IMG/VR virus record: IMGVR_UViG_3300013126_004080
Span: 1-51,615 of that record
Strand: one strand, 5' to 3'
DNA from: a virus
DNA: 51,615 bases
Part shown: in pieces, positions 1 through 51,615 of the stretch
How positions within the stretch are numbered: position 1 is the stretch's first letter
How the letters are laid out: every line of letters starts with the position of its first letter
Made by a program: the position numbers and the translations under genes
The notes under the pieces: generated by a model
Databases searched by the model: none
What the model was told of the DNA's origin: nothing
What the model saw: only the letters and a program-made list of their open reading frames with translations

Positions 1-393
1 CAGGGACCAATAGGTCCAATAGGACCAATAGGACCTACAGGACCACAGGGATCAATAGGACCAATAGGTCCAATAGGACCTACAGGACCACAGGGACCAA
101 TAGGACCAATAGGACCAGGAGGTCCAGCAGGAGTAGATGGACCTACAGGACCACAGGGACCAATAGGTCCAATAGGACCTACAGGACCACAGGGACCAAT
201 AGGTCCAATTGGACCTATCGGCCCTATCGGACCAACAGGACCACAGGGACCAATAGGACCGATTGGTCCTATCGGAAATCAAGGGCCCATTGGACCGATT
301 GGTCCTATCGGACCAATTGGTCTCATTGGTCCACAAGGTCCACAGGGACCAATTGGTCCGATAGGACCAACAGGACCGACTGGTCCCGCTGGC
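1..393 (+). repeat. Collagen-like Gly-X-Y coding repeat
   Basis: Tandem 9-bp units of the type GGACCAATA, with variants, are read in frame 1 as Gly-Pro-Ile, Gly-Pro-Thr and Gly-Pro-Gln triplets. The tract runs in from the left edge and ends at a Gly-Gly-Gly-Asp sequence near base 393. Such triplets form a collagen-type triple helix, giving a stiff rod in trimeric phage fibres. Low-complexity DNA of this kind changes length easily by slippage or recombination. Confidence 0.9.
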
Positions 394-2181
394 GGCGGTG
401 ATTTCAGTAATATTTCTGAAGATGTTTTGCCTTCAATTGATGGTGTATTTGATATTGGTTCACTGAATAAAAGATGGTATGACATTTTTGTCACCAACTC
501 AATCAATTTTGATAATGATATTACACTAAAAAGTAATACTGTTACTTCTAATGGATTAACCGAATCAGTGCTTGTTTTAAATTCTGATTTCAGTGCCAAC
601 GACATTGTTGTTAATTCAGCTTTAATAGATGAAATATTACTCAGTCAAAATATTATTCTACCTGATGATGACACCGCTCTCGAATATCTAGGTAATAGAG
701 GTATATTAATAATTGACGGCAATTTAGATGTTCAAGGAGATTGGGTAAAATTTCCAGTTGTTCAAAATACTTCCACAACAACTATATTAACCACTGGTTG
801 TGAAGGTATGGTTCGTTATAATAAAACTCTTGGTAGTTTTGAGGGCTATACATCTGAATGGGCACCACTTAAAGATATCTCTGTTGTGCCAACCGCCACT
901 TTGTCATCTACTCAACTATGTGCAGGAACTGTTGGTAACAATAGTATATATTTTGGTTGTTTTGCTGGTCAATGTAACACGACCGGCCGTCATAACATTT
1001 TTATTGGAAATTCAACTGGCAGAAGGAACACTTTTGGCAGCTGTAATTTGTTTTTAGGAAATGAAGCTGGCGCATGTAATATTACTGGATCAGATAATAT
1101 ATTTATTGGCCATAGAGCTGGATTCTCCTGCTTCAGTGGAAGCGGAGTTGTTAATTCTAAAAACATTGCTATAGGAAAATATGCTGGTGAATGCCACTCT
1201 GGAGGACAATATAACTTCTTTGCCGGCCATTATGCAGCAAGAAGGGTTCTTACAGGAACAAGTAATATTTTCATTGGCCATGAAGCAGGTATGTGTGCCA
1301 GTGGAAGCCAAATCAATATCTTTATAGGCAGATACTCCGGGCGATCTGCCGGACCCAGCAGTGGAAATGTTTTCATTGGAGACCGTTCCGGATCTAAGAG
1401 CACCACTGGTTCGTACAATGTGTTCTTTGGAGTCAGCGCCGGATGTGAAAATACCACCGGTTGCCGCAACTTCTATGCGGGCCATCTTGCGGGACGTTTT
1501 AACACCACTGGTTCCAATAATGTCTTTATAGGATTGCATGCGGGCTGCGGCACATTCCCAAGCACGGCAAAAGAGAACATAGCCATTGGTTACTATGCTG
1601 GTGCATGTTTCTCAAATGCATGCAATAATATTATCTTTGGAAAAAACGCAGGCCAAAGGGTATCTTCTGGCTCCTACAACTTCTATGCAGGAACGAATGC
1701 GGGACTATGCAGTACTACAGGAACAAATAATATTTTGATTGGAAAATGTACTGGTGTTGGTACTTGTGGATTGGCAAATATTACCAACGAATCTAATCGT
1801 ATTATTATGGGCAATAATTCTCACACATGTGCTCAGATTAAAATTGCGTGGACCGCAACATCAGACATACGTGATAAATGCATATTTGGTCCAGTCCCTC
1901 ATGGTAAGAATTTCTTATCAAAAGTTAATCCTATTACTTTTGCATTTAAAAATCGTGAAACCAATGAAATTACTGATCCGCAAGGCAAGAAGAGATACGG
2001 ATTCTCGGCTCAGGAAATTTTAGATCTGGAAGGTGATGCACCAGTATTAGTAGGAGCAGGAGATCCTGATATACTTGGACTAACTACAGACTACATTATA
2101 CCAATTCTTGTAAATGCAATCAAAGAACTTTCTTCTGAACTAGAAGTTGTTAAAGCTAGGTTAGATGTACTTGAAAACTAA
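1..2181 (+). CDS. Tail fibre, collagen-like with S74 chaperone (5' partial)
   Basis: Frame 1 is open from the window edge, so the true start lies upstream. The visible 726 residues begin with about 130 residues of Gly-X-Y triplets. A spacer follows, then about 16 repeats of roughly 17 residues with the core NIFIGxxAG and many Cys, likely a trimeric beta-structured region. The C-terminus is a peptidase S74 intramolecular chaperone: SDIRDK (Ser codon at 1861) is the conserved self-cleavage site, followed by the NPITFAFKN and YGFSAQE segments and a terminal coiled-coil. In known S74 fibres this domain drives trimerisation and then cuts itself off. Likely a receptor-binding or long tail fibre component; the receptor is unknown. 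The high Cys content is unusual. Confidence 0.88.
937..1821 (+). repeat. 17-residue beta-repeat array in tail fibre
   Basis: About 16 degenerate repeats of roughly 51 bp encode units such as [17 protein letters not shown] and [17 protein letters not shown]. The conserved positions are Asn-hydrophobic-Phe-hydrophobic-Gly, Ala-Gly and Thr-Gly. Cys recurs after the Ala-Gly pair in many units. The periodicity suggests a stacked beta-roll or beta-helix in a trimer; this is inferred from the pattern, not from a structure. Confidence 0.8.
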
Positions 2182-2260
2182 TATTTAATAAAAAATTAAG
2201 GTTATAGAAACAGATTATTGCGGTCATAACATTCTTAATTACAGTTACTTTATTAAAAAA

Positions 2261-3796
2261 ATGATACCTAACACACTGTGGCAAACTTGGAAAACCAAAA
2301 CTATTCCGGAATCCATTAAATATCAGGCAGATTCTTGGATCCAATCCAATCCACAACTGAATATAAAATTGTTTGATGATCAAGATTGTGCCGACTTTGT
2401 GAGAGAACACTTTGATTCGGAGATATATGATCTATATTTGTCTTTACCACAACCTATCATGCGAGCAGATTTTTGGAGAGTTGCTGTAATATATGTATAT
2501 GGTGGTTATTATGCCGACCTTGATATTATCTGCAATCAGCATATTTCCAGTTTTATTACTACAACTGTAAATACAGTGTTTATAAAAGAACTTGACAATA
2601 TTGGCAATTTTTTCTTTGGTGCAGAACCTGGAAATCCTGTTTTGAAACTTGCACTTGATTCGATGATAAACGAATCTAAATGTATAATAGATAAAGAAAC
2701 GCAAAGTTTTGGTATGCACTCTTTACATAGTGTAGTTAGAAATTATTATGGTGTAATAGGAACTGATTATCCAAATAATGATCAGACACTCACTTTAAAT
2801 TATGAACAATTAAAACAAAAACAAATTTTAATTCACCAAATGGCCAGTTTGGTGCCTAATCTAAATTATGAATCTTGGAGAAACCGTGCGAATATCATGA
2901 TCCTTGAACGAGAGCGGTGTGACATTATATTGTTTTTCACTACATTTAATAAAAATGGATATTATCTTTATGGTCGAGATTGGATCAAAAGTTTTATAGT
3001 TATTGCCAATTATTACAACAAAGTTCGTGCCAAAATTTATTACGAAGGGTTTCTTCCTGATGTAGAACATCCAAGTATCACCTGGGTGAAATATGAAGAT
3101 GTAATCACGAATCACCATGTATGGAAACAACAGTATTTATTAAATACTACACACAATGATTATGTTCGGACTATGACAGTTAGATTTAGTCACAAAGCAT
3201 TTGTAATACAACATGCATTAGATAATAACTCAGATGATTATCTAATATGGTTAGATGGTGACTGTATTTTTAAAAATGCGGACTATAGTAATTTTCCATC
3301 TGGTCTTTTAGGTGATAAATTTTTGGCATGTCAAATAGAACCTAATCATGATCTAAATCATGTGGAATCAGGTATATTAATTTTTCAAGGTCGCCACCCT
3401 GATACCAAAAAATTTAATAAGGAATTTAAAAAAAATTATAGAGTGGAAAACATACTTCCTATGGGTCAACCTTATGATGGGTTTTTGGTTTTTAAATCTT
3501 TGCTCACTTCTGGCGTTGAATATGTTGATTTAAACAAAAATTATGGTCAAGGTGGAATTCAAAGTGATCCGAATATGACTTTTTGTAACCCTGAAATCAA
3601 TTCAAAATTTATTCATAATATTGGTTGGACTGGAAAAAATAAATACAAGGATTGGCAATTCATAATTGAACGTGATGATATTTATAAAAAAATGAAAGGC
3701 ATGTTGTTTGGAAACAATACTGTAGAAATGCAAATCAAGAAAGAAAAAGCTTTTCATAAATTGCAAAAGTTAAAACAATTGAAAAAAATTAAATGA
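2261..3796 (+). CDS. Two-domain glycosyltransferase (GT32-like N-terminal)
   Basis: A 511-residue protein with two transferase-like halves. Residues 1-200 resemble GT32 enzymes: an IPNTLWQTW start, then MRADFWRVAVIYVYGGYYADLD, in which D86-x-D88 is the metal/nucleotide-sugar DXD motif. Residues 220-470 look like a second GT-A type domain, with YLIWLDGDCIF at about 327-337 supplying another DGD motif. No signal peptide or membrane segment, so cytoplasmic. It opens the glycan island right after the tail fibre and overlaps the next gene by 4 bp, suggesting one operon. Donor and acceptor sugars cannot be read from sequence. Confidence 0.8.
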   Translation: MIPNTLWQTWKTKTIPESIKYQADSWIQSNPQLNIKLFDDQDCADFVREHFDSEIYDLYLSLPQPIMRADFWRVAVIYVYGGYYADLDIICNQHISSFITTTVNTVFIKELDNIGNFFFGAEPGNPVLKLALDSMINESKCIIDKETQSFGMHSLHSVVRNYYGVIGTDYPNNDQTLTLNYEQLKQKQILIHQMASLVPNLNYESWRNRANIMILERERCDIILFFTTFNKNGYYLYGRDWIKSFIVIANYYNKVRAKIYYEGFLPDVEHPSITWVKYEDVITNHHVWKQQYLLNTTHNDYVRTMTVRFSHKAFVIQHALDNNSDDYLIWLDGDCIFKNADYSNFPSGLLGDKFLACQIEPNHDLNHVESGILIFQGRHPDTKKFNKEFKKNYRVENILPMGQPYDGFLVFKSLLTSGVEYVDLNKNYGQGGIQSDPNMTFCNPEINSKFIHNIGWTGKNKYKDWQFIIERDDIYKKMKGMLFGNNTVEMQIKKEKAFHKLQKLKQLKKIK

Positions 3797-4581
3797 AAAT
3801 ATTTCTTATAAATTTAAAAAAAGATACAGAACGACTTGATTTAATACTACATCAATTTAAAAAATTTAATATAACCAATTTTGAAATTGTGGAGGCAGTG
3901 TATGGAAAAGAATTGAATGACCTAGAATTAAACTCTTGTTATAACAGAAAGAGCGCATCTAGAATTATTAGAGAATTATCACTATCAGAAATTGGATGCG
4001 CTTTTTCTCATATAAAAGTATATCATCGAATAATTAAAGAAAATAAACGATGTTTAATTATCGAAGACGATGTAATTTTATCTGATGAATTTGTAAATTT
4101 TATTGATATAGAAATTGAAGATTCATGTGACATTGTATTTTTTGGATTAGACACATCTAACTGTGAACATGAAAATTTACCTAAAACTTACCTTTACAAA
4201 AATATAAGATATTCAAAAAATCTTTATGGCCACACAAACAGGTGTTACTTAAAAAATTCATATTCCACTTTTGGTGATATGAATTTTTATGACATTGATG
4301 AACAAACAATAAAGTTTAATTTATTGATTGGCACCCATGCGTATGCTCCGTCGGTTGAAGCATGTTATAAAATTATTAACATTAATTATCCAGTCAAAAT
4401 GATGGCAGACTATGTTTGGAATTTTTGTGATTTATCTTTTAAAATTTCAAAACAAAATATAGTAAATGTTAATCGTTCCCTAGAAAGCACGATTTCTGCT
4501 GATAGAAATTTTATTAACGAAAATTGCCAATATGGTAAGCACTTTGTAAAAAAAATAACCAGTGAATGGTATAATAAATGA
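3793..4581 (+). CDS. Glycosyltransferase family 25 protein
   Basis: A 262-residue protein that opens with MKIFLINLKKDTERL, the classic GT25 (LPS beta-1,4-galactosyltransferase type) beginning. ELSLSEIGCAFSHIKVY follows at about 61-77, then LIIEDDV (EDD at 91-93), the acidic triad typical of the family. Known members add galactose or glucose to lipooligosaccharide or to hydroxylysine of collagen. The nearby collagen-like fibre makes modification of collagen-type repeats a conceivable but unproven role. ATGA overlaps on both sides tie it to its neighbours. Confidence 0.85.
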   Translation: MKIFLINLKKDTERLDLILHQFKKFNITNFEIVEAVYGKELNDLELNSCYNRKSASRIIRELSLSEIGCAFSHIKVYHRIIKENKRCLIIEDDVILSDEFVNFIDIEIEDSCDIVFFGLDTSNCEHENLPKTYLYKNIRYSKNLYGHTNRCYLKNSYSTFGDMNFYDIDEQTIKFNLLIGTHAYAPSVEACYKIININYPVKMMADYVWNFCDLSFKISKQNIVNVNRSLESTISADRNFINENCQYGKHFVKKITSEWYNK

Positions 4582-5930
4582 TTACTGCAATAAAAAAACT
4601 GCATCAGATATGGATTACGAATAACAATATGCCACCAAGTCAATATGTGTCTGAACAAATGTTAAAATTGAAGGAAATGTATAGCGATTATGAATACACA
4701 TTGTATGATAATGATGCATGTAGAACTATTATTGAATCTGAATTTGGTAAAGGTGCGATTAAATTATACGAAACATTAATTCCTTATGCTTTTAAGGCAG
4801 ACCTAGCTAGATATTGCATATTATATAAATACGGAGGTCAATATTTTGATGCAACACTATGCCCGGAATTTCAACTTAATGTTATGTGTGATGCGTTGGT
4901 TTACAAAACACCAGACGAATTTACTAATAATTTGCATGCGATAGAAAATGGCGCCATGATATTCAATGTTACGCGCCATAATTTTTTACTTGACGCTATT
5001 GAACAGTGTTTAAAAAATATTAAAAAACAAGATTATGGAGTTCACGCACTATCAATAACCGGACCGATCATGCTTGGTTCTTTGCATTCGACAAAAGAAT
5101 ATAATTTACTTATTGGACATAGCAAAAAAATTAACAGTATACAAAAAGCATCTTTTTTTGGTGAAGAATTACATTGGATACATCGTGATATTGGCACATA
5201 CTTGCACGATTCTAAACATGAATGTAAAGGAGTTAATGACTATAGATATTTGTATAATTCAAAACAAGTATTCACAAATAAAAAAGATATAAATGAAAAC
5301 ACTAAGCATGTGTCTAAAAATAATTTTAACATTGCTGTTTCACAAAGGTGGTGGTCCAGAAATCGTGGTGATGAAACATTACGTCTTGATTATCCATTAA
5401 ATGAAGAAAGTATCGTTTTTGATCTTGGCGGTTATCAAGGTGATTTTGCTTTTCAAATAAACAAAAAATATGGATGTCATGTTTTTGTTTATGAACCAGT
5501 TAAAAAATTCTATGAGCAGTGTATTTTACGTTTTCATAGCAATCCTAAAATTAAATGTTTTAACTATGGACTGTTGAATAAATCTGGCAAAGCTTTTATT
5601 AGCGACGAAGACAACGGTTCAAGCATAATAAAGAATAATACGACAAACAATGAACAAATTATACTCAAACAATTTAAGGAAGAATATGAACGTTTAAACA
5701 TTGAGAAAATAAATTTGTTAAAAATTAATGTTGAAGGTTCGGAATTTTTAATAATTCCACATTTAATTGAACAAGATTTGATAAAAAATATTATTGATTT
5801 ACAGGTTCAGTTTCATACATTTTTTCCAAATGCAGAAGAGTTGCGCGAAGAAATTAGATCCAATCTCAAAAAGACACATATAGAACAATGGAACTATTCA
5901 TTTATATGGGAATCTTGGCAATTAAGATAG
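4578..5930 (+). CDS. GT32-like / FkbM methyltransferase fusion
   Basis: A 450-residue fusion. Residues 5-200 are GT32-like (KLHQIWITNNNMPP, FKADLARYCILYKYGG, QYFD), but the expected DXD reads D91-A-T, so the second acidic residue is missing and this half may be altered or inactive. Residues 275-445 match FkbM-type SAM-dependent methyltransferases: VFDLGGYQGDF (280-290, SAM-binding glycine loop), VYEPVKKFYEQC, and LLKINVEGSE near the active site. FkbM enzymes O-methylate sugars or related hydroxyls. The fusion suggests sugar transfer coupled to methylation. It starts by ATGA overlap with the GT25 gene. Confidence 0.82.
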   Translation: MITAIKKLHQIWITNNNMPPSQYVSEQMLKLKEMYSDYEYTLYDNDACRTIIESEFGKGAIKLYETLIPYAFKADLARYCILYKYGGQYFDATLCPEFQLNVMCDALVYKTPDEFTNNLHAIENGAMIFNVTRHNFLLDAIEQCLKNIKKQDYGVHALSITGPIMLGSLHSTKEYNLLIGHSKKINSIQKASFFGEELHWIHRDIGTYLHDSKHECKGVNDYRYLYNSKQVFTNKKDINENTKHVSKNNFNIAVSQRWWSRNRGDETLRLDYPLNEESIVFDLGGYQGDFAFQINKKYGCHVFVYEPVKKFYEQCILRFHSNPKIKCFNYGLLNKSGKAFISDEDNGSSIIKNNTTNNEQIILKQFKEEYERLNIEKINLLKINVEGSEFLIIPHLIEQDLIKNIIDLQVQFHTFFPNAEELREEIRSNLKKTHIEQWNYSFIWESWQLR

Positions 5931-5971
5931 TTTGATTTTTAAAAGAACAAGAAACCACAAAGTGATCAAAA

Positions 5972-6757
5972 ATGATAAAAACTAATGATATCTTACTAAC
6001 GGGCAGTGAAGGTTATATTGGCTCTCATTTGAAGACTATTTTAAATATTGACGAATGTATAGATTTAAAATTACAATCCGATATAAAGAATAAAAACCTG
6101 ATACTAAATCATAATACAATTATTCATCTTGCAGCATTCGTTCAAGTCGGTGAATCAATTAGAGAGTCGAAAAAATATTACGATAATAACATCAATGGTA
6201 CTATTAATTTATTAAATAAATTTAAAGGTGATCATTTTATTTTTGCCAGTACCGGTATAACATCAAAAGAATTAAATTCACCTTATGCGATTTCTAAAAA
6301 AGTATGTGAAGATATTATACAAGAACATTGCACAAAACATAATATAAATTATACTATATTTAGATTTTATAATGTTATAGGAGGTAACCCAACAAATTCG
6401 GATGGATTATTTTTTGCATTAAAGAATGCAGTTAAAACTAATGTTTTTAATTTATATGGAACAAACTATAATACTCCAGATAAAACTGCCATTAAAGATT
6501 ATGTACATGTCGAAGAAATTTGTGAGTCTATAAAATCTTGCATAAATAACCCCAGTAATTCAATAGAATCTTTGGGACACGGTAAAGGTTATAGTGTTAA
6601 ACAAATTATAGAAATTTTTAAAAAAGTTAATAAGGTAAACTTTCAAGTTATATGTTGTGATCGAAGACCTGGCGATTTGGAATACAATGTGTTAGATTGT
6701 GTTTCTAATAAATACATGATTTCAAAATATACTATAGAAGAAATGCTTAAATTATGA
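5972..6757 (+). CDS. NAD-dependent nucleotide-sugar epimerase/dehydratase (SDR)
   Basis: A 261-residue extended-SDR enzyme. GSEGYIGSH at 11-19 is the NAD-binding glycine motif, and the catalytic Y105-x3-K109 pair lies in SPYAISKK. The segment FRFYNVIGG and the later DYVHVEE are typical of UDP-glucose 4-epimerase relatives. It is shorter than full-length GalE enzymes (about 330 residues), lacking part of the C-terminal substrate domain, so substrate is uncertain. It overlaps the next gene, a nucleotide-sugar dehydrogenase, by 4 bp. Confidence 0.82.
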   Translation: MIKTNDILLTGSEGYIGSHLKTILNIDECIDLKLQSDIKNKNLILNHNTIIHLAAFVQVGESIRESKKYYDNNINGTINLLNKFKGDHFIFASTGITSKELNSPYAISKKVCEDIIQEHCTKHNINYTIFRFYNVIGGNPTNSDGLFFALKNAVKTNVFNLYGTNYNTPDKTAIKDYVHVEEICESIKSCINNPSNSIESLGHGKGYSVKQIIEIFKKVNKVNFQVICCDRRPGDLEYNVLDCVSNKYMISKYTIEEMLKL

Positions 6758-7932
6758 ATAACAAAGAAAATAAACACACTATCGGCATCATAGGTACAGG
6801 AAGATTAGGAATTTGTTTTGCGCTTCTTTTAGATGAAGCTGGCTATGAAGTATTAGCCTCAGATATAAGAAAAAAATATATTGATGAACTTCAGCAAAGA
6901 AGAATTAAAACATATGAACCGAATGTTGAAAATCTTTTAAAAAAAAGTCGTATACAATTTTCAACGGATACTCAACAACTTATAAAAAAATGTGAAATAC
7001 TTTACATAATGGTAGCTACTCCAAGTGAACTTAATGGTAGCTATAACATTTCTTCTGTTAATCAAGTAGTTGAGGATATAATAAATTGTGATTTTGATGT
7101 TTCAGGAAAAATTGTTGTAATAGGATGCACTACAAATCCTGGTGATTGTCAATCTATTCAAGATAAATTAAGACCTTTTGGAATAAGTGTTTTATATAAT
7201 CCAGAATTTATAACTCAGGGGTCAATTGTACAGGATTTACAACAGGCTGATATTGTATTAATTGGTGGAGAATCAAATTCTATCATAGGAAAATATGAAA
7301 AAATTTATTTTGATATTCAAAAAACAAAACCTAATATTCATAAAATGAGTCTAACAGCCGCAGAGATTGTAAAAATTGGTATCAATTGTTTTCTCACTAC
7401 AAAAATATCATTTGCAAATATGATAGGAGAAATTTTATCTCGATCAAATTTGAATAACGATATCAATATTGCACTAGAAGCTATTGGTGCAGATTCAAGA
7501 ATTGGTAAAAAATATCTAAAATATGGATTTGGATTCGGAGGACCATGTTTACCAAGGGATAATCGTTCATTTGCTAACTATGCCTCTAAAGTTGGCCTAG
7601 AATTTCCATTAGGACAAATAGTTGATAAATTTAATTATGATCATGGTATTTTTTTGCAAAATTATTTTATTGAAAAAAATTTAGAAAATCTGCCATTTTA
7701 TATAAAAGATATCTCATATAAACCAAATAGTGATATTATAGAAGAAAGTCAACAATATTTATTATGTTTACGATTGTTGGAAAAAGGATACATAGTGATA
7801 GTGGAACCTAATGACAAAATATCTAAACAAATTATAAATAATTTAAAAATAAAATTTTCAAAATTAATTAGATTTGAAAGTAAAGACAATTTAATTTTAA
7901 GAAAAGAAAAAATATTTGAGATTTCTTTATGA
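6754..7932 (+). CDS. UDP-sugar 6-dehydrogenase family protein
   Basis: A 392-residue protein of the UDP-glucose/GDP-mannose dehydrogenase family. IGIIGTGRLG at 10-19 is the NAD-binding loop. YNPEFITQGS at 148-157 is the family's substrate/NAD contact. GFGFGGPCLPRDN at 258-270 contains the catalytic Cys265. Such enzymes oxidise C6 of a nucleotide sugar twice to give a uronic acid. The sequence does not tell UDP-Glc from UDP-GlcNAc/ManNAc or GDP-Man as substrate. It sits between two epimerases, consistent with production of an acidic sugar donor. Confidence 0.87.
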   Translation: MNNKENKHTIGIIGTGRLGICFALLLDEAGYEVLASDIRKKYIDELQQRRIKTYEPNVENLLKKSRIQFSTDTQQLIKKCEILYIMVATPSELNGSYNISSVNQVVEDIINCDFDVSGKIVVIGCTTNPGDCQSIQDKLRPFGISVLYNPEFITQGSIVQDLQQADIVLIGGESNSIIGKYEKIYFDIQKTKPNIHKMSLTAAEIVKIGINCFLTTKISFANMIGEILSRSNLNNDINIALEAIGADSRIGKKYLKYGFGFGGPCLPRDNRSFANYASKVGLEFPLGQIVDKFNYDHGIFLQNYFIEKNLENLPFYIKDISYKPNSDIIEESQQYLLCLRLLEKGYIVIVEPNDKISKQIINNLKIKFSKLIRFESKDNLILRKEKIFEISL

Positions 7933-7973
7933 ATGGGGTAATATAAAAATTTTTGGATATTTGGATAATTAAT

Positions 7974-8933
7974 ATGAACTCAAAAAAAAAGTTAGTGTGT
8001 GGTGCTGGTGGATTTATTGGTTATCACCTTGTGACAAGTCTAAAAAAACAAGGACACTATGTGATTGCGGCAGATATCAAAGAACCAGAATATCAAACAA
8101 CTGATGCTGATGAATTTCATTTAATGGATCTACGAGAACAAAACAATGTTCGAAAATTGATTTGTTCAGATATTGATACCATCTATCAATTAGCCGCTGA
8201 TATGGGTGGTGCTGGTTATATCTTTAGTGGAGACAATGATGCAGATATTATGCATAACTCAGCAATAATAAATCTCAACATTGCTAATGAAATGTTATGT
8301 AAGGGTGTAAAGAATGTGTTCTACACCTCTTCAGCATGTATATATCCCAGTTACAACCAAGAAATTCCTAACAATCCTCTACTCAGTGAAGAATCTGCTT
8401 ACCCGGCCAATCCAGATTCAGAATATGGTTGGGAAAAATTATTCTCTGAACGACTTTGGATGAATTTTCAAAAAAATTATGGACTGCGGGTTCGAATTGC
8501 TAGATTACATAATGTGTTTGGTCCATTAGGATCATGGAATAATGGAAAAGAAAAAGCTCCTGCCGCGCTGTGTCGTAAGGTAGCAGAAAGTGATGGCTCA
8601 ATAGAAGTATGGGGTTCAGGTAATCAAACTCGTAGCTTTCTTTATATCGATGAATGTATAGAGGGCATACATCGCATACAAGCATCAGATTATAATTTTC
8701 CTTTAAATTTAGGATCTGAACGCATGATTTCTATAAATCAACTTGTTGAATTAATTTCAAGTATAGCAGAGAAAAAAGTTAAAATATATAATGTTCCTGG
8801 TCCGTGTGGTGTAATTGGTCGCAATAGTCACAATGATTTAATTAAAAAAACTATTGGATGGGCTCCATCGGATAATTTAGAATTGGGTATTGAAAAAACT
8901 TATAAATGGATTTGTTCTCAATTAAATTTATAA
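7974..8933 (+). CDS. gme: GDP-mannose 3,5-epimerase-like enzyme
   Basis: A 319-residue extended-SDR protein that closely follows plant/bacterial GDP-mannose 3,5-epimerases. It has CGAGGFIGYH (9-18, NAD loop), AADMGGAGYI (74-83), YTSSACIYP with Cys122, SEYGWEK with Y151/K155, and KEKAPAALCRK, which carries the conserved Lys of the second acid/base site. Known enzymes convert GDP-D-mannose to GDP-L-galactose (and GDP-L-gulose). I chose ATG 7974 over the upstream in-frame TTG at 7953 because the fold begins at MNSKKKLVCG. The next gene is a GT11 fucosyltransferase-type enzyme. Confidence 0.85.
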   Translation: MNSKKKLVCGAGGFIGYHLVTSLKKQGHYVIAADIKEPEYQTTDADEFHLMDLREQNNVRKLICSDIDTIYQLAADMGGAGYIFSGDNDADIMHNSAIINLNIANEMLCKGVKNVFYTSSACIYPSYNQEIPNNPLLSEESAYPANPDSEYGWEKLFSERLWMNFQKNYGLRVRIARLHNVFGPLGSWNNGKEKAPAALCRKVAESDGSIEVWGSGNQTRSFLYIDECIEGIHRIQASDYNFPLNLGSERMISINQLVELISSIAEKKVKIYNVPGPCGVIGRNSHNDLIKKTIGWAPSDNLELGIEKTYKWICSQLNL

Positions 8934-8961
8934 ACTACTTTTTAATTGTATATATAAAAAT

Positions 8962-9750
8962 ATGATCGGATTTAATGACATAGGTCGACATGGTAGACTT
9001 GGAAATCAGATGTTTCAATATGCTGCACTTCGTGGTATTGCAGAAACTCATGGTTATGAATTTTGTATTCCTGAATCAAACTTTAAACACACTAAAAATG
9101 AATGGGAAGAACATCAATTATTTGAAGCATTTAATCTTCCTTATCTAAAAAATAAAAAAAAAATATTTGTAGATCAATATCAAGAGAAGCAGTTTAATTA
9201 TTCTCAGGAATATGTTGATGCATGCCCAGATAATGTAAGTTTATTTGGATATTTTCATACAGAAAAATATTTTTTACACATAGAAAATAGCATACGTGAA
9301 GATTTTACTTTTAAATCTAATATTTTAAGATTATGTAAACATGCCTTTAAGTTTGATCAAGTAATTTCCTTACACATAAGAAGAACAGATAATGTTGGAT
9401 CTGTTAATCATGCACTTTATCCTATTGAATATTATGAGACTGCATTAAGTAAATTTGATTCAAACCTTCCTGTTCTTGTAATTTCCGATGATGTTGAATG
9501 GTGTAAGGAACAAAAACTTTTTAAACTTAGTAGATTTACAATCTCGGAATCTAATTCTAATCTGGTCGATTTATGTCTTATGACAATGTGTTCTCATCAT
9601 ATTATAGCAAATTCTTCGTTTTCTTGGTGGGGCGCATGGTTATCTGGTTACGATAATGTAATTGCTTCTCCTCGTTGGTTTATAAATAAAGGATATACTA
9701 AAAATCATAACACGGAAGACCTTATTCCCAGTCGTTGGATTAAAATTTAA
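8962..9750 (+). CDS. GT11 (alpha-1,2-fucosyltransferase-type) glycosyltransferase
   Basis: A 262-residue protein with the GT11 signature set. GRLGNQMFQYAALRGIA is the N-terminal motif. SLHIRRTDNV is the HxRRxD GDP-fucose-binding loop. FSWWGAWLSG is near the C-terminus. Family members transfer L-fucose from GDP-L-fucose in alpha-1,2 linkage. No GDP-fucose synthesis genes are visible here, but the gene just upstream is a GDP-mannose 3,5-epimerase. GDP-L-galactose, a close analogue of GDP-L-fucose, is therefore a plausible donor (inference). Confidence 0.88.
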   Translation: MIGFNDIGRHGRLGNQMFQYAALRGIAETHGYEFCIPESNFKHTKNEWEEHQLFEAFNLPYLKNKKKIFVDQYQEKQFNYSQEYVDACPDNVSLFGYFHTEKYFLHIENSIREDFTFKSNILRLCKHAFKFDQVISLHIRRTDNVGSVNHALYPIEYYETALSKFDSNLPVLVISDDVEWCKEQKLFKLSRFTISESNSNLVDLCLMTMCSHHIIANSSFSWWGAWLSGYDNVIASPRWFINKGYTKNHNTEDLIPSRWIKI

Positions 9751-9799
9751 CGCAACTAATAGCTTTAAATTTTACACATATAATAAAGGAAAATTTATA

Positions 9800-10564
9800 A
9801 TGACAGACAATATTGTTTTGATTACTGGCGGATTTGATTCAATACATCCTGAACACATTTCGTTCATCAAAGAAGCAAGTAAACTTGGTAGAGTTATAGT
9901 TGGTCTAAATTCTGATGAATGTCTTACTAAAAAAAAAGACAAGCCTGTTATGAATTTTCAAGAAAGAAAATATATATTAGAACAACTTAAAGGTATTTTA
10001 TGTGTGTTGGAGTTCGACGATTCAGATAATACATCATCAGATGCAATTCAAAAAGTAATAAAATTATTTCCAAATAATAAAATTATTTTTATAAAAAATG
10101 AATATGAATCACAAGTTATTATTTCAGAAATTGAAAAATTTAAAGATAATTTTGCCATTTCATTTTGCTTAGGTAGGTTTGAAGAAATGAAAAATAATAA
10201 TTTTAATCATTTGATTTCTAAATGTAACCAAACAATAGAAAAAAAAATCTGGGGAGATTCAATTACTTGTTATAGTTCTGAGAATACCAAAGTAAAAAGA
10301 TTAATAATTGAACCAAAAAAATCAATATCAATGCAATATCATCTTCATAGAAACGAACTTTGGTTTGTTGAATCTGGTTCTGGAACAATTTATACTTATG
10401 ATAAAAGTAATATTATCAAAGTGAAAGACATATATAAACATGAAATGTATCATGTTCCTGTTAAAAAATGGCACAAACTAGAGTCACACTCTGATACAGA
10501 ACTGTGCATAGTTGAAATACAATATGGCAATTTATGTGTTGAAAAGGACATTGTAAGATTATGA
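9800..10564 (+). CDS. Nucleotidyltransferase-cupin fusion
   Basis: A 254-residue two-domain protein. Residues 1-140 resemble cytidylyltransferase-fold enzymes (TagD / RfaE-C type): VLITGGFDSIHPEHISFIKEA, where HPEH replaces the usual HxGH, and VGLNSDECL. Residues 145-254 match the cupin of type II phosphomannose isomerase/GDP-mannose pyrophosphorylase proteins (KIWGDS, VKRLIIEPKKS, SMQYHLHRNELWFVESGSG, then HVPVKKWHKLE). The likely role is in sugar-phosphate activation; the altered first His/Gly motif makes substrate and activity uncertain. ATGA overlap with the next gene. Confidence 0.72.
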   Translation: MTDNIVLITGGFDSIHPEHISFIKEASKLGRVIVGLNSDECLTKKKDKPVMNFQERKYILEQLKGILCVLEFDDSDNTSSDAIQKVIKLFPNNKIIFIKNEYESQVIISEIEKFKDNFAISFCLGRFEEMKNNNFNHLISKCNQTIEKKIWGDSITCYSSENTKVKRLIIEPKKSISMQYHLHRNELWFVESGSGTIYTYDKSNIIKVKDIYKHEMYHVPVKKWHKLESHSDTELCIVEIQYGNLCVEKDIVRL

Positions 10565-11214
10565 AGAATATTTTGATTGCGACACCATGTCTATATGGTA
10601 AAGTTGATGCATATTATGTGCATAGTCTTTGTGAATCAATTAAGTTAGGATTACAAAAAGATATACACATCAGTGCCGTATTCTTGGCAGATGAAAGTAT
10701 ACTTACAATAGCAAGAAATGAATTAATCAATCTTGCATATCGTGAACAATATGATTCAATGGTCTTTATTGATGATGATGAATTGTGGGAACCAAATGGG
10801 CTCATTGAAATAATTGAATCAGAAAAAGATGTTGTTGCGCTTCCTGTTGTCAATAAAGGTGATAAAAAAGAAGAATACAATGTTTACTTTGAAAAAGATG
10901 CCGTCGAAAAAGACACGAAAGACGGATATCTAAAAGTCAAACAAGTCGGTACAGGCTTTCTTAAACTTTCCAAAAAAGCAATAGTTGATCTGTGTGAATC
11001 AAATCCAGATATTATTTTCCGAAACACCAAATTAAAAAACGTATTTGAATTTAACTATTCAAATGGCGCATTTGTCGGTGAAGACATTGCTTTGTGTGCC
11101 AAATTAAAAGAATTGGGTTATTCTATTTGGGTAAATCCAAAGTATACTGTGTATCATATGGGCGTAAAAATGTACAAGGGCAATTTTCAAAATAGTTTAG
11201 TAAAAACATTATAA
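10561..11214 (+). CDS. GT-A fold glycosyltransferase, phage family
   Basis: A 217-residue protein with ILIATPCLYG at the N-terminus, a MVFIDDDELW segment (DDD at 71-73) as metal/nucleotide-sugar motif, GTGFLKLSKKAI, and GEDIALCAKLKELG, a likely catalytic acid region. The same order of motifs occurs in the 272-residue protein at 40896-41714, so the two are paralogues. Acceptor unknown. From this gene onward glycine before C-starting codons is mostly GGG, unlike the upstream part of the island. Confidence 0.72.
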   Translation: MKNILIATPCLYGKVDAYYVHSLCESIKLGLQKDIHISAVFLADESILTIARNELINLAYREQYDSMVFIDDDELWEPNGLIEIIESEKDVVALPVVNKGDKKEEYNVYFEKDAVEKDTKDGYLKVKQVGTGFLKLSKKAIVDLCESNPDIIFRNTKLKNVFEFNYSNGAFVGEDIALCAKLKELGYSIWVNPKYTVYHMGVKMYKGNFQNSLVKTL

Positions 11215-11220
11215 TTCACC

Positions 11221-12498
11221 ATGAATAATATGATTGATGTGGTCATTCCCACAATGTGGAAGCACAAAGAATTTGTCGATTATCTTGCTCAGTATTGTGA
11301 ATATCCTACCATAAAAAAAATAATACTAATCGATAATAATCGTCAAGAAAAACCTCAAAGTGATATATTCAAACATCAAAAAATAGAATATGTTTCATAC
11401 AATAAAAATTTGTATGTAAATCCTTCCTGGAATGAGGGTTATCTAAGAAGTAAATGTGATGTGCTATGTGTTTTAAATGATGATATATTCGTACAAAAAA
11501 ATATATTTGATTACATGAGCATACTAGATTTTTCAGAAATAGATATAATAGGTGTTCATCTCAAAGGAAGTGTTGATAATTACCACATCGTAAATCATCC
11601 TGACCACAAAGAAGAACTTATACGTTTAAATGTGGACAAAACACAAGCTATTGGTGGGCAAAGTTATGCTTTTGGTGTTTGCATGTTTATCAAGAGAAAG
11701 TCATATCGAATAATACCCAGTCTATACAAAATATGGTATGGTGACGATTATCTGATACAGAAATGTAAAAATATATACACGCTTAAAACAAGCCAAATTA
11801 CAGGTGAGATATCTAAAACAATTATGGCATATGAAAAAAATTCAGAATTACAAAAAAGAATTGAACTTGATTCAAAAAATGCATACAAACATTTTTTTGT
11901 GGCTAAAAATTGGGATCTCGTACAACAATATGCATTTAAAAATGATGAAAAGAAAATGACAACAAATATCTTTGAACAAGAATATCAAAAAGCATTGAGT
12001 GTAAAATCGGATATAAATGAAAATTTACCTGTTCTTTTTGAATTGGCGAAGGAATGTTCACACATCACCGAATTTGGTGTGCGAACAGGCGTAAGCACAC
12101 GAGCTTTTTTAAACACAAAGGCAGAATTGATTTCTTATGATATACAATTAGATTCAGTAGTAAATAATCTTTTTGTTCTTGCCAAAAAGCAAGGAAAAAA
12201 AGTACAATATATAAAAGCTGATGTTCTTAATATTGAAATAAAAGAAACTGATTTTCTTTTTATTGATACCTTTCATGTATATTCACAACTTAAAAAAGAA
12301 TTAAATTTACATGCAAAAAAGGTAAAAAAATATATTGCTTTTCATGATACGCATACCTTTGGATTGAAAGGTGAAGATCAGAAAGATAATAAAGGGCTTT
12401 TAACTGCTATCATAGAATTTTTAATAGAAAATCCAGAATGGAGATTTCGTACATTTAAAACAAATAATAATGGTATGACTGTTATTGAGAGGGTTTAA
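11221..12498 (+). CDS. Glycosyltransferase-methyltransferase fusion
   Basis: A 425-residue protein. Residues 1-200 look like a GT2-type GT-A domain: DVVIPTMWKHKEFVDYLA, IILIDNN, and LCVLNDDIFVQ with NDD at 86-88. Residues 260-425 resemble a class I SAM-dependent methyltransferase: ITEFGVRTGVSTRAFL as glycine loop, ISYDIQLDS as motif II, DFLFIDTFHVYSQLKKEL, and IAFHDTHTFG. The second half is close in pattern to cephalosporin-hydroxylase/sugar O-methyltransferase relatives. It is the second transferase-methyltransferase fusion in the island. Substrate unknown. Confidence 0.72.
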   Translation: MNNMIDVVIPTMWKHKEFVDYLAQYCEYPTIKKIILIDNNRQEKPQSDIFKHQKIEYVSYNKNLYVNPSWNEGYLRSKCDVLCVLNDDIFVQKNIFDYMSILDFSEIDIIGVHLKGSVDNYHIVNHPDHKEELIRLNVDKTQAIGGQSYAFGVCMFIKRKSYRIIPSLYKIWYGDDYLIQKCKNIYTLKTSQITGEISKTIMAYEKNSELQKRIELDSKNAYKHFFVAKNWDLVQQYAFKNDEKKMTTNIFEQEYQKALSVKSDINENLPVLFELAKECSHITEFGVRTGVSTRAFLNTKAELISYDIQLDSVVNNLFVLAKKQGKKVQYIKADVLNIEIKETDFLFIDTFHVYSQLKKELNLHAKKVKKYIAFHDTHTFGLKGEDQKDNKGLLTAIIEFLIENPEWRFRTFKTNNNGMTVIERV

Positions 12499-12499
12499 T

Positions 12500-13396
12500 A
12501 TGAAATATAGTATTTTTCATTTGCAAGGTGGTATAGGTAAACATGTTGCTGCCACAGCCGTTGCGAGGGCAATTAAAAATAATCATCCCGATAGGCATCT
12601 AATTGTTGTCTGCGCTTATCCCGAAATTTTTATTAATTTACCCTTTATTCATAGAGTGTTTCAACTAGGAAATACATCTTATTTTTATCAGGAATATATT
12701 CAAGATAAAGATTCAATCATCTTTCACCATGAGCCATATTACACGACAAATCACATTCATAAAAGAAAAAAATTAATTGAAAATTGGTGTGAATTGTATA
12801 ACCTAAATTATTCGGGTGAAACTCCTGAACTTAAATTCAACAAATTACAATTCGATCTATCAAAAAAATTCTGGGGCAGAAAAAAACCCATCATGCTCAT
12901 ACACACAAATGGTGGCATGATGACAACAGATGCAAAACCACACTCTTGGACAAGAGATATGCCCGAGGATATTGCGCAAGAAATAGTAGATTATTATAAA
13001 AAAGATTATCATATTTACCAAGTTACAAAACTTAATAGCCCAAAACTAAAAGATGCTGAACATATTTTTGCAACTCCGGAAAAAGCCCTTACTTTGATGG
13101 AACTTTTTAGTATACTTCTTCACAGTAAAAAACGAATTCTGATTGACTCGTGTATTCAGCATGCGGCAGCGGCAATGAAAAGAAAATCAACAGTTCTTTG
13201 GAATGGTACAAGCCCCAAAGTATTTGGATATGATATTCACGACAATCTATGCACAGAAGTGCCATATGACTTTAAATTACCAGGAAGTTATCTTTTTGAT
13301 TTCGATTTCAATGGCAATGAAATAGAATATCCATTTACAGATGATGTTAAATTATTCGATATAAATAAGATTATTGATTCAATTAATAAACAATGA
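12500..13396 (+). CDS. GT9-like (heptosyltransferase-type) glycosyltransferase
   Basis: A 298-residue protein from ATG 12500, directly after the previous stop; an in-frame TTG at 12485 is less likely. The N-terminus FHLQGGIGKHVAATAVARAI resembles the GG(I/L)GD-type loop of GT-B enzymes. The C-terminal part (LFSILLHSKKRILIDSCIQH, AAAAMKRKSTVLWNGTSP) matches the donor-binding half of ADP-heptose:LPS heptosyltransferases. It may be a GT-B enzyme acting on LPS-like or virion glycans. The match is by pattern only and the family is diverse. Confidence 0.62.
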   Translation: MKYSIFHLQGGIGKHVAATAVARAIKNNHPDRHLIVVCAYPEIFINLPFIHRVFQLGNTSYFYQEYIQDKDSIIFHHEPYYTTNHIHKRKKLIENWCELYNLNYSGETPELKFNKLQFDLSKKFWGRKKPIMLIHTNGGMMTTDAKPHSWTRDMPEDIAQEIVDYYKKDYHIYQVTKLNSPKLKDAEHIFATPEKALTLMELFSILLHSKKRILIDSCIQHAAAAMKRKSTVLWNGTSPKVFGYDIHDNLCTEVPYDFKLPGSYLFDFDFNGNEIEYPFTDDVKLFDINKIIDSINKQ

Positions 13397-13409
13397 CGGG
13401 GCACATAAC

Positions 13410-14363
13410 ATGAAAGACATGATCAAAGAACTTATACGTGAAGAAATGCAAAGAGCAAGCATGAAAAAATATTATTTCATGTCAGGTTTACCAAGATCAG
13501 GTAGTACACTTATATCTTCTCTACTCAATCAAAATCCTAGATTTTATTCTGGTCCAAGTTCACCTGTAGTGCCAACTATGTTGGCGATAGAACAATCATT
13601 ATCACAAGATGAATTGTTCCTTGCATATCCTAAACCGGAACAAGCTGCAAAAATTATTTCTTCCGTTCTTGAAACTTATTACAGTGATATAGACAAGCCA
13701 GTAATTTTTGATAAAAATAGGTCTTGGACAAATAGGCTTCATTATATTCCAGGTTATTTTAATATTGAACCAAAAGTCTTGTGCCCCGTTCGTAACATTG
13801 ACGAAATCTTAACATCATTTATTATGATGCATCGTAGAAATCCGTGGGACGGAAATGGCAAAATTAATTTTATGGATGAGATGTTAATTAAAAGTAACAT
13901 TCCACTGAACGATGACAATAGATGCGAATTTCTTGCAGGATCAAATGGAATTCTTGGGCAAAGTTATAATGGGCTAAAAGAGTGTCTGACACAAGGAAAA
14001 CAAAGTAATTTACATTTCATTGAGTATGATGACTTGATGAATGAGCCTGAAAAAACTATGAGGGCTATCTATGACTTTCTAGGTGAAGAATATTATTCAC
14101 ATGATTTCTCAAAAATAGAAAATATTCATAAAGAAAAGGATAAAGAGGTGTATGGGCTTGCAGATATGCATGATGTAAGAAGTGAATTGAAAAAAGTCTC
14201 AGCCGATCCAAAAGAAATTTTGTCAGAAAGAATTATTGAAATGTGCAAAAATACAGAATTTTGGAGAGACATTCATACAGAAGTTGATTATGATAATCTA
14301 GATGATAATGATACAAATGATTATCAAGAAGAAACAAGCAATTCAAAACTAATAGGAGTATAA
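13410..14363 (+). CDS. PAPS-dependent sulfotransferase
   Basis: A 317-residue protein. FMSGLPRSGSTLISSLLNQ is the 5'-phosphosulfate-binding loop (GLPRSGST at 26-33). CPVRNIDEILTSFIMMHRR matches the 3'-phosphate-binding segment, with its Arg and Ser. Members transfer sulfate from PAPS to hydroxyls or amines of sugars or other acceptors. The start is ATG 13410; the longer in-frame alternative would need an ATT codon. The APS-kinase-like gene two positions downstream suggests that sulfate donor and transfer are encoded together. Confidence 0.82.
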   Translation: MKDMIKELIREEMQRASMKKYYFMSGLPRSGSTLISSLLNQNPRFYSGPSSPVVPTMLAIEQSLSQDELFLAYPKPEQAAKIISSVLETYYSDIDKPVIFDKNRSWTNRLHYIPGYFNIEPKVLCPVRNIDEILTSFIMMHRRNPWDGNGKINFMDEMLIKSNIPLNDDNRCEFLAGSNGILGQSYNGLKECLTQGKQSNLHFIEYDDLMNEPEKTMRAIYDFLGEEYYSHDFSKIENIHKEKDKEVYGLADMHDVRSELKKVSADPKEILSERIIEMCKNTEFWRDIHTEVDYDNLDDNDTNDYQEETSNSKLIGV

Positions 14364-14364
14364 A

Positions 14365-14640
14365 ATGATAGAAGAAAATCTGACACCGGAACAGCAACAA
14401 GAAAGGGTCGATCAAACAGTAAGAGCGGCACGCGATAGTGTATGGGTTATTTCTGATGAAATTCAAAAAAAAGCTGCAAGAAATGGTGTTCTGACCGAAG
14501 AAGGAAAAGGTAATCTAGAACGTAATGTTGCGCACTTAGAACTCGTTATGCAAGATCCGAAAGTAGTGGAATTAGGTGGTGATCTGTCTGATCTTACGAC
14601 AGCAATTACCGATGGAAAGGCAGCATTAGTCGAGGAATAA
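14365..14640 (+). CDS. Small conserved-looking protein, unknown
   Basis: A 91-residue, acidic, mostly helical protein (LTPEQQQERVDQTVRAARDS, then a C-terminal helix rich in Asp/Leu). It follows AGGAGTATAAA one base after the sulfotransferase stop and is one base ahead of the APS-kinase-like gene. No motif, signal or membrane segment is visible and I do not recognise the family. Its position just before the neck genes could equally link it to virion assembly. Confidence 0.6.
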   Translation: MIEENLTPEQQQERVDQTVRAARDSVWVISDEIQKKAARNGVLTEEGKGNLERNVAHLELVMQDPKVVELGGDLSDLTTAITDGKAALVEE

Positions 14641-14641
14641 G

Positions 14642-15496
14642 ATGAAAAAAATATTGATCATGGGTCTTCCTGGTTCAGGTAAGACATACTTTGCAGAAAA
14701 ATTAAAATCTTATTTAGAAAAAAATGGTGGGCTACACAATATGCCCAGTGAACGTATTGCAAATTTAGAAGCAGTTCCTTCCACATATAAATTTACAGTA
14801 CAATGGTTCAATGCGGATGAAGTACGAAAAAAATATAATGATTGGGATTTTTCAAAAGAAGGAAGAATTCGCCAAAGTTTACGTATGGCAGAATTTGCTC
14901 TAAAATGTCAAGCAGATTTTGTCATATGTGATTTTGTTGCACCTCTTCCGGAAATGAGACACAACTTCAAAGCAGATTGGACCATTTGGATGGACACAAT
15001 CGATGCAGGTAGGTATGAAGATACCAATAAAGCATTTGTTCCTCCTGACATATATGACTTTCGCATCACGGAACAAAATGCTGAAAAATGGGCATCATAT
15101 GTCGGTGATATGATTCTGTTCAATAAAAGAAGGCCTGTGTTTGATTGGAAAAAAGAAACCGTTCAGATGTTAGGTAGATGGCAACCTTGGCATCAAGGGC
15201 ATCGTGCATTGTTTGAGAGAGCGATTAAAAAAACTGGGCAAGTTGTCATTCAAATTCGTGATTGCCAGGGGTGGCAAAACAGCAATCCTTTTGCAATCGA
15301 GCAAGTTAAAAATTATATTCGCAGAGATTTGGATACATTGTATCAGGGTCAATATGAAATACAAATTGTTCCGAATATTGTAAATATAACTTATGGAAGA
15401 GATGTGGGTTACAAGATTGAACAAGAAGTCTTTGATGATAATGTTCATTCTATTTCTGCCACAAAAATTAGAAAAGAAATGGGGTTTGATAAATAA
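14642..15496 (+). CDS. APS kinase-like / nucleotidyltransferase fusion
   Basis: A 284-residue fusion. Residues 1-165 follow CysC-type adenylylsulfate kinases: P-loop GLPGSGKT (8-15), WFNADEVRKKYNDWDFS, GRIRQSLRMAE, and FVICDFVAPLPEMR. APS kinase makes PAPS from APS and ATP. Residues 175-284 form an HxGH nucleotidyltransferase: GRWQPWHQGHRAL (178-190) and ISATKIRKEMG near the end. These two motifs fit NMN adenylyl-/cytidylyltransferases better than ATP sulfurylase. With the nearby sulfotransferase the kinase half probably supplies PAPS; the second activity is unclear. Confidence 0.75.
   Translation: MKKILIMGLPGSGKTYFAEKLKSYLEKNGGLHNMPSERIANLEAVPSTYKFTVQWFNADEVRKKYNDWDFSKEGRIRQSLRMAEFALKCQADFVICDFVAPLPEMRHNFKADWTIWMDTIDAGRYEDTNKAFVPPDIYDFRITEQNAEKWASYVGDMILFNKRRPVFDWKKETVQMLGRWQPWHQGHRALFERAIKKTGQVVIQIRDCQGWQNSNPFAIEQVKNYIRRDLDTLYQGQYEIQIVPNIVNITYGRDVGYKIEQEVFDDNVHSISATKIRKEMGFDK
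15488..15495 (+). promoter_or_regulatory. Putative late promoter for gp13
   Basis: GATAAATA matches the T4-type late -10 element NATAAATA. It overlaps the stop codon of the upstream gene and lies about 30 bp before the gp13 start, as expected for a promoter read by gp55-RNA polymerase. Confidence 0.6.
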
Positions 15497-15523
15497 TCCA
15501 TTATAAACTTAAAGGGCTTAAAA

Positions 15524-16300
15524 ATGCCAGCGGTAACTAATAGAAGTACATTTAAAGACTATTGTTTACGCAGACTAGGCTTTCCTACTATTGAAATAAA
15601 TGTTGATGATGATCAAGTAGAAGATAGAATAGATGATGCCTTGCAATACTGGCAAGACTATCATTTTGATGCTTTACAGAAAGTATACTATATTAAGGCT
15701 CTAGATTCTACTGATATGACAAATAAGTATATCAATCTGGATCCATCAGTCACGCTCGACACTGGCAATAATTCTGTGAATATAGTTGGTGTCACAAGAG
15801 TTTTTCCAATTTCAGATTCAATTAATCAAAATAATATGTTTGATCTCAGATATCAATTGAGATTAAATGAATTATATGATTTCACTTCTGCATCTTATAT
15901 CAATTACACATTAACGATGCAGCATCTTAGATCGCTTGAACTTATGTTTACTGGTGAAGTTCCGATACGATTTCAGAGACATATGCACAGGTTATATTGT
16001 GATTGGGGTTGGGGTACAGCAGTGAATGCTGGCACAGTCATAATTGCAGAATGCTTTGCGCTAATTAAACCTGATGATTTTGCATCAGTCTGGAATGACC
16101 GTTGGCTGAAAGAATATGCCACTGCTCTAATCAAGAGAACTTGGGGAGCAAATTTATCAAAATTTCAAGGAGTACAATTGCCAGGAGGAGTAATGTTAAA
16201 TGGTGAAACCATATATAATGACGCGATGAAAGAAATAGAAAGACTCGAAGAGGAAATGCAGAGTAAATATGAACTTCCAGTGGACTTTTACTTAAACTAA
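15524..16300 (+). CDS. 13: Neck protein gp13
   Basis: A 258-residue protein matching T4-like gp13: a characteristic N-terminus around TFKDYCLRRLGFPTIEINVDDDQVEDRI, and a central region with HMHRLYCDWGWG. In T4, gp13 and gp14 form the neck that seals the filled head and joins it to the tail. It starts the canonical 13-14-15-16-17 order. Its stop overlaps the gp14 start (TAATGG). Confidence 0.93.
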   Translation: MPAVTNRSTFKDYCLRRLGFPTIEINVDDDQVEDRIDDALQYWQDYHFDALQKVYYIKALDSTDMTNKYINLDPSVTLDTGNNSVNIVGVTRVFPISDSINQNNMFDLRYQLRLNELYDFTSASYINYTLTMQHLRSLELMFTGEVPIRFQRHMHRLYCDWGWGTAVNAGTVIIAECFALIKPDDFASVWNDRWLKEYATALIKRTWGANLSKFQGVQLPGGVMLNGETIYNDAMKEIERLEEEMQSKYELPVDFYLN

Positions 16301-17172
16301 TGGCTACAAATCTCTATTTTAATAATTTCAACTCTACGCCAGAACAAAGACTGGTGGAAGATTTGATGATTGAAACCATTAAGATAAATGGTGTGGATTG
16401 CTATTACATACCGAACATTAATGAGTCAGCCAGAGACCTATTGTATGGTGAAGATCCGCTAAAAAAGTTTACAGCGGCATATCCTCTAGAATTATACATA
16501 ACAAACGTAGATGGATATGAAGGAGAAAGAGAATTCTTTTCGAAGTTTGGGCTTGAGATAAGAAATAATATGTCAGTTATTATTTCAAAAAGATCATTTG
16601 CCCGTTGGGTGCCACAAACCTATCATCGCCCAAGAGAAGGTGATTTAATTTACATACCTTTCTTTGCGCAAACAGGTGAAATGTATGAAATAAAATATGT
16701 TAATTTCTCCGAAGCATTCTATGTATTAGGTAATAAATTTCCATATTTTTATAAACTTGAACTGGAAAAATTCAAGTATTCACAAGAAACAATAGACGTT
16801 GGAATACCTATGATTGATGATATAGTTTATCAAGATGCGTATTCGATTGAATTGAATATCAATAAATCTACAGGAAATGGTAATTTTATTCTCGGCGAAT
16901 CAGTACACAACACTTCAAATACGGTGTATGGTACAGTAACGGATTGGAATGCAAATACCGGTATCATAAAAGTTACAGACATTTATGGCGATTTTGCTAA
17001 TAATATGTTACTACGCGGAAACACAAGCAATGCATCATACACTACGACAGCAACACCAGACGATCTAAAAGATAATGAACTTCGTGAAATGTATGATAAT
17101 AAGATCATTCAAATAGAGGCAGATGAAATAATTGACAACACAGAAGCTAATCCTTTTGGTAGAATAACATGA
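16300..17172 (+). CDS. 14: Neck protein gp14
   Basis: A 290-residue T4-like gp14. The N-terminal half (EQRLVEDLMIETIKINGVDC, FARWVPQTYHRPREGDLIYIP) is the conserved part. A threonine/asparagine-rich segment follows at about 190-260. In T4 it completes the head-tail neck with gp13. It overlaps gp13 by 1 bp and gp15 by 4 bp, so the three are translationally linked. Confidence 0.93.
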   Translation: MATNLYFNNFNSTPEQRLVEDLMIETIKINGVDCYYIPNINESARDLLYGEDPLKKFTAAYPLELYITNVDGYEGEREFFSKFGLEIRNNMSVIISKRSFARWVPQTYHRPREGDLIYIPFFAQTGEMYEIKYVNFSEAFYVLGNKFPYFYKLELEKFKYSQETIDVGIPMIDDIVYQDAYSIELNINKSTGNGNFILGESVHNTSNTVYGTVTDWNANTGIIKVTDIYGDFANNMLLRGNTSNASYTTTATPDDLKDNELREMYDNKIIQIEADEIIDNTEANPFGRIT

Positions 17173-18173
17173 CAGCAAATTATTCATACCATAAGATAAT
17201 AAGAAAAATCATCGTAGCTTTTGGTGATATGTTTAATAACATTAAAATCGGAAGATATGATGCAAACGGGCAAGAGCTTGAACAATTTCTTGTACCCTTG
17301 CTATATGGCGGTAAAGAAAAATATGTTTCGAGACTTGAAGGTGATCCAGAACTTGATAAGAAAGTTCAAATAACATTACCCGTTATGTCATATGAACTTA
17401 CAGATATGAGCTATGATTCTGGAAGAAAGTTAAATTCAAATTTCAATAATGTTGGAAGTAGTTACGACCAGAGTACAAGTTTTTCGGTGTACAATCCTGT
17501 TCCATTTGATTTTGATTTTTCTCTATTTGCATATGTAAGAAACTTCGAAGATGGTGCACAACTTATAGAAAAAATATTACCATACTTTAAACCAGATTAT
17601 ACGATTGCAGTTAATCTAATACCAGAAATGGGTTTAGTTAAACAATTACCCATTATACTTAAAGATGTTTCACATGAAAATGACTATGAAGGTGGTTATG
17701 ATTCGGATGTGCGCAGAATAATTTGGACATTAAATTTCACAGTAAAAGGTTATTTGTATGGTCCAATCACTGCATCGAAAGTTATACGAACATCAATTAC
17801 GAATATTTTAAATGATGACGGATTACAAAGCGACACACCAATCTCAATAACAATGAACACAGGTGGTTTGGGCAATTACAAATATGATGAGATTGTTTAT
17901 CAGGGTTACTCCTACGAAACTGCTACTGCAACGGCAAATGTCAGTAATTGGATATCAACAACAAAAACCCTTTTAATTACAAAAGCATCTGGGCATTTTG
18001 TAAGTGGGCAAAATGTAATAGGGTTATCAACTAATTCCACATGGCAAGCAAATACATTTAGCGTAAATTCATCCAATTTAGTTAATATAACTGTTACTCC
18101 AAATCCTTCCAATGTGTTATTACCTAACAATTATACATACACTACAGTCATAACAGAATTTCCAAATACATAA
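17169..18173 (+). CDS. 15: Tail sheath stabiliser/completion protein gp15
   Basis: A 334-residue protein. The first 230 residues follow gp15 (YHKIIRKIIVAFGDMFNNI, LPVMSYELTDMSYDSGRKLN, NPVPFDFDFSLFAYVRNFED). In T4, gp15 caps the tail and binds the head neck. It is about 60 residues longer than T4 gp15: the extra C-terminal 100 residues are Thr/Asn/Ser-rich and beta-like, suggesting a decoration or attachment domain. Confidence 0.92.
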   Translation: MTANYSYHKIIRKIIVAFGDMFNNIKIGRYDANGQELEQFLVPLLYGGKEKYVSRLEGDPELDKKVQITLPVMSYELTDMSYDSGRKLNSNFNNVGSSYDQSTSFSVYNPVPFDFDFSLFAYVRNFEDGAQLIEKILPYFKPDYTIAVNLIPEMGLVKQLPIILKDVSHENDYEGGYDSDVRRIIWTLNFTVKGYLYGPITASKVIRTSITNILNDDGLQSDTPISITMNTGGLGNYKYDEIVYQGYSYETATATANVSNWISTTKTLLITKASGHFVSGQNVIGLSTNSTWQANTFSVNSSNLVNITVTPNPSNVLLPNNYTYTTVITEFPNT

Positions 18174-18178
18174 TAACC

Positions 18179-18613
18179 ATGTCAAAATTTGATAAAAGTA
18201 TGTCAGAGATATTTGATATAGAACCTGGCAGTATAAAAGAAAAACCTTCTTTACCGGTTGCTATAGATACAAATGTGTCAAAAGGGCTTGAAATAGACCT
18301 AGATGCCGACTATCAGGAGTCAAGGCAAACATACAAAGAACTGATTGAAAAGGGTAATCAAGCCATTGATCATCTTTTGGCAATCGCATCAGAGACTGAA
18401 CATCCTAGAGCATTTGAAGTTGTTGCAACACTCATCAAAAACACCTCAGAAGCCAATGAAAAATTATTAAATATGCAAAAGATCATGCGTGAAATGAAAG
18501 GATTAAAGTCAAACGATAACAGTAAAGTTTCAGTTGACAAAGCCATATTTGTAGGATCAACAGCAGAACTATCAAAATTAATCAAAGGTAAGAGAGAGGA
18601 AATTGATAAATAG
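18179..18613 (+). CDS. 16: Small terminase subunit gp16
   Basis: A 144-residue protein with the T4-like gp16 pattern: an acidic N-terminus and a central helical region (TYKELIEKGNQAIDHLLAIA, HPRAFEVVATLIKNTSEANEKLL). gp16 recognises viral DNA and stimulates the gp17 motor. It is normally adjacent to gp17; here a homing endonuclease gene separates the two. Confidence 0.9.
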   Translation: MSKFDKSMSEIFDIEPGSIKEKPSLPVAIDTNVSKGLEIDLDADYQESRQTYKELIEKGNQAIDHLLAIASETEHPRAFEVVATLIKNTSEANEKLLNMQKIMREMKGLKSNDNSKVSVDKAIFVGSTAELSKLIKGKREEIDK

Positions 18614-18671
18614 GTGTATGTCGCCGGAGTACCAGTCCGCACATACTCTAACACTTACAGGAGTGTCAGCA

Positions 18672-19256
18672 ATGACTATTTATCACAAACATCACAAAAT
18701 ACCCCGATATGCTGGAGGTACAGATGATACTTCTAATATAGTTTTATTAACTGTAGAACAACATGCAGAAGCTCACAGGATTTTATATGAACAATACGGT
18801 CGTTGGCAAGATCGTGTAGCTTGGCAAGCATTAACAAAATCCATATCGAAAGCGGAAATTACAAGAGTAAAACAAAGCCTTGCTACAAAAGGAAAAAAGC
18901 AAACAGCCGAGCATATAGAAAAAAGAAAAATGGTTGGTGAAAAAAATCCAATGTTCGGAAAATGTGGCGAATTGAATCCAATGTTTGGTAAAAAAGGTAT
19001 TCTTAGCCCACACTTTGGTAAAAAACAAACAGAAGAAACATGTAAAAAGAAAAGAGATGCACTAAAAGGTAGAACGCTAGAAGATTTACATGGTAAAGAA
19101 AAGTCCGAAGAAATACGAAATAAACTTCGAAAGCCTAAAACTGAAGAACAAAAAGCTAAACTAAGAAAACCTAAACCTAAAGTGGTTTGTAGAATACATG
19201 ACAAAAAAGAGATGTCTTTAGGAAATTTTATGAATTGGTATAAAAATGTTAGGTGA
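18672..19256 (+). CDS. HNH homing endonuclease with NUMOD3 repeats
   Basis: A 194-residue protein starting at ATG 18672 behind an AGGAG at 18659-18663. The HNH core HKHHKIPRYAGGTDDTSN...VEQHAEAH lies at the N-terminus. A lysine-rich tail follows with NUMOD3-type DNA-binding motifs (NPMFGK repeated, then SPHFGKKQT). It sits between gp16 and gp17 and its last 11 bp overlap the gp17 start. A small hairpin (ACACT 18651-18655 / AGTGT 18662-18666) overlaps the ribosome site. It is not inside an intron; it may cut the intein-less gp17 or gp16 locus (inference). Confidence 0.87.
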   Translation: MTIYHKHHKIPRYAGGTDDTSNIVLLTVEQHAEAHRILYEQYGRWQDRVAWQALTKSISKAEITRVKQSLATKGKKQTAEHIEKRKMVGEKNPMFGKCGELNPMFGKKGILSPHFGKKQTEETCKKKRDALKGRTLEDLHGKEKSEEIRNKLRKPKTEEQKAKLRKPKPKVVCRIHDKKEMSLGNFMNWYKNVR

Positions 19257-21300
19257 CAAATCGTCATATCGGGATAATCCTCTCCTAAAAAGAGCAGGAG
19301 TCCAACATAACTATACAGAAGATGAAATTAAAGAATACATATTGTGTTCTAAAGATCCTGTTTATTTTGCGGAAAAATATATTAAAATTGTTAACGTTGA
19401 TAAAGGTTTAATACCTTTTGAAATGTGGGATTTTCAAAGAGACATGATACGTCTTTTTCATGAAAATCGTTTTGTCATCACTAAATGCCCTCGTCAGGTG
19501 GGTAAAACTACAACATCAGTCGCATATCTCCTTTGGTTAACACTTTTTACTGATTCACAAAATATTGCTGTGCTAGCAAACAAAGGATCATTAGCTAGAG
19601 ACATTTTATCCAAATACCAACTAGCATATGAAAATCTGCCCATGTGGTTGCAACAAGGTGTCGTAACTTGGAACAAAGGTAATGTTGAACTTGAAAATGG
19701 TTCTAAAATAATTGCAGCATCGACCTCTTCTTCAGCTATTCGGGGTGGTGCATTCAACGTTGTATTCTTAGATGAATTTGCATTCGTTCCAGCTAACATA
19801 GCAAATGAATTCTTCAATTCAGTTTATCCTGTTATCTCTTCAGGAAAAAGCACAAAAATTATTATCGTTTCGACACCAAATGGTATGAATCTTTTCTACA
19901 AACTTTGGATGGATGCGGTAGGTAAAAAGAATGGCTATAAACCTTTTCAAATTCATTGGTCAATGGTACCAGGAAGAGATCAAAAGTGGAAAGAAGAAAC
20001 AATTAAAAACACTTCTTCTGAACAGTTTAGACAGGAATTTGAGTGTCTTGATGGTGAAACTGAAGTAACGATTAAACATAAAACCACAAATATTATCAAG
20101 AAAATTAAACTCAAAGAATTGTTCTGTGAGAAAAGTAATTATGAGATATTAACTCCGGCAGGATTTAAAAATTTTAAAGGTATACAATCAGTTAAAAAGT
20201 CAGGAAAAATTGTATTGGATTCATGTGACGGAAAACACATAGAATGTTCGCCGATGCACCAATTCTTGACCGAAACAGGTTGGAAAAAAGCCATAGATTT
20301 AACGTTTGATGACAAAATCAAAACCGATAATGGATATATTTCTCTATTCAATATAGATTATGAAGAAGGTGAATTTCAGTTTTTTGATGTTGTTGGTGTA
20401 GAAGGTTATCAATTTTATTCCAATGGAATCATATCACACAATTGCGAGTTCTTAGGTTCAACAAATACTTTGATTTCAGGAGCAAAACTTGCTCAACTCG
20501 TTTATCAAGATCCAAAAATTATACACGAGTTGCTTCATATCTATGAGCCACCTATCAAAGGTGACGATGATGAGACCACAAAAGATCATCTATATGCAAT
20601 CTGCGTGGATCCATCAGAAGGGAGAAACCTGGATGATTCCGCATTTTCAGTCTTCGATATATCATCAGTGCCATATAAACAGGTTGCAAAATATAATAGT
20701 TCTTCAATTTCACCTATATTATTTCCCACAGTAATTTTTAATACAGCAAAACTGTATAATGATGCGTATGTTTTAGTTGAAATAAATAATACTCCACAAG
20801 TGGCAGATACATTACATCAAGATTTAGAATATGAAAACGTAGTAAAGATTGAAACAGGTAATAAAAAAGCACAAGCAATGGGTACAGGTTTTGGTAGAGG
20901 TATTCAACTTGGGCTTAAAATGTCACAACAGGTCAAAAGGATTGGTTGTTCAAACCTTAAAACATTAATTGAGTCCGACAAATTAATCATTAATGATTTT
21001 GATACCATTTCACAACTTACAACTTTCGTTTCAAATCACAATAGCTTCAAAGCAGAAGAAGGTGCAACAGATGACCTTGTAATGACATTAGTAATGTTTT
21101 CTTGGATGACTACACAGCAATATTTTAAAGAAATAGTTAATCATGATTTACGTAAACAGATGCAATTGGAAATGATGAACCAGAGGGACGAAGAGATGCC
21201 ATCATTTGGTTTGTTTGATGACGGAAAACAAGAAAATTATATAGTAGAAGGTGGTGATGTTTGGCTGACAAAAGACGAAAATTTTACTTTTATTGTCTAA
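19246..21300 (+). CDS. 17: Large terminase gp17, interrupted by a mini-intein
   Basis: A 684-residue precursor of the DNA-packaging motor. The ATPase half carries CPRQVGKTTT (81-90, Walker A) and NVVFLDEFAFV (Walker B). The nuclease half carries ICVDPSEGRNLDDS. Residues 267-399 are an in-frame intein; its removal restores FRQEFE-CEFLGS, a conserved T4-type terminase stretch, leaving about 551 residues. In T4 gp17 drives DNA into the prohead and cuts the concatemer. Its start overlaps the upstream HNH gene. Confidence 0.95.
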   Translation: MLGDKSSYRDNPLLKRAGVQHNYTEDEIKEYILCSKDPVYFAEKYIKIVNVDKGLIPFEMWDFQRDMIRLFHENRFVITKCPRQVGKTTTSVAYLLWLTLFTDSQNIAVLANKGSLARDILSKYQLAYENLPMWLQQGVVTWNKGNVELENGSKIIAASTSSSAIRGGAFNVVFLDEFAFVPANIANEFFNSVYPVISSGKSTKIIIVSTPNGMNLFYKLWMDAVGKKNGYKPFQIHWSMVPGRDQKWKEETIKNTSSEQFRQEFECLDGETEVTIKHKTTNIIKKIKLKELFCEKSNYEILTPAGFKNFKGIQSVKKSGKIVLDSCDGKHIECSPMHQFLTETGWKKAIDLTFDDKIKTDNGYISLFNIDYEEGEFQFFDVVGVEGYQFYSNGIISHNCEFLGSTNTLISGAKLAQLVYQDPKIIHELLHIYEPPIKGDDDETTKDHLYAICVDPSEGRNLDDSAFSVFDISSVPYKQVAKYNSSSISPILFPTVIFNTAKLYNDAYVLVEINNTPQVADTLHQDLEYENVVKIETGNKKAQAMGTGFGRGIQLGLKMSQQVKRIGCSNLKTLIESDKLIINDFDTISQLTTFVSNHNSFKAEEGATDDLVMTLVMFSWMTTQQYFKEIVNHDLRKQMQLEMMNQRDEEMPSFGLFDDGKQENYIVEGGDVWLTKDENFTFIV
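20044..20442 (+). other. Mini-intein in gp17 (133 residues)
   Basis: The insert begins with Cys in CLDGETEVTI (splicing block A). It continues with a block B-like HIECSPMHQFLT and GWKKAIDL, and ends with block F/G GYQFYSNGIISHN followed by Cys as the +1 nucleophile. Terminal His-Asn/Cys and N-terminal Cys provide the chemistry for protein splicing. No LAGLIDADG or HNH endonuclease lies inside, so it is a splicing-only mini-intein near the lower size limit. It sits between the ATPase and nuclease halves. Confidence 0.92.
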
Positions 21301-21311
21301 AGCCTTCATTT

Positions 21312-21319
21312 AATAAATA
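21312..21319 (+). promoter_or_regulatory. Putative late promoter for gp18
   Basis: AATAAATA fits NATAAATA and lies 49 bp before the gp18 start, in the gap between gp17 and gp18, where T4-like phages have a strong late promoter. Confidence 0.55.
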
Positions 21320-21367
21320 TATCATAGGTAAATTGCCAAAGCAAGATCATATAACAAGGAGATTAAA

Positions 21368-23086
21368 ATGGCGTTTCAAATTTCTCCAGGCGTAAGTGTT
21401 TCCGAGGTCGATCTAACTACTGTCGTCCCTGCGGTTTCAACTACGGCCGGTGCATTCGCTGGACCATTTCAATGGGGTCCAGTAAACAAAAGAATTTTAG
21501 TTACAAATGAGTCTGATTTAGTAAGTAAATTTGGTACTCCAGACACAAATACAGCAACTTCATTTTTTTCTGCTGCCAATTTCTTGGCGTATGGAAATAA
21601 TCTTCAAGTTGTTAGAGCGGCAAATACTTCATCTAATAATTCAACTGTTTCCGGTGAAACAGAAATTCAAATAAAAAATGAAGACGTCTATGACACAACT
21701 TATATAACCGATTCCGCTACAAATTCATTTGCAGCTAGATACCCAGGTGCATTAGGAAATTCTTTGAAGGTTTCTCTATTTGATTCAAATACAAGTAATA
21801 ATGTAAATTCTGCTTCATTTTCCACTTGGACATATAAATCATATTTTCCGGCGGCACCAAATACTTCTAATTATGTTGCAGGAGTAGGTGGAGCAAATGA
21901 TCAATTTCACTTAGTTGTCGTTGATGAAGATGGTTTATTCAGTAATGGCGTAAAAGGAACTGTACTTGAGGTGTATCCTTATCTCTCAAAAGCAGTAGAT
22001 GCAATCAATGACGATGGCTCAAGTTCTTATTATCGAACAGTGCTTAGAAATCAATCTAGATACATCTATGCATTAGGATCTCCTGATTATGCAAATACAG
22101 GAAATTCTTGGGGGCAATCTTCAACTACGAGTTTCGGTGGTGCATTTTTGGATGGCGCATCCGCTTATACAAAATCTTTGACAAATGGGGCCTCCTTAAT
22201 AGTTAATACAACAGAGTATACAACATCATATTCGGAATTTACTAATCCTGATATTGTTGACATATCTCTTGTTATTTCAGGTGATGCAGCAAATAGCACA
22301 ACAGTACAACAATATTTGATAGATTCTATTGCTGCGGCAAGAAAAGATTGTGTCGCATTTATTTCACCACCATCTTCAATAATTACATCTGCAACTCCTG
22401 AAACTGATGTAACAAATTGGGTGACAAGTCTTTCTAGAGCATCAACTTATGCAGTTGCCGATTCTGGCTGGAAATATCAATTTGACAAATATAACAATGT
22501 GTATCGTTGGATACCACTAAATGCAGACATTGCAGGACTTTGCGTTAGAACAGACCAAACAAATGATCCTTGGTTTTCGCCAGCAGGAACAAATCGTGGA
22601 GCAATTAAAAATGTTGTTAAGCTTGCATGGAATCCAAATCAGGCACAAAGAGATTCAATTTATTCTATTGGAGTAAATCCTATTGTTTCTTTTCCTGGGC
22701 AAGGTACAATTCTGTATGGCGACAAAACATTAGTTACTCAGCCAACTGCATTCAGTAGAATTAATGTTCGCAGACTGTTTATTGTGTTAGAAAAAGCCAT
22801 TTCTACAGCAGCAAAATATTCACTGTTTGAATTAAATGATGAATTTACAAGATCACAATTTATTTCAATTGTTGAGCCTTTCCTAAGGGACGTCAAAGGT
22901 CGCCGTGGAATTTATGATTATCGTGTCGTCTGCGATACGACAAATAACACACCGGCAGTAATTGATGCTAATAGATTTGTTGGTGACATTTATATTAAAC
23001 CTGCTCGCTCAATTAATTTCATTCAATTGAACTTTGTTGCCGTGCGTAGTGGTGTACAGTTTAGTGAAATTGTTGGTGCAGTTTAA
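21368..23086 (+). CDS. 18: Tail sheath protein gp18
   Basis: A 572-residue sheath protein. The start FQISPGVSVSEVDLTTVVPA and FAGPFQWGPVNKRILV are hallmarks of contractile sheaths. The C-terminal core (RINVRRLFIVLEKAISTAAK, DEFTRSQFISIVEPFLRDVKG, FIQLNFVAVRSGVQFSEIVG) is the conserved handshake domain. About 140 copies surround the tube and contract during infection in T4. Preceded by AAGGAGAT. Confidence 0.96.
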   Translation: MAFQISPGVSVSEVDLTTVVPAVSTTAGAFAGPFQWGPVNKRILVTNESDLVSKFGTPDTNTATSFFSAANFLAYGNNLQVVRAANTSSNNSTVSGETEIQIKNEDVYDTTYITDSATNSFAARYPGALGNSLKVSLFDSNTSNNVNSASFSTWTYKSYFPAAPNTSNYVAGVGGANDQFHLVVVDEDGLFSNGVKGTVLEVYPYLSKAVDAINDDGSSSYYRTVLRNQSRYIYALGSPDYANTGNSWGQSSTTSFGGAFLDGASAYTKSLTNGASLIVNTTEYTTSYSEFTNPDIVDISLVISGDAANSTTVQQYLIDSIAAARKDCVAFISPPSSIITSATPETDVTNWVTSLSRASTYAVADSGWKYQFDKYNNVYRWIPLNADIAGLCVRTDQTNDPWFSPAGTNRGAIKNVVKLAWNPNQAQRDSIYSIGVNPIVSFPGQGTILYGDKTLVTQPTAFSRINVRRLFIVLEKAISTAAKYSLFELNDEFTRSQFISIVEPFLRDVKGRRGIYDYRVVCDTTNNTPAVIDANRFVGDIYIKPARSINFIQLNFVAVRSGVQFSEIVGAV

Positions 23087-23092
23087 TAAATA
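23085..23092 (+). promoter_or_regulatory. Putative late promoter for gp19
   Basis: AATAAATA overlaps the gp18 stop and lies about 20 bp before the tube gene. It fits the NATAAATA late element. Confidence 0.5.
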
Positions 23093-23112
23093 ATAAAAAA
23101 TAGGAGAAAATA

Positions 23113-23655
23113 ATGGCTTTTAACGTAGCAGAATTTAGAGCTAATCTTGTAGGAGATGGTGCTCGCCCAAATCTGTTCCAAGTCACAATGTCATTTCCAA
23201 CATTTTCGCAAGACGCAACAAGTTCCTCACAAGCACTTTCGTTCTTGTGTAAAAGCGCGCAGTTGCCAGGTTCAACTCTTGGCACTGTCCCACTTTTTTA
23301 CTTTGGGCGTGAATTAAAATTTGTCGGAAATAGAAACTTTGCAGACTGGACAATTACTATCATCAATGATGAAAATTTTAAAGTTAGAAAAGCTTTCGAA
23401 TCGTGGATGAATGGCATTAATTCACATGCAGGAAATCTTAGAACTGTAGTTGCAAATGCTCCTTCAAATTATTCTGTAGATGCTAAGGTCGATCAATACG
23501 ATAAGACAGGAAACATCATCAAATCTTACAAATTTGTTGGTGCATTCCCAGTTGACATTTCACCAATTGATTTAGATTGGCAATCGAATGATACGATTGA
23601 AGAATTTTCCTTGACTTTGGCATATCAGTGGTGGGAATCGGATACTACTTCGTAA
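23113..23655 (+). CDS. 19: Tail tube protein gp19
   Basis: A 180-residue protein of the T4 gp19 tube family: FRANLVGDGARPNLFQVTMS, CKSAQLPGSTLGTVPLFYFG, DWTITIINDENFKVRKAFE, and a C-terminal LAYQWWE. Hexamers stack to form the inner tube through which DNA passes. A stable hairpin follows the stop, which may limit transcription into gp20. Confidence 0.95.
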   Translation: MAFNVAEFRANLVGDGARPNLFQVTMSFPTFSQDATSSSQALSFLCKSAQLPGSTLGTVPLFYFGRELKFVGNRNFADWTITIINDENFKVRKAFESWMNGINSHAGNLRTVVANAPSNYSVDAKVDQYDKTGNIIKSYKFVGAFPVDISPIDLDWQSNDTIEEFSLTLAYQWWESDTTS

Positions 23656-23658
23656 TAA

Positions 23659-23690
23659 AAAGGGAGAATATTCTCCCTTTATTGGTTTTT
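23659..23690 (+). terminator. Hairpin/terminator after gp19
   Basis: Bases 23659-23680 form a perfect 22-nt inverted repeat (AAAGGGAGAAT/ATTCTCCCTTT) just after the gp19 stop. It is followed by ATTGGTTTTT. The U-tract is displaced by five bases, so it may be a weak terminator or an mRNA-stabilising hairpin for the abundant sheath/tube messages. Confidence 0.6.
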
Positions 23691-23707
23691 GAAAAAGGAA
23701 ACAATCA

Positions 23708-25405
23708 ATGGCTTTGAACTTGTTCGGCTTTCAGATATCTCGGCAAAAGTCGGAGATACAACAACAATCTGAGAAAACATTTGCTATTCCATCAAATGAA
23801 GATGGTGCGCTTACTATTTCCGCCGCTGCATATTATGGTACATATGTCGATTTAGATGGCACTGCAAAAAATGAGGTTGAATTAATTTCACGTTATCGTG
23901 AAATGGCAATGCAGCCAGAAATAGAATCTGCCATAGATGACATAGTAAATGAAGCGATTGTACAAAATGACAATGGGCAATCTATTCGCATTATAATGGA
24001 CGATCTAAAACAGCCCGACAAAATTAAAAAAGCAATCGAGGAAGAATTTAAAGTACTATTGCGAATAATGAATTATCAAAATATGGCGACAGACATTTTT
24101 CGCCGTTTTTATATTGATGGTAGGTTATTTTACCATATAATTATTGATGAAGATGAACCACAAGCTGGTATCAAATCACTTCGCTATATTGATCCGAGAA
24201 AAATTAGAAAAGTTCGTGAAGTCAAGAAAGAAAAAGATAAGCTGACTGCGACAGATGTGGTTTCAACTGTAAACGAATACTACATCTATAATGATAAAGT
24301 AGTATCAGGTACATCTTCCAGTTACGGTCCTGTCGGTGTTAGAATTGCAAAAGACTCCATCATTAATATAAACTCTGGATTAATGGATGCTCGTAGAGCA
24401 GTTGTATTATCTTATTTACACAAGGCCATTAAGCCGCTCAATCAATTGCGTATGATTGAGGATGCAACAGTTATCTATAGAATTTCAAGAGCACCTGAAA
24501 GAAGAATATTTTATATTGATGTAGGAAATTTGCCTAAATTAAAGGCAGAACAATATCTACGTGATATTATGACCAAATACAAGAATAAACTTGTGTATGA
24601 TGCTCAAACTGGTGAAGTACGAGATGACAGAAAATTTCTTTCAATGATGGAAGATTTTTGGCTACCTCGCCGTGAAGGAGGAAAAGGTACAGAAATTACT
24701 ACATTACCTGGTGGGCAAAACTTAGGTGAATTAGAAGATGTAAAATATTTTGAAAAGAAATTGTATAAAGCATTGAATGTTCCTATTTCAAGACTTGATC
24801 CAAATCAAACAGGTTTTTCACTAGGAAGAGTAGGTGAAATTACACGTGATGAAGTAAAATTTTCTAAGTTTGTTGATCGTCAACGTCAAAAGTTTTCAGA
24901 AGTATTTGATCAAGCATTACGAGTACAATGTGTACTAAAAGGCATTTGCACAGCGGATGAGTTTGATGAATTTAAAGAAAACATTTATTATGATTTCCTA
25001 AAAGATAATAATTTTGCTGAACTCAAAGAAGCTGAACTTGTACGCGAAAGATTATCTCTACTAGGTTCTGTAGATCCGTATGTTGGGCGTTACTATTCCA
25101 TGGAATGGATTCAAAGAAATGTCTTGCGCATGACAAATGAAGATATCAAAATGATGAGAGATCAAATTGATGCCGAAAAAGCAGCAGGGCTAATTATTGA
25201 TCCAATGCAAATAGCGCAACAAGGTCAACAAGAATTACAAGCAGATATGTCTGGAGCTAAAACTGGAAATGCTCCCACAACATCACCAGTACCAAACACT
25301 TCACCTGAATCAGGTGATGTTGCGGACAATAAACCAGTAAAAGGTGATTTGAGTTTGAAAGAAAAATATTCCCCCTCACTTCGTATGCTAAAACGTATAG
25401 CATAA
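23708..25405 (+). CDS. 20: Portal protein gp20
   Basis: A 565-residue T4-like portal protein with conserved blocks: EVELISRYREMAMQPEIESA, AIDDIVNEAIV, RRFYIDGRLFYHIIID, RIDPRKIRKV-type sequence, YRISRAPERRIFYIDVG, and NVPISRLDPNQTGFSLGRVGEITRDE. The dodecamer forms the DNA entry/exit ring and nucleates prohead assembly. The C-terminal 60 residues are Gln/Thr/Pro/Ser-rich and variable. Confidence 0.96.
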   Translation: MALNLFGFQISRQKSEIQQQSEKTFAIPSNEDGALTISAAAYYGTYVDLDGTAKNEVELISRYREMAMQPEIESAIDDIVNEAIVQNDNGQSIRIIMDDLKQPDKIKKAIEEEFKVLLRIMNYQNMATDIFRRFYIDGRLFYHIIIDEDEPQAGIKSLRYIDPRKIRKVREVKKEKDKLTATDVVSTVNEYYIYNDKVVSGTSSSYGPVGVRIAKDSIININSGLMDARRAVVLSYLHKAIKPLNQLRMIEDATVIYRISRAPERRIFYIDVGNLPKLKAEQYLRDIMTKYKNKLVYDAQTGEVRDDRKFLSMMEDFWLPRREGGKGTEITTLPGGQNLGELEDVKYFEKKLYKALNVPISRLDPNQTGFSLGRVGEITRDEVKFSKFVDRQRQKFSEVFDQALRVQCVLKGICTADEFDEFKENIYYDFLKDNNFAELKEAELVRERLSLLGSVDPYVGRYYSMEWIQRNVLRMTNEDIKMMRDQIDAEKAAGLIIDPMQIAQQGQQELQADMSGAKTGNAPTTSPVPNTSPESGDVADNKPVKGDLSLKEKYSPSLRMLKRIA

Positions 25406-25408
25406 ATA
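25401..25408 (+). promoter_or_regulatory. Putative late promoter for gp67 and prohead genes
   Basis: CATAAATA overlaps the gp20 stop codon and lies 30 bp before the gp67-like start, matching NATAAATA in sequence and spacing. Confidence 0.5.
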
Positions 25409-25430
25409 TTTTATAATTTGGAGAAAAAAA

Positions 25431-25655
25431 ATGCCTGATGAAAATATTCTATCTGTTGTCGATAATGCATTTACTGACAACGCCGTTGAAATGAAAAACG
25501 CGCTTTACAATGCAATCAATGATAAAATTTTTGATGCATTAGAACAGAGGAAACAAGAAGTTGCTCGCAATTTTATTACTCAATATCATTCGTCTGAAGA
25601 AGAACAGGAAGAAAAAATAGACTCAGAAGAAGAACAGGAAGAATCGGAAGAATGA
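25431..25655 (+). CDS. 67: Prohead core protein gp67-like
   Basis: A 74-residue protein with a helical N-terminus (AVEMKNALYNAINDKIFDALEQRKQEVARNF, quoted only in part by its ends AVEMKN and VARNF) and a strongly acidic Glu-rich tail. This is the design and position of T4 gp67, a small core protein cleaved by gp21 during head maturation. It overlaps the next gene by 4 bp. Confidence 0.75.
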   Translation: MPDENILSVVDNAFTDNAVEMKNALYNAINDKIFDALEQRKQEVARNFITQYHSSEEEQEEKIDSEEEQEESEE

Positions 25656-26359
25656 AAAGGTTAAAAGATTTTCTTCGAACGGAAATAAAAGAAGATGGTT
25701 CTCCAGATTTGGATGGAGATGGTTTTCTTTCGCCCTCAGAACTTCATCAGCATTTAGATATACAAAAACGAGGCAAAGTTGATCTAGGTGATTATGCTGC
25801 GCACGTAATGTTTCATGCGCATCACCCGGAATACTTAGCACCATATGTTGCTAAATTTAATGATGTACAAAAAAGACATGCTGATGGGCAAGAGCTTTGT
25901 GAAAATGATCCGATTTTAAATATGTTAAAGAGCAATGATACGCTATTAGCGACTTCTCTGCCAGTTTATGAGGGCAGAGAATCAAAATATAGTGACAACG
26001 ATCCGCCCGCAATGCTTGTAATGAGAAGAAAATCTATAAGACAATTTGCAAATGGGCAAAAGGTTGCTCTATATTATATTGATAAAATTAATAAATATGT
26101 AACAGTACCTTATGATGGTATCATGCAACTGTCAACAGAAGAAACTGTTTTCGAAAAAATTAATTTTTCATTTAAAGCTAATGAAACAATTCTTGTTGAA
26201 CATTTAGATGGCTCCACAACAGAAGTAACACCATCTATCGCTAAAAGTATAATTGATTTACATAAAAAAGTCAATGAAAATAATAAACAAAAATTGGCAG
26301 ACATGCTTGAGGCTAGCTCCCAACATTTTCAAACTATAGTTAAGTTTTCCAAGGGATAA
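25652..26359 (+). CDS. EF-hand protein in prohead cluster
   Basis: A 235-residue protein. Residues 19-31 (DLDGDGFLSPSEL) form a canonical EF-hand calcium loop, with Asp at positions 1, 3 and 5 and Glu at 12. A His-rich stretch (HVMFHAHHPEY) follows, then a beta-rich middle and a helical C-terminus (AKSIIDLHKKVNENNKQKLA). I do not recognise the rest. It sits between gp67 and gp21 and overlaps gp67, so a structural or core role is likely. Calcium binding is inferred from the motif only. Confidence 0.65.
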   Translation: MKRLKDFLRTEIKEDGSPDLDGDGFLSPSELHQHLDIQKRGKVDLGDYAAHVMFHAHHPEYLAPYVAKFNDVQKRHADGQELCENDPILNMLKSNDTLLATSLPVYEGRESKYSDNDPPAMLVMRRKSIRQFANGQKVALYYIDKINKYVTVPYDGIMQLSTEETVFEKINFSFKANETILVEHLDGSTTEVTPSIAKSIIDLHKKVNENNKQKLADMLEASSQHFQTIVKFSKG

Positions 26360-26361
26360 AA

Positions 26362-26907
26362 ATGGCAAACCAATATTCATATCAAGTACTAAAAGATGAC
26401 ACACAACATGCTGTCATTAAATTAACAGCATCTTTTGATGGTTCTGGGCAAGAAGATAATGTATACCGTATACAAGCCAATACCTTATATGGAGCTTTAG
26501 CTACAAATGGTTATCCGGTTGCAAATGTTTGGGGTGGCTCATCAAATACAACACTTTCTTATTACGGTTTAACTGTAAATAGAATATGGTATGATACCTA
26601 CGGTACGGCAGGAACAGTTGAATTGTACTGGTCAAATACTGAATTTTCAACAGCGAACAGTGGTGTGCCACTTTTCTTCTTACATGGTAATGGAGAATAT
26701 GATGGTGAAGGCAATTGGATAACTGTAAAGAATCCTACAATTAGTGCAAATACTAATGGTGATATTGGCATTCATACAAAAGGTCAAATAGCAAATTCAA
26801 GTTATACTATAATCATGGAATTAAGAAAAGATAATGCATATTATCAGAGAGGGCAGTTTAATGATCCTGCTGCATTTAACTATGGCCAGTTTGGATTAAG
26901 ACCATAA
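26362..26907 (+). CDS. Putative virion structural protein
   Basis: A 181-residue, beta-rich, Gly/Asn/Tyr-rich protein (SYQVLKDDTQHAVIKLTASF, VNRIWYDTYGTAGTVELYW). It resembles a family I have seen in other aquatic T4-like phages between portal and protease genes, but I cannot name it. It has no signal or membrane segment. One-base overlap with the next gene. A head decoration or accessory structural role is inferred from position. Confidence 0.6.
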   Translation: MANQYSYQVLKDDTQHAVIKLTASFDGSGQEDNVYRIQANTLYGALATNGYPVANVWGGSSNTTLSYYGLTVNRIWYDTYGTAGTVELYWSNTEFSTANSGVPLFFLHGNGEYDGEGNWITVKNPTISANTNGDIGIHTKGQIANSSYTIIMELRKDNAYYQRGQFNDPAAFNYGQFGLRP

Positions 26908-27230
26908 TGCTTTCTGTAAAGGAAAGATTAGAAAAGATATTTGAAAAGAAGTTACTTGAATTAAAAGAAGGTAACATACAAAAATTTGGTAGAACCAAAT
27001 TAGTAAGAGTTCGTGTAAGGGGTGGTAAAGTACAAAGAAGAAAAAAGTTTTCGTCAGTTCCTGGTTATACATTTAGAGGCGGGCGTTTGGTAAGAATGTC
27101 TGCGCTTGAAAGAAGAAAGAGAAAATTAGGTGCAAGAAAGGCGAAAATAAAAAGAAAAAGTAAATTGAATCAAATTTTAAGAAAAAGAAAAATGTCTCTT
27201 AGAAGAAGGGCTTCACTGGGGGTAAGATGA
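26907..27230 (+). CDS. Very basic small protein (gp68 position)
   Basis: A 107-residue protein that is strongly Arg/Lys-rich throughout its second half (RRRKKFSS-like, ERRKRKLGARKAKIKRK). In T4 the core gene 68 lies just before gp21, so this could be its positional counterpart, but I see no clear sequence identity. The charge suggests nucleic-acid or scaffold (acidic gp22/gp67) binding. It overlaps gp21 by 4 bp. Confidence 0.6.
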   Translation: MLSVKERLEKIFEKKLLELKEGNIQKFGRTKLVRVRVRGGKVQRRKKFSSVPGYTFRGGRLVRMSALERRKRKLGARKAKIKRKSKLNQILRKRKMSLRRRASLGVR

Positions 27231-27880
27231 AACTTATAAAAGAAATTACAGAACAAGTACAATTTCTGACCGAAGATGATAACGGTAAGAAATCTCTTTT
27301 TATTCAAGGCCCATTTCTTGTAGCCGAGAGACAGAATAAAAATAAAAGATTGTATGAATATCATACAATGAAAAAGGAAGTAGACAGGTATACACAAGAT
27401 TATATCAATAAAAATCGTGCGTTTGGTGAACTGGGACATCCAGATACACCCACAATTAATTTAGATAGAGTTTCACACATGGTTACCGGGCTTACAGAAG
27501 ACGGTACACAATGGATTGGCAAAGCAAAAATTCTTGACACACCTATGGGCAACATCGCAAAAAGTCTTATTGAAGGTGGTGCAATGTTAGGTGTTTCATC
27601 AAGAGGTATGGGCTCACTTAAAATGGTAAACGGTGTCAATGTTGTGCAGCCCGATTTTTATCTAGCCACAGCGGCAGATATTGTGGCCGACCCCTCTGCA
27701 CCAGGTGCATTTGTGCAGGGAATTATGGAAAATTCTGAATGGATATTTCAAAATGGTTCGTGGAAGTTGTCTGAAATTGAAGAAGCCAAAAAGGAAATAA
27801 AAAAAGCTTCTAGAAAACAAATTGAAGAAGTCTCCTTAATTATTTTTGAAAGGCTCATCAATGGAATCTCTAAAAAATAA
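27227..27880 (+). CDS. 21: Prohead protease gp21
   Basis: A 217-residue T4-type prohead serine protease. FGELGHPD holds the catalytic His and GVSSRGMGSL the catalytic Ser; FYLATAADIVADPSAPGAFV is another conserved block. gp21 cleaves core proteins and the capsid protein after (L/I)xE sites during maturation. Its last 20 bp overlap a GIY-YIG endonuclease gene that appears to have inserted at its 3' end. Confidence 0.94.
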   Translation: MKLIKEITEQVQFLTEDDNGKKSLFIQGPFLVAERQNKNKRLYEYHTMKKEVDRYTQDYINKNRAFGELGHPDTPTINLDRVSHMVTGLTEDGTQWIGKAKILDTPMGNIAKSLIEGGAMLGVSSRGMGSLKMVNGVNVVQPDFYLATAADIVADPSAPGAFVQGIMENSEWIFQNGSWKLSEIEEAKKEIKKASRKQIEEVSLIIFERLINGISKK

Positions 27881-28475
27881 ATTTTATGTTTATGCTTTAG
27901 TTGATCCCATAAATCGTTTACCATTTTATATTGGTAAAGGTACAGGCAAGAGGGCTTATCAACATTTAAAAAATGATAAGGTTAATAATGACAAATTATT
28001 CTATATTAAAAATATTAGAATGTTAGGTTTAGAACCTGAGGTGCATTTTATAGTCGAAAATTTGGAAGAAAAAATGGCTTATGATATTGAATATATTATT
28101 ATAAAATATTCTTATCTTTATAATATTAAATTGACAAATAAAGTAGGTTTAATTATTCCTCCAAATAGAACTGGTTGTAAAATGTCAAAAGCGAGTAAAG
28201 AAAAAATAAGCATTTTCCAAAAAAGTAGAAAAAGGTTGGCACTGTCTGAAGAAACTAAACAAAAATTATCTAAAATAAATTTAGGTAAGAAAGGTCCAAA
28301 CAAAGTAGAAAATATCGATATAAAATTATTAACTACTTTATATGTTGATAAAAACTACACCAAAAAACAAGTTATGGACTTTTTAAAAATAGGTTTAGGT
28401 TCACTCAACAGAATTTTACATGAAAATCATATAAAGAAAAGTAAAGAAAATTTTCAAGAATATGGTAGAAGGTAA
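27861..28475 (+). CDS. GIY-YIG homing endonuclease (Seg-like)
   Basis: A 204-residue protein starting at ATG 27861. FYVYALVDP and PFYIGKGTGKRAYQHL form a GIY-YIG nuclease module, with the GIY reading VYA and the YIG intact plus the conserved Arg. The C-terminal half has NUMOD-like repeats (SKASKEKISIFQKSR, SEETKQKLSKINLGKKG) and a helix-turn-helix (TKKQVMDFLKIGLGSLNRIL) for DNA recognition. It is free-standing between gp21 and gp22, like T4 seg genes. Confidence 0.86.
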   Translation: MESLKNKFYVYALVDPINRLPFYIGKGTGKRAYQHLKNDKVNNDKLFYIKNIRMLGLEPEVHFIVENLEEKMAYDIEYIIIKYSYLYNIKLTNKVGLIIPPNRTGCKMSKASKEKISIFQKSRKRLALSEETKQKLSKINLGKKGPNKVENIDIKLLTTLYVDKNYTKKQVMDFLKIGLGSLNRILHENHIKKSKENFQEYGRR

Positions 28476-28488
28476 AAAATTATAATAT

Positions 28489-28496
28489 TATAAATA
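28489..28496 (+). promoter_or_regulatory. Late promoter for gp22
   Basis: TATAAATA is an exact match to the T4 late consensus, 30 bp before the gp22 start and just after the GIY-YIG gene. Confidence 0.7.
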
Positions 28497-28525
28497 TTCC
28501 ACATATAAACCAAGGAGATTTCCAA

Positions 28526-29713
28526 ATGGGTAAGAAGTTTAATTTGTCTGAAGCTGCCGCTGACATTCTTAACAAAAGCGTAAGTTCAGCAAGATCACAT
28601 CAAGAAGGACCAAGCCGTCTACCTACTTCTGTAGTAGCCGGGCAAAAAGAAGTTGGTGACATTGGAACACAAGTTACTAAAACTACTGATGCAGGCCCTG
28701 ATGCAACAAAAGGTGTGGCAACAGCAACACCACCAGGAGCAACACCACCTGTTGGTTCTGAGCCAATGAAAAAACTAAAAGGGCAACCTGCTGAAGCCGG
28801 TTCAGTTGACCAACCAGAAGGCAAAGCCGGGCGTCAAATGATGGATAAAAACAAAGGTGCAACTTTTGAAACTTATGCTGAAGATGTAGAAGATGACGAA
28901 GATTCTCTCGTTGAAGCGAAGGAGGAAGGGCATGAAGATGAAGCAGAAGATAAAAAACTTATCAAGAAAATGATGAAGAAACATATGAAAGAAGACATTG
29001 ATGCTCTCATGCAAGGTGAAGACCTTTCAGAAGAATTTATTCAAAAAGCAACTACAATTTTTGAAGCAGCGGTACTTTCTCGCGTTGAAGAAATTGTTGA
29101 AGAAATTGAATCAGAATACGAGCAGCAATTTGAAACTTCTGTTGCTGAACTCAGAGAAGATTTCGCAACCAAGATTGATGACTATCTAAACTATATGGTC
29201 AAAGAATGGATGGAAGAAAATCAACTTGCCATCGACACTGGGCTAAAATCAGAAATCGTAGAAGATTTCATGGTCGGATTACACAATCTATTCGCTGAAC
29301 ACTATATTGATCTTCCAACGGAAAAAGTTGATATCGTTGAAGAACTTGCAGAAAAAGTTGAAGAACTTGAGAATGAACTAAATGAACAAATTCAACTTTC
29401 TATTGAGCTTTCAAAGGAAATTATCGAACACAAAAGATTTGAGGCCGTGCAAGCAGTTTGCGAAGGCCTAACGCAGACTCAGGTAGAAAAACTTAAATCA
29501 CTCGCAGAGGGTGTTGAGTTCACTTCTGAGGAAGATTTCGCAGAAAAACTGGTCACATTAAGGGAAGCATATGTCCCTTCTTCAGTTAAAACTGCCGAAA
29601 AGTCTGCCCTAGAAGAAGGCGTTGAAGTGCCAGAAGATAAGCCATCAAAGCATTCTTCTGATCCGCTTGTTGACGCTGTAGCAAAAACAATCTCTAAATC
29701 GGTATTAAAATAA
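28526..29713 (+). CDS. 22: Prohead scaffold core protein gp22
   Basis: A 395-residue protein whose C-terminal two thirds are highly acidic and alpha-helical/coiled-coil (KEWMEENQLAIDTGLKSEIVE, EELAEKVEELENELNEQ), as in T4 gp22. It forms the internal scaffold that is later degraded by gp21. The N-terminal 120 residues are Pro/Gly/Thr-rich and make it longer than the 269-residue T4 protein. It is placed directly before gp23. Confidence 0.9.
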   Translation: MGKKFNLSEAAADILNKSVSSARSHQEGPSRLPTSVVAGQKEVGDIGTQVTKTTDAGPDATKGVATATPPGATPPVGSEPMKKLKGQPAEAGSVDQPEGKAGRQMMDKNKGATFETYAEDVEDDEDSLVEAKEEGHEDEAEDKKLIKKMMKKHMKEDIDALMQGEDLSEEFIQKATTIFEAAVLSRVEEIVEEIESEYEQQFETSVAELREDFATKIDDYLNYMVKEWMEENQLAIDTGLKSEIVEDFMVGLHNLFAEHYIDLPTEKVDIVEELAEKVEELENELNEQIQLSIELSKEIIEHKRFEAVQAVCEGLTQTQVEKLKSLAEGVEFTSEEDFAEKLVTLREAYVPSSVKTAEKSALEEGVEVPEDKPSKHSSDPLVDAVAKTISKSVLK

Positions 29714-29716
29714 ATA
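29709..29716 (+). promoter_or_regulatory. Putative late promoter for gp23
   Basis: AATAAATA overlaps the gp22 stop and lies 34 bp before gp23. It fits NATAAATA and would give separate, high-level capsid expression. Confidence 0.6.
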
Positions 29717-29749
29717 ATACCATTATTAACAATAATAGGAGTTACTTAA

Positions 29750-31096
29750 ATGTATCTATCTGAAGAAATTCAAGCAAAATGGAAACCAGTTCTTGAACAT
29801 CCCGAACTGGACTCAATCAAAGACTCATATCGTAAGGCTGTTACTGCTATTGTTCTTGAGAACCAATCTCAAGCTATGTCATCAGACCGTGCGCAAATGG
29901 GAATGTTGACAGAAAATTCAACAGGTCCTTCAAACGTTACAGGTTCTGGTGTACAGAACTTCGATCCAATTCTTATTAGTTTGGTTCGTCGTGCGCTTCC
30001 TAATCTGATTGCTTATGACGTTGCTGGTGTTCAGCCAATGACTGGTCCTACAGGGCTAATCTTTGCAATGCGCGCACGTTATGGGCAAAACATGACTGGT
30101 GGTTCTGAGGCATTCTTTAACGAAGCAAATACACAGTTCTCTGGTATTGGTTCAGATACAAATCGTTTTGGTTTTGCTAACAACACCACAGGTGACACGA
30201 TCACCAATCCAGTCGGTAACGGTTTCACGACAGCAAATACGTTCACAACTGGTATCGGTATGCCAACGGCAACGGCTGAATATCTTGGTTCAGACACGAA
30301 TACGGCATTCGGGCAAATGGCATTCTCAATCGAGAAAGTCACTGTTACTGCACAAAGCCGTGCGCTAAAAGCTGAATACTCACTTGAACTTGCACAAGAC
30401 CTGAAGGCAATTCACGGGCTTGATGCTGAGACAGAACTGTCAAACATTCTGTCAACAGAAATTCTTGCTGAGATCAACCGAGAAGTTATTCGTACAATCT
30501 ATACTGTTGCTAAGAATGGTGCTCAGTATGGCACGACAACTGCTGGTATTTTCGACCTTGACACAGATTCAAATGGCCGTTGGTCAGTTGAGCGTTTCAA
30601 AGGGCTGATCTTCCAAATCGAACGTGATGCTAACGTTATTGCAAAAGAAACTCGTAGAGGTAAAGGTAACGTTCTGATCGTTTCTTCAGACGTCGCTTCA
30701 GCAATGGCTATGGCTGGTGTTCTTTCTTATACACCTGCTCTGACAGCCGATCTACAAGTTGATGACACTGGTAACACCTTTGCTGGTCTCCTGCATGGGC
30801 GTATCAAAGTTTACATCGATCCATATTTCGGTGGCTATACAAGCAATCAAGAACTTGTCACAATCGGTTATAAGGGTACTTCACCTTATGATGCTGGTCT
30901 GTTCTATTGCCCATATGTTCCTCTCCAAATGGTTCGTGCAGTTGATCAATACACGTTCCAGCCAAAGATCGGCTTCAAGACTCGTTACGGCATGGTTGCA
31001 AACCCATTTGCCGGCGGTCCAAATGCTGATCTAGGTCAGTTGTATTCTAAGCGCAATACGTACTATCGTATTTTCCGCGTTGCAAACCTTATGTAA
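29750..31096 (+). CDS. 23: Major capsid protein gp23
   Basis: A 448-residue T4-like capsid protein. FDPILISLVRRALPNLIAYDVAGVQPM and TGLIFAMRARYG are core HK97-fold signatures of the family. MGMLTE at 50-55 is a probable gp21 cleavage site after Glu55, which would release the N-terminal scaffold-interacting arm. Codons are visibly richer in C-ending forms than in neighbouring genes, as expected for the most highly expressed phage protein. A strong terminator follows. Confidence 0.97.
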   Translation: MYLSEEIQAKWKPVLEHPELDSIKDSYRKAVTAIVLENQSQAMSSDRAQMGMLTENSTGPSNVTGSGVQNFDPILISLVRRALPNLIAYDVAGVQPMTGPTGLIFAMRARYGQNMTGGSEAFFNEANTQFSGIGSDTNRFGFANNTTGDTITNPVGNGFTTANTFTTGIGMPTATAEYLGSDTNTAFGQMAFSIEKVTVTAQSRALKAEYSLELAQDLKAIHGLDAETELSNILSTEILAEINREVIRTIYTVAKNGAQYGTTTAGIFDLDTDSNGRWSVERFKGLIFQIERDANVIAKETRRGKGNVLIVSSDVASAMAMAGVLSYTPALTADLQVDDTGNTFAGLLHGRIKVYIDPYFGGYTSNQELVTIGYKGTSPYDAGLFYCPYVPLQMVRAVDQYTFQPKIGFKTRYGMVANPFAGGPNADLGQLYSKRNTYYRIFRVANLM

Positions 31097-31125
31097 TTGA
31101 TGTAGCCACCGTTAAGAGTGGTTTT

Positions 31126-31153
31126 AGAGGAGCCTTCGGGCTCCTCTTTTTTT
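31126..31153 (+). terminator. Rho-independent terminator after gp23
   Basis: Stem GAGGAGCC (31127-31134) and GGCTCCTC (31139-31146) close a TTCG tetraloop and are followed by seven T residues. This is a textbook terminator ending the capsid transcription unit. Confidence 0.95.
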
Positions 31154-31186
31154 ATTCCTAAATAGTAAATAAGAGGAGATAAAAAA

Positions 31187-31669
31187 ATGAGTGGCTTAAT
31201 TAAAAAACCAAAGAATACTAATTTTCTACAACCCACAAAATACTCCGTAAGTTTTCCAGAAATTTCCGATACGGTTTATTTTTGCCAAAAGGTAAATTTA
31301 CCTGGAATTGAAATAACAGAATTACCTCACCCAACACCCAATCTTGATTTATTTGTACCTGGTACAAAACTTTCATATAGCACATTTGATATTGAATTCT
31401 TAGTGAATGAAGATTTATCGTCTTGGTTGTACATACATGATTGGATGAGAGGTATCACGACAGACATGGGATATAGAACACAACCTAAAGCACAAGCTAT
31501 ATTAACAGTTTACTCAAATCAAAATAATCCTAAGTTTAGAATTTCTTTTAAAGATATATTTCCACTAAATCTAGGTGATATAGAATTCGATACTGCATCT
31601 TCTGCGGAAGATCATGTAATTTGCAGAGCATCTTTTCGTTTTAATTACTTTGACATAGAAAGACTTTAA
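31187..31669 (+). CDS. Tail-tube-fold protein (gp19/gp54-like)
   Basis: A 160-residue protein with tube-type features: PTKYSVSFPEISDTVYFCQKV, NLPGIEITELPHPTPNLD, FDIEFLVNEDLSSWLYIHDWMRG. These parallel gp19, with the PG.....P pattern and a "valid-DWMRG" helix. Candidates are the baseplate tube initiator gp54 or a tail-completion protein; gp3 occupies a similar place in some aquatic relatives. I cannot choose between them. It follows the gp23 terminator, so it has its own transcript. Confidence 0.65.
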   Translation: MSGLIKKPKNTNFLQPTKYSVSFPEISDTVYFCQKVNLPGIEITELPHPTPNLDLFVPGTKLSYSTFDIEFLVNEDLSSWLYIHDWMRGITTDMGYRTQPKAQAILTVYSNQNNPKFRISFKDIFPLNLGDIEFDTASSAEDHVICRASFRFNYFDIERL

Positions 31670-31704
31670 TGATAAAATAGATCATTTATCAACAGGATGT
31701 GATT

Positions 31705-32145
31705 ATGGAAAATCTTGAACAGTTACTCAAATATTGGGATGATGATTGTATTATTGATCAAACGGAACCAGGCAAAGAATTACTAAAAATTCCTGTTCTA
31801 CACAACAAATACTTAAAAATCTTAATCAAACACAGACTTGCAAGTAAAAGAATAACATTCGAATATTCAAAGATGAGAAAGGTGAAGGAGGAATATTACA
31901 ATGGCACACTTTCACAAGAAGAACTTAATGAATATGGGTGGGAACAATTTCTTTTAAATATCAAAACTAAACAGGGTATAGATAAGTATCTAGATTCTGA
32001 TAAAGATTTAATTCGTTTACTTGAGAAAAAAATGCATCATGATGAAGCGATTTCAGTCTGTGAGTCGATTCTACAGGAATTAAAAAGTAGAACATATCAA
32101 CTAAGAGATTTTATTTCATGGGAAAAATTTATAGGTGGAAACTAA
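31705..32145 (+). CDS. uvsY: Recombination mediator UvsY
   Basis: A 146-residue protein from ATG 31705 (a GTG lies two codons upstream) that matches UvsY: KYWDDDCIIDQTEPGKELLK, IPVLHNKYLKILIKHRLASK, ISWEKFIGG. UvsY loads the UvsX recombinase on gp32-coated single strands. It overlaps uvsW, as in T4, where the two genes are neighbours. Confidence 0.9.
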   Translation: MENLEQLLKYWDDDCIIDQTEPGKELLKIPVLHNKYLKILIKHRLASKRITFEYSKMRKVKEEYYNGTLSQEELNEYGWEQFLLNIKTKQGIDKYLDSDKDLIRLLEKKMHHDEAISVCESILQELKSRTYQLRDFISWEKFIGGN

Positions 32146-33655
32146 TATAATAATTAAAAAAAGCAATGAAGCTTTTGTTAAAATAGATTGTGACAGAAGT
32201 ACAGCACAAGAACTGTCAGATTATTTTACTTTTTATGTTCCCGGATTTCAATTTACTCCTGCATATAGGAATAAAATTTGGGACGGAAAAATTAGATTAT
32301 TTAATTTAAAAACAAACGAGCTTTATCATGGGCTTTTTCCTCTCGTTGAAAATTTTGCAAACGAAAGAGATTACAAAGTAAGTTATGCTAATCCCAGACC
32401 AGACTTAATAGATCATTTTTCTGAACAAATAACAGATGATTTTATCAAAGAATTAAATTTACATTCGAAAAATAAACCAATAACTGTTGACAGTCATCAA
32501 AGAGATGCATTCATGCATTCTATGACAAATCGTAGGTGTTTAATTTTATCACCTACAGCATCTGGAAAATCTTTAATAATGTATTTAATAGTGAGGCAAT
32601 TGTTAAATTCAGGATGTAAAAAAGGTTTAGTAATTGTTCCTAGGACATCCTTAGTTGAGCAATTATTTTCAGATTTTATAGACTATTCATCACACAATGA
32701 TTGGAATGTACCAGAAAATATTCATAGAATATATCAGGGGAAAGAAAAGATCACTGATCTACCTCTCATAATTACAACATGGCAATCCGTGTATCAATTA
32801 CCCAAAGAATATTTCCAGCAATTTGATTTTGTTTTGGGTGATGAAGCGCATCTATTTAAATCACAATCACTCACAACAATATTATCAAATTGCACAAATG
32901 CTAGATATAGAATAGGGTTGACTGGAAGTTTAGATGGAACAAAGACACACAAATTAGTTTTAGAAGGGCTTTTTGGGCTATCAAAAAGAGTTGCTACGAC
33001 AAAACAATTAATGGAGAAAAACCGCCTTTCTGATTTTGAAATAAAATGTTTAATTTTAAAACATGATGATGAAATATGCGAAAGATTAAGTAAATCCACT
33101 TATCAAGAAGAAATAGAGTATCTGATATTAAATCGGCAAAGAAATAAATTTATCAAAAACCTTTCTATTTCATTGAAAGGAAATACACTTATATTGTACC
33201 AATATGTTGACAAACACGGTAAAATATTATATGATATGATATCACAAACAGAAAATATAGGAGAAAGAAAAATATTTTTTGTTTATGGAAAAACTGATGT
33301 AGAAACTAGGGAGAATGTGCGTAGTATAACAGAAAAGGAAAAAGATGCAATCATTATTGCTTCTTATGGTACATTTTCCACTGGTATTAATATTAGAAAT
33401 TTACACAATGTAATTTTTGCATCTCCTTCGAAATCTAGAGTACGTAATCTACAGTCAATAGGTAGGGCTTTAAGAATAGGGGATGACAAAGAAAAAGCAA
33501 TTCTTTATGATATAGCGGATGATCTACGTCATAAAAAACGTAATAACTATACACTTGATCATTTCATAGAAAGAGTTAATCTATATAATGAAGAAAAGTT
33601 TTCCTACAAAATATATAAAATAGGATTAAAAAATGCAAACAATAAAGGTAATTAA
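32135..33655 (+). CDS. uvsW: DNA helicase UvsW
   Basis: A 506-residue SF2 helicase. SPTASGKSLIMYLIV is the Walker A motif, LGDEAHLF the DEAH box, GLTGSLDGTK motif III, and SIGRALRIGD motif VI. The order follows T4 UvsW, which unwinds R-loops and branched DNA and shifts replication from origin- to recombination-dependent mode. No in-frame ATG precedes the conserved N-terminus, so a GTG start at 32135, inside the uvsY end, is used. Confidence 0.94.
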   Translation: METNIIIKKSNEAFVKIDCDRSTAQELSDYFTFYVPGFQFTPAYRNKIWDGKIRLFNLKTNELYHGLFPLVENFANERDYKVSYANPRPDLIDHFSEQITDDFIKELNLHSKNKPITVDSHQRDAFMHSMTNRRCLILSPTASGKSLIMYLIVRQLLNSGCKKGLVIVPRTSLVEQLFSDFIDYSSHNDWNVPENIHRIYQGKEKITDLPLIITTWQSVYQLPKEYFQQFDFVLGDEAHLFKSQSLTTILSNCTNARYRIGLTGSLDGTKTHKLVLEGLFGLSKRVATTKQLMEKNRLSDFEIKCLILKHDDEICERLSKSTYQEEIEYLILNRQRNKFIKNLSISLKGNTLILYQYVDKHGKILYDMISQTENIGERKIFFVYGKTDVETRENVRSITEKEKDAIIIASYGTFSTGINIRNLHNVIFASPSKSRVRNLQSIGRALRIGDDKEKAILYDIADDLRHKKRNNYTLDHFIERVNLYNEEKFSYKIYKIGLKNANNKGN

Positions 33656-34022
33656 ACTGTACAATGGAGATGAAATCGTAGCATACACCGAACAATTTGA
33701 GAAATATGTAAAAGTAAAAGATCCATTTCAGTTCTTTTTAAAGTTTGATAAAAATGGTGCACAAAGTATAGCTATAGATTTTTGGTTACCTGTTCCACTC
33801 ATAAAGAGTAGCGAAGCTGAACTTTTAATTGAAAAAATCATTGCTGTAATGGAACCTTCGGAGGAATTTAGTGAGTACTATGAAAATGTTGTAAAAGCTA
33901 CCCAGAAGAAGAGTAAATCTGATACTGAAGATATGGAACTAATTGATACAGATGATGAAGAAACTAGGTTAAAGATATTACTAGAACATATGGATATACC
34001 TAGTAATGGTTTTATTAATTAA
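33633..34022 (+). CDS. Small protein of unknown function (Sm-like N-terminus)
   Basis: A 129-residue protein. The N-terminus VIKLYNGDEIVAYTEQFEKYVKVKDPFQF has the length and pattern of an Lsm/Sm-like beta-barrel; the remainder is helical and acidic (DTEDMELIDTDDEE). It overlaps the uvsW end by 23 bp and precedes gp55. Such genes occur between uvsW and gp55 in related aquatic phages. RNA or late-transcription association is a guess from position. Confidence 0.6.
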   Translation: MQTIKVIKLYNGDEIVAYTEQFEKYVKVKDPFQFFLKFDKNGAQSIAIDFWLPVPLIKSSEAELLIEKIIAVMEPSEEFSEYYENVVKATQKKSKSDTEDMELIDTDDEETRLKILLEHMDIPSNGFIN

Positions 34023-34080
34023 CATGCAGAGGGTACATTTAGGAGTATAAACACTTGTCAAGAGGAAATCAATACTAATT

Positions 34081-34635
34081 ATGGTGAATATGAACAAAAA
34101 TACCAAAAGAGGGCACTACATAAACAATTCAGACTTTTGTAAAGCATTGGTAGATTACAAAGAATCCGTTAGATTGGCGCAAATAGAAAAAAGACCAAAA
34201 CCCATTGTACCGAATTACATAGGCGAATGTTTCATTAAAATAGCAGAGGGGCTTTCACACAAACCTAATTTTATAAATTATACTTACCGGGAAGAAATGG
34301 TTGCAGATGGTATTGAAAACTGTATAATGTATTTTGAAAATTTCGATCCAGCCAAATCAAGTAATGCGTTTGCATACTTTACTCAAATAATTTACTTTGC
34401 TTTTTTGAGGAGAATACAAAAAGAGAAAAAGCAAATGTATGTGAAATATAAATCAACGGAACAATTTGGCATTTTAGAGGAAACTGAACTCCTTGGTTAT
34501 GATGAAATCAATTCAAAACCATTTGAATTGTATGATAATATATCTGAATTTATTGAAAATTTTGAAATAACCAAAAAGAAGAAAAAACCAATACCAAAAA
34601 AACAGAAGGGTATTGAAAAATTTTTAGAGGACTAA
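34081..34635 (+). CDS. 55: Late sigma factor gp55
   Basis: A 184-residue T4-type late sigma factor. YREEMVADGIENCIMYFENFDP and AFAYFTQIIYFAFLRRIQKEKK correspond to sigma region 2, which binds core polymerase and recognises the TATAAATA element. A lysine-rich linker ends in GIEKFLED, which looks like the hydrophobic-acidic tail by which T4 gp55 docks on the gp45 clamp. ATG 34081 or 34090 could start it. The NATAAATA sites in this window are its expected targets. Confidence 0.93.
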   Translation: MVNMNKNTKRGHYINNSDFCKALVDYKESVRLAQIEKRPKPIVPNYIGECFIKIAEGLSHKPNFINYTYREEMVADGIENCIMYFENFDPAKSSNAFAYFTQIIYFAFLRRIQKEKKQMYVKYKSTEQFGILEETELLGYDEINSKPFELYDNISEFIENFEITKKKKKPIPKKQKGIEKFLED

Positions 34636-34637
34636 TT

Positions 34638-35096
34638 ATGAAAATAGGATTTACTTGTTCCTGTTTCGATCTTTTTCATGCCGGGCATGTAATGATGTTG
34701 AAAGAGGCGAAATCACAATGCGATTGGCTAATCGTGGGTCTACAGACGGATCCAACGATTGATAGACCAGAAAAAAATAAACCAGTCCAATCTGTATTGG
34801 AAAGGTACATTCAACTTGAAGCATGTAAATATGTGGATGAAATAGTGCCCTATTCTACCGAAAAAGACTTGATGGACATCTTGACATCCTTCTCCATTGA
34901 TGTTAGAATAATTGGTGAAGAATACAGAAATAAAGAATACACAGGAAAAGCATTGTCGATTCCTATTCACTATAATAGTCGCCGACACAGTTTCAGTTCA
35001 ACTGAACTCAGAACAAGAATTGCTAATTTAACTCCAAAAATCTTGACACTCCAATCGACAGAAGCATTGACACATGAAAGTTGCATTAATAACTGA
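34638..35096 (+). CDS. Cytidylyltransferase-like nucleotidyltransferase
   Basis: A 152-residue protein. FTCSCFDLFHAGHVMMLKEA carries the HxGH motif and HSFSSTELRTRI the (I/F)SST..R motif of the glycerol-3-phosphate cytidylyltransferase/TagD group. It would transfer CMP or AMP onto a phosphorylated small molecule. It lies between gp55 and gp47, with its last 23 bp overlapping gp47, an odd place for a sugar- or polyol-activating enzyme. Substrate unknown. Confidence 0.8.
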   Translation: MKIGFTCSCFDLFHAGHVMMLKEAKSQCDWLIVGLQTDPTIDRPEKNKPVQSVLERYIQLEACKYVDEIVPYSTEKDLMDILTSFSIDVRIIGEEYRNKEYTGKALSIPIHYNSRRHSFSSTELRTRIANLTPKILTLQSTEALTHESCINN

Positions 35097-36135
35097 TCAG
35101 CATTTCGGTGCAAGGAACGATTCACTACATTTTCTGGACTTCTATGAAAAATTTTATAATTTATTTTTCTTAGAACTGGATGATAACGGTATTGATCATG
35201 TTTTAATTTTGGGAGATACGTTTGATCGTAGAAAATATGTAAATTTTTATTCCTTACAAAGATCGAAGAAGATGTTTTTTGATCGTTTGAAAGTAAGAAA
35301 TGTAAAAGTTTACATGTTGGTGGGCAACCATGACACTTATTACAAAAATACCAATAATGTTAATTCACCTGAATTGATGTTGAACGAATATAGTAATATA
35401 ACAATTATTAATGATCCTGAGACTATTGATATCGATGGTACTTATATTTGCATGATGCCGTGGATTTGCTCCGAAAATTATGAATCGTCCATGAATGAAT
35501 TGAAAAGCACGAACGCTACTATCTGCATGGGGCACTTTGAAATAGAAGGTTTTCAAATGTATAGAGGTGCACCTTCAAATGAAGGTTTAAATCCTAAGAC
35601 CTTTGCAAAATTTGATATGGTATTTTCTGGGCATTATCATCATAAATCTTCAAAAAATAATATACATTATCTCGGTAATCCTTATGAACTGACATGGCAA
35701 GACTATGACGATGCAAGAGGGTTTCATATTTTAGACTTAAAGACACACGAACTGTCTTTTATCCAAAATCCATACAGAATGTTTCATAAGTTAATTTATG
35801 ATGATAAAACTGATTCAATAGCAGATATTCAAAATCTGGACTTGCAAAAATATTCTTCATCATACGTAAAGGTTGTAGTAGTAAATAAAACAAACCCGTA
35901 TCTTTTTGATATGCTAATTAATAAGTTGTATCAAGTAAATCCCATTGATATATCTGTAGCAGAAGATTTTACTGATATTGAAGAAATTAATGATAGTGAA
36001 ATTGATCAAGCTGAAGATACAATTACAATTCTCAGTAAGTATGTAGACAATTTAACAGTTGATTTAGATAAAAATAAACTTAAATCCATTTTTAGAGAAA
36101 TTTATATCGAAGCATTGAATGAGGAAAGTGTATGA
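35074..36135 (+). CDS. 47: Recombination nuclease subunit gp47 (SbcD/Mre11-like)
   Basis: A 353-residue protein with the five phosphoesterase motifs: ITDQHFG, LGDTFDRRK, VGNHDTYY, MGHFE, SGHYHH. With gp46 it forms the Mre11-Rad50-type complex that resects DNA ends in T4 replication and host DNA degradation. Gene order 47-46 is kept, though a dioxygenase gene has been inserted between the two. Confidence 0.93.
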   Translation: MKVALITDQHFGARNDSLHFLDFYEKFYNLFFLELDDNGIDHVLILGDTFDRRKYVNFYSLQRSKKMFFDRLKVRNVKVYMLVGNHDTYYKNTNNVNSPELMLNEYSNITIINDPETIDIDGTYICMMPWICSENYESSMNELKSTNATICMGHFEIEGFQMYRGAPSNEGLNPKTFAKFDMVFSGHYHHKSSKNNIHYLGNPYELTWQDYDDARGFHILDLKTHELSFIQNPYRMFHKLIYDDKTDSIADIQNLDLQKYSSSYVKVVVVNKTNPYLFDMLINKLYQVNPIDISVAEDFTDIEEINDSEIDQAEDTITILSKYVDNLTVDLDKNKLKSIFREIYIEALNEESV

Positions 36136-36761
36136 GTTATATTACTAGAATAGTGAACAATCCTTTAGACAAACTCCTTTTTGTGCCCAATATGGTAGTT
36201 GATAGAGGTTTTTTTACTCCTAAAGAATGTGATGACATTTGCAACATTTGCAGTAAATTGATATTGTCTGAAGGTGGATTATTTTCTGGCGAAGATGTAT
36301 ATAATACCAGAAAGGCTAAAACTGCATTTATAAATCAGCCCACATCTGAAACCTATTGGATTTATGAAAAATTTAATAATTTGATAGGTTATTATAATGA
36401 TACTATGTTTGGGTTTGATCTAACTGGTTATAGTTATATGCAATATGCAGAGTATGACATTGAAGGTAAACATAACTTTCATATGGATATTGCGCTCAAT
36501 AGCCCATCGGTAATTAACTATCAGGTGAATGAACATCTTAGAAAGCTGACTATCGTACTTATGCTCAATCAACAAAATAATGATTTTGAGGGTGGAGACT
36601 TTCAAGTAAATTTATCGGAAGAAAGAGTTGCAACAAGAGTTGATATGAATAAAGGTAATGTCTTAATTCTTCCATCTTTTTTACTACACAGAGTCACACC
36701 TGTAACAAAAGGATTGAGAAAAACACTTGTTCTGTGGGCTATCGGACCAAAATTTAAATAA
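36132..36761 (+). CDS. 2OG-Fe(II) oxygenase (prolyl hydroxylase-like)
   Basis: A 209-residue protein. H117-x-D119 (FHMDIA), distal H186 in LLHRVTP and an Arg about ten residues later form the facial triad and 2-oxoglutarate anchor of P4H-type dioxygenases. Such genes are frequent in aquatic T4-like phages with unknown targets. It overlaps gp47 by 4 bp and gp46 by 1 bp, so it is translated with the recombination nuclease. Hydroxylation of a protein (for instance collagen-like fibre proline) or of a nucleobase are both possible; neither is shown. Confidence 0.82.
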   Translation: MSYITRIVNNPLDKLLFVPNMVVDRGFFTPKECDDICNICSKLILSEGGLFSGEDVYNTRKAKTAFINQPTSETYWIYEKFNNLIGYYNDTMFGFDLTGYSYMQYAEYDIEGKHNFHMDIALNSPSVINYQVNEHLRKLTIVLMLNQQNNDFEGGDFQVNLSEERVATRVDMNKGNVLILPSFLLHRVTPVTKGLRKTLVLWAIGPKFK

Positions 36762-38476
36762 TGATTATTTTTCAAAAATGTAGGTGGAAAAATTTTCTTT
36801 CCACCGGTAATTCTTTTACAGAAATTGATCTGACCAGATCAACAAATACACTTATTATTGGGCAAAATGGAGCAGGCAAATCCACAATATTGGATGCGCT
36901 TACTTTTGGTTTGTTTGGAAAACCATTCAGAAAAATTAATAAACCTCAATTAATAAATTCAATCAACAATTCAAACTGTGTTGTTGAGGTTGAATTTGCA
37001 ATTGGAAAGAAACAATATAAAATTGTTCGTGGAATAAAACCCAACCTCTTCGAAATTTACTGTGATAATATACTCGTAAATCAAGATGCAAAGGCAAAAG
37101 ATTACCAAGATCATCTAGAGAAGTTTATCCTTAAATGGAACATGAAAGCATTCACTCAAATTGTTATTTTAGGTTCAGCATCTTTTGTTCCTTTTATGCA
37201 ACTGTCTCCTTCAGACAGACGTACAATCATTGAAGATTTGCTCGATATTGAAATATTTTCCTCAATGAATACCATTGTAAAAAATAAATTATCATTTATT
37301 AAGGATTCTCAAAAAGAAAATGAATTTAATTTAAATATAACTGCCGAAAAAATCAAACTTCAAAAACAAAACATTGAAGATAGTAATAAATTGAGGCAAG
37401 CAGAAATTGAAAAGAAGGAAACAGAGTTTAAAAATAATACAAAATTTTTAGAAACGACAACTACAAATATAAAATTAATTCAAAAACATATTGATGCTCT
37501 ATTGGCTAGCATAAACGATAAATCTAAACTGGAAAAGAAAAATAAAAAGCTATTTGAAATAGAGGTAAAATTTGAGAATAACATTAAGAAAATAAAAAAA
37601 GAAATAGAATTTTATGAAAGCACTGATAATTGCCCAACATGCCATCAATTTATAGACCTTGAACACAAACAGAAAAATGTATCAGAAAAAACAAACAAAC
37701 TTTCTGAAATAAAAGATGCATCAAAAAATCTTGAAGATGAAGTAAACAAAATAAATGAAAGATTGAATATAATTTCGGATGTACAAAAAAGTATCAATGA
37801 GCATCAATCGGAAATTATAAAATTATCAACTCAAGTAATACAAGTAAATGAATATAATGAAAAATTAATTACCGAAATAAAAAATCTTTCAGTCAGTTCC
37901 GACAATCTGGAAAATAACCAATTTAAACTAAAAGAATTGAAAACTATTTTGGAAAAATATATAGAGATTGCTAAACAATTATCTTCAGACAAACAATATT
38001 TTGATTATGCAGCAACTTTACTAAAAGATACAGGCATTAAAACAAAGATTATCAAGCAGTATTTACCAATAATGAATAAGCTGATTAATAAACATCTTTC
38101 TGCTATGGACTTCTTTGTAAATTTTAATCTGAATGAAAGTTTCGAGGAGACTATTAAATCTAGGCATAGAGATGTTTTCTCCTATGCATCTTTCTCTGAA
38201 GGAGAAAAAATGAGAATTGATTTGGCATTATTGTTCACATGGAGACAAATTGCTAAATTGAAAAATTCAACAAATACTAATTTGCTAATACTAGATGAAG
38301 TATTTGATTCTTCATTAGACGGTGTAGGCACAGAAGAATTCATGAAGTTGCTGAACACATTAGATAACAAAACAAATGTATTTGTGATCTCACACAAAGG
38401 TGATCAACTTTTTGACAAGTTTAGATCAGTAATTAAATTTGAAAAGAAAAATAATTTTTCACAGGTGGTTAAATGA
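36761..38476 (+). CDS. 46: Recombination nuclease ATPase gp46 (SbcC/Rad50-like)
   Basis: A 571-residue SMC-type ATPase. IIGQNGAGKSTIL near residue 32 is Walker A. Two long coiled coils flank the zinc-hook CPTC at 291-294. YASFSEGEKMRIDLAL is the ABC signature and NLLILDEVFDSSLD Walker B. It is the partner of gp47 in double-strand-end processing. It overlaps the peptide deformylase gene by 4 bp. Confidence 0.95.
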   Translation: MIIFQKCRWKNFLSTGNSFTEIDLTRSTNTLIIGQNGAGKSTILDALTFGLFGKPFRKINKPQLINSINNSNCVVEVEFAIGKKQYKIVRGIKPNLFEIYCDNILVNQDAKAKDYQDHLEKFILKWNMKAFTQIVILGSASFVPFMQLSPSDRRTIIEDLLDIEIFSSMNTIVKNKLSFIKDSQKENEFNLNITAEKIKLQKQNIEDSNKLRQAEIEKKETEFKNNTKFLETTTTNIKLIQKHIDALLASINDKSKLEKKNKKLFEIEVKFENNIKKIKKEIEFYESTDNCPTCHQFIDLEHKQKNVSEKTNKLSEIKDASKNLEDEVNKINERLNIISDVQKSINEHQSEIIKLSTQVIQVNEYNEKLITEIKNLSVSSDNLENNQFKLKELKTILEKYIEIAKQLSSDKQYFDYAATLLKDTGIKTKIIKQYLPIMNKLINKHLSAMDFFVNFNLNESFEETIKSRHRDVFSYASFSEGEKMRIDLALLFTWRQIAKLKNSTNTNLLILDEVFDSSLDGVGTEEFMKLLNTLDNKTNVFVISHKGDQLFDKFRSVIKFEKKNNFSQVVK

Positions 38477-39075
38477 ATGAAGAACTAAAAAATGATGTAA
38501 TTCGTATTAATACAAATCCTTATGATGAATCATCACCTCCTATAGTCCAAGAACAAATAGAAATTTTTAAACTAGTTGATGAAAACCATCCTTCTTTAAA
38601 AAAAGTTTTACCTGAATTTGATTTCTCTAATCCACCAGTAGACCCAAATAAATTTGCCAGTTCACTTGTAGAAACATGTAAAAAGAATAATGGATTAGGG
38701 TTATCTGCAAACCAATGTGGCTTTGAACACAGAGTTTTTGTGATGGGTAGTGGTGATAATTATGTAGCTTTTTTTAATCCAAAGCTACTTGTGATTTCGG
38801 ATAAAAAGGAAAAAATGGAAGAAGGTTGCCTATCATTTAAAGGATTATTTTTGAATGTAGAAAGGGCTACAGAAATTGTGGTAGAATACCAAGATTTCAA
38901 TGGTATAAAAAGGCAAATGAAGTTTACCGGTTTAACTGCTCGTTGTTTTCAACATGAGCTTGACCATATGAACGGAATGACGTATCATAGCCATGTAGGT
39001 AAACTGTCTGTACAGATGGCGCTGAAGCGTAAGCAGAAATATCTGAAAAAGATTTCAAAAATTAATAATGAGTGA
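38473..39075 (+). CDS. def: Peptide deformylase
   Basis: A 200-residue metallohydrolase with all three family motifs: GLGLSANQCG (motif 1), EEGCLSFKG (motif 2, metal-binding Cys) and CFQHELDHMNG (motif 3, HExxH-type). It removes the N-formyl group from nascent proteins. Phage versions are common in marine T4-like phages. The N-terminal 50 residues are longer than usual. Located in the gp46 operon with a 4-bp overlap. Confidence 0.9.
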   Translation: MNEELKNDVIRINTNPYDESSPPIVQEQIEIFKLVDENHPSLKKVLPEFDFSNPPVDPNKFASSLVETCKKNNGLGLSANQCGFEHRVFVMGSGDNYVAFFNPKLLVISDKKEKMEEGCLSFKGLFLNVERATEIVVEYQDFNGIKRQMKFTGLTARCFQHELDHMNGMTYHSHVGKLSVQMALKRKQKYLKKISKINNE

Positions 39076-40444
39076 ACTAATGGAAACAAACATTAATATT
39101 GTGGAAGAAAATGATAAGTGGCCCGACTTTGTTAAAAAACAATGGGAAGACTGGTCGGAAAAAAATCCTAAAGAAAAGTTTCAGCATATTGATACTGATA
39201 ATTTGAAAAAGACATTGACCGAAGACCTTTCTTATGTATCAAAAATGGATGTCAAAGAATATACTCTGTATCAAAAATGGTGTGAAATTCAGGAAAAATT
39301 TCCAACGAAAGAAGTTATGTCAGTTTTTGGAGATTCTGAAAGACATTTGATTGATAGTTCTCAACAAGAAATTATCAATCATGTTAAAAATAATATTTGG
39401 ATTCCTGAATCACCTGATGATTACATGAATTTAAAGCCTGTTATGGAATATACAGATGATTCTGGGCAAGAACTTGTTTCTGCGGTCGATGGCTCAAAAA
39501 TTAAAAAAGATAAAAAGCGAACAAAAAATCTTCCTGTTACTTGGAATGCTGCAAGAACCTTCATTTCAACAATGAAAAATAATTCTAACATTGGAAGAAA
39601 TTTAAATTTTCTTGTTAAAGATGATGTTACAGGAAAATATCTAGGTGTAGTGTGCATTTCTTCAGACTTTCTTGACTTAACACCTAGAGATAAATTTATT
39701 GGATGGGAACGAGAAAAGAAAACACAAGGAGGTATGATTAATCATACTGCAATCGGTTCTTCTATTGTTCCGTTTCAGCCACTTGGTTATAACTATATGG
39801 GTGGAAAACTTTTAGCTTTGCTTTGTTTGTCCGACGAAGTGCAAAAAATTTGGAAACAAAAATATGGGGATGTTTTGGTTGGCGTTACCACTACATCTCT
39901 TTATGGCAATACCAAATCAAATGGGCTAAGTCAATATGATGGATTAGAATATTGGCAAAAGATGGGTTTTTCTTCTGGCTCAGTTGCATTTGAACCTAAC
40001 AAAAAAACATTACAAATGATTTGGGCTTGGCTTAAAGAAAATTACACAGAAAAATATTTCGAATGGTGGGAAGCAAAAAATATTCATGGGCTTCCTTTCA
40101 AGAGAGACCACAAAAATCGCTCACTTCATTTTGCATATCCAAAATTAGAAATTGCTAAAGAATTAACCAAGACTGATCACCAACGAGGAATTTATTTCTC
40201 TACATTGTACAATAATACTTGTGAGTTTCTTCGCAATGAAATCACAGAGTCTGATTTAGTGAAATCATTTGACACAAGTTGTGAATCCCTTTCACAAATC
40301 TGGAAAACAAAATATGCAAAACCCAGAATCTCAATGCTAAAAAAGAAAAACAATGTTTCAAAAGAAACACTATTCTATGATGACCTAATTTATATGACAT
40401 GGGAGGAAACCAAGTCAAAATATCTAACCCAAGTCGGTAGATAA
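39068..40444 (+). CDS. DUF4338 (DruA-like) protein, putative
   Basis: A 458-residue protein of uncertain role. The central region has the arrangement of DUF4338: a glycine turn (GKYLGVVCISSDFLDLTPRD), KFIGWEREKK, an Asn-His-Thr segment, FQPLGYNYMGGKLLALLCLS, then a KYGDVLVGVTTTSLYG strand. DUF4338 is the domain of DruA from Druantia defence loci and of some IS-associated proteins. Its biochemistry is unknown to me. It overlaps the deformylase gene by 8 bp, so it is expressed with gp46. The assignment is by eye and could be wrong. Confidence 0.5.
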   Translation: MSELMETNINIVEENDKWPDFVKKQWEDWSEKNPKEKFQHIDTDNLKKTLTEDLSYVSKMDVKEYTLYQKWCEIQEKFPTKEVMSVFGDSERHLIDSSQQEIINHVKNNIWIPESPDDYMNLKPVMEYTDDSGQELVSAVDGSKIKKDKKRTKNLPVTWNAARTFISTMKNNSNIGRNLNFLVKDDVTGKYLGVVCISSDFLDLTPRDKFIGWEREKKTQGGMINHTAIGSSIVPFQPLGYNYMGGKLLALLCLSDEVQKIWKQKYGDVLVGVTTTSLYGNTKSNGLSQYDGLEYWQKMGFSSGSVAFEPNKKTLQMIWAWLKENYTEKYFEWWEAKNIHGLPFKRDHKNRSLHFAYPKLEIAKELTKTDHQRGIYFSTLYNNTCEFLRNEITESDLVKSFDTSCESLSQIWKTKYAKPRISMLKKKNNVSKETLFYDDLIYMTWEETKSKYLTQVGR

Positions 40445-40462
40445 GTGTAAATATACCATATA

Positions 40463-40488
40463 TTGTATTGATTTATTTCATATATAAT
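40463..40488 (+). promoter_or_regulatory. Possible sigma70-type promoter
   Basis: TTGTAT and TATAAT are separated by 14 bp in an AT-rich gap after the 458-residue gene. The -10 box is perfect but the spacing is short, so this is only a candidate. Confidence 0.3.
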
Positions 40489-40500
40489 AGTATGATGTGG

Positions 40501-40525
40501 TTCCTGTCACAAGGAATTTTTATTT
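40501..40525 (+). terminator. Small hairpin with U-tract upstream of the 92-residue gene
   Basis: TTCCT (40501-40505) and AGGAA (40512-40516) enclose a six-base loop and are followed by TTTTTATTTT. It can terminate transcripts coming from the gp46 operon and would also act as a very short leader attenuator for the candidate promoter at 40463-40488. Confidence 0.5.
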
Positions 40526-40551
40526 TGTCTATATTATAGGAGAAACGACAT

Positions 40552-40830
40552 ATGAAAAAAATGTCAACAAAACAAAAAATGATTGCTGCCCTAACCAAAA
40601 AAACAGGGTATAATACTTTTAGTGTAGCGCAGGCTGTTTCACGGTTCGGTGTTAAAGCAAAAACTGTCACTGCACGTATTGCAGAACTTCGCAAAGAAGG
40701 TTATGCAATTTACACAAATCTAAAGACACGTAAAGACGGGACAAAAGTATCCGTTTATCGCCTAGGTAAACCCTCCAAGTCACTTAAGGCACAATGGCGT
40801 GCTATGGGTATTCGCGCACAAGCCGTTTAA
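40552..40830 (+). CDS. Small winged-helix DNA-binding protein
   Basis: A 92-residue basic protein. Its body (MIAALTKKTGYNTFSVAQAV, SRFGVKAKTVTARIAELRKE, GYAIYTNL, VSVYRLGKP) has the helix-turn-helix plus wing layout of small winged-helix regulators. A strong AGGAG ribosome site precedes it. It is isolated between two hairpins with terminator features, so it is a separate, possibly early or abundant, transcript. Targets unknown. Confidence 0.7.
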   Translation: MKKMSTKQKMIAALTKKTGYNTFSVAQAVSRFGVKAKTVTARIAELRKEGYAIYTNLKTRKDGTKVSVYRLGKPSKSLKAQWRAMGIRAQAV

Positions 40831-40847
40831 ATAAGTCAGTCTAAAAC

Positions 40848-40884
40848 AGGAGAAAGGCAGTAATTGCCTTACTCCTAATTTTTT
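40848..40884 (+). terminator. Rho-independent terminator after the winged-helix gene
   Basis: AGGAG-AAAGGCA and TGCCTTA-CTCCT form a 12-position stem (one A-A mismatch) around GTAAT, followed by six T residues at 40879-40884. It separates the small regulator gene from the glycosyltransferase gene, which starts 12 bp later. Confidence 0.88.
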
Positions 40885-40895
40885 ATGGATACAAA

Positions 40896-41714
40896 ATGGA
40901 AATTCAAATTAAAACGGAAGAACTCAGAAAAAAGAGTTTGTTTGTGGCTACACCAATGTATGGTGGAATGAATCATGGGCTTTATATGAAAGCATGTCTC
41001 GACTTGCAGGGCATGTGTATTCAATATGGAGTAAATATTAAATTTTCATTTCTTTTCAATGAATCTTTGATCACGCGAGCTAGAAATTATTTGGTAGATG
41101 AATTCTACAACCGTTCAGAATGCACACATATGCTTTTCATTGATTCTGACATTAGTTTCAATCCGCAAGATGTAATTGCAATGTTGGCCTTGGACAAAGA
41201 TGTAATTGGAGGCCCATATCCTAAAAAAGCAATTAAATGGAAAAATATTCAAAAGGCGGCGCTGCTTCATCCCGAAATCAAACCACACGATCTAGAAAAA
41301 GTTGCTGGGGATTTTGTATTTAATGCAGTAAAAGGTACATCACAATTTCATGTATCTGAGCCTCTTGAAGTTATGGAGATCGGAACGGGCTTTATGATGA
41401 TTAAACGTGAAGTGTTTCCTAAATTAGAAGAAGCATATCCTCAATTGAGATATCGCCCTGATCATGTTGGGCAACAACACTTTGATGGATCACGATACAT
41501 TCATGCTTTTTTTGATACAATCATCGACACAAAAGATTCCGCCACAGGTGGAGGTTCCGATAGATATCTTTCAGAGGACTATATGTTTTGTCAGCTATGG
41601 CGCAAAACCGGCGGGCAAATTTGGTTGTGCCCATGGATGAGAACACAACATATTGGTACTTATCATTTTCATGGAGATATGCCTGCTGTTGCAAGTTTTG
41701 TTGGTGAAATGTAA
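40896..41714 (+). CDS. GT-A glycosyltransferase, paralogue of 10561-11214
   Basis: A 272-residue protein with LFVATPMYGGMNH, LITRARNYLVDEF, MLFIDSDISF (DSD 83-85), KDVIGGPYPKK, IGTGFMMIKREVF and LSEDYMFCQLWRK. The motif order equals the 217-residue protein in the glycan island. It is placed with replication genes (1-bp overlap with the dNMP kinase). In phages a transferase here could modify DNA bases or virion proteins; nothing in the sequence decides this. Confidence 0.75.
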   Translation: MEIQIKTEELRKKSLFVATPMYGGMNHGLYMKACLDLQGMCIQYGVNIKFSFLFNESLITRARNYLVDEFYNRSECTHMLFIDSDISFNPQDVIAMLALDKDVIGGPYPKKAIKWKNIQKAALLHPEIKPHDLEKVAGDFVFNAVKGTSQFHVSEPLEVMEIGTGFMMIKREVFPKLEEAYPQLRYRPDHVGQQHFDGSRYIHAFFDTIIDTKDSATGGGSDRYLSEDYMFCQLWRKTGGQIWLCPWMRTQHIGTYHFHGDMPAVASFVGEM

Positions 41715-42337
41715 TGATTATTGGAGTTTTGGGATTTATTGGATCAGGTAAAGGTACTGTAGGTGAAATTTTATGTAATGATTTTAATTTCACCTCTGTC
41801 AGTTTTGCATCCCATCTAAAGGATGTGGCATCTGTTCTTTTCGGTTGGGACAGAAATCTTTTGGAAGGTGACACAAAGGAATCTAGAGAATTCAGAGAAA
41901 CTCCTGATAATTTTTGGGCTAAAAAAATAGGAAATCATTTTACACCAAGATTGGCTTTGCAGTTACTTGGCACACAATCGATTAGAAATGTTTTTCATGA
42001 AGATTTTTGGGTATATGCTCTTGAAAATAAACTAAAAAATATAGGAGAAAACAAAAATGTGGTGGTGACAGATGTTCGGTTTAAAAATGAATTGAATTGG
42101 TTAAAATCTAAAAATGGTATGACACTTAAAATCAGTAGAGGGAAAAATCCCGATTGGTATCATATTGCAAAACTTGCAAATAATGGATCGAAAGAAGCAG
42201 AAAAATTCATGTTAGAAGAAAGTGGTATACATGAATCTGAATGGAGATGGGTAGGGCATCCCATAGATTATGTGATTAGAAATGATGAAAGTTTGGATGT
42301 TTTGAAACAAAATCTTGAAAAAGTTTTATCTCTGTGA
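41714..42337 (+). CDS. 1: Deoxynucleoside monophosphate kinase (gp1-like)
   Basis: A 207-residue protein. GFIGSGKGTVGEIL is the P-loop and FASHLKDVASVLFGWDR with LALQLLGTQSIRN follow T4 gp1 and its relatives. VVVTDVRFKNE is the Walker B-like region. The enzyme phosphorylates dNMPs, in T4 including the modified hmdCMP. It is placed just before the clamp genes, consistent with nucleotide supply to replication. Confidence 0.87.
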   Translation: MIIGVLGFIGSGKGTVGEILCNDFNFTSVSFASHLKDVASVLFGWDRNLLEGDTKESREFRETPDNFWAKKIGNHFTPRLALQLLGTQSIRNVFHEDFWVYALENKLKNIGENKNVVVTDVRFKNELNWLKSKNGMTLKISRGKNPDWYHIAKLANNGSKEAEKFMLEESGIHESEWRWVGHPIDYVIRNDESLDVLKQNLEKVLSL

Positions 42338-42343
42338 TATAAT
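42315..42343 (+). promoter_or_regulatory. Sigma70-type promoter for gp45
   Basis: TTGAAA (42315-42320) and TATAAT (42338-42343) are separated by 17 bp, ideal spacing for host polymerase. They overlap the end of the dNMP kinase gene, 28 bp upstream of the gp45 start. It would allow early or middle expression of the replication operon. Confidence 0.7.
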
Positions 42344-42370
42344 TTGTACCTTCAAAAAAAGGAGTTTGTA

Positions 42371-43051
42371 ATGAAATTGACTAGTAGTACTATGACTGTA
42401 TTGAAGAATTTCTCATCTATTAATGAGAATATCTTTGTGAAACCTGGTAATGTTATTGAGACAGTTTCGAAGCAAAAAAATATTCTTGCTAGGGCTGAAG
42501 TAACGGAACTGTTCTCCGATGAATTTGGTATTCATGATTTAAATAACTTCCTAAGTGTTCTCACATTGTCTAAAGACAATACCCCAGAAATTGAATTTGA
42601 AAATAATAACATTATTATTAAAAGTCGAGGAGGTAAGAGCAGTACAACTTATAGGAAAGCAAGTAAAGAAGTTTTGGTTTTGCCGCCTGAAAAAAAGATT
42701 AACATGGACAATGCTGAAATTAACTTCACTTTCTCAAATGATGATTTGGAATGGTGTCAAAAAGCCGCATCAGCTTTAAATTCACCTAATGTTGCGTTTG
42801 TTTCCGATGGTGAAAATATCAGCTTGCAAATTTTTGACGCAAAAAATGATGCATCAAATGTAAACACCACCGTTATTGGTAACTCAGACGGTAAAAAATA
42901 TAAAATTATTTTTGCAACCGAAAACTTTAAATTTATTCCTGGTTCATATAACGTGAATATTCATTCGCGTGGTATTGCTCATTTCAAAAATAATAATATG
43001 TCTATTGAATATTGGGTCGCCGCAGAGACCGGCTCATCTTATGAGGGTTAA
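42371..43051 (+). CDS. 45: Sliding clamp gp45
   Basis: A 226-residue clamp close to T4 gp45 (228 residues): MKLTSSTMTVLKNFSSINEN at the start, and a C-terminal IEYWVAAETGS strand. Trimeric rings hold the polymerase on DNA and activate late promoters with gp55. Start is ATG 42371 behind AAAGGAG; an upstream in-frame TTG is unlikely. First gene of the 45-44-62-regA block. Confidence 0.94.
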   Translation: MKLTSSTMTVLKNFSSINENIFVKPGNVIETVSKQKNILARAEVTELFSDEFGIHDLNNFLSVLTLSKDNTPEIEFENNNIIIKSRGGKSSTTYRKASKEVLVLPPEKKINMDNAEINFTFSNDDLEWCQKAASALNSPNVAFVSDGENISLQIFDAKNDASNVNTTVIGNSDGKKYKIIFATENFKFIPGSYNVNIHSRGIAHFKNNNMSIEYWVAAETGSSYEG

Positions 43052-43053
43052 TC

Positions 43054-43329
43054 ATGACTGACATTGTTACTCAATACGGAACGTTTAAAGAAGAAGATTT
43101 GAAATCAATCAAAGATGCATTGAATGAAATTTCAAACGAACTGAATATCATTTCACAGCACAAAGACTCAATTAAGGATGTCATTAATGTTGTTTATGAT
43201 AACTATAATATTCCTAAAAAAGTTATTCGTCGTTTAGCGAAAGCACATCATAAAAATTCATTTCAAGAAGAAGTTGCGCAAGATAATGAATTTGAATCAA
43301 TTTACATTGGGTTAACCGAAACCAAATGA
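43054..43329 (+). CDS. dsbA: DsbA-like double-stranded DNA-binding protein
   Basis: A 91-residue protein similar in size and layout to T4 DsbA (89 residues): a helical N-terminus with ISNELNIISQHKDSIKDVI, then PKKVIRRLAKAHHKNSFQEEV. T4 DsbA binds late-promoter DNA and enhances late transcription. Here it lies between gp45 and a small membrane-like protein, and not beside gp33 as in T4. The match is modest but consistent over the length. Confidence 0.65.
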   Translation: MTDIVTQYGTFKEEDLKSIKDALNEISNELNIISQHKDSIKDVINVVYDNYNIPKKVIRRLAKAHHKNSFQEEVAQDNEFESIYIGLTETK

Positions 43330-43673
43330 ATGCTGTCAGACGGGGGTTTGCAAAAACTTTAGGTGTTGCGAGTTTAATTACAGTAGGAGTTGCTGGTTAC
43401 AAACAAGCAAAAGAAAAAATTGTTTATAAACAAGATGAACTTCCTACTGCTGAACTCGAAAAACAACTAGAAAGAAAACCAGTTTTGCAGTTAGCTGCAA
43501 CTTACGGGGAAGAGATACCTCCAGAACCATTTTACAATTCAAATCAGATTTGTTTTTTAGGTATTACACCTAGGTATAAACCAGGCACCGAAATTAATGT
43601 TAAAGTTAATATTGTGCCTGGTCCGGATGGTAAACTTTATGTCAAAGAAAATGATACTTGGCGTAAAATCTGA
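43326..43673 (+). CDS. Small protein with possible N-terminal membrane segment
   Basis: A 115-residue protein. Residues 10-25 (TLGVASLITVGVAGYK) form a short hydrophobic stretch after a basic start, which may be a membrane anchor. The remainder is polar with PRYKPGTEINVKVNIVPGPDG, likely beta structure. ATGA overlap with the dsbA-like gene. I do not recognise the family. Confidence 0.55.
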   Translation: MNAVRRGFAKTLGVASLITVGVAGYKQAKEKIVYKQDELPTAELEKQLERKPVLQLAATYGEEIPPEPFYNSNQICFLGITPRYKPGTEINVKVNIVPGPDGKLYVKENDTWRKI

Positions 43674-43705
43674 CATGTTTGCTTTTTATATTATGAGGAA
43701 CACGA

Positions 43706-44647
43706 ATGGACAACAAGCAAATCCTTTGGGTGGAAAAGTATCGCCCACACAAAATTCAAGATTGTATTCTCCCCGATAACATTAAGGCTACCTTTCAAGA
43801 ATATGTTAACAGAAAAGAAATCCCAAATTTGCTACTTGCTGGATCCGCAGGGGTCGGTAAAACAACAATTGCAAAGGCTCTCTGCGAGGAAGTCGGATGC
43901 AACTATCTCATCATCAATGGGTCGGATGAAAGCGGTATTGACACATTCCGTACCAAAATCAAAAATTATGCATCATCAATGAGTCTTTCTGGTGGCCGAA
44001 AGGTCATCATTATTGATGAAGCAGATTATTTAAATCCCTCATCAACACAACCTGCTCTACGCGGAGCAATTGAAGAATTTTCTAACAATTGCTCCTTTAT
44101 TTTCACTTGTAATTATAAAAATAGAATTATAGAACCGCTTCATTCAAGGTGTTCAGTCATTGAATTTAAAATTCAAAACGGGCAAAAGGTCAAAATGGCT
44201 GCACAGTTTATGAAAAGAGTCGAATGGATTCTTCAGCAAGAAGAAATTCCATACGAGAAGGATGTTGTCGCTGCCGTCATCACAAAACATTTTCCCGATA
44301 ATCGCCGTATTTTAAATGAATTGCAGAGGTATTCTACCTCAGGTATCATTGATAAGGGCATTTTAAGTAATGTTTCAGATGTAAATATCTCAAATCTTAT
44401 TAAATCGGTCAAGGAAAAGGACTTTGGTGCAACACGAAAATGGGTTGCACTAAATCTAGACAATGATTCAGTTTCTATCATAAGAAAAATTTATGATTCA
44501 CTATATGATTTCTTAAAGCCAGAAAGCATTCCACCTGCTGTATTGATTCTTTCGAAATATCAATATCAATCTGCTTTTGTGGCAGATCAAGAAATCAATC
44601 TTGTGGCATGTCTTACTGAATTTATGGTTGAATGTGAGTTTAAGTGA
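43706..44647 (+). CDS. 44: Clamp loader ATPase gp44
   Basis: A 313-residue AAA+ protein. LWVEKYRPHKIQDCILP and LLAGSAGVGKTTIAKAL (Walker A), VIIIDEADYLNP (Walker B), and LHSRCSVIEF with the SRC arginine-finger motif follow T4 gp44. Four copies with one gp62 open gp45 and load it at primer ends. It is preceded by GAGGA. Confidence 0.95.
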   Translation: MDNKQILWVEKYRPHKIQDCILPDNIKATFQEYVNRKEIPNLLLAGSAGVGKTTIAKALCEEVGCNYLIINGSDESGIDTFRTKIKNYASSMSLSGGRKVIIIDEADYLNPSSTQPALRGAIEEFSNNCSFIFTCNYKNRIIEPLHSRCSVIEFKIQNGQKVKMAAQFMKRVEWILQQEEIPYEKDVVAAVITKHFPDNRRILNELQRYSTSGIIDKGILSNVSDVNISNLIKSVKEKDFGATRKWVALNLDNDSVSIIRKIYDSLYDFLKPESIPPAVLILSKYQYQSAFVADQEINLVACLTEFMVECEFK

Positions 44648-45027
44648 TGACTGATTTATTCAAAGAAATTATTCCAAGTATTCTTCAGACAAAAAAGAAT
44701 ATTCTTGAAAATGAAAAAGATTATAATTCATTCATTGTAAATAGGGCGCTTTCATATCATATGGACTGCATTTTATATGCAAATGAAATGAATAAAAATC
44801 ACACCTTGTCACCTATGCTTCAATACCAATATTATCTAAATACCATTAGACCGATGAAAAGGAAGTTTCAATCTTGGCAAAAGCAATCGGTTTCTAAAGA
44901 TTTGGAATGCGTTAAAGAATATTTTAATTATTCAAACGAAAAAGCTAAAGAAGCTTTGCGTATTCTGACTGATGATCAACTCACTTTCATAAAAGAAAAA
45001 ATAGATAAAGGCGGAGTGAAAAAATAA
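44647..45027 (+). CDS. 62: Clamp loader small subunit gp62
   Basis: A 126-residue protein placed between gp44 and regA exactly as in T4. FIVNRALSYHMDCILYANEMN and QYQYYLNTIRPMKRKFQSW are conserved gp62 features. It is shorter than T4 gp62 (187 residues), as in other aquatic relatives. Start ATG 44647 shares a base with the gp44 stop (TGATG), suggesting coupled translation. Confidence 0.9.
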   Translation: MTDLFKEIIPSILQTKKNILENEKDYNSFIVNRALSYHMDCILYANEMNKNHTLSPMLQYQYYLNTIRPMKRKFQSWQKQSVSKDLECVKEYFNYSNEKAKEALRILTDDQLTFIKEKIDKGGVKK

Positions 45028-45437
45028 TGGTTAAACTAGAAAATATGATAGAGGTGTTATTGTGTGAAAAGGATGACTTTCTAAAAGTAAAAGAAACCTT
45101 AACAAGAATTGGTATAGCTTCAAAAAAAGAGAAAGTTTTATATCAGTCTTGCCACATATTACATAAACAAGGTAAATATTATATTGTACATTTTAAAGAA
45201 TTATTTGCTCTTGATGGAAAAGAATCAGATTTTTCGGAAAATGATATTGCAAGAAGAAATACAATCGCAAGACTATTAGAAGATTGGGAATTAGTTGACA
45301 TTGTAAATAAGGAACTCATTAAAGAACCTTCAGTATCTCTTTCACAAATTAAAATTCTGTCTCACAAAGAGAAGGATGATTGGGAATTGATACCAAAATA
45401 TAATATTGGCAAAAAACCACAAAATTTGGCTAAATAA
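45027..45437 (+). CDS. regA: Translational repressor RegA
   Basis: A 136-residue protein matching RegA: MIEVLLCEKDDFLKVKETL, RIGIASKKEKVLYQSCHILH, YYIVHFKELFALDG, ARRNTIARLLEDWELV. RegA binds start regions of early phage mRNAs and shuts down their translation. Its start shares a base with the gp62 stop. A structured intergenic RNA follows. Confidence 0.94.
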   Translation: MVKLENMIEVLLCEKDDFLKVKETLTRIGIASKKEKVLYQSCHILHKQGKYYIVHFKELFALDGKESDFSENDIARRNTIARLLEDWELVDIVNKELIKEPSVSLSQIKILSHKEKDDWELIPKYNIGKKPQNLAK

Positions 45438-45440
45438 TTA

Positions 45441-45530
45441 TACCTCCCTTCGGGATGGGACTTGCCCTCCGAGGCAAAGACAAGTAAAATAAACCTCGGA
45501 CCAATGCCTTTTGGATTGGTAATTTTACTA
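45441..45530 (+). ncRNA. Structured intergenic RNA between regA and hsp20
   Basis: A GC-richer island with several compatible pairings. TCCC/GGGA makes a 5' hairpin (45445-45455). TTGCC (45462-45466) pairs with GGCAA (45473-45477) around the loop CTCCGA. Loop bases TCCGA can pair with TCGGA at 45496-45500, forming an H-type pseudoknot. GTAAAAT (45484-45490) pairs with ATTTTAC (45522-45528) enclosing CCAAT/ATTGG with a CC-TTTT-GG tip. It could be the regA 3' end, a leader controlling hsp20, or a separate RNA. I know no family that matches. Confidence 0.5.
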
Positions 45531-45556
45531 ACTCGCTTAATTTAAGGAGAACTAAT

Positions 45557-46003
45557 ATGACTTTTTCATACGGAAAATCTTTGCTTCCTTCCACTGTAGG
45601 ATTCGATAGGCTTCTTAGCACTTTCGAAGAATTTGATAACCTACAACTTAAACCTCAAACTTATCCACCATACAATCTCATCAAAGAAGATGATCTGAAT
45701 TGGACAATTGAAATTGCTATTGCAGGTTTTAAACGTGAAGAAATTGATGTTACTTATGAAAACTGCAAACTAATTGTGAGTGGTGCGATTTCAGAAAGTC
45801 AATCAAAAAAAGAATATTTGCATCGCGGAATTGCCAAAAGAGATTTTTCACACAAATTTATTTTGGCTGAAACTGTTGTTGTAAAAAACGCACAGATTGA
45901 AGATGGTACACTTGTGATCAAACTGGAAAATATCATTCCAGAAGAAAAGAAACCAAGAAAAATTGAAATTAGTACTGTTGCAGAAAAACTCTTGACAGAG
46001 TAA
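45557..46003 (+). CDS. Small heat-shock protein Hsp20
   Basis: A 148-residue alpha-crystallin domain protein. NWTIEIAIAGFKREEIDVTYENCKL and LIVSGAIS form the first strands, RGIAKRDFSHKFILAETVVV the middle, and GTLVIKLENIIPEEKKPRKIEI the end, which includes the IxI-type C-terminal contact (IEI). Such chaperones bind unfolding proteins; phage copies are common in aquatic T4-like genomes. It is preceded by AAGGAGA and the structured RNA above. Confidence 0.9.
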   Translation: MTFSYGKSLLPSTVGFDRLLSTFEEFDNLQLKPQTYPPYNLIKEDDLNWTIEIAIAGFKREEIDVTYENCKLIVSGAISESQSKKEYLHRGIAKRDFSHKFILAETVVVKNAQIEDGTLVIKLENIIPEEKKPRKIEISTVAEKLLTE

Positions 46004-46020
46004 ACAAAGTAGTGTAGGAT
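45992..46020 (+). promoter_or_regulatory. Possible sigma70-type promoter at the hsp20 end
   Basis: TTGACA (45992-45997) is a perfect -35 box. TAGGAT lies 17 bp downstream as a weak -10 box. Transcripts would start inside the loop of the hairpin at 46011-46047. Confidence 0.4.
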
Positions 46021-46047
46021 TACTATTATCGATAGGAGTCCTACACT
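46011..46047 (+). promoter_or_regulatory. Hairpin covering a ribosome-binding site
   Basis: AGTGTAGGA (46011-46019) and TCCTACACT (46039-46047) are perfect 9-bp complements; an inner CTAT/ATAG adds four pairs. The AGGAG ribosome site (46034-46038) lies in the internal loop and the ATG of the next gene follows immediately. Read-through mRNA would hide the site. A transcript starting at the candidate promoter above would lack the 5' arm. Confidence 0.65.
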
Positions 46048-46179
46048 ATGGAAAATTACTTTACAATTGTAAACTTTAGCATCTTTATGCTGGGAGCATT
46101 TTTTGGTGCTTTGGTTGGGCGACTATTAACTTTCTGTATAATGTCTATTTGCTTTTTAGTATTACTTTTCAAGCCATGA
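46048..46179 (+). CDS. 43-residue membrane protein
   Basis: ATG 46048 opens a 43-codon frame, MENYFTIVNFSIFMLGAFFG at the start, ending LVLLFKP before TGA 46177. Two hydrophobic stretches (about residues 6-21 and 25-40) separated by Gly-Arg-Leu suggest a small two-pass membrane protein. AGGAG lies nine bases before the start. The stop overlaps the next ATG (ATGA). A holin-like or inner-membrane modulator role is possible but unproven. Confidence 0.62.
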   Translation: MENYFTIVNFSIFMLGAFFGALVGRLLTFCIMSICFLVLLFKP

Positions 46180-46367
46180 AAACAAAAGATCAACCCGTAA
46201 AATTGCGTAATCGTTTCAATTTGACCGATGTTTACTACACTTATACTCATTGGTCAACAAAAGAAATTGATGGTGTTATTTTTCTATCTGTTGTAAAAGA
46301 ATATCCCTCTTCAAAAACACAAACAATTCATTATATTCGTAAAGATTCTTTGGAAAAAACAAAATGA
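46176..46367 (+). CDS. Small hypothetical protein (63 residues)
   Basis: ATG 46176 overlaps the stop of the membrane protein, and its own stop overlaps the phosphoesterase start, so it is embedded in an overlapping operon. The protein has charged and aromatic residues (RFNLTDVYYTYTHWSTKEID, FLSVVKEYPSS) and looks like one small alpha/beta domain. No family recognised. Confidence 0.6.
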   Translation: MKTKDQPVKLRNRFNLTDVYYTYTHWSTKEIDGVIFLSVVKEYPSSKTQTIHYIRKDSLEKTK

Positions 46368-47131
46368 AAATTGCTGTTGCATCGGACCTACATCTTGAAT
46401 TCGGAAAAATCTCACTTGAAAATGAGGAAAATGCAGAGGTTCTGATTTTATCTGGTGATATTTGTGTAGCCGCACACTTTAAACAAAGTTTCATTGATTT
46501 TTTCCGTGAATGTTCGGAAAGATTCCCTCATGTAATTTACATTATGGGTAATCATGAACATTATGATGGTGATTATCAACTAAGTTACCAACTTCTAAAA
46601 GACGAACTTTCAAGTTTTGAAAATGTATATCTCCTTGAAAAGGAAGTCGTTAAAATTAAAGACTTCACTTTTATCGGTGGCACTTTGTGGACCGACATGA
46701 ACAAGAATGATCCAAATACTCTTTGGCATGTTCGTCGCGTTATGAATGATTTTCGAATTATTCGCAACGGCGGGAGTAATGTTCTAACTCCAGATGATGT
46801 TTATTCCGATCATTTGCAAATGATTGATTTCATTAAGAATGTTGTCGATGTAAATAAAGAAGGTAAATTTGTTGTCGTTGGGCATCATTCACCGTCGAAA
46901 CTTTCCATCAAACCGAAATATGAAAAAGATGTGCTAACAAATGGTGCTTATTCAAGTGAATTGTCAGAATTCATTCTAGATCGCCCACAAATTAAACTAT
47001 GGACTCATGGGCATACACATGAAACATTTGATTATATGATTGGGTCAACTAGAATTTTATGCAATCCTCGTGGTTATATTGACTATGAAAAACGTGCGGA
47101 TGAATTTGAACTTCTTTTTACGGAGATTTAA
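46364..47131 (+). CDS. Calcineurin-type metallophosphoesterase
   Basis: A 255-residue protein with the full set of metal-binding motifs: VASDLHLEFG (DxH), LSGDIC (GD), IMGNHEHYDG (GNHE), VVGHHSP (GHH) and WTHGHTHE (GHxH). It hydrolyses phosphoesters; nucleic acids, cyclic nucleotides and nucleotides are all possible substrates. Distinct from gp47, which has a capping domain. ATGA overlap with the upstream small gene. Confidence 0.85.
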   Translation: MKIAVASDLHLEFGKISLENEENAEVLILSGDICVAAHFKQSFIDFFRECSERFPHVIYIMGNHEHYDGDYQLSYQLLKDELSSFENVYLLEKEVVKIKDFTFIGGTLWTDMNKNDPNTLWHVRRVMNDFRIIRNGGSNVLTPDDVYSDHLQMIDFIKNVVDVNKEGKFVVVGHHSPSKLSIKPKYEKDVLTNGAYSSELSEFILDRPQIKLWTHGHTHETFDYMIGSTRILCNPRGYIDYEKRADEFELLFTEI

Positions 47132-47133
47132 TT

Positions 47134-47415
47134 ATGCCTCTCTATGAAATTGATGTACTTGTAACATTTCGCAATAAGTATATTATTGAAGCAAATGAAC
47201 TTGAACATGCATTTGATGAAATGGTTTTCACTGAAAACACCCGAGAATTTAGTGAAGTAACTCAAAAATTTTTAGGTGAAAATATTATTGACGGTAAGGA
47301 AATTTCTAAAGAAGAAATTCCAGTTTTATTGGAGCGTCTAAAAGAAAACAAAGACGAAATCGCAAGTTACTGGATGGGTGAAAAACTCATTCACAAGGTA
47401 GATTACACAAAATAA
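47134..47415 (+). CDS. Small hypothetical protein (93 residues)
   Basis: MPLYEIDVLVTFRNKYIIEA suggests a beta-strand start followed by acidic helices (EISKEEIPVLLERLKENKDE). It starts two bases after the phosphoesterase stop and ends just before tRNA-Arg. No motif identifies its role. Confidence 0.6.
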   Translation: MPLYEIDVLVTFRNKYIIEANELEHAFDEMVFTENTREFSEVTQKFLGENIIDGKEISKEEIPVLLERLKENKDEIASYWMGEKLIHKVDYTK

Positions 47416-47419
47416 TTTT

Positions 47420-47494
47420 CTGACCGTAGTTAAATGGATATAACATGGGTCTTCTAAACCCAGATTCCAGGTTCGATTCCTGGCGGTCGGGCCA
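47420..47494 (+). tRNA. tRNA-Arg(TCT)
   Basis: Cloverleaf: acceptor CTGACCG/CGGTCGG with one G-U, D-stem GTTA/TAAC, anticodon stem TGGGT/ACCCA around CTTCTAA (anticodon TCT), T-stem CCAGG/CCTGG with loop TTCGATT. G is the discriminator and CCA is encoded. It reads AGA, a common Arg codon in this AT-rich genome. Confidence 0.93.
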
Positions 47495-47511
47495 TTTAAA
47501 AAAGGAATTTT

Positions 47512-47961
47512 ATGTCACAAACAGTAAGGAATCTAGAAAGTGCATTGGCAGGTGAGTCCATGGCACACATCAAGTATCGTTACTTTGCTAGAATTGCACG
47601 AGAAGAGGGATTCGAAGAAGTTGCACGGCATTTCGAAGAAACGGCGGATCAAGAAATCAAACATGCTTGGGGGCATCTTGAACTTTTGATTGGTAAGCCT
47701 TCTACGAAGGAATGTCTTGAAAAAGCAATTGCGGGCGAGACCTACGAGTATACTGAAATGTATCCATTATTCCTTTCAGTTGCTGAAACTGAAGGGTTGC
47801 ATCATGCCGCTGAAATAGCAAAAGAACAAATTCAAGAAAGTCAAGAACATGCAGAACAATTTATTGAAGTATTAAAGAAAGCAGAGAAAAGGTTTGCCGC
47901 TTTGAAAAAGGTTGAAGAGCGTCATGCAAACGCATATAAAAAAGTATTGGAGGCACTATGA
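47512..47961 (+). CDS. Rubrerythrin, diiron domain only
   Basis: A 149-residue four-helix ferritin-like protein. The first half has LAGESMAHIKYRYFARIA and ADQEIKHAWGHLEL; the second half has AIAGETYEYTEMYPLFLSVA and EIAKEQIQESQEHAEQF. The Glu and ExxH residues build the two-iron site of rubrerythrin, an H2O2-reducing enzyme. The usual C-terminal rubredoxin domain is missing from this chain but is encoded by the next, overlapping gene. Confidence 0.92.
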   Translation: MSQTVRNLESALAGESMAHIKYRYFARIAREEGFEEVARHFEETADQEIKHAWGHLELLIGKPSTKECLEKAIAGETYEYTEMYPLFLSVAETEGLHHAAEIAKEQIQESQEHAEQFIEVLKKAEKRFAALKKVEERHANAYKKVLEAL

Positions 47962-48092
47962 AAACGGAATATGTTTGTGTAGTATGTGGGCATGTACATG
48001 ATGAAGAAACAGAAGGTGCATGGGAATCTCTCTCTGATGATTTTGTTTGCCCAGAATGTGGCGTAGGTAAAGAAGATTACGAGGCCGTGTGA
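47958..48092 (+). CDS. Rubredoxin (44 residues)
   Basis: ATG 47958 overlaps the rubrerythrin stop by 4 bp and opens a 44-codon frame ending at TGA 48090. YVCVVCGHVHDEETEG and FVCPECGVGKEDYE give the two CxxCG knuckles that bind the single iron of rubredoxin. The spacing between them is short, as in rubrerythrin-fused rubredoxins. It probably passes electrons to the rubrerythrin encoded upstream. Confidence 0.88.
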   Translation: MKTEYVCVVCGHVHDEETEGAWESLSDDFVCPECGVGKEDYEAV

Positions 48093-48520
48093 AAGATAAA
48101 TTCGTTCACGCTTATATGAAAACGGCAGAGACCTTTGCGGAACTAAGTTCCGCAAGGCGTCTTCATGTTGGTGCGATTATTGTAAAAGATGATCGTATTA
48201 TTTCCATTGGTTATAATGGAATGCCGTCCGGATGGGATAATAATTGTGAGGATGAAAAATATGAAGAAGATGGATTTCATGTCACACTAAAAACAAAACC
48301 TGAGGTACTGCATGCTGAAACAAATGCAATCGCTAAGTTGGCAAGGTCTACTGAATCTGGCCTCGGCGCTACTCTTTTTGTCACTCATTCTCCTTGTCTT
48401 GACTGCGCAAAACTGGTATTTCAGTCTGGCATTGATTCCGTGTTTTATAGGAATAGTTACCGCAGTGAAGATGGCATACGATTCTTGGAAAAAGCAGGAG
48501 TCAAAGTAAATAAGATATGA
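48089..48520 (+). CDS. cd: dCMP deaminase
   Basis: A 143-residue zinc deaminase. VLHAETNAIAKLA supplies the zinc His and catalytic Glu; THSPCLDCAKLV gives PCxxC; RRLHVGAIIVKDDRIISIGYNGMPSG (shown by its ends RRLHVGA and NGMPSG) is family-typical. It makes dUMP for thymidylate synthesis. A GTG start at 48089 overlaps the rubredoxin stop by 4 bp; the family N-terminus is lost if the internal ATG at 48116 is used. Confidence 0.9.
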   Translation: MKDKFVHAYMKTAETFAELSSARRLHVGAIIVKDDRIISIGYNGMPSGWDNNCEDEKYEEDGFHVTLKTKPEVLHAETNAIAKLARSTESGLGATLFVTHSPCLDCAKLVFQSGIDSVFYRNSYRSEDGIRFLEKAGVKVNKI

Positions 48521-48526
48521 TAAATA
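48519..48526 (+). promoter_or_regulatory. Putative late promoter for the SprT-like gene
   Basis: GATAAATA overlaps the dCMP deaminase stop and lies 26 bp before the next gene. It fits NATAAATA. Confidence 0.5.
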
Positions 48527-48552
48527 TGGGGTAAAAACTTCTGGAGAATAAT

Positions 48553-49071
48553 ATGCATCTACGAATATTTAATAGCCCAGATAAAAAATTTACTCCATAT
48601 GTTAGAAGATGCGCATTATTTTACAGTGAATATTTGATTCCAAATAAAAGACTCCGTGATAATTTATCAATCAAAATAAAATTTAATAAAAAAATAAATT
48701 ATTGGGGTTTAGCATACATAGAAGATTATAATAAAAATAATAAAGCTAGGAACTTTATAATAGAAATACACCCTTGGATAGGAGCAAAAGAAATATTTAA
48801 AACACTTGCTCATGAGATGGTACATGTCAGACAGTTTGCAAAGGGGCACACAAATGAAAGTCTTAGTAAATGGAAAGGTGTGCCAATAAACGCAGACACT
48901 ATCGATTATTATCATCATCCCTGGGAAATGGAAGCATATAGTTTAGAGACTTGTTTGTTTATGAAATATGCCACAAAAGAGCAAATATGGAATGTGTTTA
49001 AAGGTATTGGTAATCCTGATCTTCCAATAAAAGAAGAAAAGATAAAATGGAGAAATGACACAGAAGAATGA
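48553..49071 (+). CDS. SprT-like zinc metallopeptidase
   Basis: A 172-residue protein. HEMVH (H87-E88-H91) within TLAHEMVHVRQFAKG is an HExxH zinc site, followed by HHPWEMEAYSLET, typical of SprT/peptidase-like phage proteins. It may cleave a host or virion protein late in infection; related eukaryotic SPRTN cuts DNA-protein crosslinks. It overlaps the next gene by 4 bp. Confidence 0.75.
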   Translation: MHLRIFNSPDKKFTPYVRRCALFYSEYLIPNKRLRDNLSIKIKFNKKINYWGLAYIEDYNKNNKARNFIIEIHPWIGAKEIFKTLAHEMVHVRQFAKGHTNESLSKWKGVPINADTIDYYHHPWEMEAYSLETCLFMKYATKEQIWNVFKGIGNPDLPIKEEKIKWRNDTEE

Positions 49072-49814
49072 GAACCGCTTTATTATTAACAGGTAATCCT
49101 AGATTTTCAAAATATTTTGATACACAAATACAAAATTTGAAAAATAGTGAAATCGACTGGTATATTGTTTTTTGGAAAAGAGAACCTGGTTTTGATCCAA
49201 AAATTTCACATAATTGGTTGAATATAAAAACATCAAAAGATGTTTTGAATAAAATAAAACCTTTTCTTCCTTCCGGGCATCGTATTAAATATATTGAATT
49301 GCTTGATCCTAGCGCATACTTAGAATTGCCATATAATTATCAAGATTACTATAGTAATCCTATAAATGTTTGGCAACAATATAAAATACTTCAGTATTGT
49401 GATCATTGGAGAAGAGAACTCGATTGTTACGATTTGGTTGTTAGATCAAGAACGGATTTAGGTTTAAGTGAACCAATAGATTTAAAATTGGCGCATTCTT
49501 GTTTAGTTAAAACTCCCAATTTAATCTATACACCAAACAATCAAAGAAATGGATATCTTGTGAACATTGGAGATTATCAAACTGGGTTTTGTGATCAATT
49601 TGCAATAGGATTGCCACATGTCATGTCAATTTATTGTGACGCAATTGATACATTTCATGATTTATACATGGAAGGAACTAAATATAATCCCGAATACCTA
49701 CTACAAACTGCACTTTTTAAAAGAAATATATTGTGGCCTACAACAACATTTGAAATTTTGAGAGAAGAGGTACATTGGCAACCAATAGAACATGGTATAT
49801 GGGCTGAAATATAA
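49068..49814 (+). CDS. Putative glycosyltransferase-like protein
   Basis: A 248-residue protein opening with TALLLTGNPRFSKYFDTQI and holding YDLVVRSRTDLGLSEPI, a pattern seen in uncharacterised glycosyltransferase-like families (RSRTD in place of a DXD). The C-terminus has a TALFKRNILWP stretch. Substrate and activity cannot be told. It is the last protein gene before the promoter of the tRNA cluster. Confidence 0.5.
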   Translation: MRTALLLTGNPRFSKYFDTQIQNLKNSEIDWYIVFWKREPGFDPKISHNWLNIKTSKDVLNKIKPFLPSGHRIKYIELLDPSAYLELPYNYQDYYSNPINVWQQYKILQYCDHWRRELDCYDLVVRSRTDLGLSEPIDLKLAHSCLVKTPNLIYTPNNQRNGYLVNIGDYQTGFCDQFAIGLPHVMSIYCDAIDTFHDLYMEGTKYNPEYLLQTALFKRNILWPTTTFEILREEVHWQPIEHGIWAEI

Positions 49815-49838
49815 AGTGTTGTATTTTAAACACACTGG

Positions 49839-49866
49839 TTGACAAATTAACCTACACCTGTATAAT
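49839..49866 (+). promoter_or_regulatory. Consensus sigma70 promoter of the tRNA cluster
   Basis: TTGACA (49839-49844) and TATAAT (49861-49866) are both perfect and lie 16 bp apart. The promoter starts transcription about 30 bp before the first tRNA fragment, so the tRNA region is likely read early by host polymerase. The same layout and -10 flank recur at 51574-51601. Confidence 0.88.
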
Positions 49867-49902
49867 TACATATATACGATCTTTAAAAAAATTAGGTTTT
49901 TC

Positions 49903-49951
49903 GGAAGCGTGGCAGAGCCCGGTTTATTGCACTAGTTGGAAATACTAATTC
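49903..49951 (+). pseudogene. 5' part of an interrupted tRNA-Ser
   Basis: GGAAGCG (acceptor strand) is followed by TGGCAGAGCCCGGTTTATTGC, nearly identical to the D-arm region of tRNA-Ser(TGA) at 50428, then ACTAGTTGGAAATACTAATTC. The GGA triplet suggests a tRNA-Ser(GGA), but in the downstream context only a four-pair TAGT/ACTA stem forms and position 33 would be G. The matching 3' part lies at 50522-50558, about 570 bp away. Either a broken gene or a split tRNA. Confidence 0.72.
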
Positions 49952-49952
49952 T

Positions 49953-49960
49953 TATAAATA
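49953..49960 (+). promoter_or_regulatory. Late promoter for HNH gene, in a hairpin loop
   Basis: TATAAATA, an exact T4-type late element, lies in the loop between ATACT...TC (49942-49951) and GAAGTAT (49974-49980), which can pair with a three-base bulge. The second arm touches the ribosome site AGGAGGA and reaches to the HNH start codon. Late transcripts beginning downstream of the element would lack the first arm. Confidence 0.65.
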
Positions 49961-49980
49961 AACATATAGGAGGAAGTATA

Positions 49981-50466
49981 ATGAACTGTCAATATTGCCA
50001 TAGAGAATTAGTTAACACTGGTGCTTTAACCTTGCACGAAAAACATTGTAAACATAATCCAAATAGAATTCAAAGAACTCGTTCGCCAAATGCGGGCGCA
50101 AAGAAAGGATCAACTCCTTGGAATAAAGGAAAGGAAGTTGGTAGATATGAGAAATGGAATGAAAAGTTTTCTTTAGAAAACGTTTTAACCGAGAATAGCA
50201 CCTACGCTAGACACCATGTGAAACGTAGAATTTTAGAAGAAAATTTAATTGAATATAAATGTCAGTGTTGTGGCATTGGTCCTGAATGGAATGGCAAACC
50301 TATGCCATTAATTCTCGATCATATCAATGGCGTAAACAATGACAATAGGTTAGAAAATCTTAGATTTGTGTGTAGCAATTGTGATTCACAGTTAGACACA
50401 TATAAGTCTAGGAATATAAAGAAAAAAGGTGTTGTGGCAGAGTCCGGTTTATTGCAACTGACTTGA
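49981..50466 (+). CDS. HNH endonuclease interrupting the tRNA-Ser gene
   Basis: A 161-residue protein from ATG 49981, six bases after AGGAGGA. CQYCHRELVNTGALTLHEKHC is a CCHC-like zinc knuckle. The HNH module CQCCGIG...LILDHINGVNNDNRLENLRFVCSNC has two CxxC pairs and the DH...N...N core. The last 12 codons (GVVAESGLLQLT) are read from the tRNA-Ser(TGA) gene, so the frame runs 39 bp into it and stops in the anticodon stem. A mobile, tRNA-targeted homing enzyme is the simplest reading. Confidence 0.85.
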   Translation: MNCQYCHRELVNTGALTLHEKHCKHNPNRIQRTRSPNAGAKKGSTPWNKGKEVGRYEKWNEKFSLENVLTENSTYARHHVKRRILEENLIEYKCQCCGIGPEWNGKPMPLILDHINGVNNDNRLENLRFVCSNCDSQLDTYKSRNIKKKGVVAESGLLQLT

Positions 50467-50519
50467 AATCAGTCGAACCAGAAATGGTTCCGTGGGTTCG
50501 AATCCTACCAACACCGCCA
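50428..50519 (+). tRNA. tRNA-Ser(TGA)
   Basis: Class II cloverleaf: acceptor GGTGTTG/CAACACC, anticodon stem ACTGA/TCAGT with loop CTTGAAA (anticodon TGA), variable arm GAACC/GGTTC, T-stem GTGGG/CCTAC with loop TTCGAAT, discriminator G, encoded CCA. It reads UCA and related codons. Its 5' end overlaps the HNH gene. Confidence 0.93.
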
Positions 50520-50521
50520 AT

Positions 50522-50558
50522 TTGGAAACCGTGAGTTCGAATCTCACCGCTTCCGCCA
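50522..50558 (+). pseudogene. 3' part of the interrupted tRNA-Ser
   Basis: TTGGAAACC is followed by a perfect T-arm (GTGAG, TTCGAAT, CTCAC), then CGCTTCC, which pairs fully with GGAAGCG at 49903-49909, discriminator G and CCA. It lacks its own 5' half and begins three bases after tRNA-Ser(TGA). The heptamer TTGGAAA occurs at both junctions (49936-49942 and 50522-50528). Confidence 0.75.
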
Positions 50559-50564
50559 AAATAT

Positions 50565-50656
50565 GGTGAGATGGCCGAGAGGCTTAAGGCAACAGGTTGC
50601 TAACCTGTCGGTTCAGGTAACTGGGCCCGTGGGTTCGAATCCCACTCTCACCACCA
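50565..50656 (+). tRNA. tRNA-Ser(GCT)
   Basis: Acceptor GGTGAGA/TCTCACC, D-arm GGCCGAGAGGCTTAAGGC, anticodon stem ACAGG/CCTGT with loop TTGCTAA (anticodon GCT), long variable arm, T-stem GTGGG/CCCAC with TTCGAAT, discriminator A, CCA encoded. It reads AGC and AGU. Confidence 0.94.
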
Positions 50657-50658
50657 AC

Positions 50659-50753
50659 GGTAGGTAGCACTGGTGTGCGGCGGGGCCTTATAAACCCTGG
50701 AGATCGGTCAGATGGGCTGAAACGGAAGGGATCGTAACCCTTACCTACTACCA
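50659..50753 (+). tRNA. Atypical tRNA-like gene, possibly Ile(TAT)
   Basis: A 95-nt element. Acceptor GGTAGGT/ACCTACT pairs with one G-U; T-stem AAGGG/CCCTT has loop ATCGTAA; CCA is encoded. GCAC/GTGC forms a D-stem with a very short loop. CGGGG/CCCTG forms an anticodon stem with a nine-base loop CCTTATAAA; a seven-base reading gives anticodon TAT. A 26-base stretch with TCAG/CTGA lies where the variable loop belongs. It may be a degenerate gene, a tRNA with an insert, or a non-standard tRNA. Confidence 0.5.
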
Positions 50754-50760
50754 AATTTTT

Positions 50761-50789
50761 GCACAGATGGCAGAGTGTTCTGAGATTAT
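50761..50789 (+). pseudogene. tRNA 5' remnant
   Basis: GCACAGATGGCAGAGTG followed by TTCTGAGATTAT resembles an acceptor strand plus D-arm (compare TGGCAGAG in both tRNA-Ser sequences). No matching 3' half with TCTGTGC is present before tRNA-Cys begins. Likely the leftover of a rearranged tRNA gene. Confidence 0.45.
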
Positions 50790-50863
50790 AACGGGTTGGC
50801 CGAGAGGTTAGGCTCTAGTCTGCAAAACTAGCCAGGTGGGATCGTTACCCACACCCGTTTCCA
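50790..50863 (+). tRNA. tRNA-Cys(GCA)
   Basis: Acceptor AACGGGT/ACCCGTT, D-arm GGCCGAGAGGTTAGGC, anticodon stem CTAGT/ACTAG with loop CTGCAAA (anticodon GCA), T-stem GTGGG/CCCAC with unusual loop ATCGTTA, discriminator T, CCA encoded. The T-loop starts with A where T is usual, a feature shared with the atypical element upstream. Confidence 0.9.
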
Positions 50864-50866
50864 TTA

Positions 50867-50906
50867 TTCGAACTTACATTTTATATAAATAATAAGTATG
50901 TTCGAA
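50867..50906 (+). promoter_or_regulatory. Hairpin with late promoter in its loop
   Basis: TTCGAAC (50867-50873) pairs with GTTCGAA (50900-50906), extended by TAC/GTA after one mismatch. The loop contains TATAAATA (50884-50891), an exact late element. The AGGA ribosome site directly follows the second arm. A late transcript would start near 50898, after the first arm, and escape the hairpin. This is the second case of this design in the tRNA cluster. Confidence 0.7.
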
Positions 50907-50916
50907 AGGAAATAAT

Positions 50917-51525
50917 ATGATATGCGAAAACTGTATGTTAGAACATTTAGGCAATTATGCTTCCGGTAGATTTTGTTCTCCCAAATGTTCAAGATCGTAT
51001 TCCACTAAAAAAGCCAGGAACGATATAAACAACAAAGTGAGTAAAAAACTCCTAGGAAGAAAGCTCACAGATGAGCATAAAAGGAAAATTTTAAGAGTAA
51101 AATCTCGTACTGTTTCCGAATGTTTACAATGCAAAAGCAAAATGCATCTTTTACCTAGCGACAAAAGAAAATTCTGTAGTAGGAATTGTTGGGTTAGTTA
51201 TACCGATTCTAAAAAAACTCAATTTGATGTTTATAAAGAAAAATGTAAATTTGATTTTAATGTTTATGATTTTCCTCATAAATTTAATCTTAGCTTAATA
51301 GAAGAGTTTGGATGGTATTCTGCCTCTAACAGCGGTAACAATCTCGATGGAATATCGAGAGATCATATGTTAAGCATAAAAGAAGGATTCGAATTGGGTA
51401 TAAATCCTGATATTATTAAACATCCCGCAAATTGTAAACTTCTTAGACACTCCGACAATCAAAGAAAAAACACAAAAAGTACACTTTCCTTTGAAGAATT
51501 AATTTTAAGAATAAATGAATGGTAA
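50917..51525 (+). CDS. HNH-type homing endonuclease with zinc knuckles
   Basis: A 202-residue protein. MICENCMLEHLG plus RFCSPKCSRSYS and ECLQCKSK plus RKFCSRNCWVSY form two four-Cys zinc sites. A NUMOD-like KLLGRKLTDEHKRKILRVKS lies between them. The C-terminal HNH-like module is SRDHMLSIKEGFELG...HPANCKLLRHSDNQRKN. Free-standing, just after tRNA-Cys and before a second consensus promoter. Late expression is suggested by the hairpin/late promoter in front. Confidence 0.8.
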   Translation: MICENCMLEHLGNYASGRFCSPKCSRSYSTKKARNDINNKVSKKLLGRKLTDEHKRKILRVKSRTVSECLQCKSKMHLLPSDKRKFCSRNCWVSYTDSKKTQFDVYKEKCKFDFNVYDFPHKFNLSLIEEFGWYSASNSGNNLDGISRDHMLSIKEGFELGINPDIIKHPANCKLLRHSDNQRKNTKSTLSFEELILRINEW

Positions 51526-51573
51526 GTTTCGACCTTGTGCTCCAGTTGTAAAAAAACAACAGATAAAAAACAG

Positions 51574-51601
51574 TTGACAGTGGTACCAATACCTGTATAA
51601 T
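51574..51601 (+). promoter_or_regulatory. Consensus sigma70 promoter at right edge
   Basis: TTGACA (51574-51579) and TATAAT (51596-51601) with a 16-bp spacer. The last six spacer bases, the -10 box and the next base (ACCTG-TATAATT, preceded by different sequence) match those of the promoter at 49839-49866. It would drive genes or tRNAs beyond the window. Confidence 0.85.
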
Positions 51602-51615
51602 TGATTCTGTTGTCG

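What the first reader, a model, noticed from the sequence alone, without database searches (positions are those of the whole stretch)
49903..50558. tRNA-Ser split by an HNH gene plus a complete tRNA-Ser(TGA)
The 5' part (49903-49951) and 3' part (50522-50558) have perfectly complementary 7-bp acceptor strands, yet are separated by a late promoter, an HNH gene and a whole tRNA-Ser(TGA) whose D-arm is nearly identical. A TTGGAAA heptamer sits at both junctions. Two readings: a homing cassette that carries a tRNA and has broken its target gene, or a split tRNA whose halves could still associate through the acceptor stem. The carried tRNA-Ser could compensate for the loss. I do not know of a described HNH-plus-tRNA cassette of this form.
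Basis: partly seen in the sequence, partly recalled or inferred. Interest (0 to 1): 0.78.

Follow-up and report, generated by a model that had tools for sequence, protein, structure and literature searches.

The report
Phage tRNA-replacing homing endonuclease cassettes
A phage gene for a DNA-cutting enzyme has landed inside a serine tRNA gene and brought its own intact copy of that tRNA, so the phage probably loses nothing; the same trick occurs a second time in this window and recurs in unrelated phages.

Summary
A resident tRNA-Ser is cut in two (49903-49931 and 50529-50558) by a 597-nt insert. The insert holds a T4-type late promoter, an HNH gene and a complete tRNA-Ser(UGA). An almost exact empty site exists (L206: flanks 96% and 98% identical, intact tRNA there).

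The tie is specific: 40 of 41 distinct members of this HNH branch sit directly beside a tRNA-Ser(UGA) gene. Five loci keep both resident halves with matching acceptor strands.

Best reading: free-standing homing endonuclease cassettes that cut a tRNA gene and carry a diverged replacement, a natural 'home-and-rescue' element. Cutting and mobility are inferred, not shown. The split-tRNA reading fails: about 33 nt, including one anticodon strand and the variable arm, are missing. Fungal mitochondria have a close protein-gene analogue. I found no description for phage tRNA genes in the papers I could search.

The parts
49903..49931 (+). 5' half of the resident tRNA-Ser(UGA): acceptor strand, D-arm, position 26
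   Evidence: 29 nt identical to intact tRNA-Ser(UGA) genes in L206 and other contigs; left flank 49857-49931 96% identical to L206
49932..50528 (+). whole insert (597 nt) that replaces about 33 nt of the resident gene (anticodon arm and variable arm)
   Evidence: Gap between the two blocks of homology to the empty site L206
49942..49979 (+). RNA hairpin that pairs the ribosome-binding site AGGAGG (49968-49973) in read-through transcripts; late promoter lies in its 5' arm and loop
   Evidence: MFE fold; similar hairpins in L112, L115, L124, L136 with z about -2.6 to -3.3
49953..49960 (+). T4-type late promoter TATAAATA
   Evidence: Exact motif; only two on the + strand from 49000 on, one per cassette
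49981..50466 (+). HNH endonuclease gene, 161 aa; its 3' end runs 39 nt into the carried tRNA gene
   Evidence: ORF; phrog_10822 HNH E 2.5e-33; Pfam HNH_3 E 7.5e-5, just below the curated cut-off; conserved D113 H114 N126 and four Cys; pN/pS 0.08-0.39
50428..50519 (+). carried complete tRNA-Ser(UGA), acceptor GGTGTTG/CAACACC
   Evidence: ARAGORN, Rfam RF00005 55.5 bits
50529..50558 (+). 3' half of the resident tRNA-Ser(UGA): T-arm, acceptor strand, CCA
   Evidence: 50529-50777 98% identical to L206
50761..50777 (+). second cassette: 5' part of the resident tRNA-Cys
   Evidence: Identity to L206 ends at 50777 inside its tRNA-Cys
50790..50863 (+). second cassette: carried complete tRNA-Cys(GCA)
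   Evidence: ARAGORN
50884..50891 (+). second cassette: late promoter TATAAATA inside a hairpin (50867-50906)
50917..51525 (+). second cassette: zinc-finger, HNH-like nuclease gene (202 aa)
   Evidence: ORF; phrog_23051, function unknown, E 5.9e-31; HNH-like motif seen by eye only; homologs sit beside tRNA-Cys
51536..51544 (+). second cassette: 3' end of the resident tRNA-Cys
   Evidence: 51536-51615 99% identical to L206rc 860-940

Best explanation
[quoted passage not shown] Proposed cycle: late in a mixed infection the HNH protein is made from its own late promoter. It cuts the intact tRNA-Ser(UGA) gene of a competing phage at or near the anticodon arm. Repair copies the cassette from the donor, using the tRNA halves and neighbouring tRNA genes as homology. 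The resident gene ends up in two halves; the anticodon arm and variable arm are lost, which removes the presumed cutting site; the carried tRNA replaces the lost function. The adjacent tRNA-Cys cassette works the same way with another nuclease. Shown here: occupied and empty sites, the isotype match, conservation of the tie, selection on the HNH gene, and the late-promoter and hairpin signals. Inferred: cutting, its exact site, transfer, immunity of the donor, and function of the carried tRNA.
For: (1) The empty site L206 matches both flanks (96% and 98%) and has one intact tRNA-Ser(UGA) where the window has halves plus cassette. (2) 40 of 41 distinct HNH proteins in this branch lie directly at a tRNA-Ser(UGA): 33 by ARAGORN label and 7 read by eye. 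The Ser(UGA) label needs 8 changes on the tree against 28.9 when shuffled, 0 of 500 shuffles as low. (3) Both resident halves with complementary acceptors also flank the cassette in L109, L112 and L100, and in L231 with a different nuclease and a tRNA-Ser(CGA). 5' halves alone occur in L115, L132, L144, L099 and L116, and a 3' copy in L127/L010. In WIN, L099, L100, L109 and L112 the 5' half starts about 80 nt before the HNH start. (4) L100 and L102 are the same locus with the two outcomes, carried tRNA plus 3' remnant versus regenerated tRNA. (5) The second cassette splits tRNA-Cys in this window; its nuclease's relatives L346-L351 all follow tRNA-Cys(GCA), and L346, L347 and L348 keep both halves with 7/7 acceptor pairing. 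(6) The late promoter and RBS-hiding hairpin match the control described for T4 homing endonucleases, SegB and Aeh1 MobE (PMC2988022). (7) The HNH is under purifying selection.
Against: No cutting or transfer has been shown for any member. The cleavage site is only guessed from the break point. The carried tRNA keeps the same CTTGAAA loop, so resistance would rest on other positions. A closing-pair difference (A31-T39) is enriched in HNH-adjacent tRNAs (18/40 vs 13/117, Fisher 1.4e-5), but L313, with no HNH beside it, also has it, and many carried tRNAs do not. The right-hand junctions vary between loci. Foldseek against the PDB gave no confident match (best E 0.04).
Confidence: 0.82

Rival explanations
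1. The two halves are a functional split tRNA that assembles in trans through the acceptor stem.
For: Perfect 7-bp acceptor complementarity in the window and most other two-remnant loci.
Against: Complementarity is inherited from one gene (L206). The halves lack about 33 nt, including the 3' anticodon strand and the variable arm; in L109 the 3' part is only about 12 nt. A complete tRNA of the same isotype is always present, and some loci have lost one half.
Confidence: 0.03
2. Passive accretion: tRNA and nuclease genes were dropped into the array by ordinary illegitimate recombination between tRNA genes, and the nuclease does not cut this target.
For: tRNA arrays recombine easily; junctions on the right are variable; the near-identical phages L087/88 and L089-91 differ in the tRNA-Ser core without any HNH there.
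Against: Tie of one nuclease branch to one isotype in 40 of 41 cases; the broken gene and the carried gene have the same isotype in the Ser cassettes and, independently, in the Cys cassettes; nuclease under purifying selection.
Confidence: 0.1
3. The cassette is kept mainly because its tRNA is a variant that escapes host anticodon nucleases or other tRNA-cutting defences; the nuclease is only the vehicle.
For: The closing pair of the anticodon stem differs more often in carried tRNAs; SegB-linked tRNA amplification does defeat tRNA-cutting defences (PMC13096335).
Against: Many carried tRNAs keep the usual closing pair; tRNA-Ser(UGA) is not a known main target of such systems (own knowledge). 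It does not exclude the best explanation.
Confidence: 0.08
4. A group I intron in the tRNA anticodon loop that has degenerated, leaving its endonuclease gene.
For: The 5' half ends at the anticodon arm, where tRNA group I introns sit (own knowledge).
Against: No intron family reaches threshold in the window with Rfam; the insert contains a whole second tRNA and removes 33 nt of the target, which an intron would not do.
Confidence: 0.03

Closest known systems
Mobile endonuclease ORFs of fungal mitochondria with a carried replacement gene end (Allomyces atp6; Glomus atp6, atp9, cox2, nad3; PMC3630166)
   Same: Endonuclease gene sits in its target, carries a diverged working copy of the lost part, and the resident part remains as a remnant closer to relatives than the carried part is
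   Different: Protein genes of mitochondria, only the 3' end is replaced, other nuclease families; here a whole tRNA gene is carried and both resident halves remain
T4/T6 SegB and the tRNA region (PMC2988022, PMC13096335)
   Same: Phage homing endonuclease in a tRNA array, late promoter plus RBS-hiding hairpin, cuts within tRNA genes
   Different: GIY-YIG enzyme with no tRNA isotype preference, inserted between tRNAs rather than in a broken target with a replacement copy
Aeh1 MobE in nrdA, genes in pieces (PMC2988022)
   Same: HNH homing endonuclease gene splits its host gene in a T4-like phage; similar promoter and hairpin
   Different: The split protein halves still work together; here the halves look dead and a spare copy is carried
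Engineered home-and-rescue gene drive (PMC7968924, abstract only)
   Same: Cuts an important gene and, as I understand the design, carries a rescue copy of it
   Different: Man-made Cas9 construct in insects; here a natural phage element
Group I introns in tRNA genes (PMC3984707, abstract only)
   Same: Mobile insert in a tRNA gene made harmless to the host gene
   Different: Harmless by splicing; here by gene replacement, no intron found

Membership tests
Free-standing HNH homing endonuclease (T4 Mob-like) | HNH nuclease motif with intact conserved residues | tested here: met
   PHROG HNH E 2.5e-33; D113, H114, N126 and Cys 94/97/131/134 invariant
Free-standing HNH homing endonuclease (T4 Mob-like) | Not inside an intron or intein | tested here: met
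   Only tRNA families found by Rfam; lies in a tRNA gene, not a protein gene
Free-standing HNH homing endonuclease (T4 Mob-like) | Presence/absence at an otherwise near-identical site in relatives | tested here: met
   L206 empty site, flanks 96% and 98%
Free-standing HNH homing endonuclease (T4 Mob-like) | Late promoter and RBS-hiding hairpin (common, not universal, in this group) | tested here: met
   pattern described in PMC2988022
Free-standing HNH homing endonuclease (T4 Mob-like) | Cuts the cassette-free allele and is inherited preferentially | not testable with these tools
   Needs protein and mixed infections
Target-replacing endonuclease element (Allomyces atp6 type) | Carries a replacement of the lost target function | tested here: met
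   tRNA-Ser(UGA) carried, tRNA-Ser(UGA) broken; tRNA-Cys likewise. By sequence only; function not tested
Target-replacing endonuclease element (Allomyces atp6 type) | Resident remnant closer to relatives than the carried copy | tested here: met
   Remnants lie in 96% and 98% blocks to L206; carried tRNA 84% over 55 nt
Target-replacing endonuclease element (Allomyces atp6 type) | Carried part expressed, remnant silent | not testable with these tools
   No RNA data
Split tRNA assembling in trans | Halves together cover the whole tRNA | tested here: not met
   About 33 nt missing against L206
Group I intron in a tRNA gene | Conserved intron RNA between two complete exons | tested here: not met
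   No Rfam intron hit; exons incomplete
Integrase-type element in a tRNA gene | Site-specific recombinase in the element | tested here: not met
   Apart from the HNH only a short antisense ORF of 43 aa lies in the insert; the HNH has no recombinase match

The most novel reading that the evidence does not exclude
Phage tRNA arrays host a widespread class of natural home-and-rescue drives: several unrelated nuclease types (HNH, the tRNA-Cys-linked family, a Vsr-like type, perhaps GIY-YIG), mostly tied to one tRNA isotype, each cutting that tRNA gene and replacing it with a diverged, cut-resistant copy. This would be a main cause of tRNA gene turnover and of tRNA fragments in phage genomes.
Probability: 0.55. 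Interest if true: 0.82.

Novelty: new variant of a known kind. Interest (0 to 1): 0.7.

Why it matters
Phage tRNA arrays are full of HNH genes, odd tRNA fragments and duplicated tRNAs, usually explained by codon usage or defence. Isotype-specific cassettes that destroy a tRNA gene and replace it offer a selfish-element cause that can be tested directly. They would also be a natural example of the home-and-rescue principle used in engineered gene drives, and give nucleases with predictable natural targets (individual tRNA genes).

Tried and rejected
The TTGGAAA heptamer as a target duplication: 30 copies against 23.6 expected and absent in other two-remnant loci. A GGA target: rejected by L206 and the 29-mer scan. 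Split tRNA: halves incomplete. Intron: no Rfam hit. A31-T39 recoding as proof of cut resistance: an association only, with a counter-example (L313). Checking whether A31-T39 tRNAs without this HNH have other nucleases upstream: none recognised by inspection. A pattern scan for 5' half plus late promoter gave several chance hits in protein genes or elsewhere (L219-L223, L226, L229), but also recovered L112 and L115 and found L227/L231 and L228. PDB sequence search found nothing and Foldseek only weak HNH-like hits.

Full report
What is there. The window is a whole 51.6-kb linear IMG/VR contig of a phage whose major capsid gene is closest, at about 75% identity, to T4-like cyanophages. At 49903-50558 lie a 5' tRNA part, a T4-type late promoter, an HNH gene, a complete tRNA-Ser(UGA) and a 3' tRNA part. 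The HNH reading frame runs 39 nt into the complete tRNA.

The empty site. A pattern scan with the 29-nt 5' half found 26 viral contig stretches. The tRNAs that follow are tRNA-Ser with a UGA loop, except one contig-end fragment that reads CGA. One of them, L206, is almost the same phage region: window 49857-49931 is 96% identical and 50529-50777 is 98% identical to it, and between these L206 has one intact tRNA-Ser(UGA). So the window lost about 33 nt (anticodon arm and variable arm) and gained 597 nt. More distant relatives found through the upstream gene (L085, L086, L087-L091) also have one intact tRNA-Ser(UGA) followed by tRNA-Ser(GCT).

The same thing happens twice here. L206 also has an intact tRNA-Cys downstream. 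In the window this gene is interrupted between 50777 and 51536 by a complete, different tRNA-Cys(GCA), a late promoter and a second nuclease-like gene. Here the carried tRNA lies before the nuclease, in the Ser cassette after it. Relatives of the second nuclease (L346-L351) all have tRNA-Cys(GCA) just upstream. L346, L347 and L348/L349 again keep both resident halves with 7/7 acceptor pairing and U before CCA, as expected for tRNA-Cys (the last point from own knowledge of tRNA identity). Most of the more distant relatives also lie near a tRNA-Cys.

Recurrence of the Ser cassette. HNH relatives were collected by protein similarity only, giving 121 distinct loci. On a tree of 114 of them, all 33 labelled tRNA-Ser(UGA) fall in one 41-row side. 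The label needs 8 changes against 28.9 in shuffles, with none of 500 as low. The tree has few columns and many weak forks. Reading the other eight rows by eye shows five tRNA-Ser(UGA) genes missed by ARAGORN directly downstream and two directly upstream, leaving one exception, L147. Other branches sit at tRNA-Trp and tRNA-Gln, the latter also in bacterial chromosomes.

Two-remnant loci for Ser are the window, L109, L112, L100 and L231. In L231 the nuclease has the same kind of N-terminal module but, by eye, a Vsr-like C-terminus, and the carried tRNA is tRNA-Ser(CGA). L115, L132, L144, L099 and L116 keep only the 5' half, and L010/L127 is a mirror form with a copied 3' end. L100 and L102 are the same locus with two outcomes. 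L081 shows a 29/29 copy of a tRNA-Leu 5' half before its HNH.

Control signals. The Ser cassette's leader folds so that the ribosome-binding site is paired in long transcripts, while the late promoter lies in the 5' arm and loop; relatives have similar hairpins around the late promoter, and the Cys leader also forms a hairpin around its late promoter. This is the arrangement reported for T4 intron endonucleases, SegB and Aeh1 MobE (PMC2988022). Pairwise pN/pS for the HNH is 0.08-0.39.

Mechanism. Best reading: the nuclease cuts the intact tRNA gene of a co-infecting phage; repair installs the cassette; the halves no longer contain the presumed site; the carried tRNA makes the insertion tolerable. 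In the Ser cassettes the left half usually ends at or near the anticodon arm. Cutting, transfer and rescue are inferred. An enrichment of A31-T39 in HNH-adjacent tRNAs (18/40 vs 13/117) hints at recoding against self-cutting, but L313 is a counter-example and shared ancestry was not corrected for.

Known relatives. The closest in principle are fungal mitochondrial mobile ORFs that carry a replacement gene end (PMC3630166). The closest in place are SegB (PMC13096335) and MobE (PMC2988022). Seven literature searches found no description of tRNA-replacing cassettes in phages, but only open-licence papers were searched, so novelty is judged with that limit.

Noticed in passing
window 50761-51544: A second cassette splits the resident tRNA-Cys: 5' part, complete different tRNA-Cys(GCA), late promoter, nuclease-like gene, 3' end; the tRNA is intact in L206.
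   Followed up: yes
window 50659-50752 and 50790-50863: Two tRNAs have the T-loop GATCGTAAC or GATCGTTAC instead of GTTCGAATC; ARAGORN misses the first. SegB's reported motif RAWTSGAAC is the reverse complement of the usual T-loop, so these could be resistant to such nucleases.
   Followed up: no
L231 3410-4240 and L227: tRNA-Ser split by a different nuclease gene (same kind of N-terminal module, Vsr-like C-terminus by eye) that carries a tRNA-Ser(CGA) missed by ARAGORN.
   Followed up: partly
L228 2910-3640: 5' half of a tRNA-Ala(UGC) ending at the anticodon loop, then a late promoter and a GIY-YIG gene running into tRNA-Gly; a complete tRNA-Ala(UGC) lies just before.
   Followed up: no
L087/L088 versus L089-L091: Near-identical phages whose tRNA-Ser(UGA) differs from D-arm to variable arm, as if the core had been swapped.
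   Followed up: no
L176-L188 (bacterial chromosomes, mostly Solirubrobacterales): Relatives of the HNH lie a short way downstream of tRNA-Gln(TTG) in bacterial genomes.
   Followed up: no
L147 1774-1950: The only HNH of the Ser branch without tRNA-Ser(UGA); it is followed by a tRNA that looks interrupted by a group I intron.
   Followed up: no
L081 3802-3830: Perfect 29-nt copy of the 5' half of the downstream tRNA-Leu(TAG) on the other side of an HNH gene.
   Followed up: no
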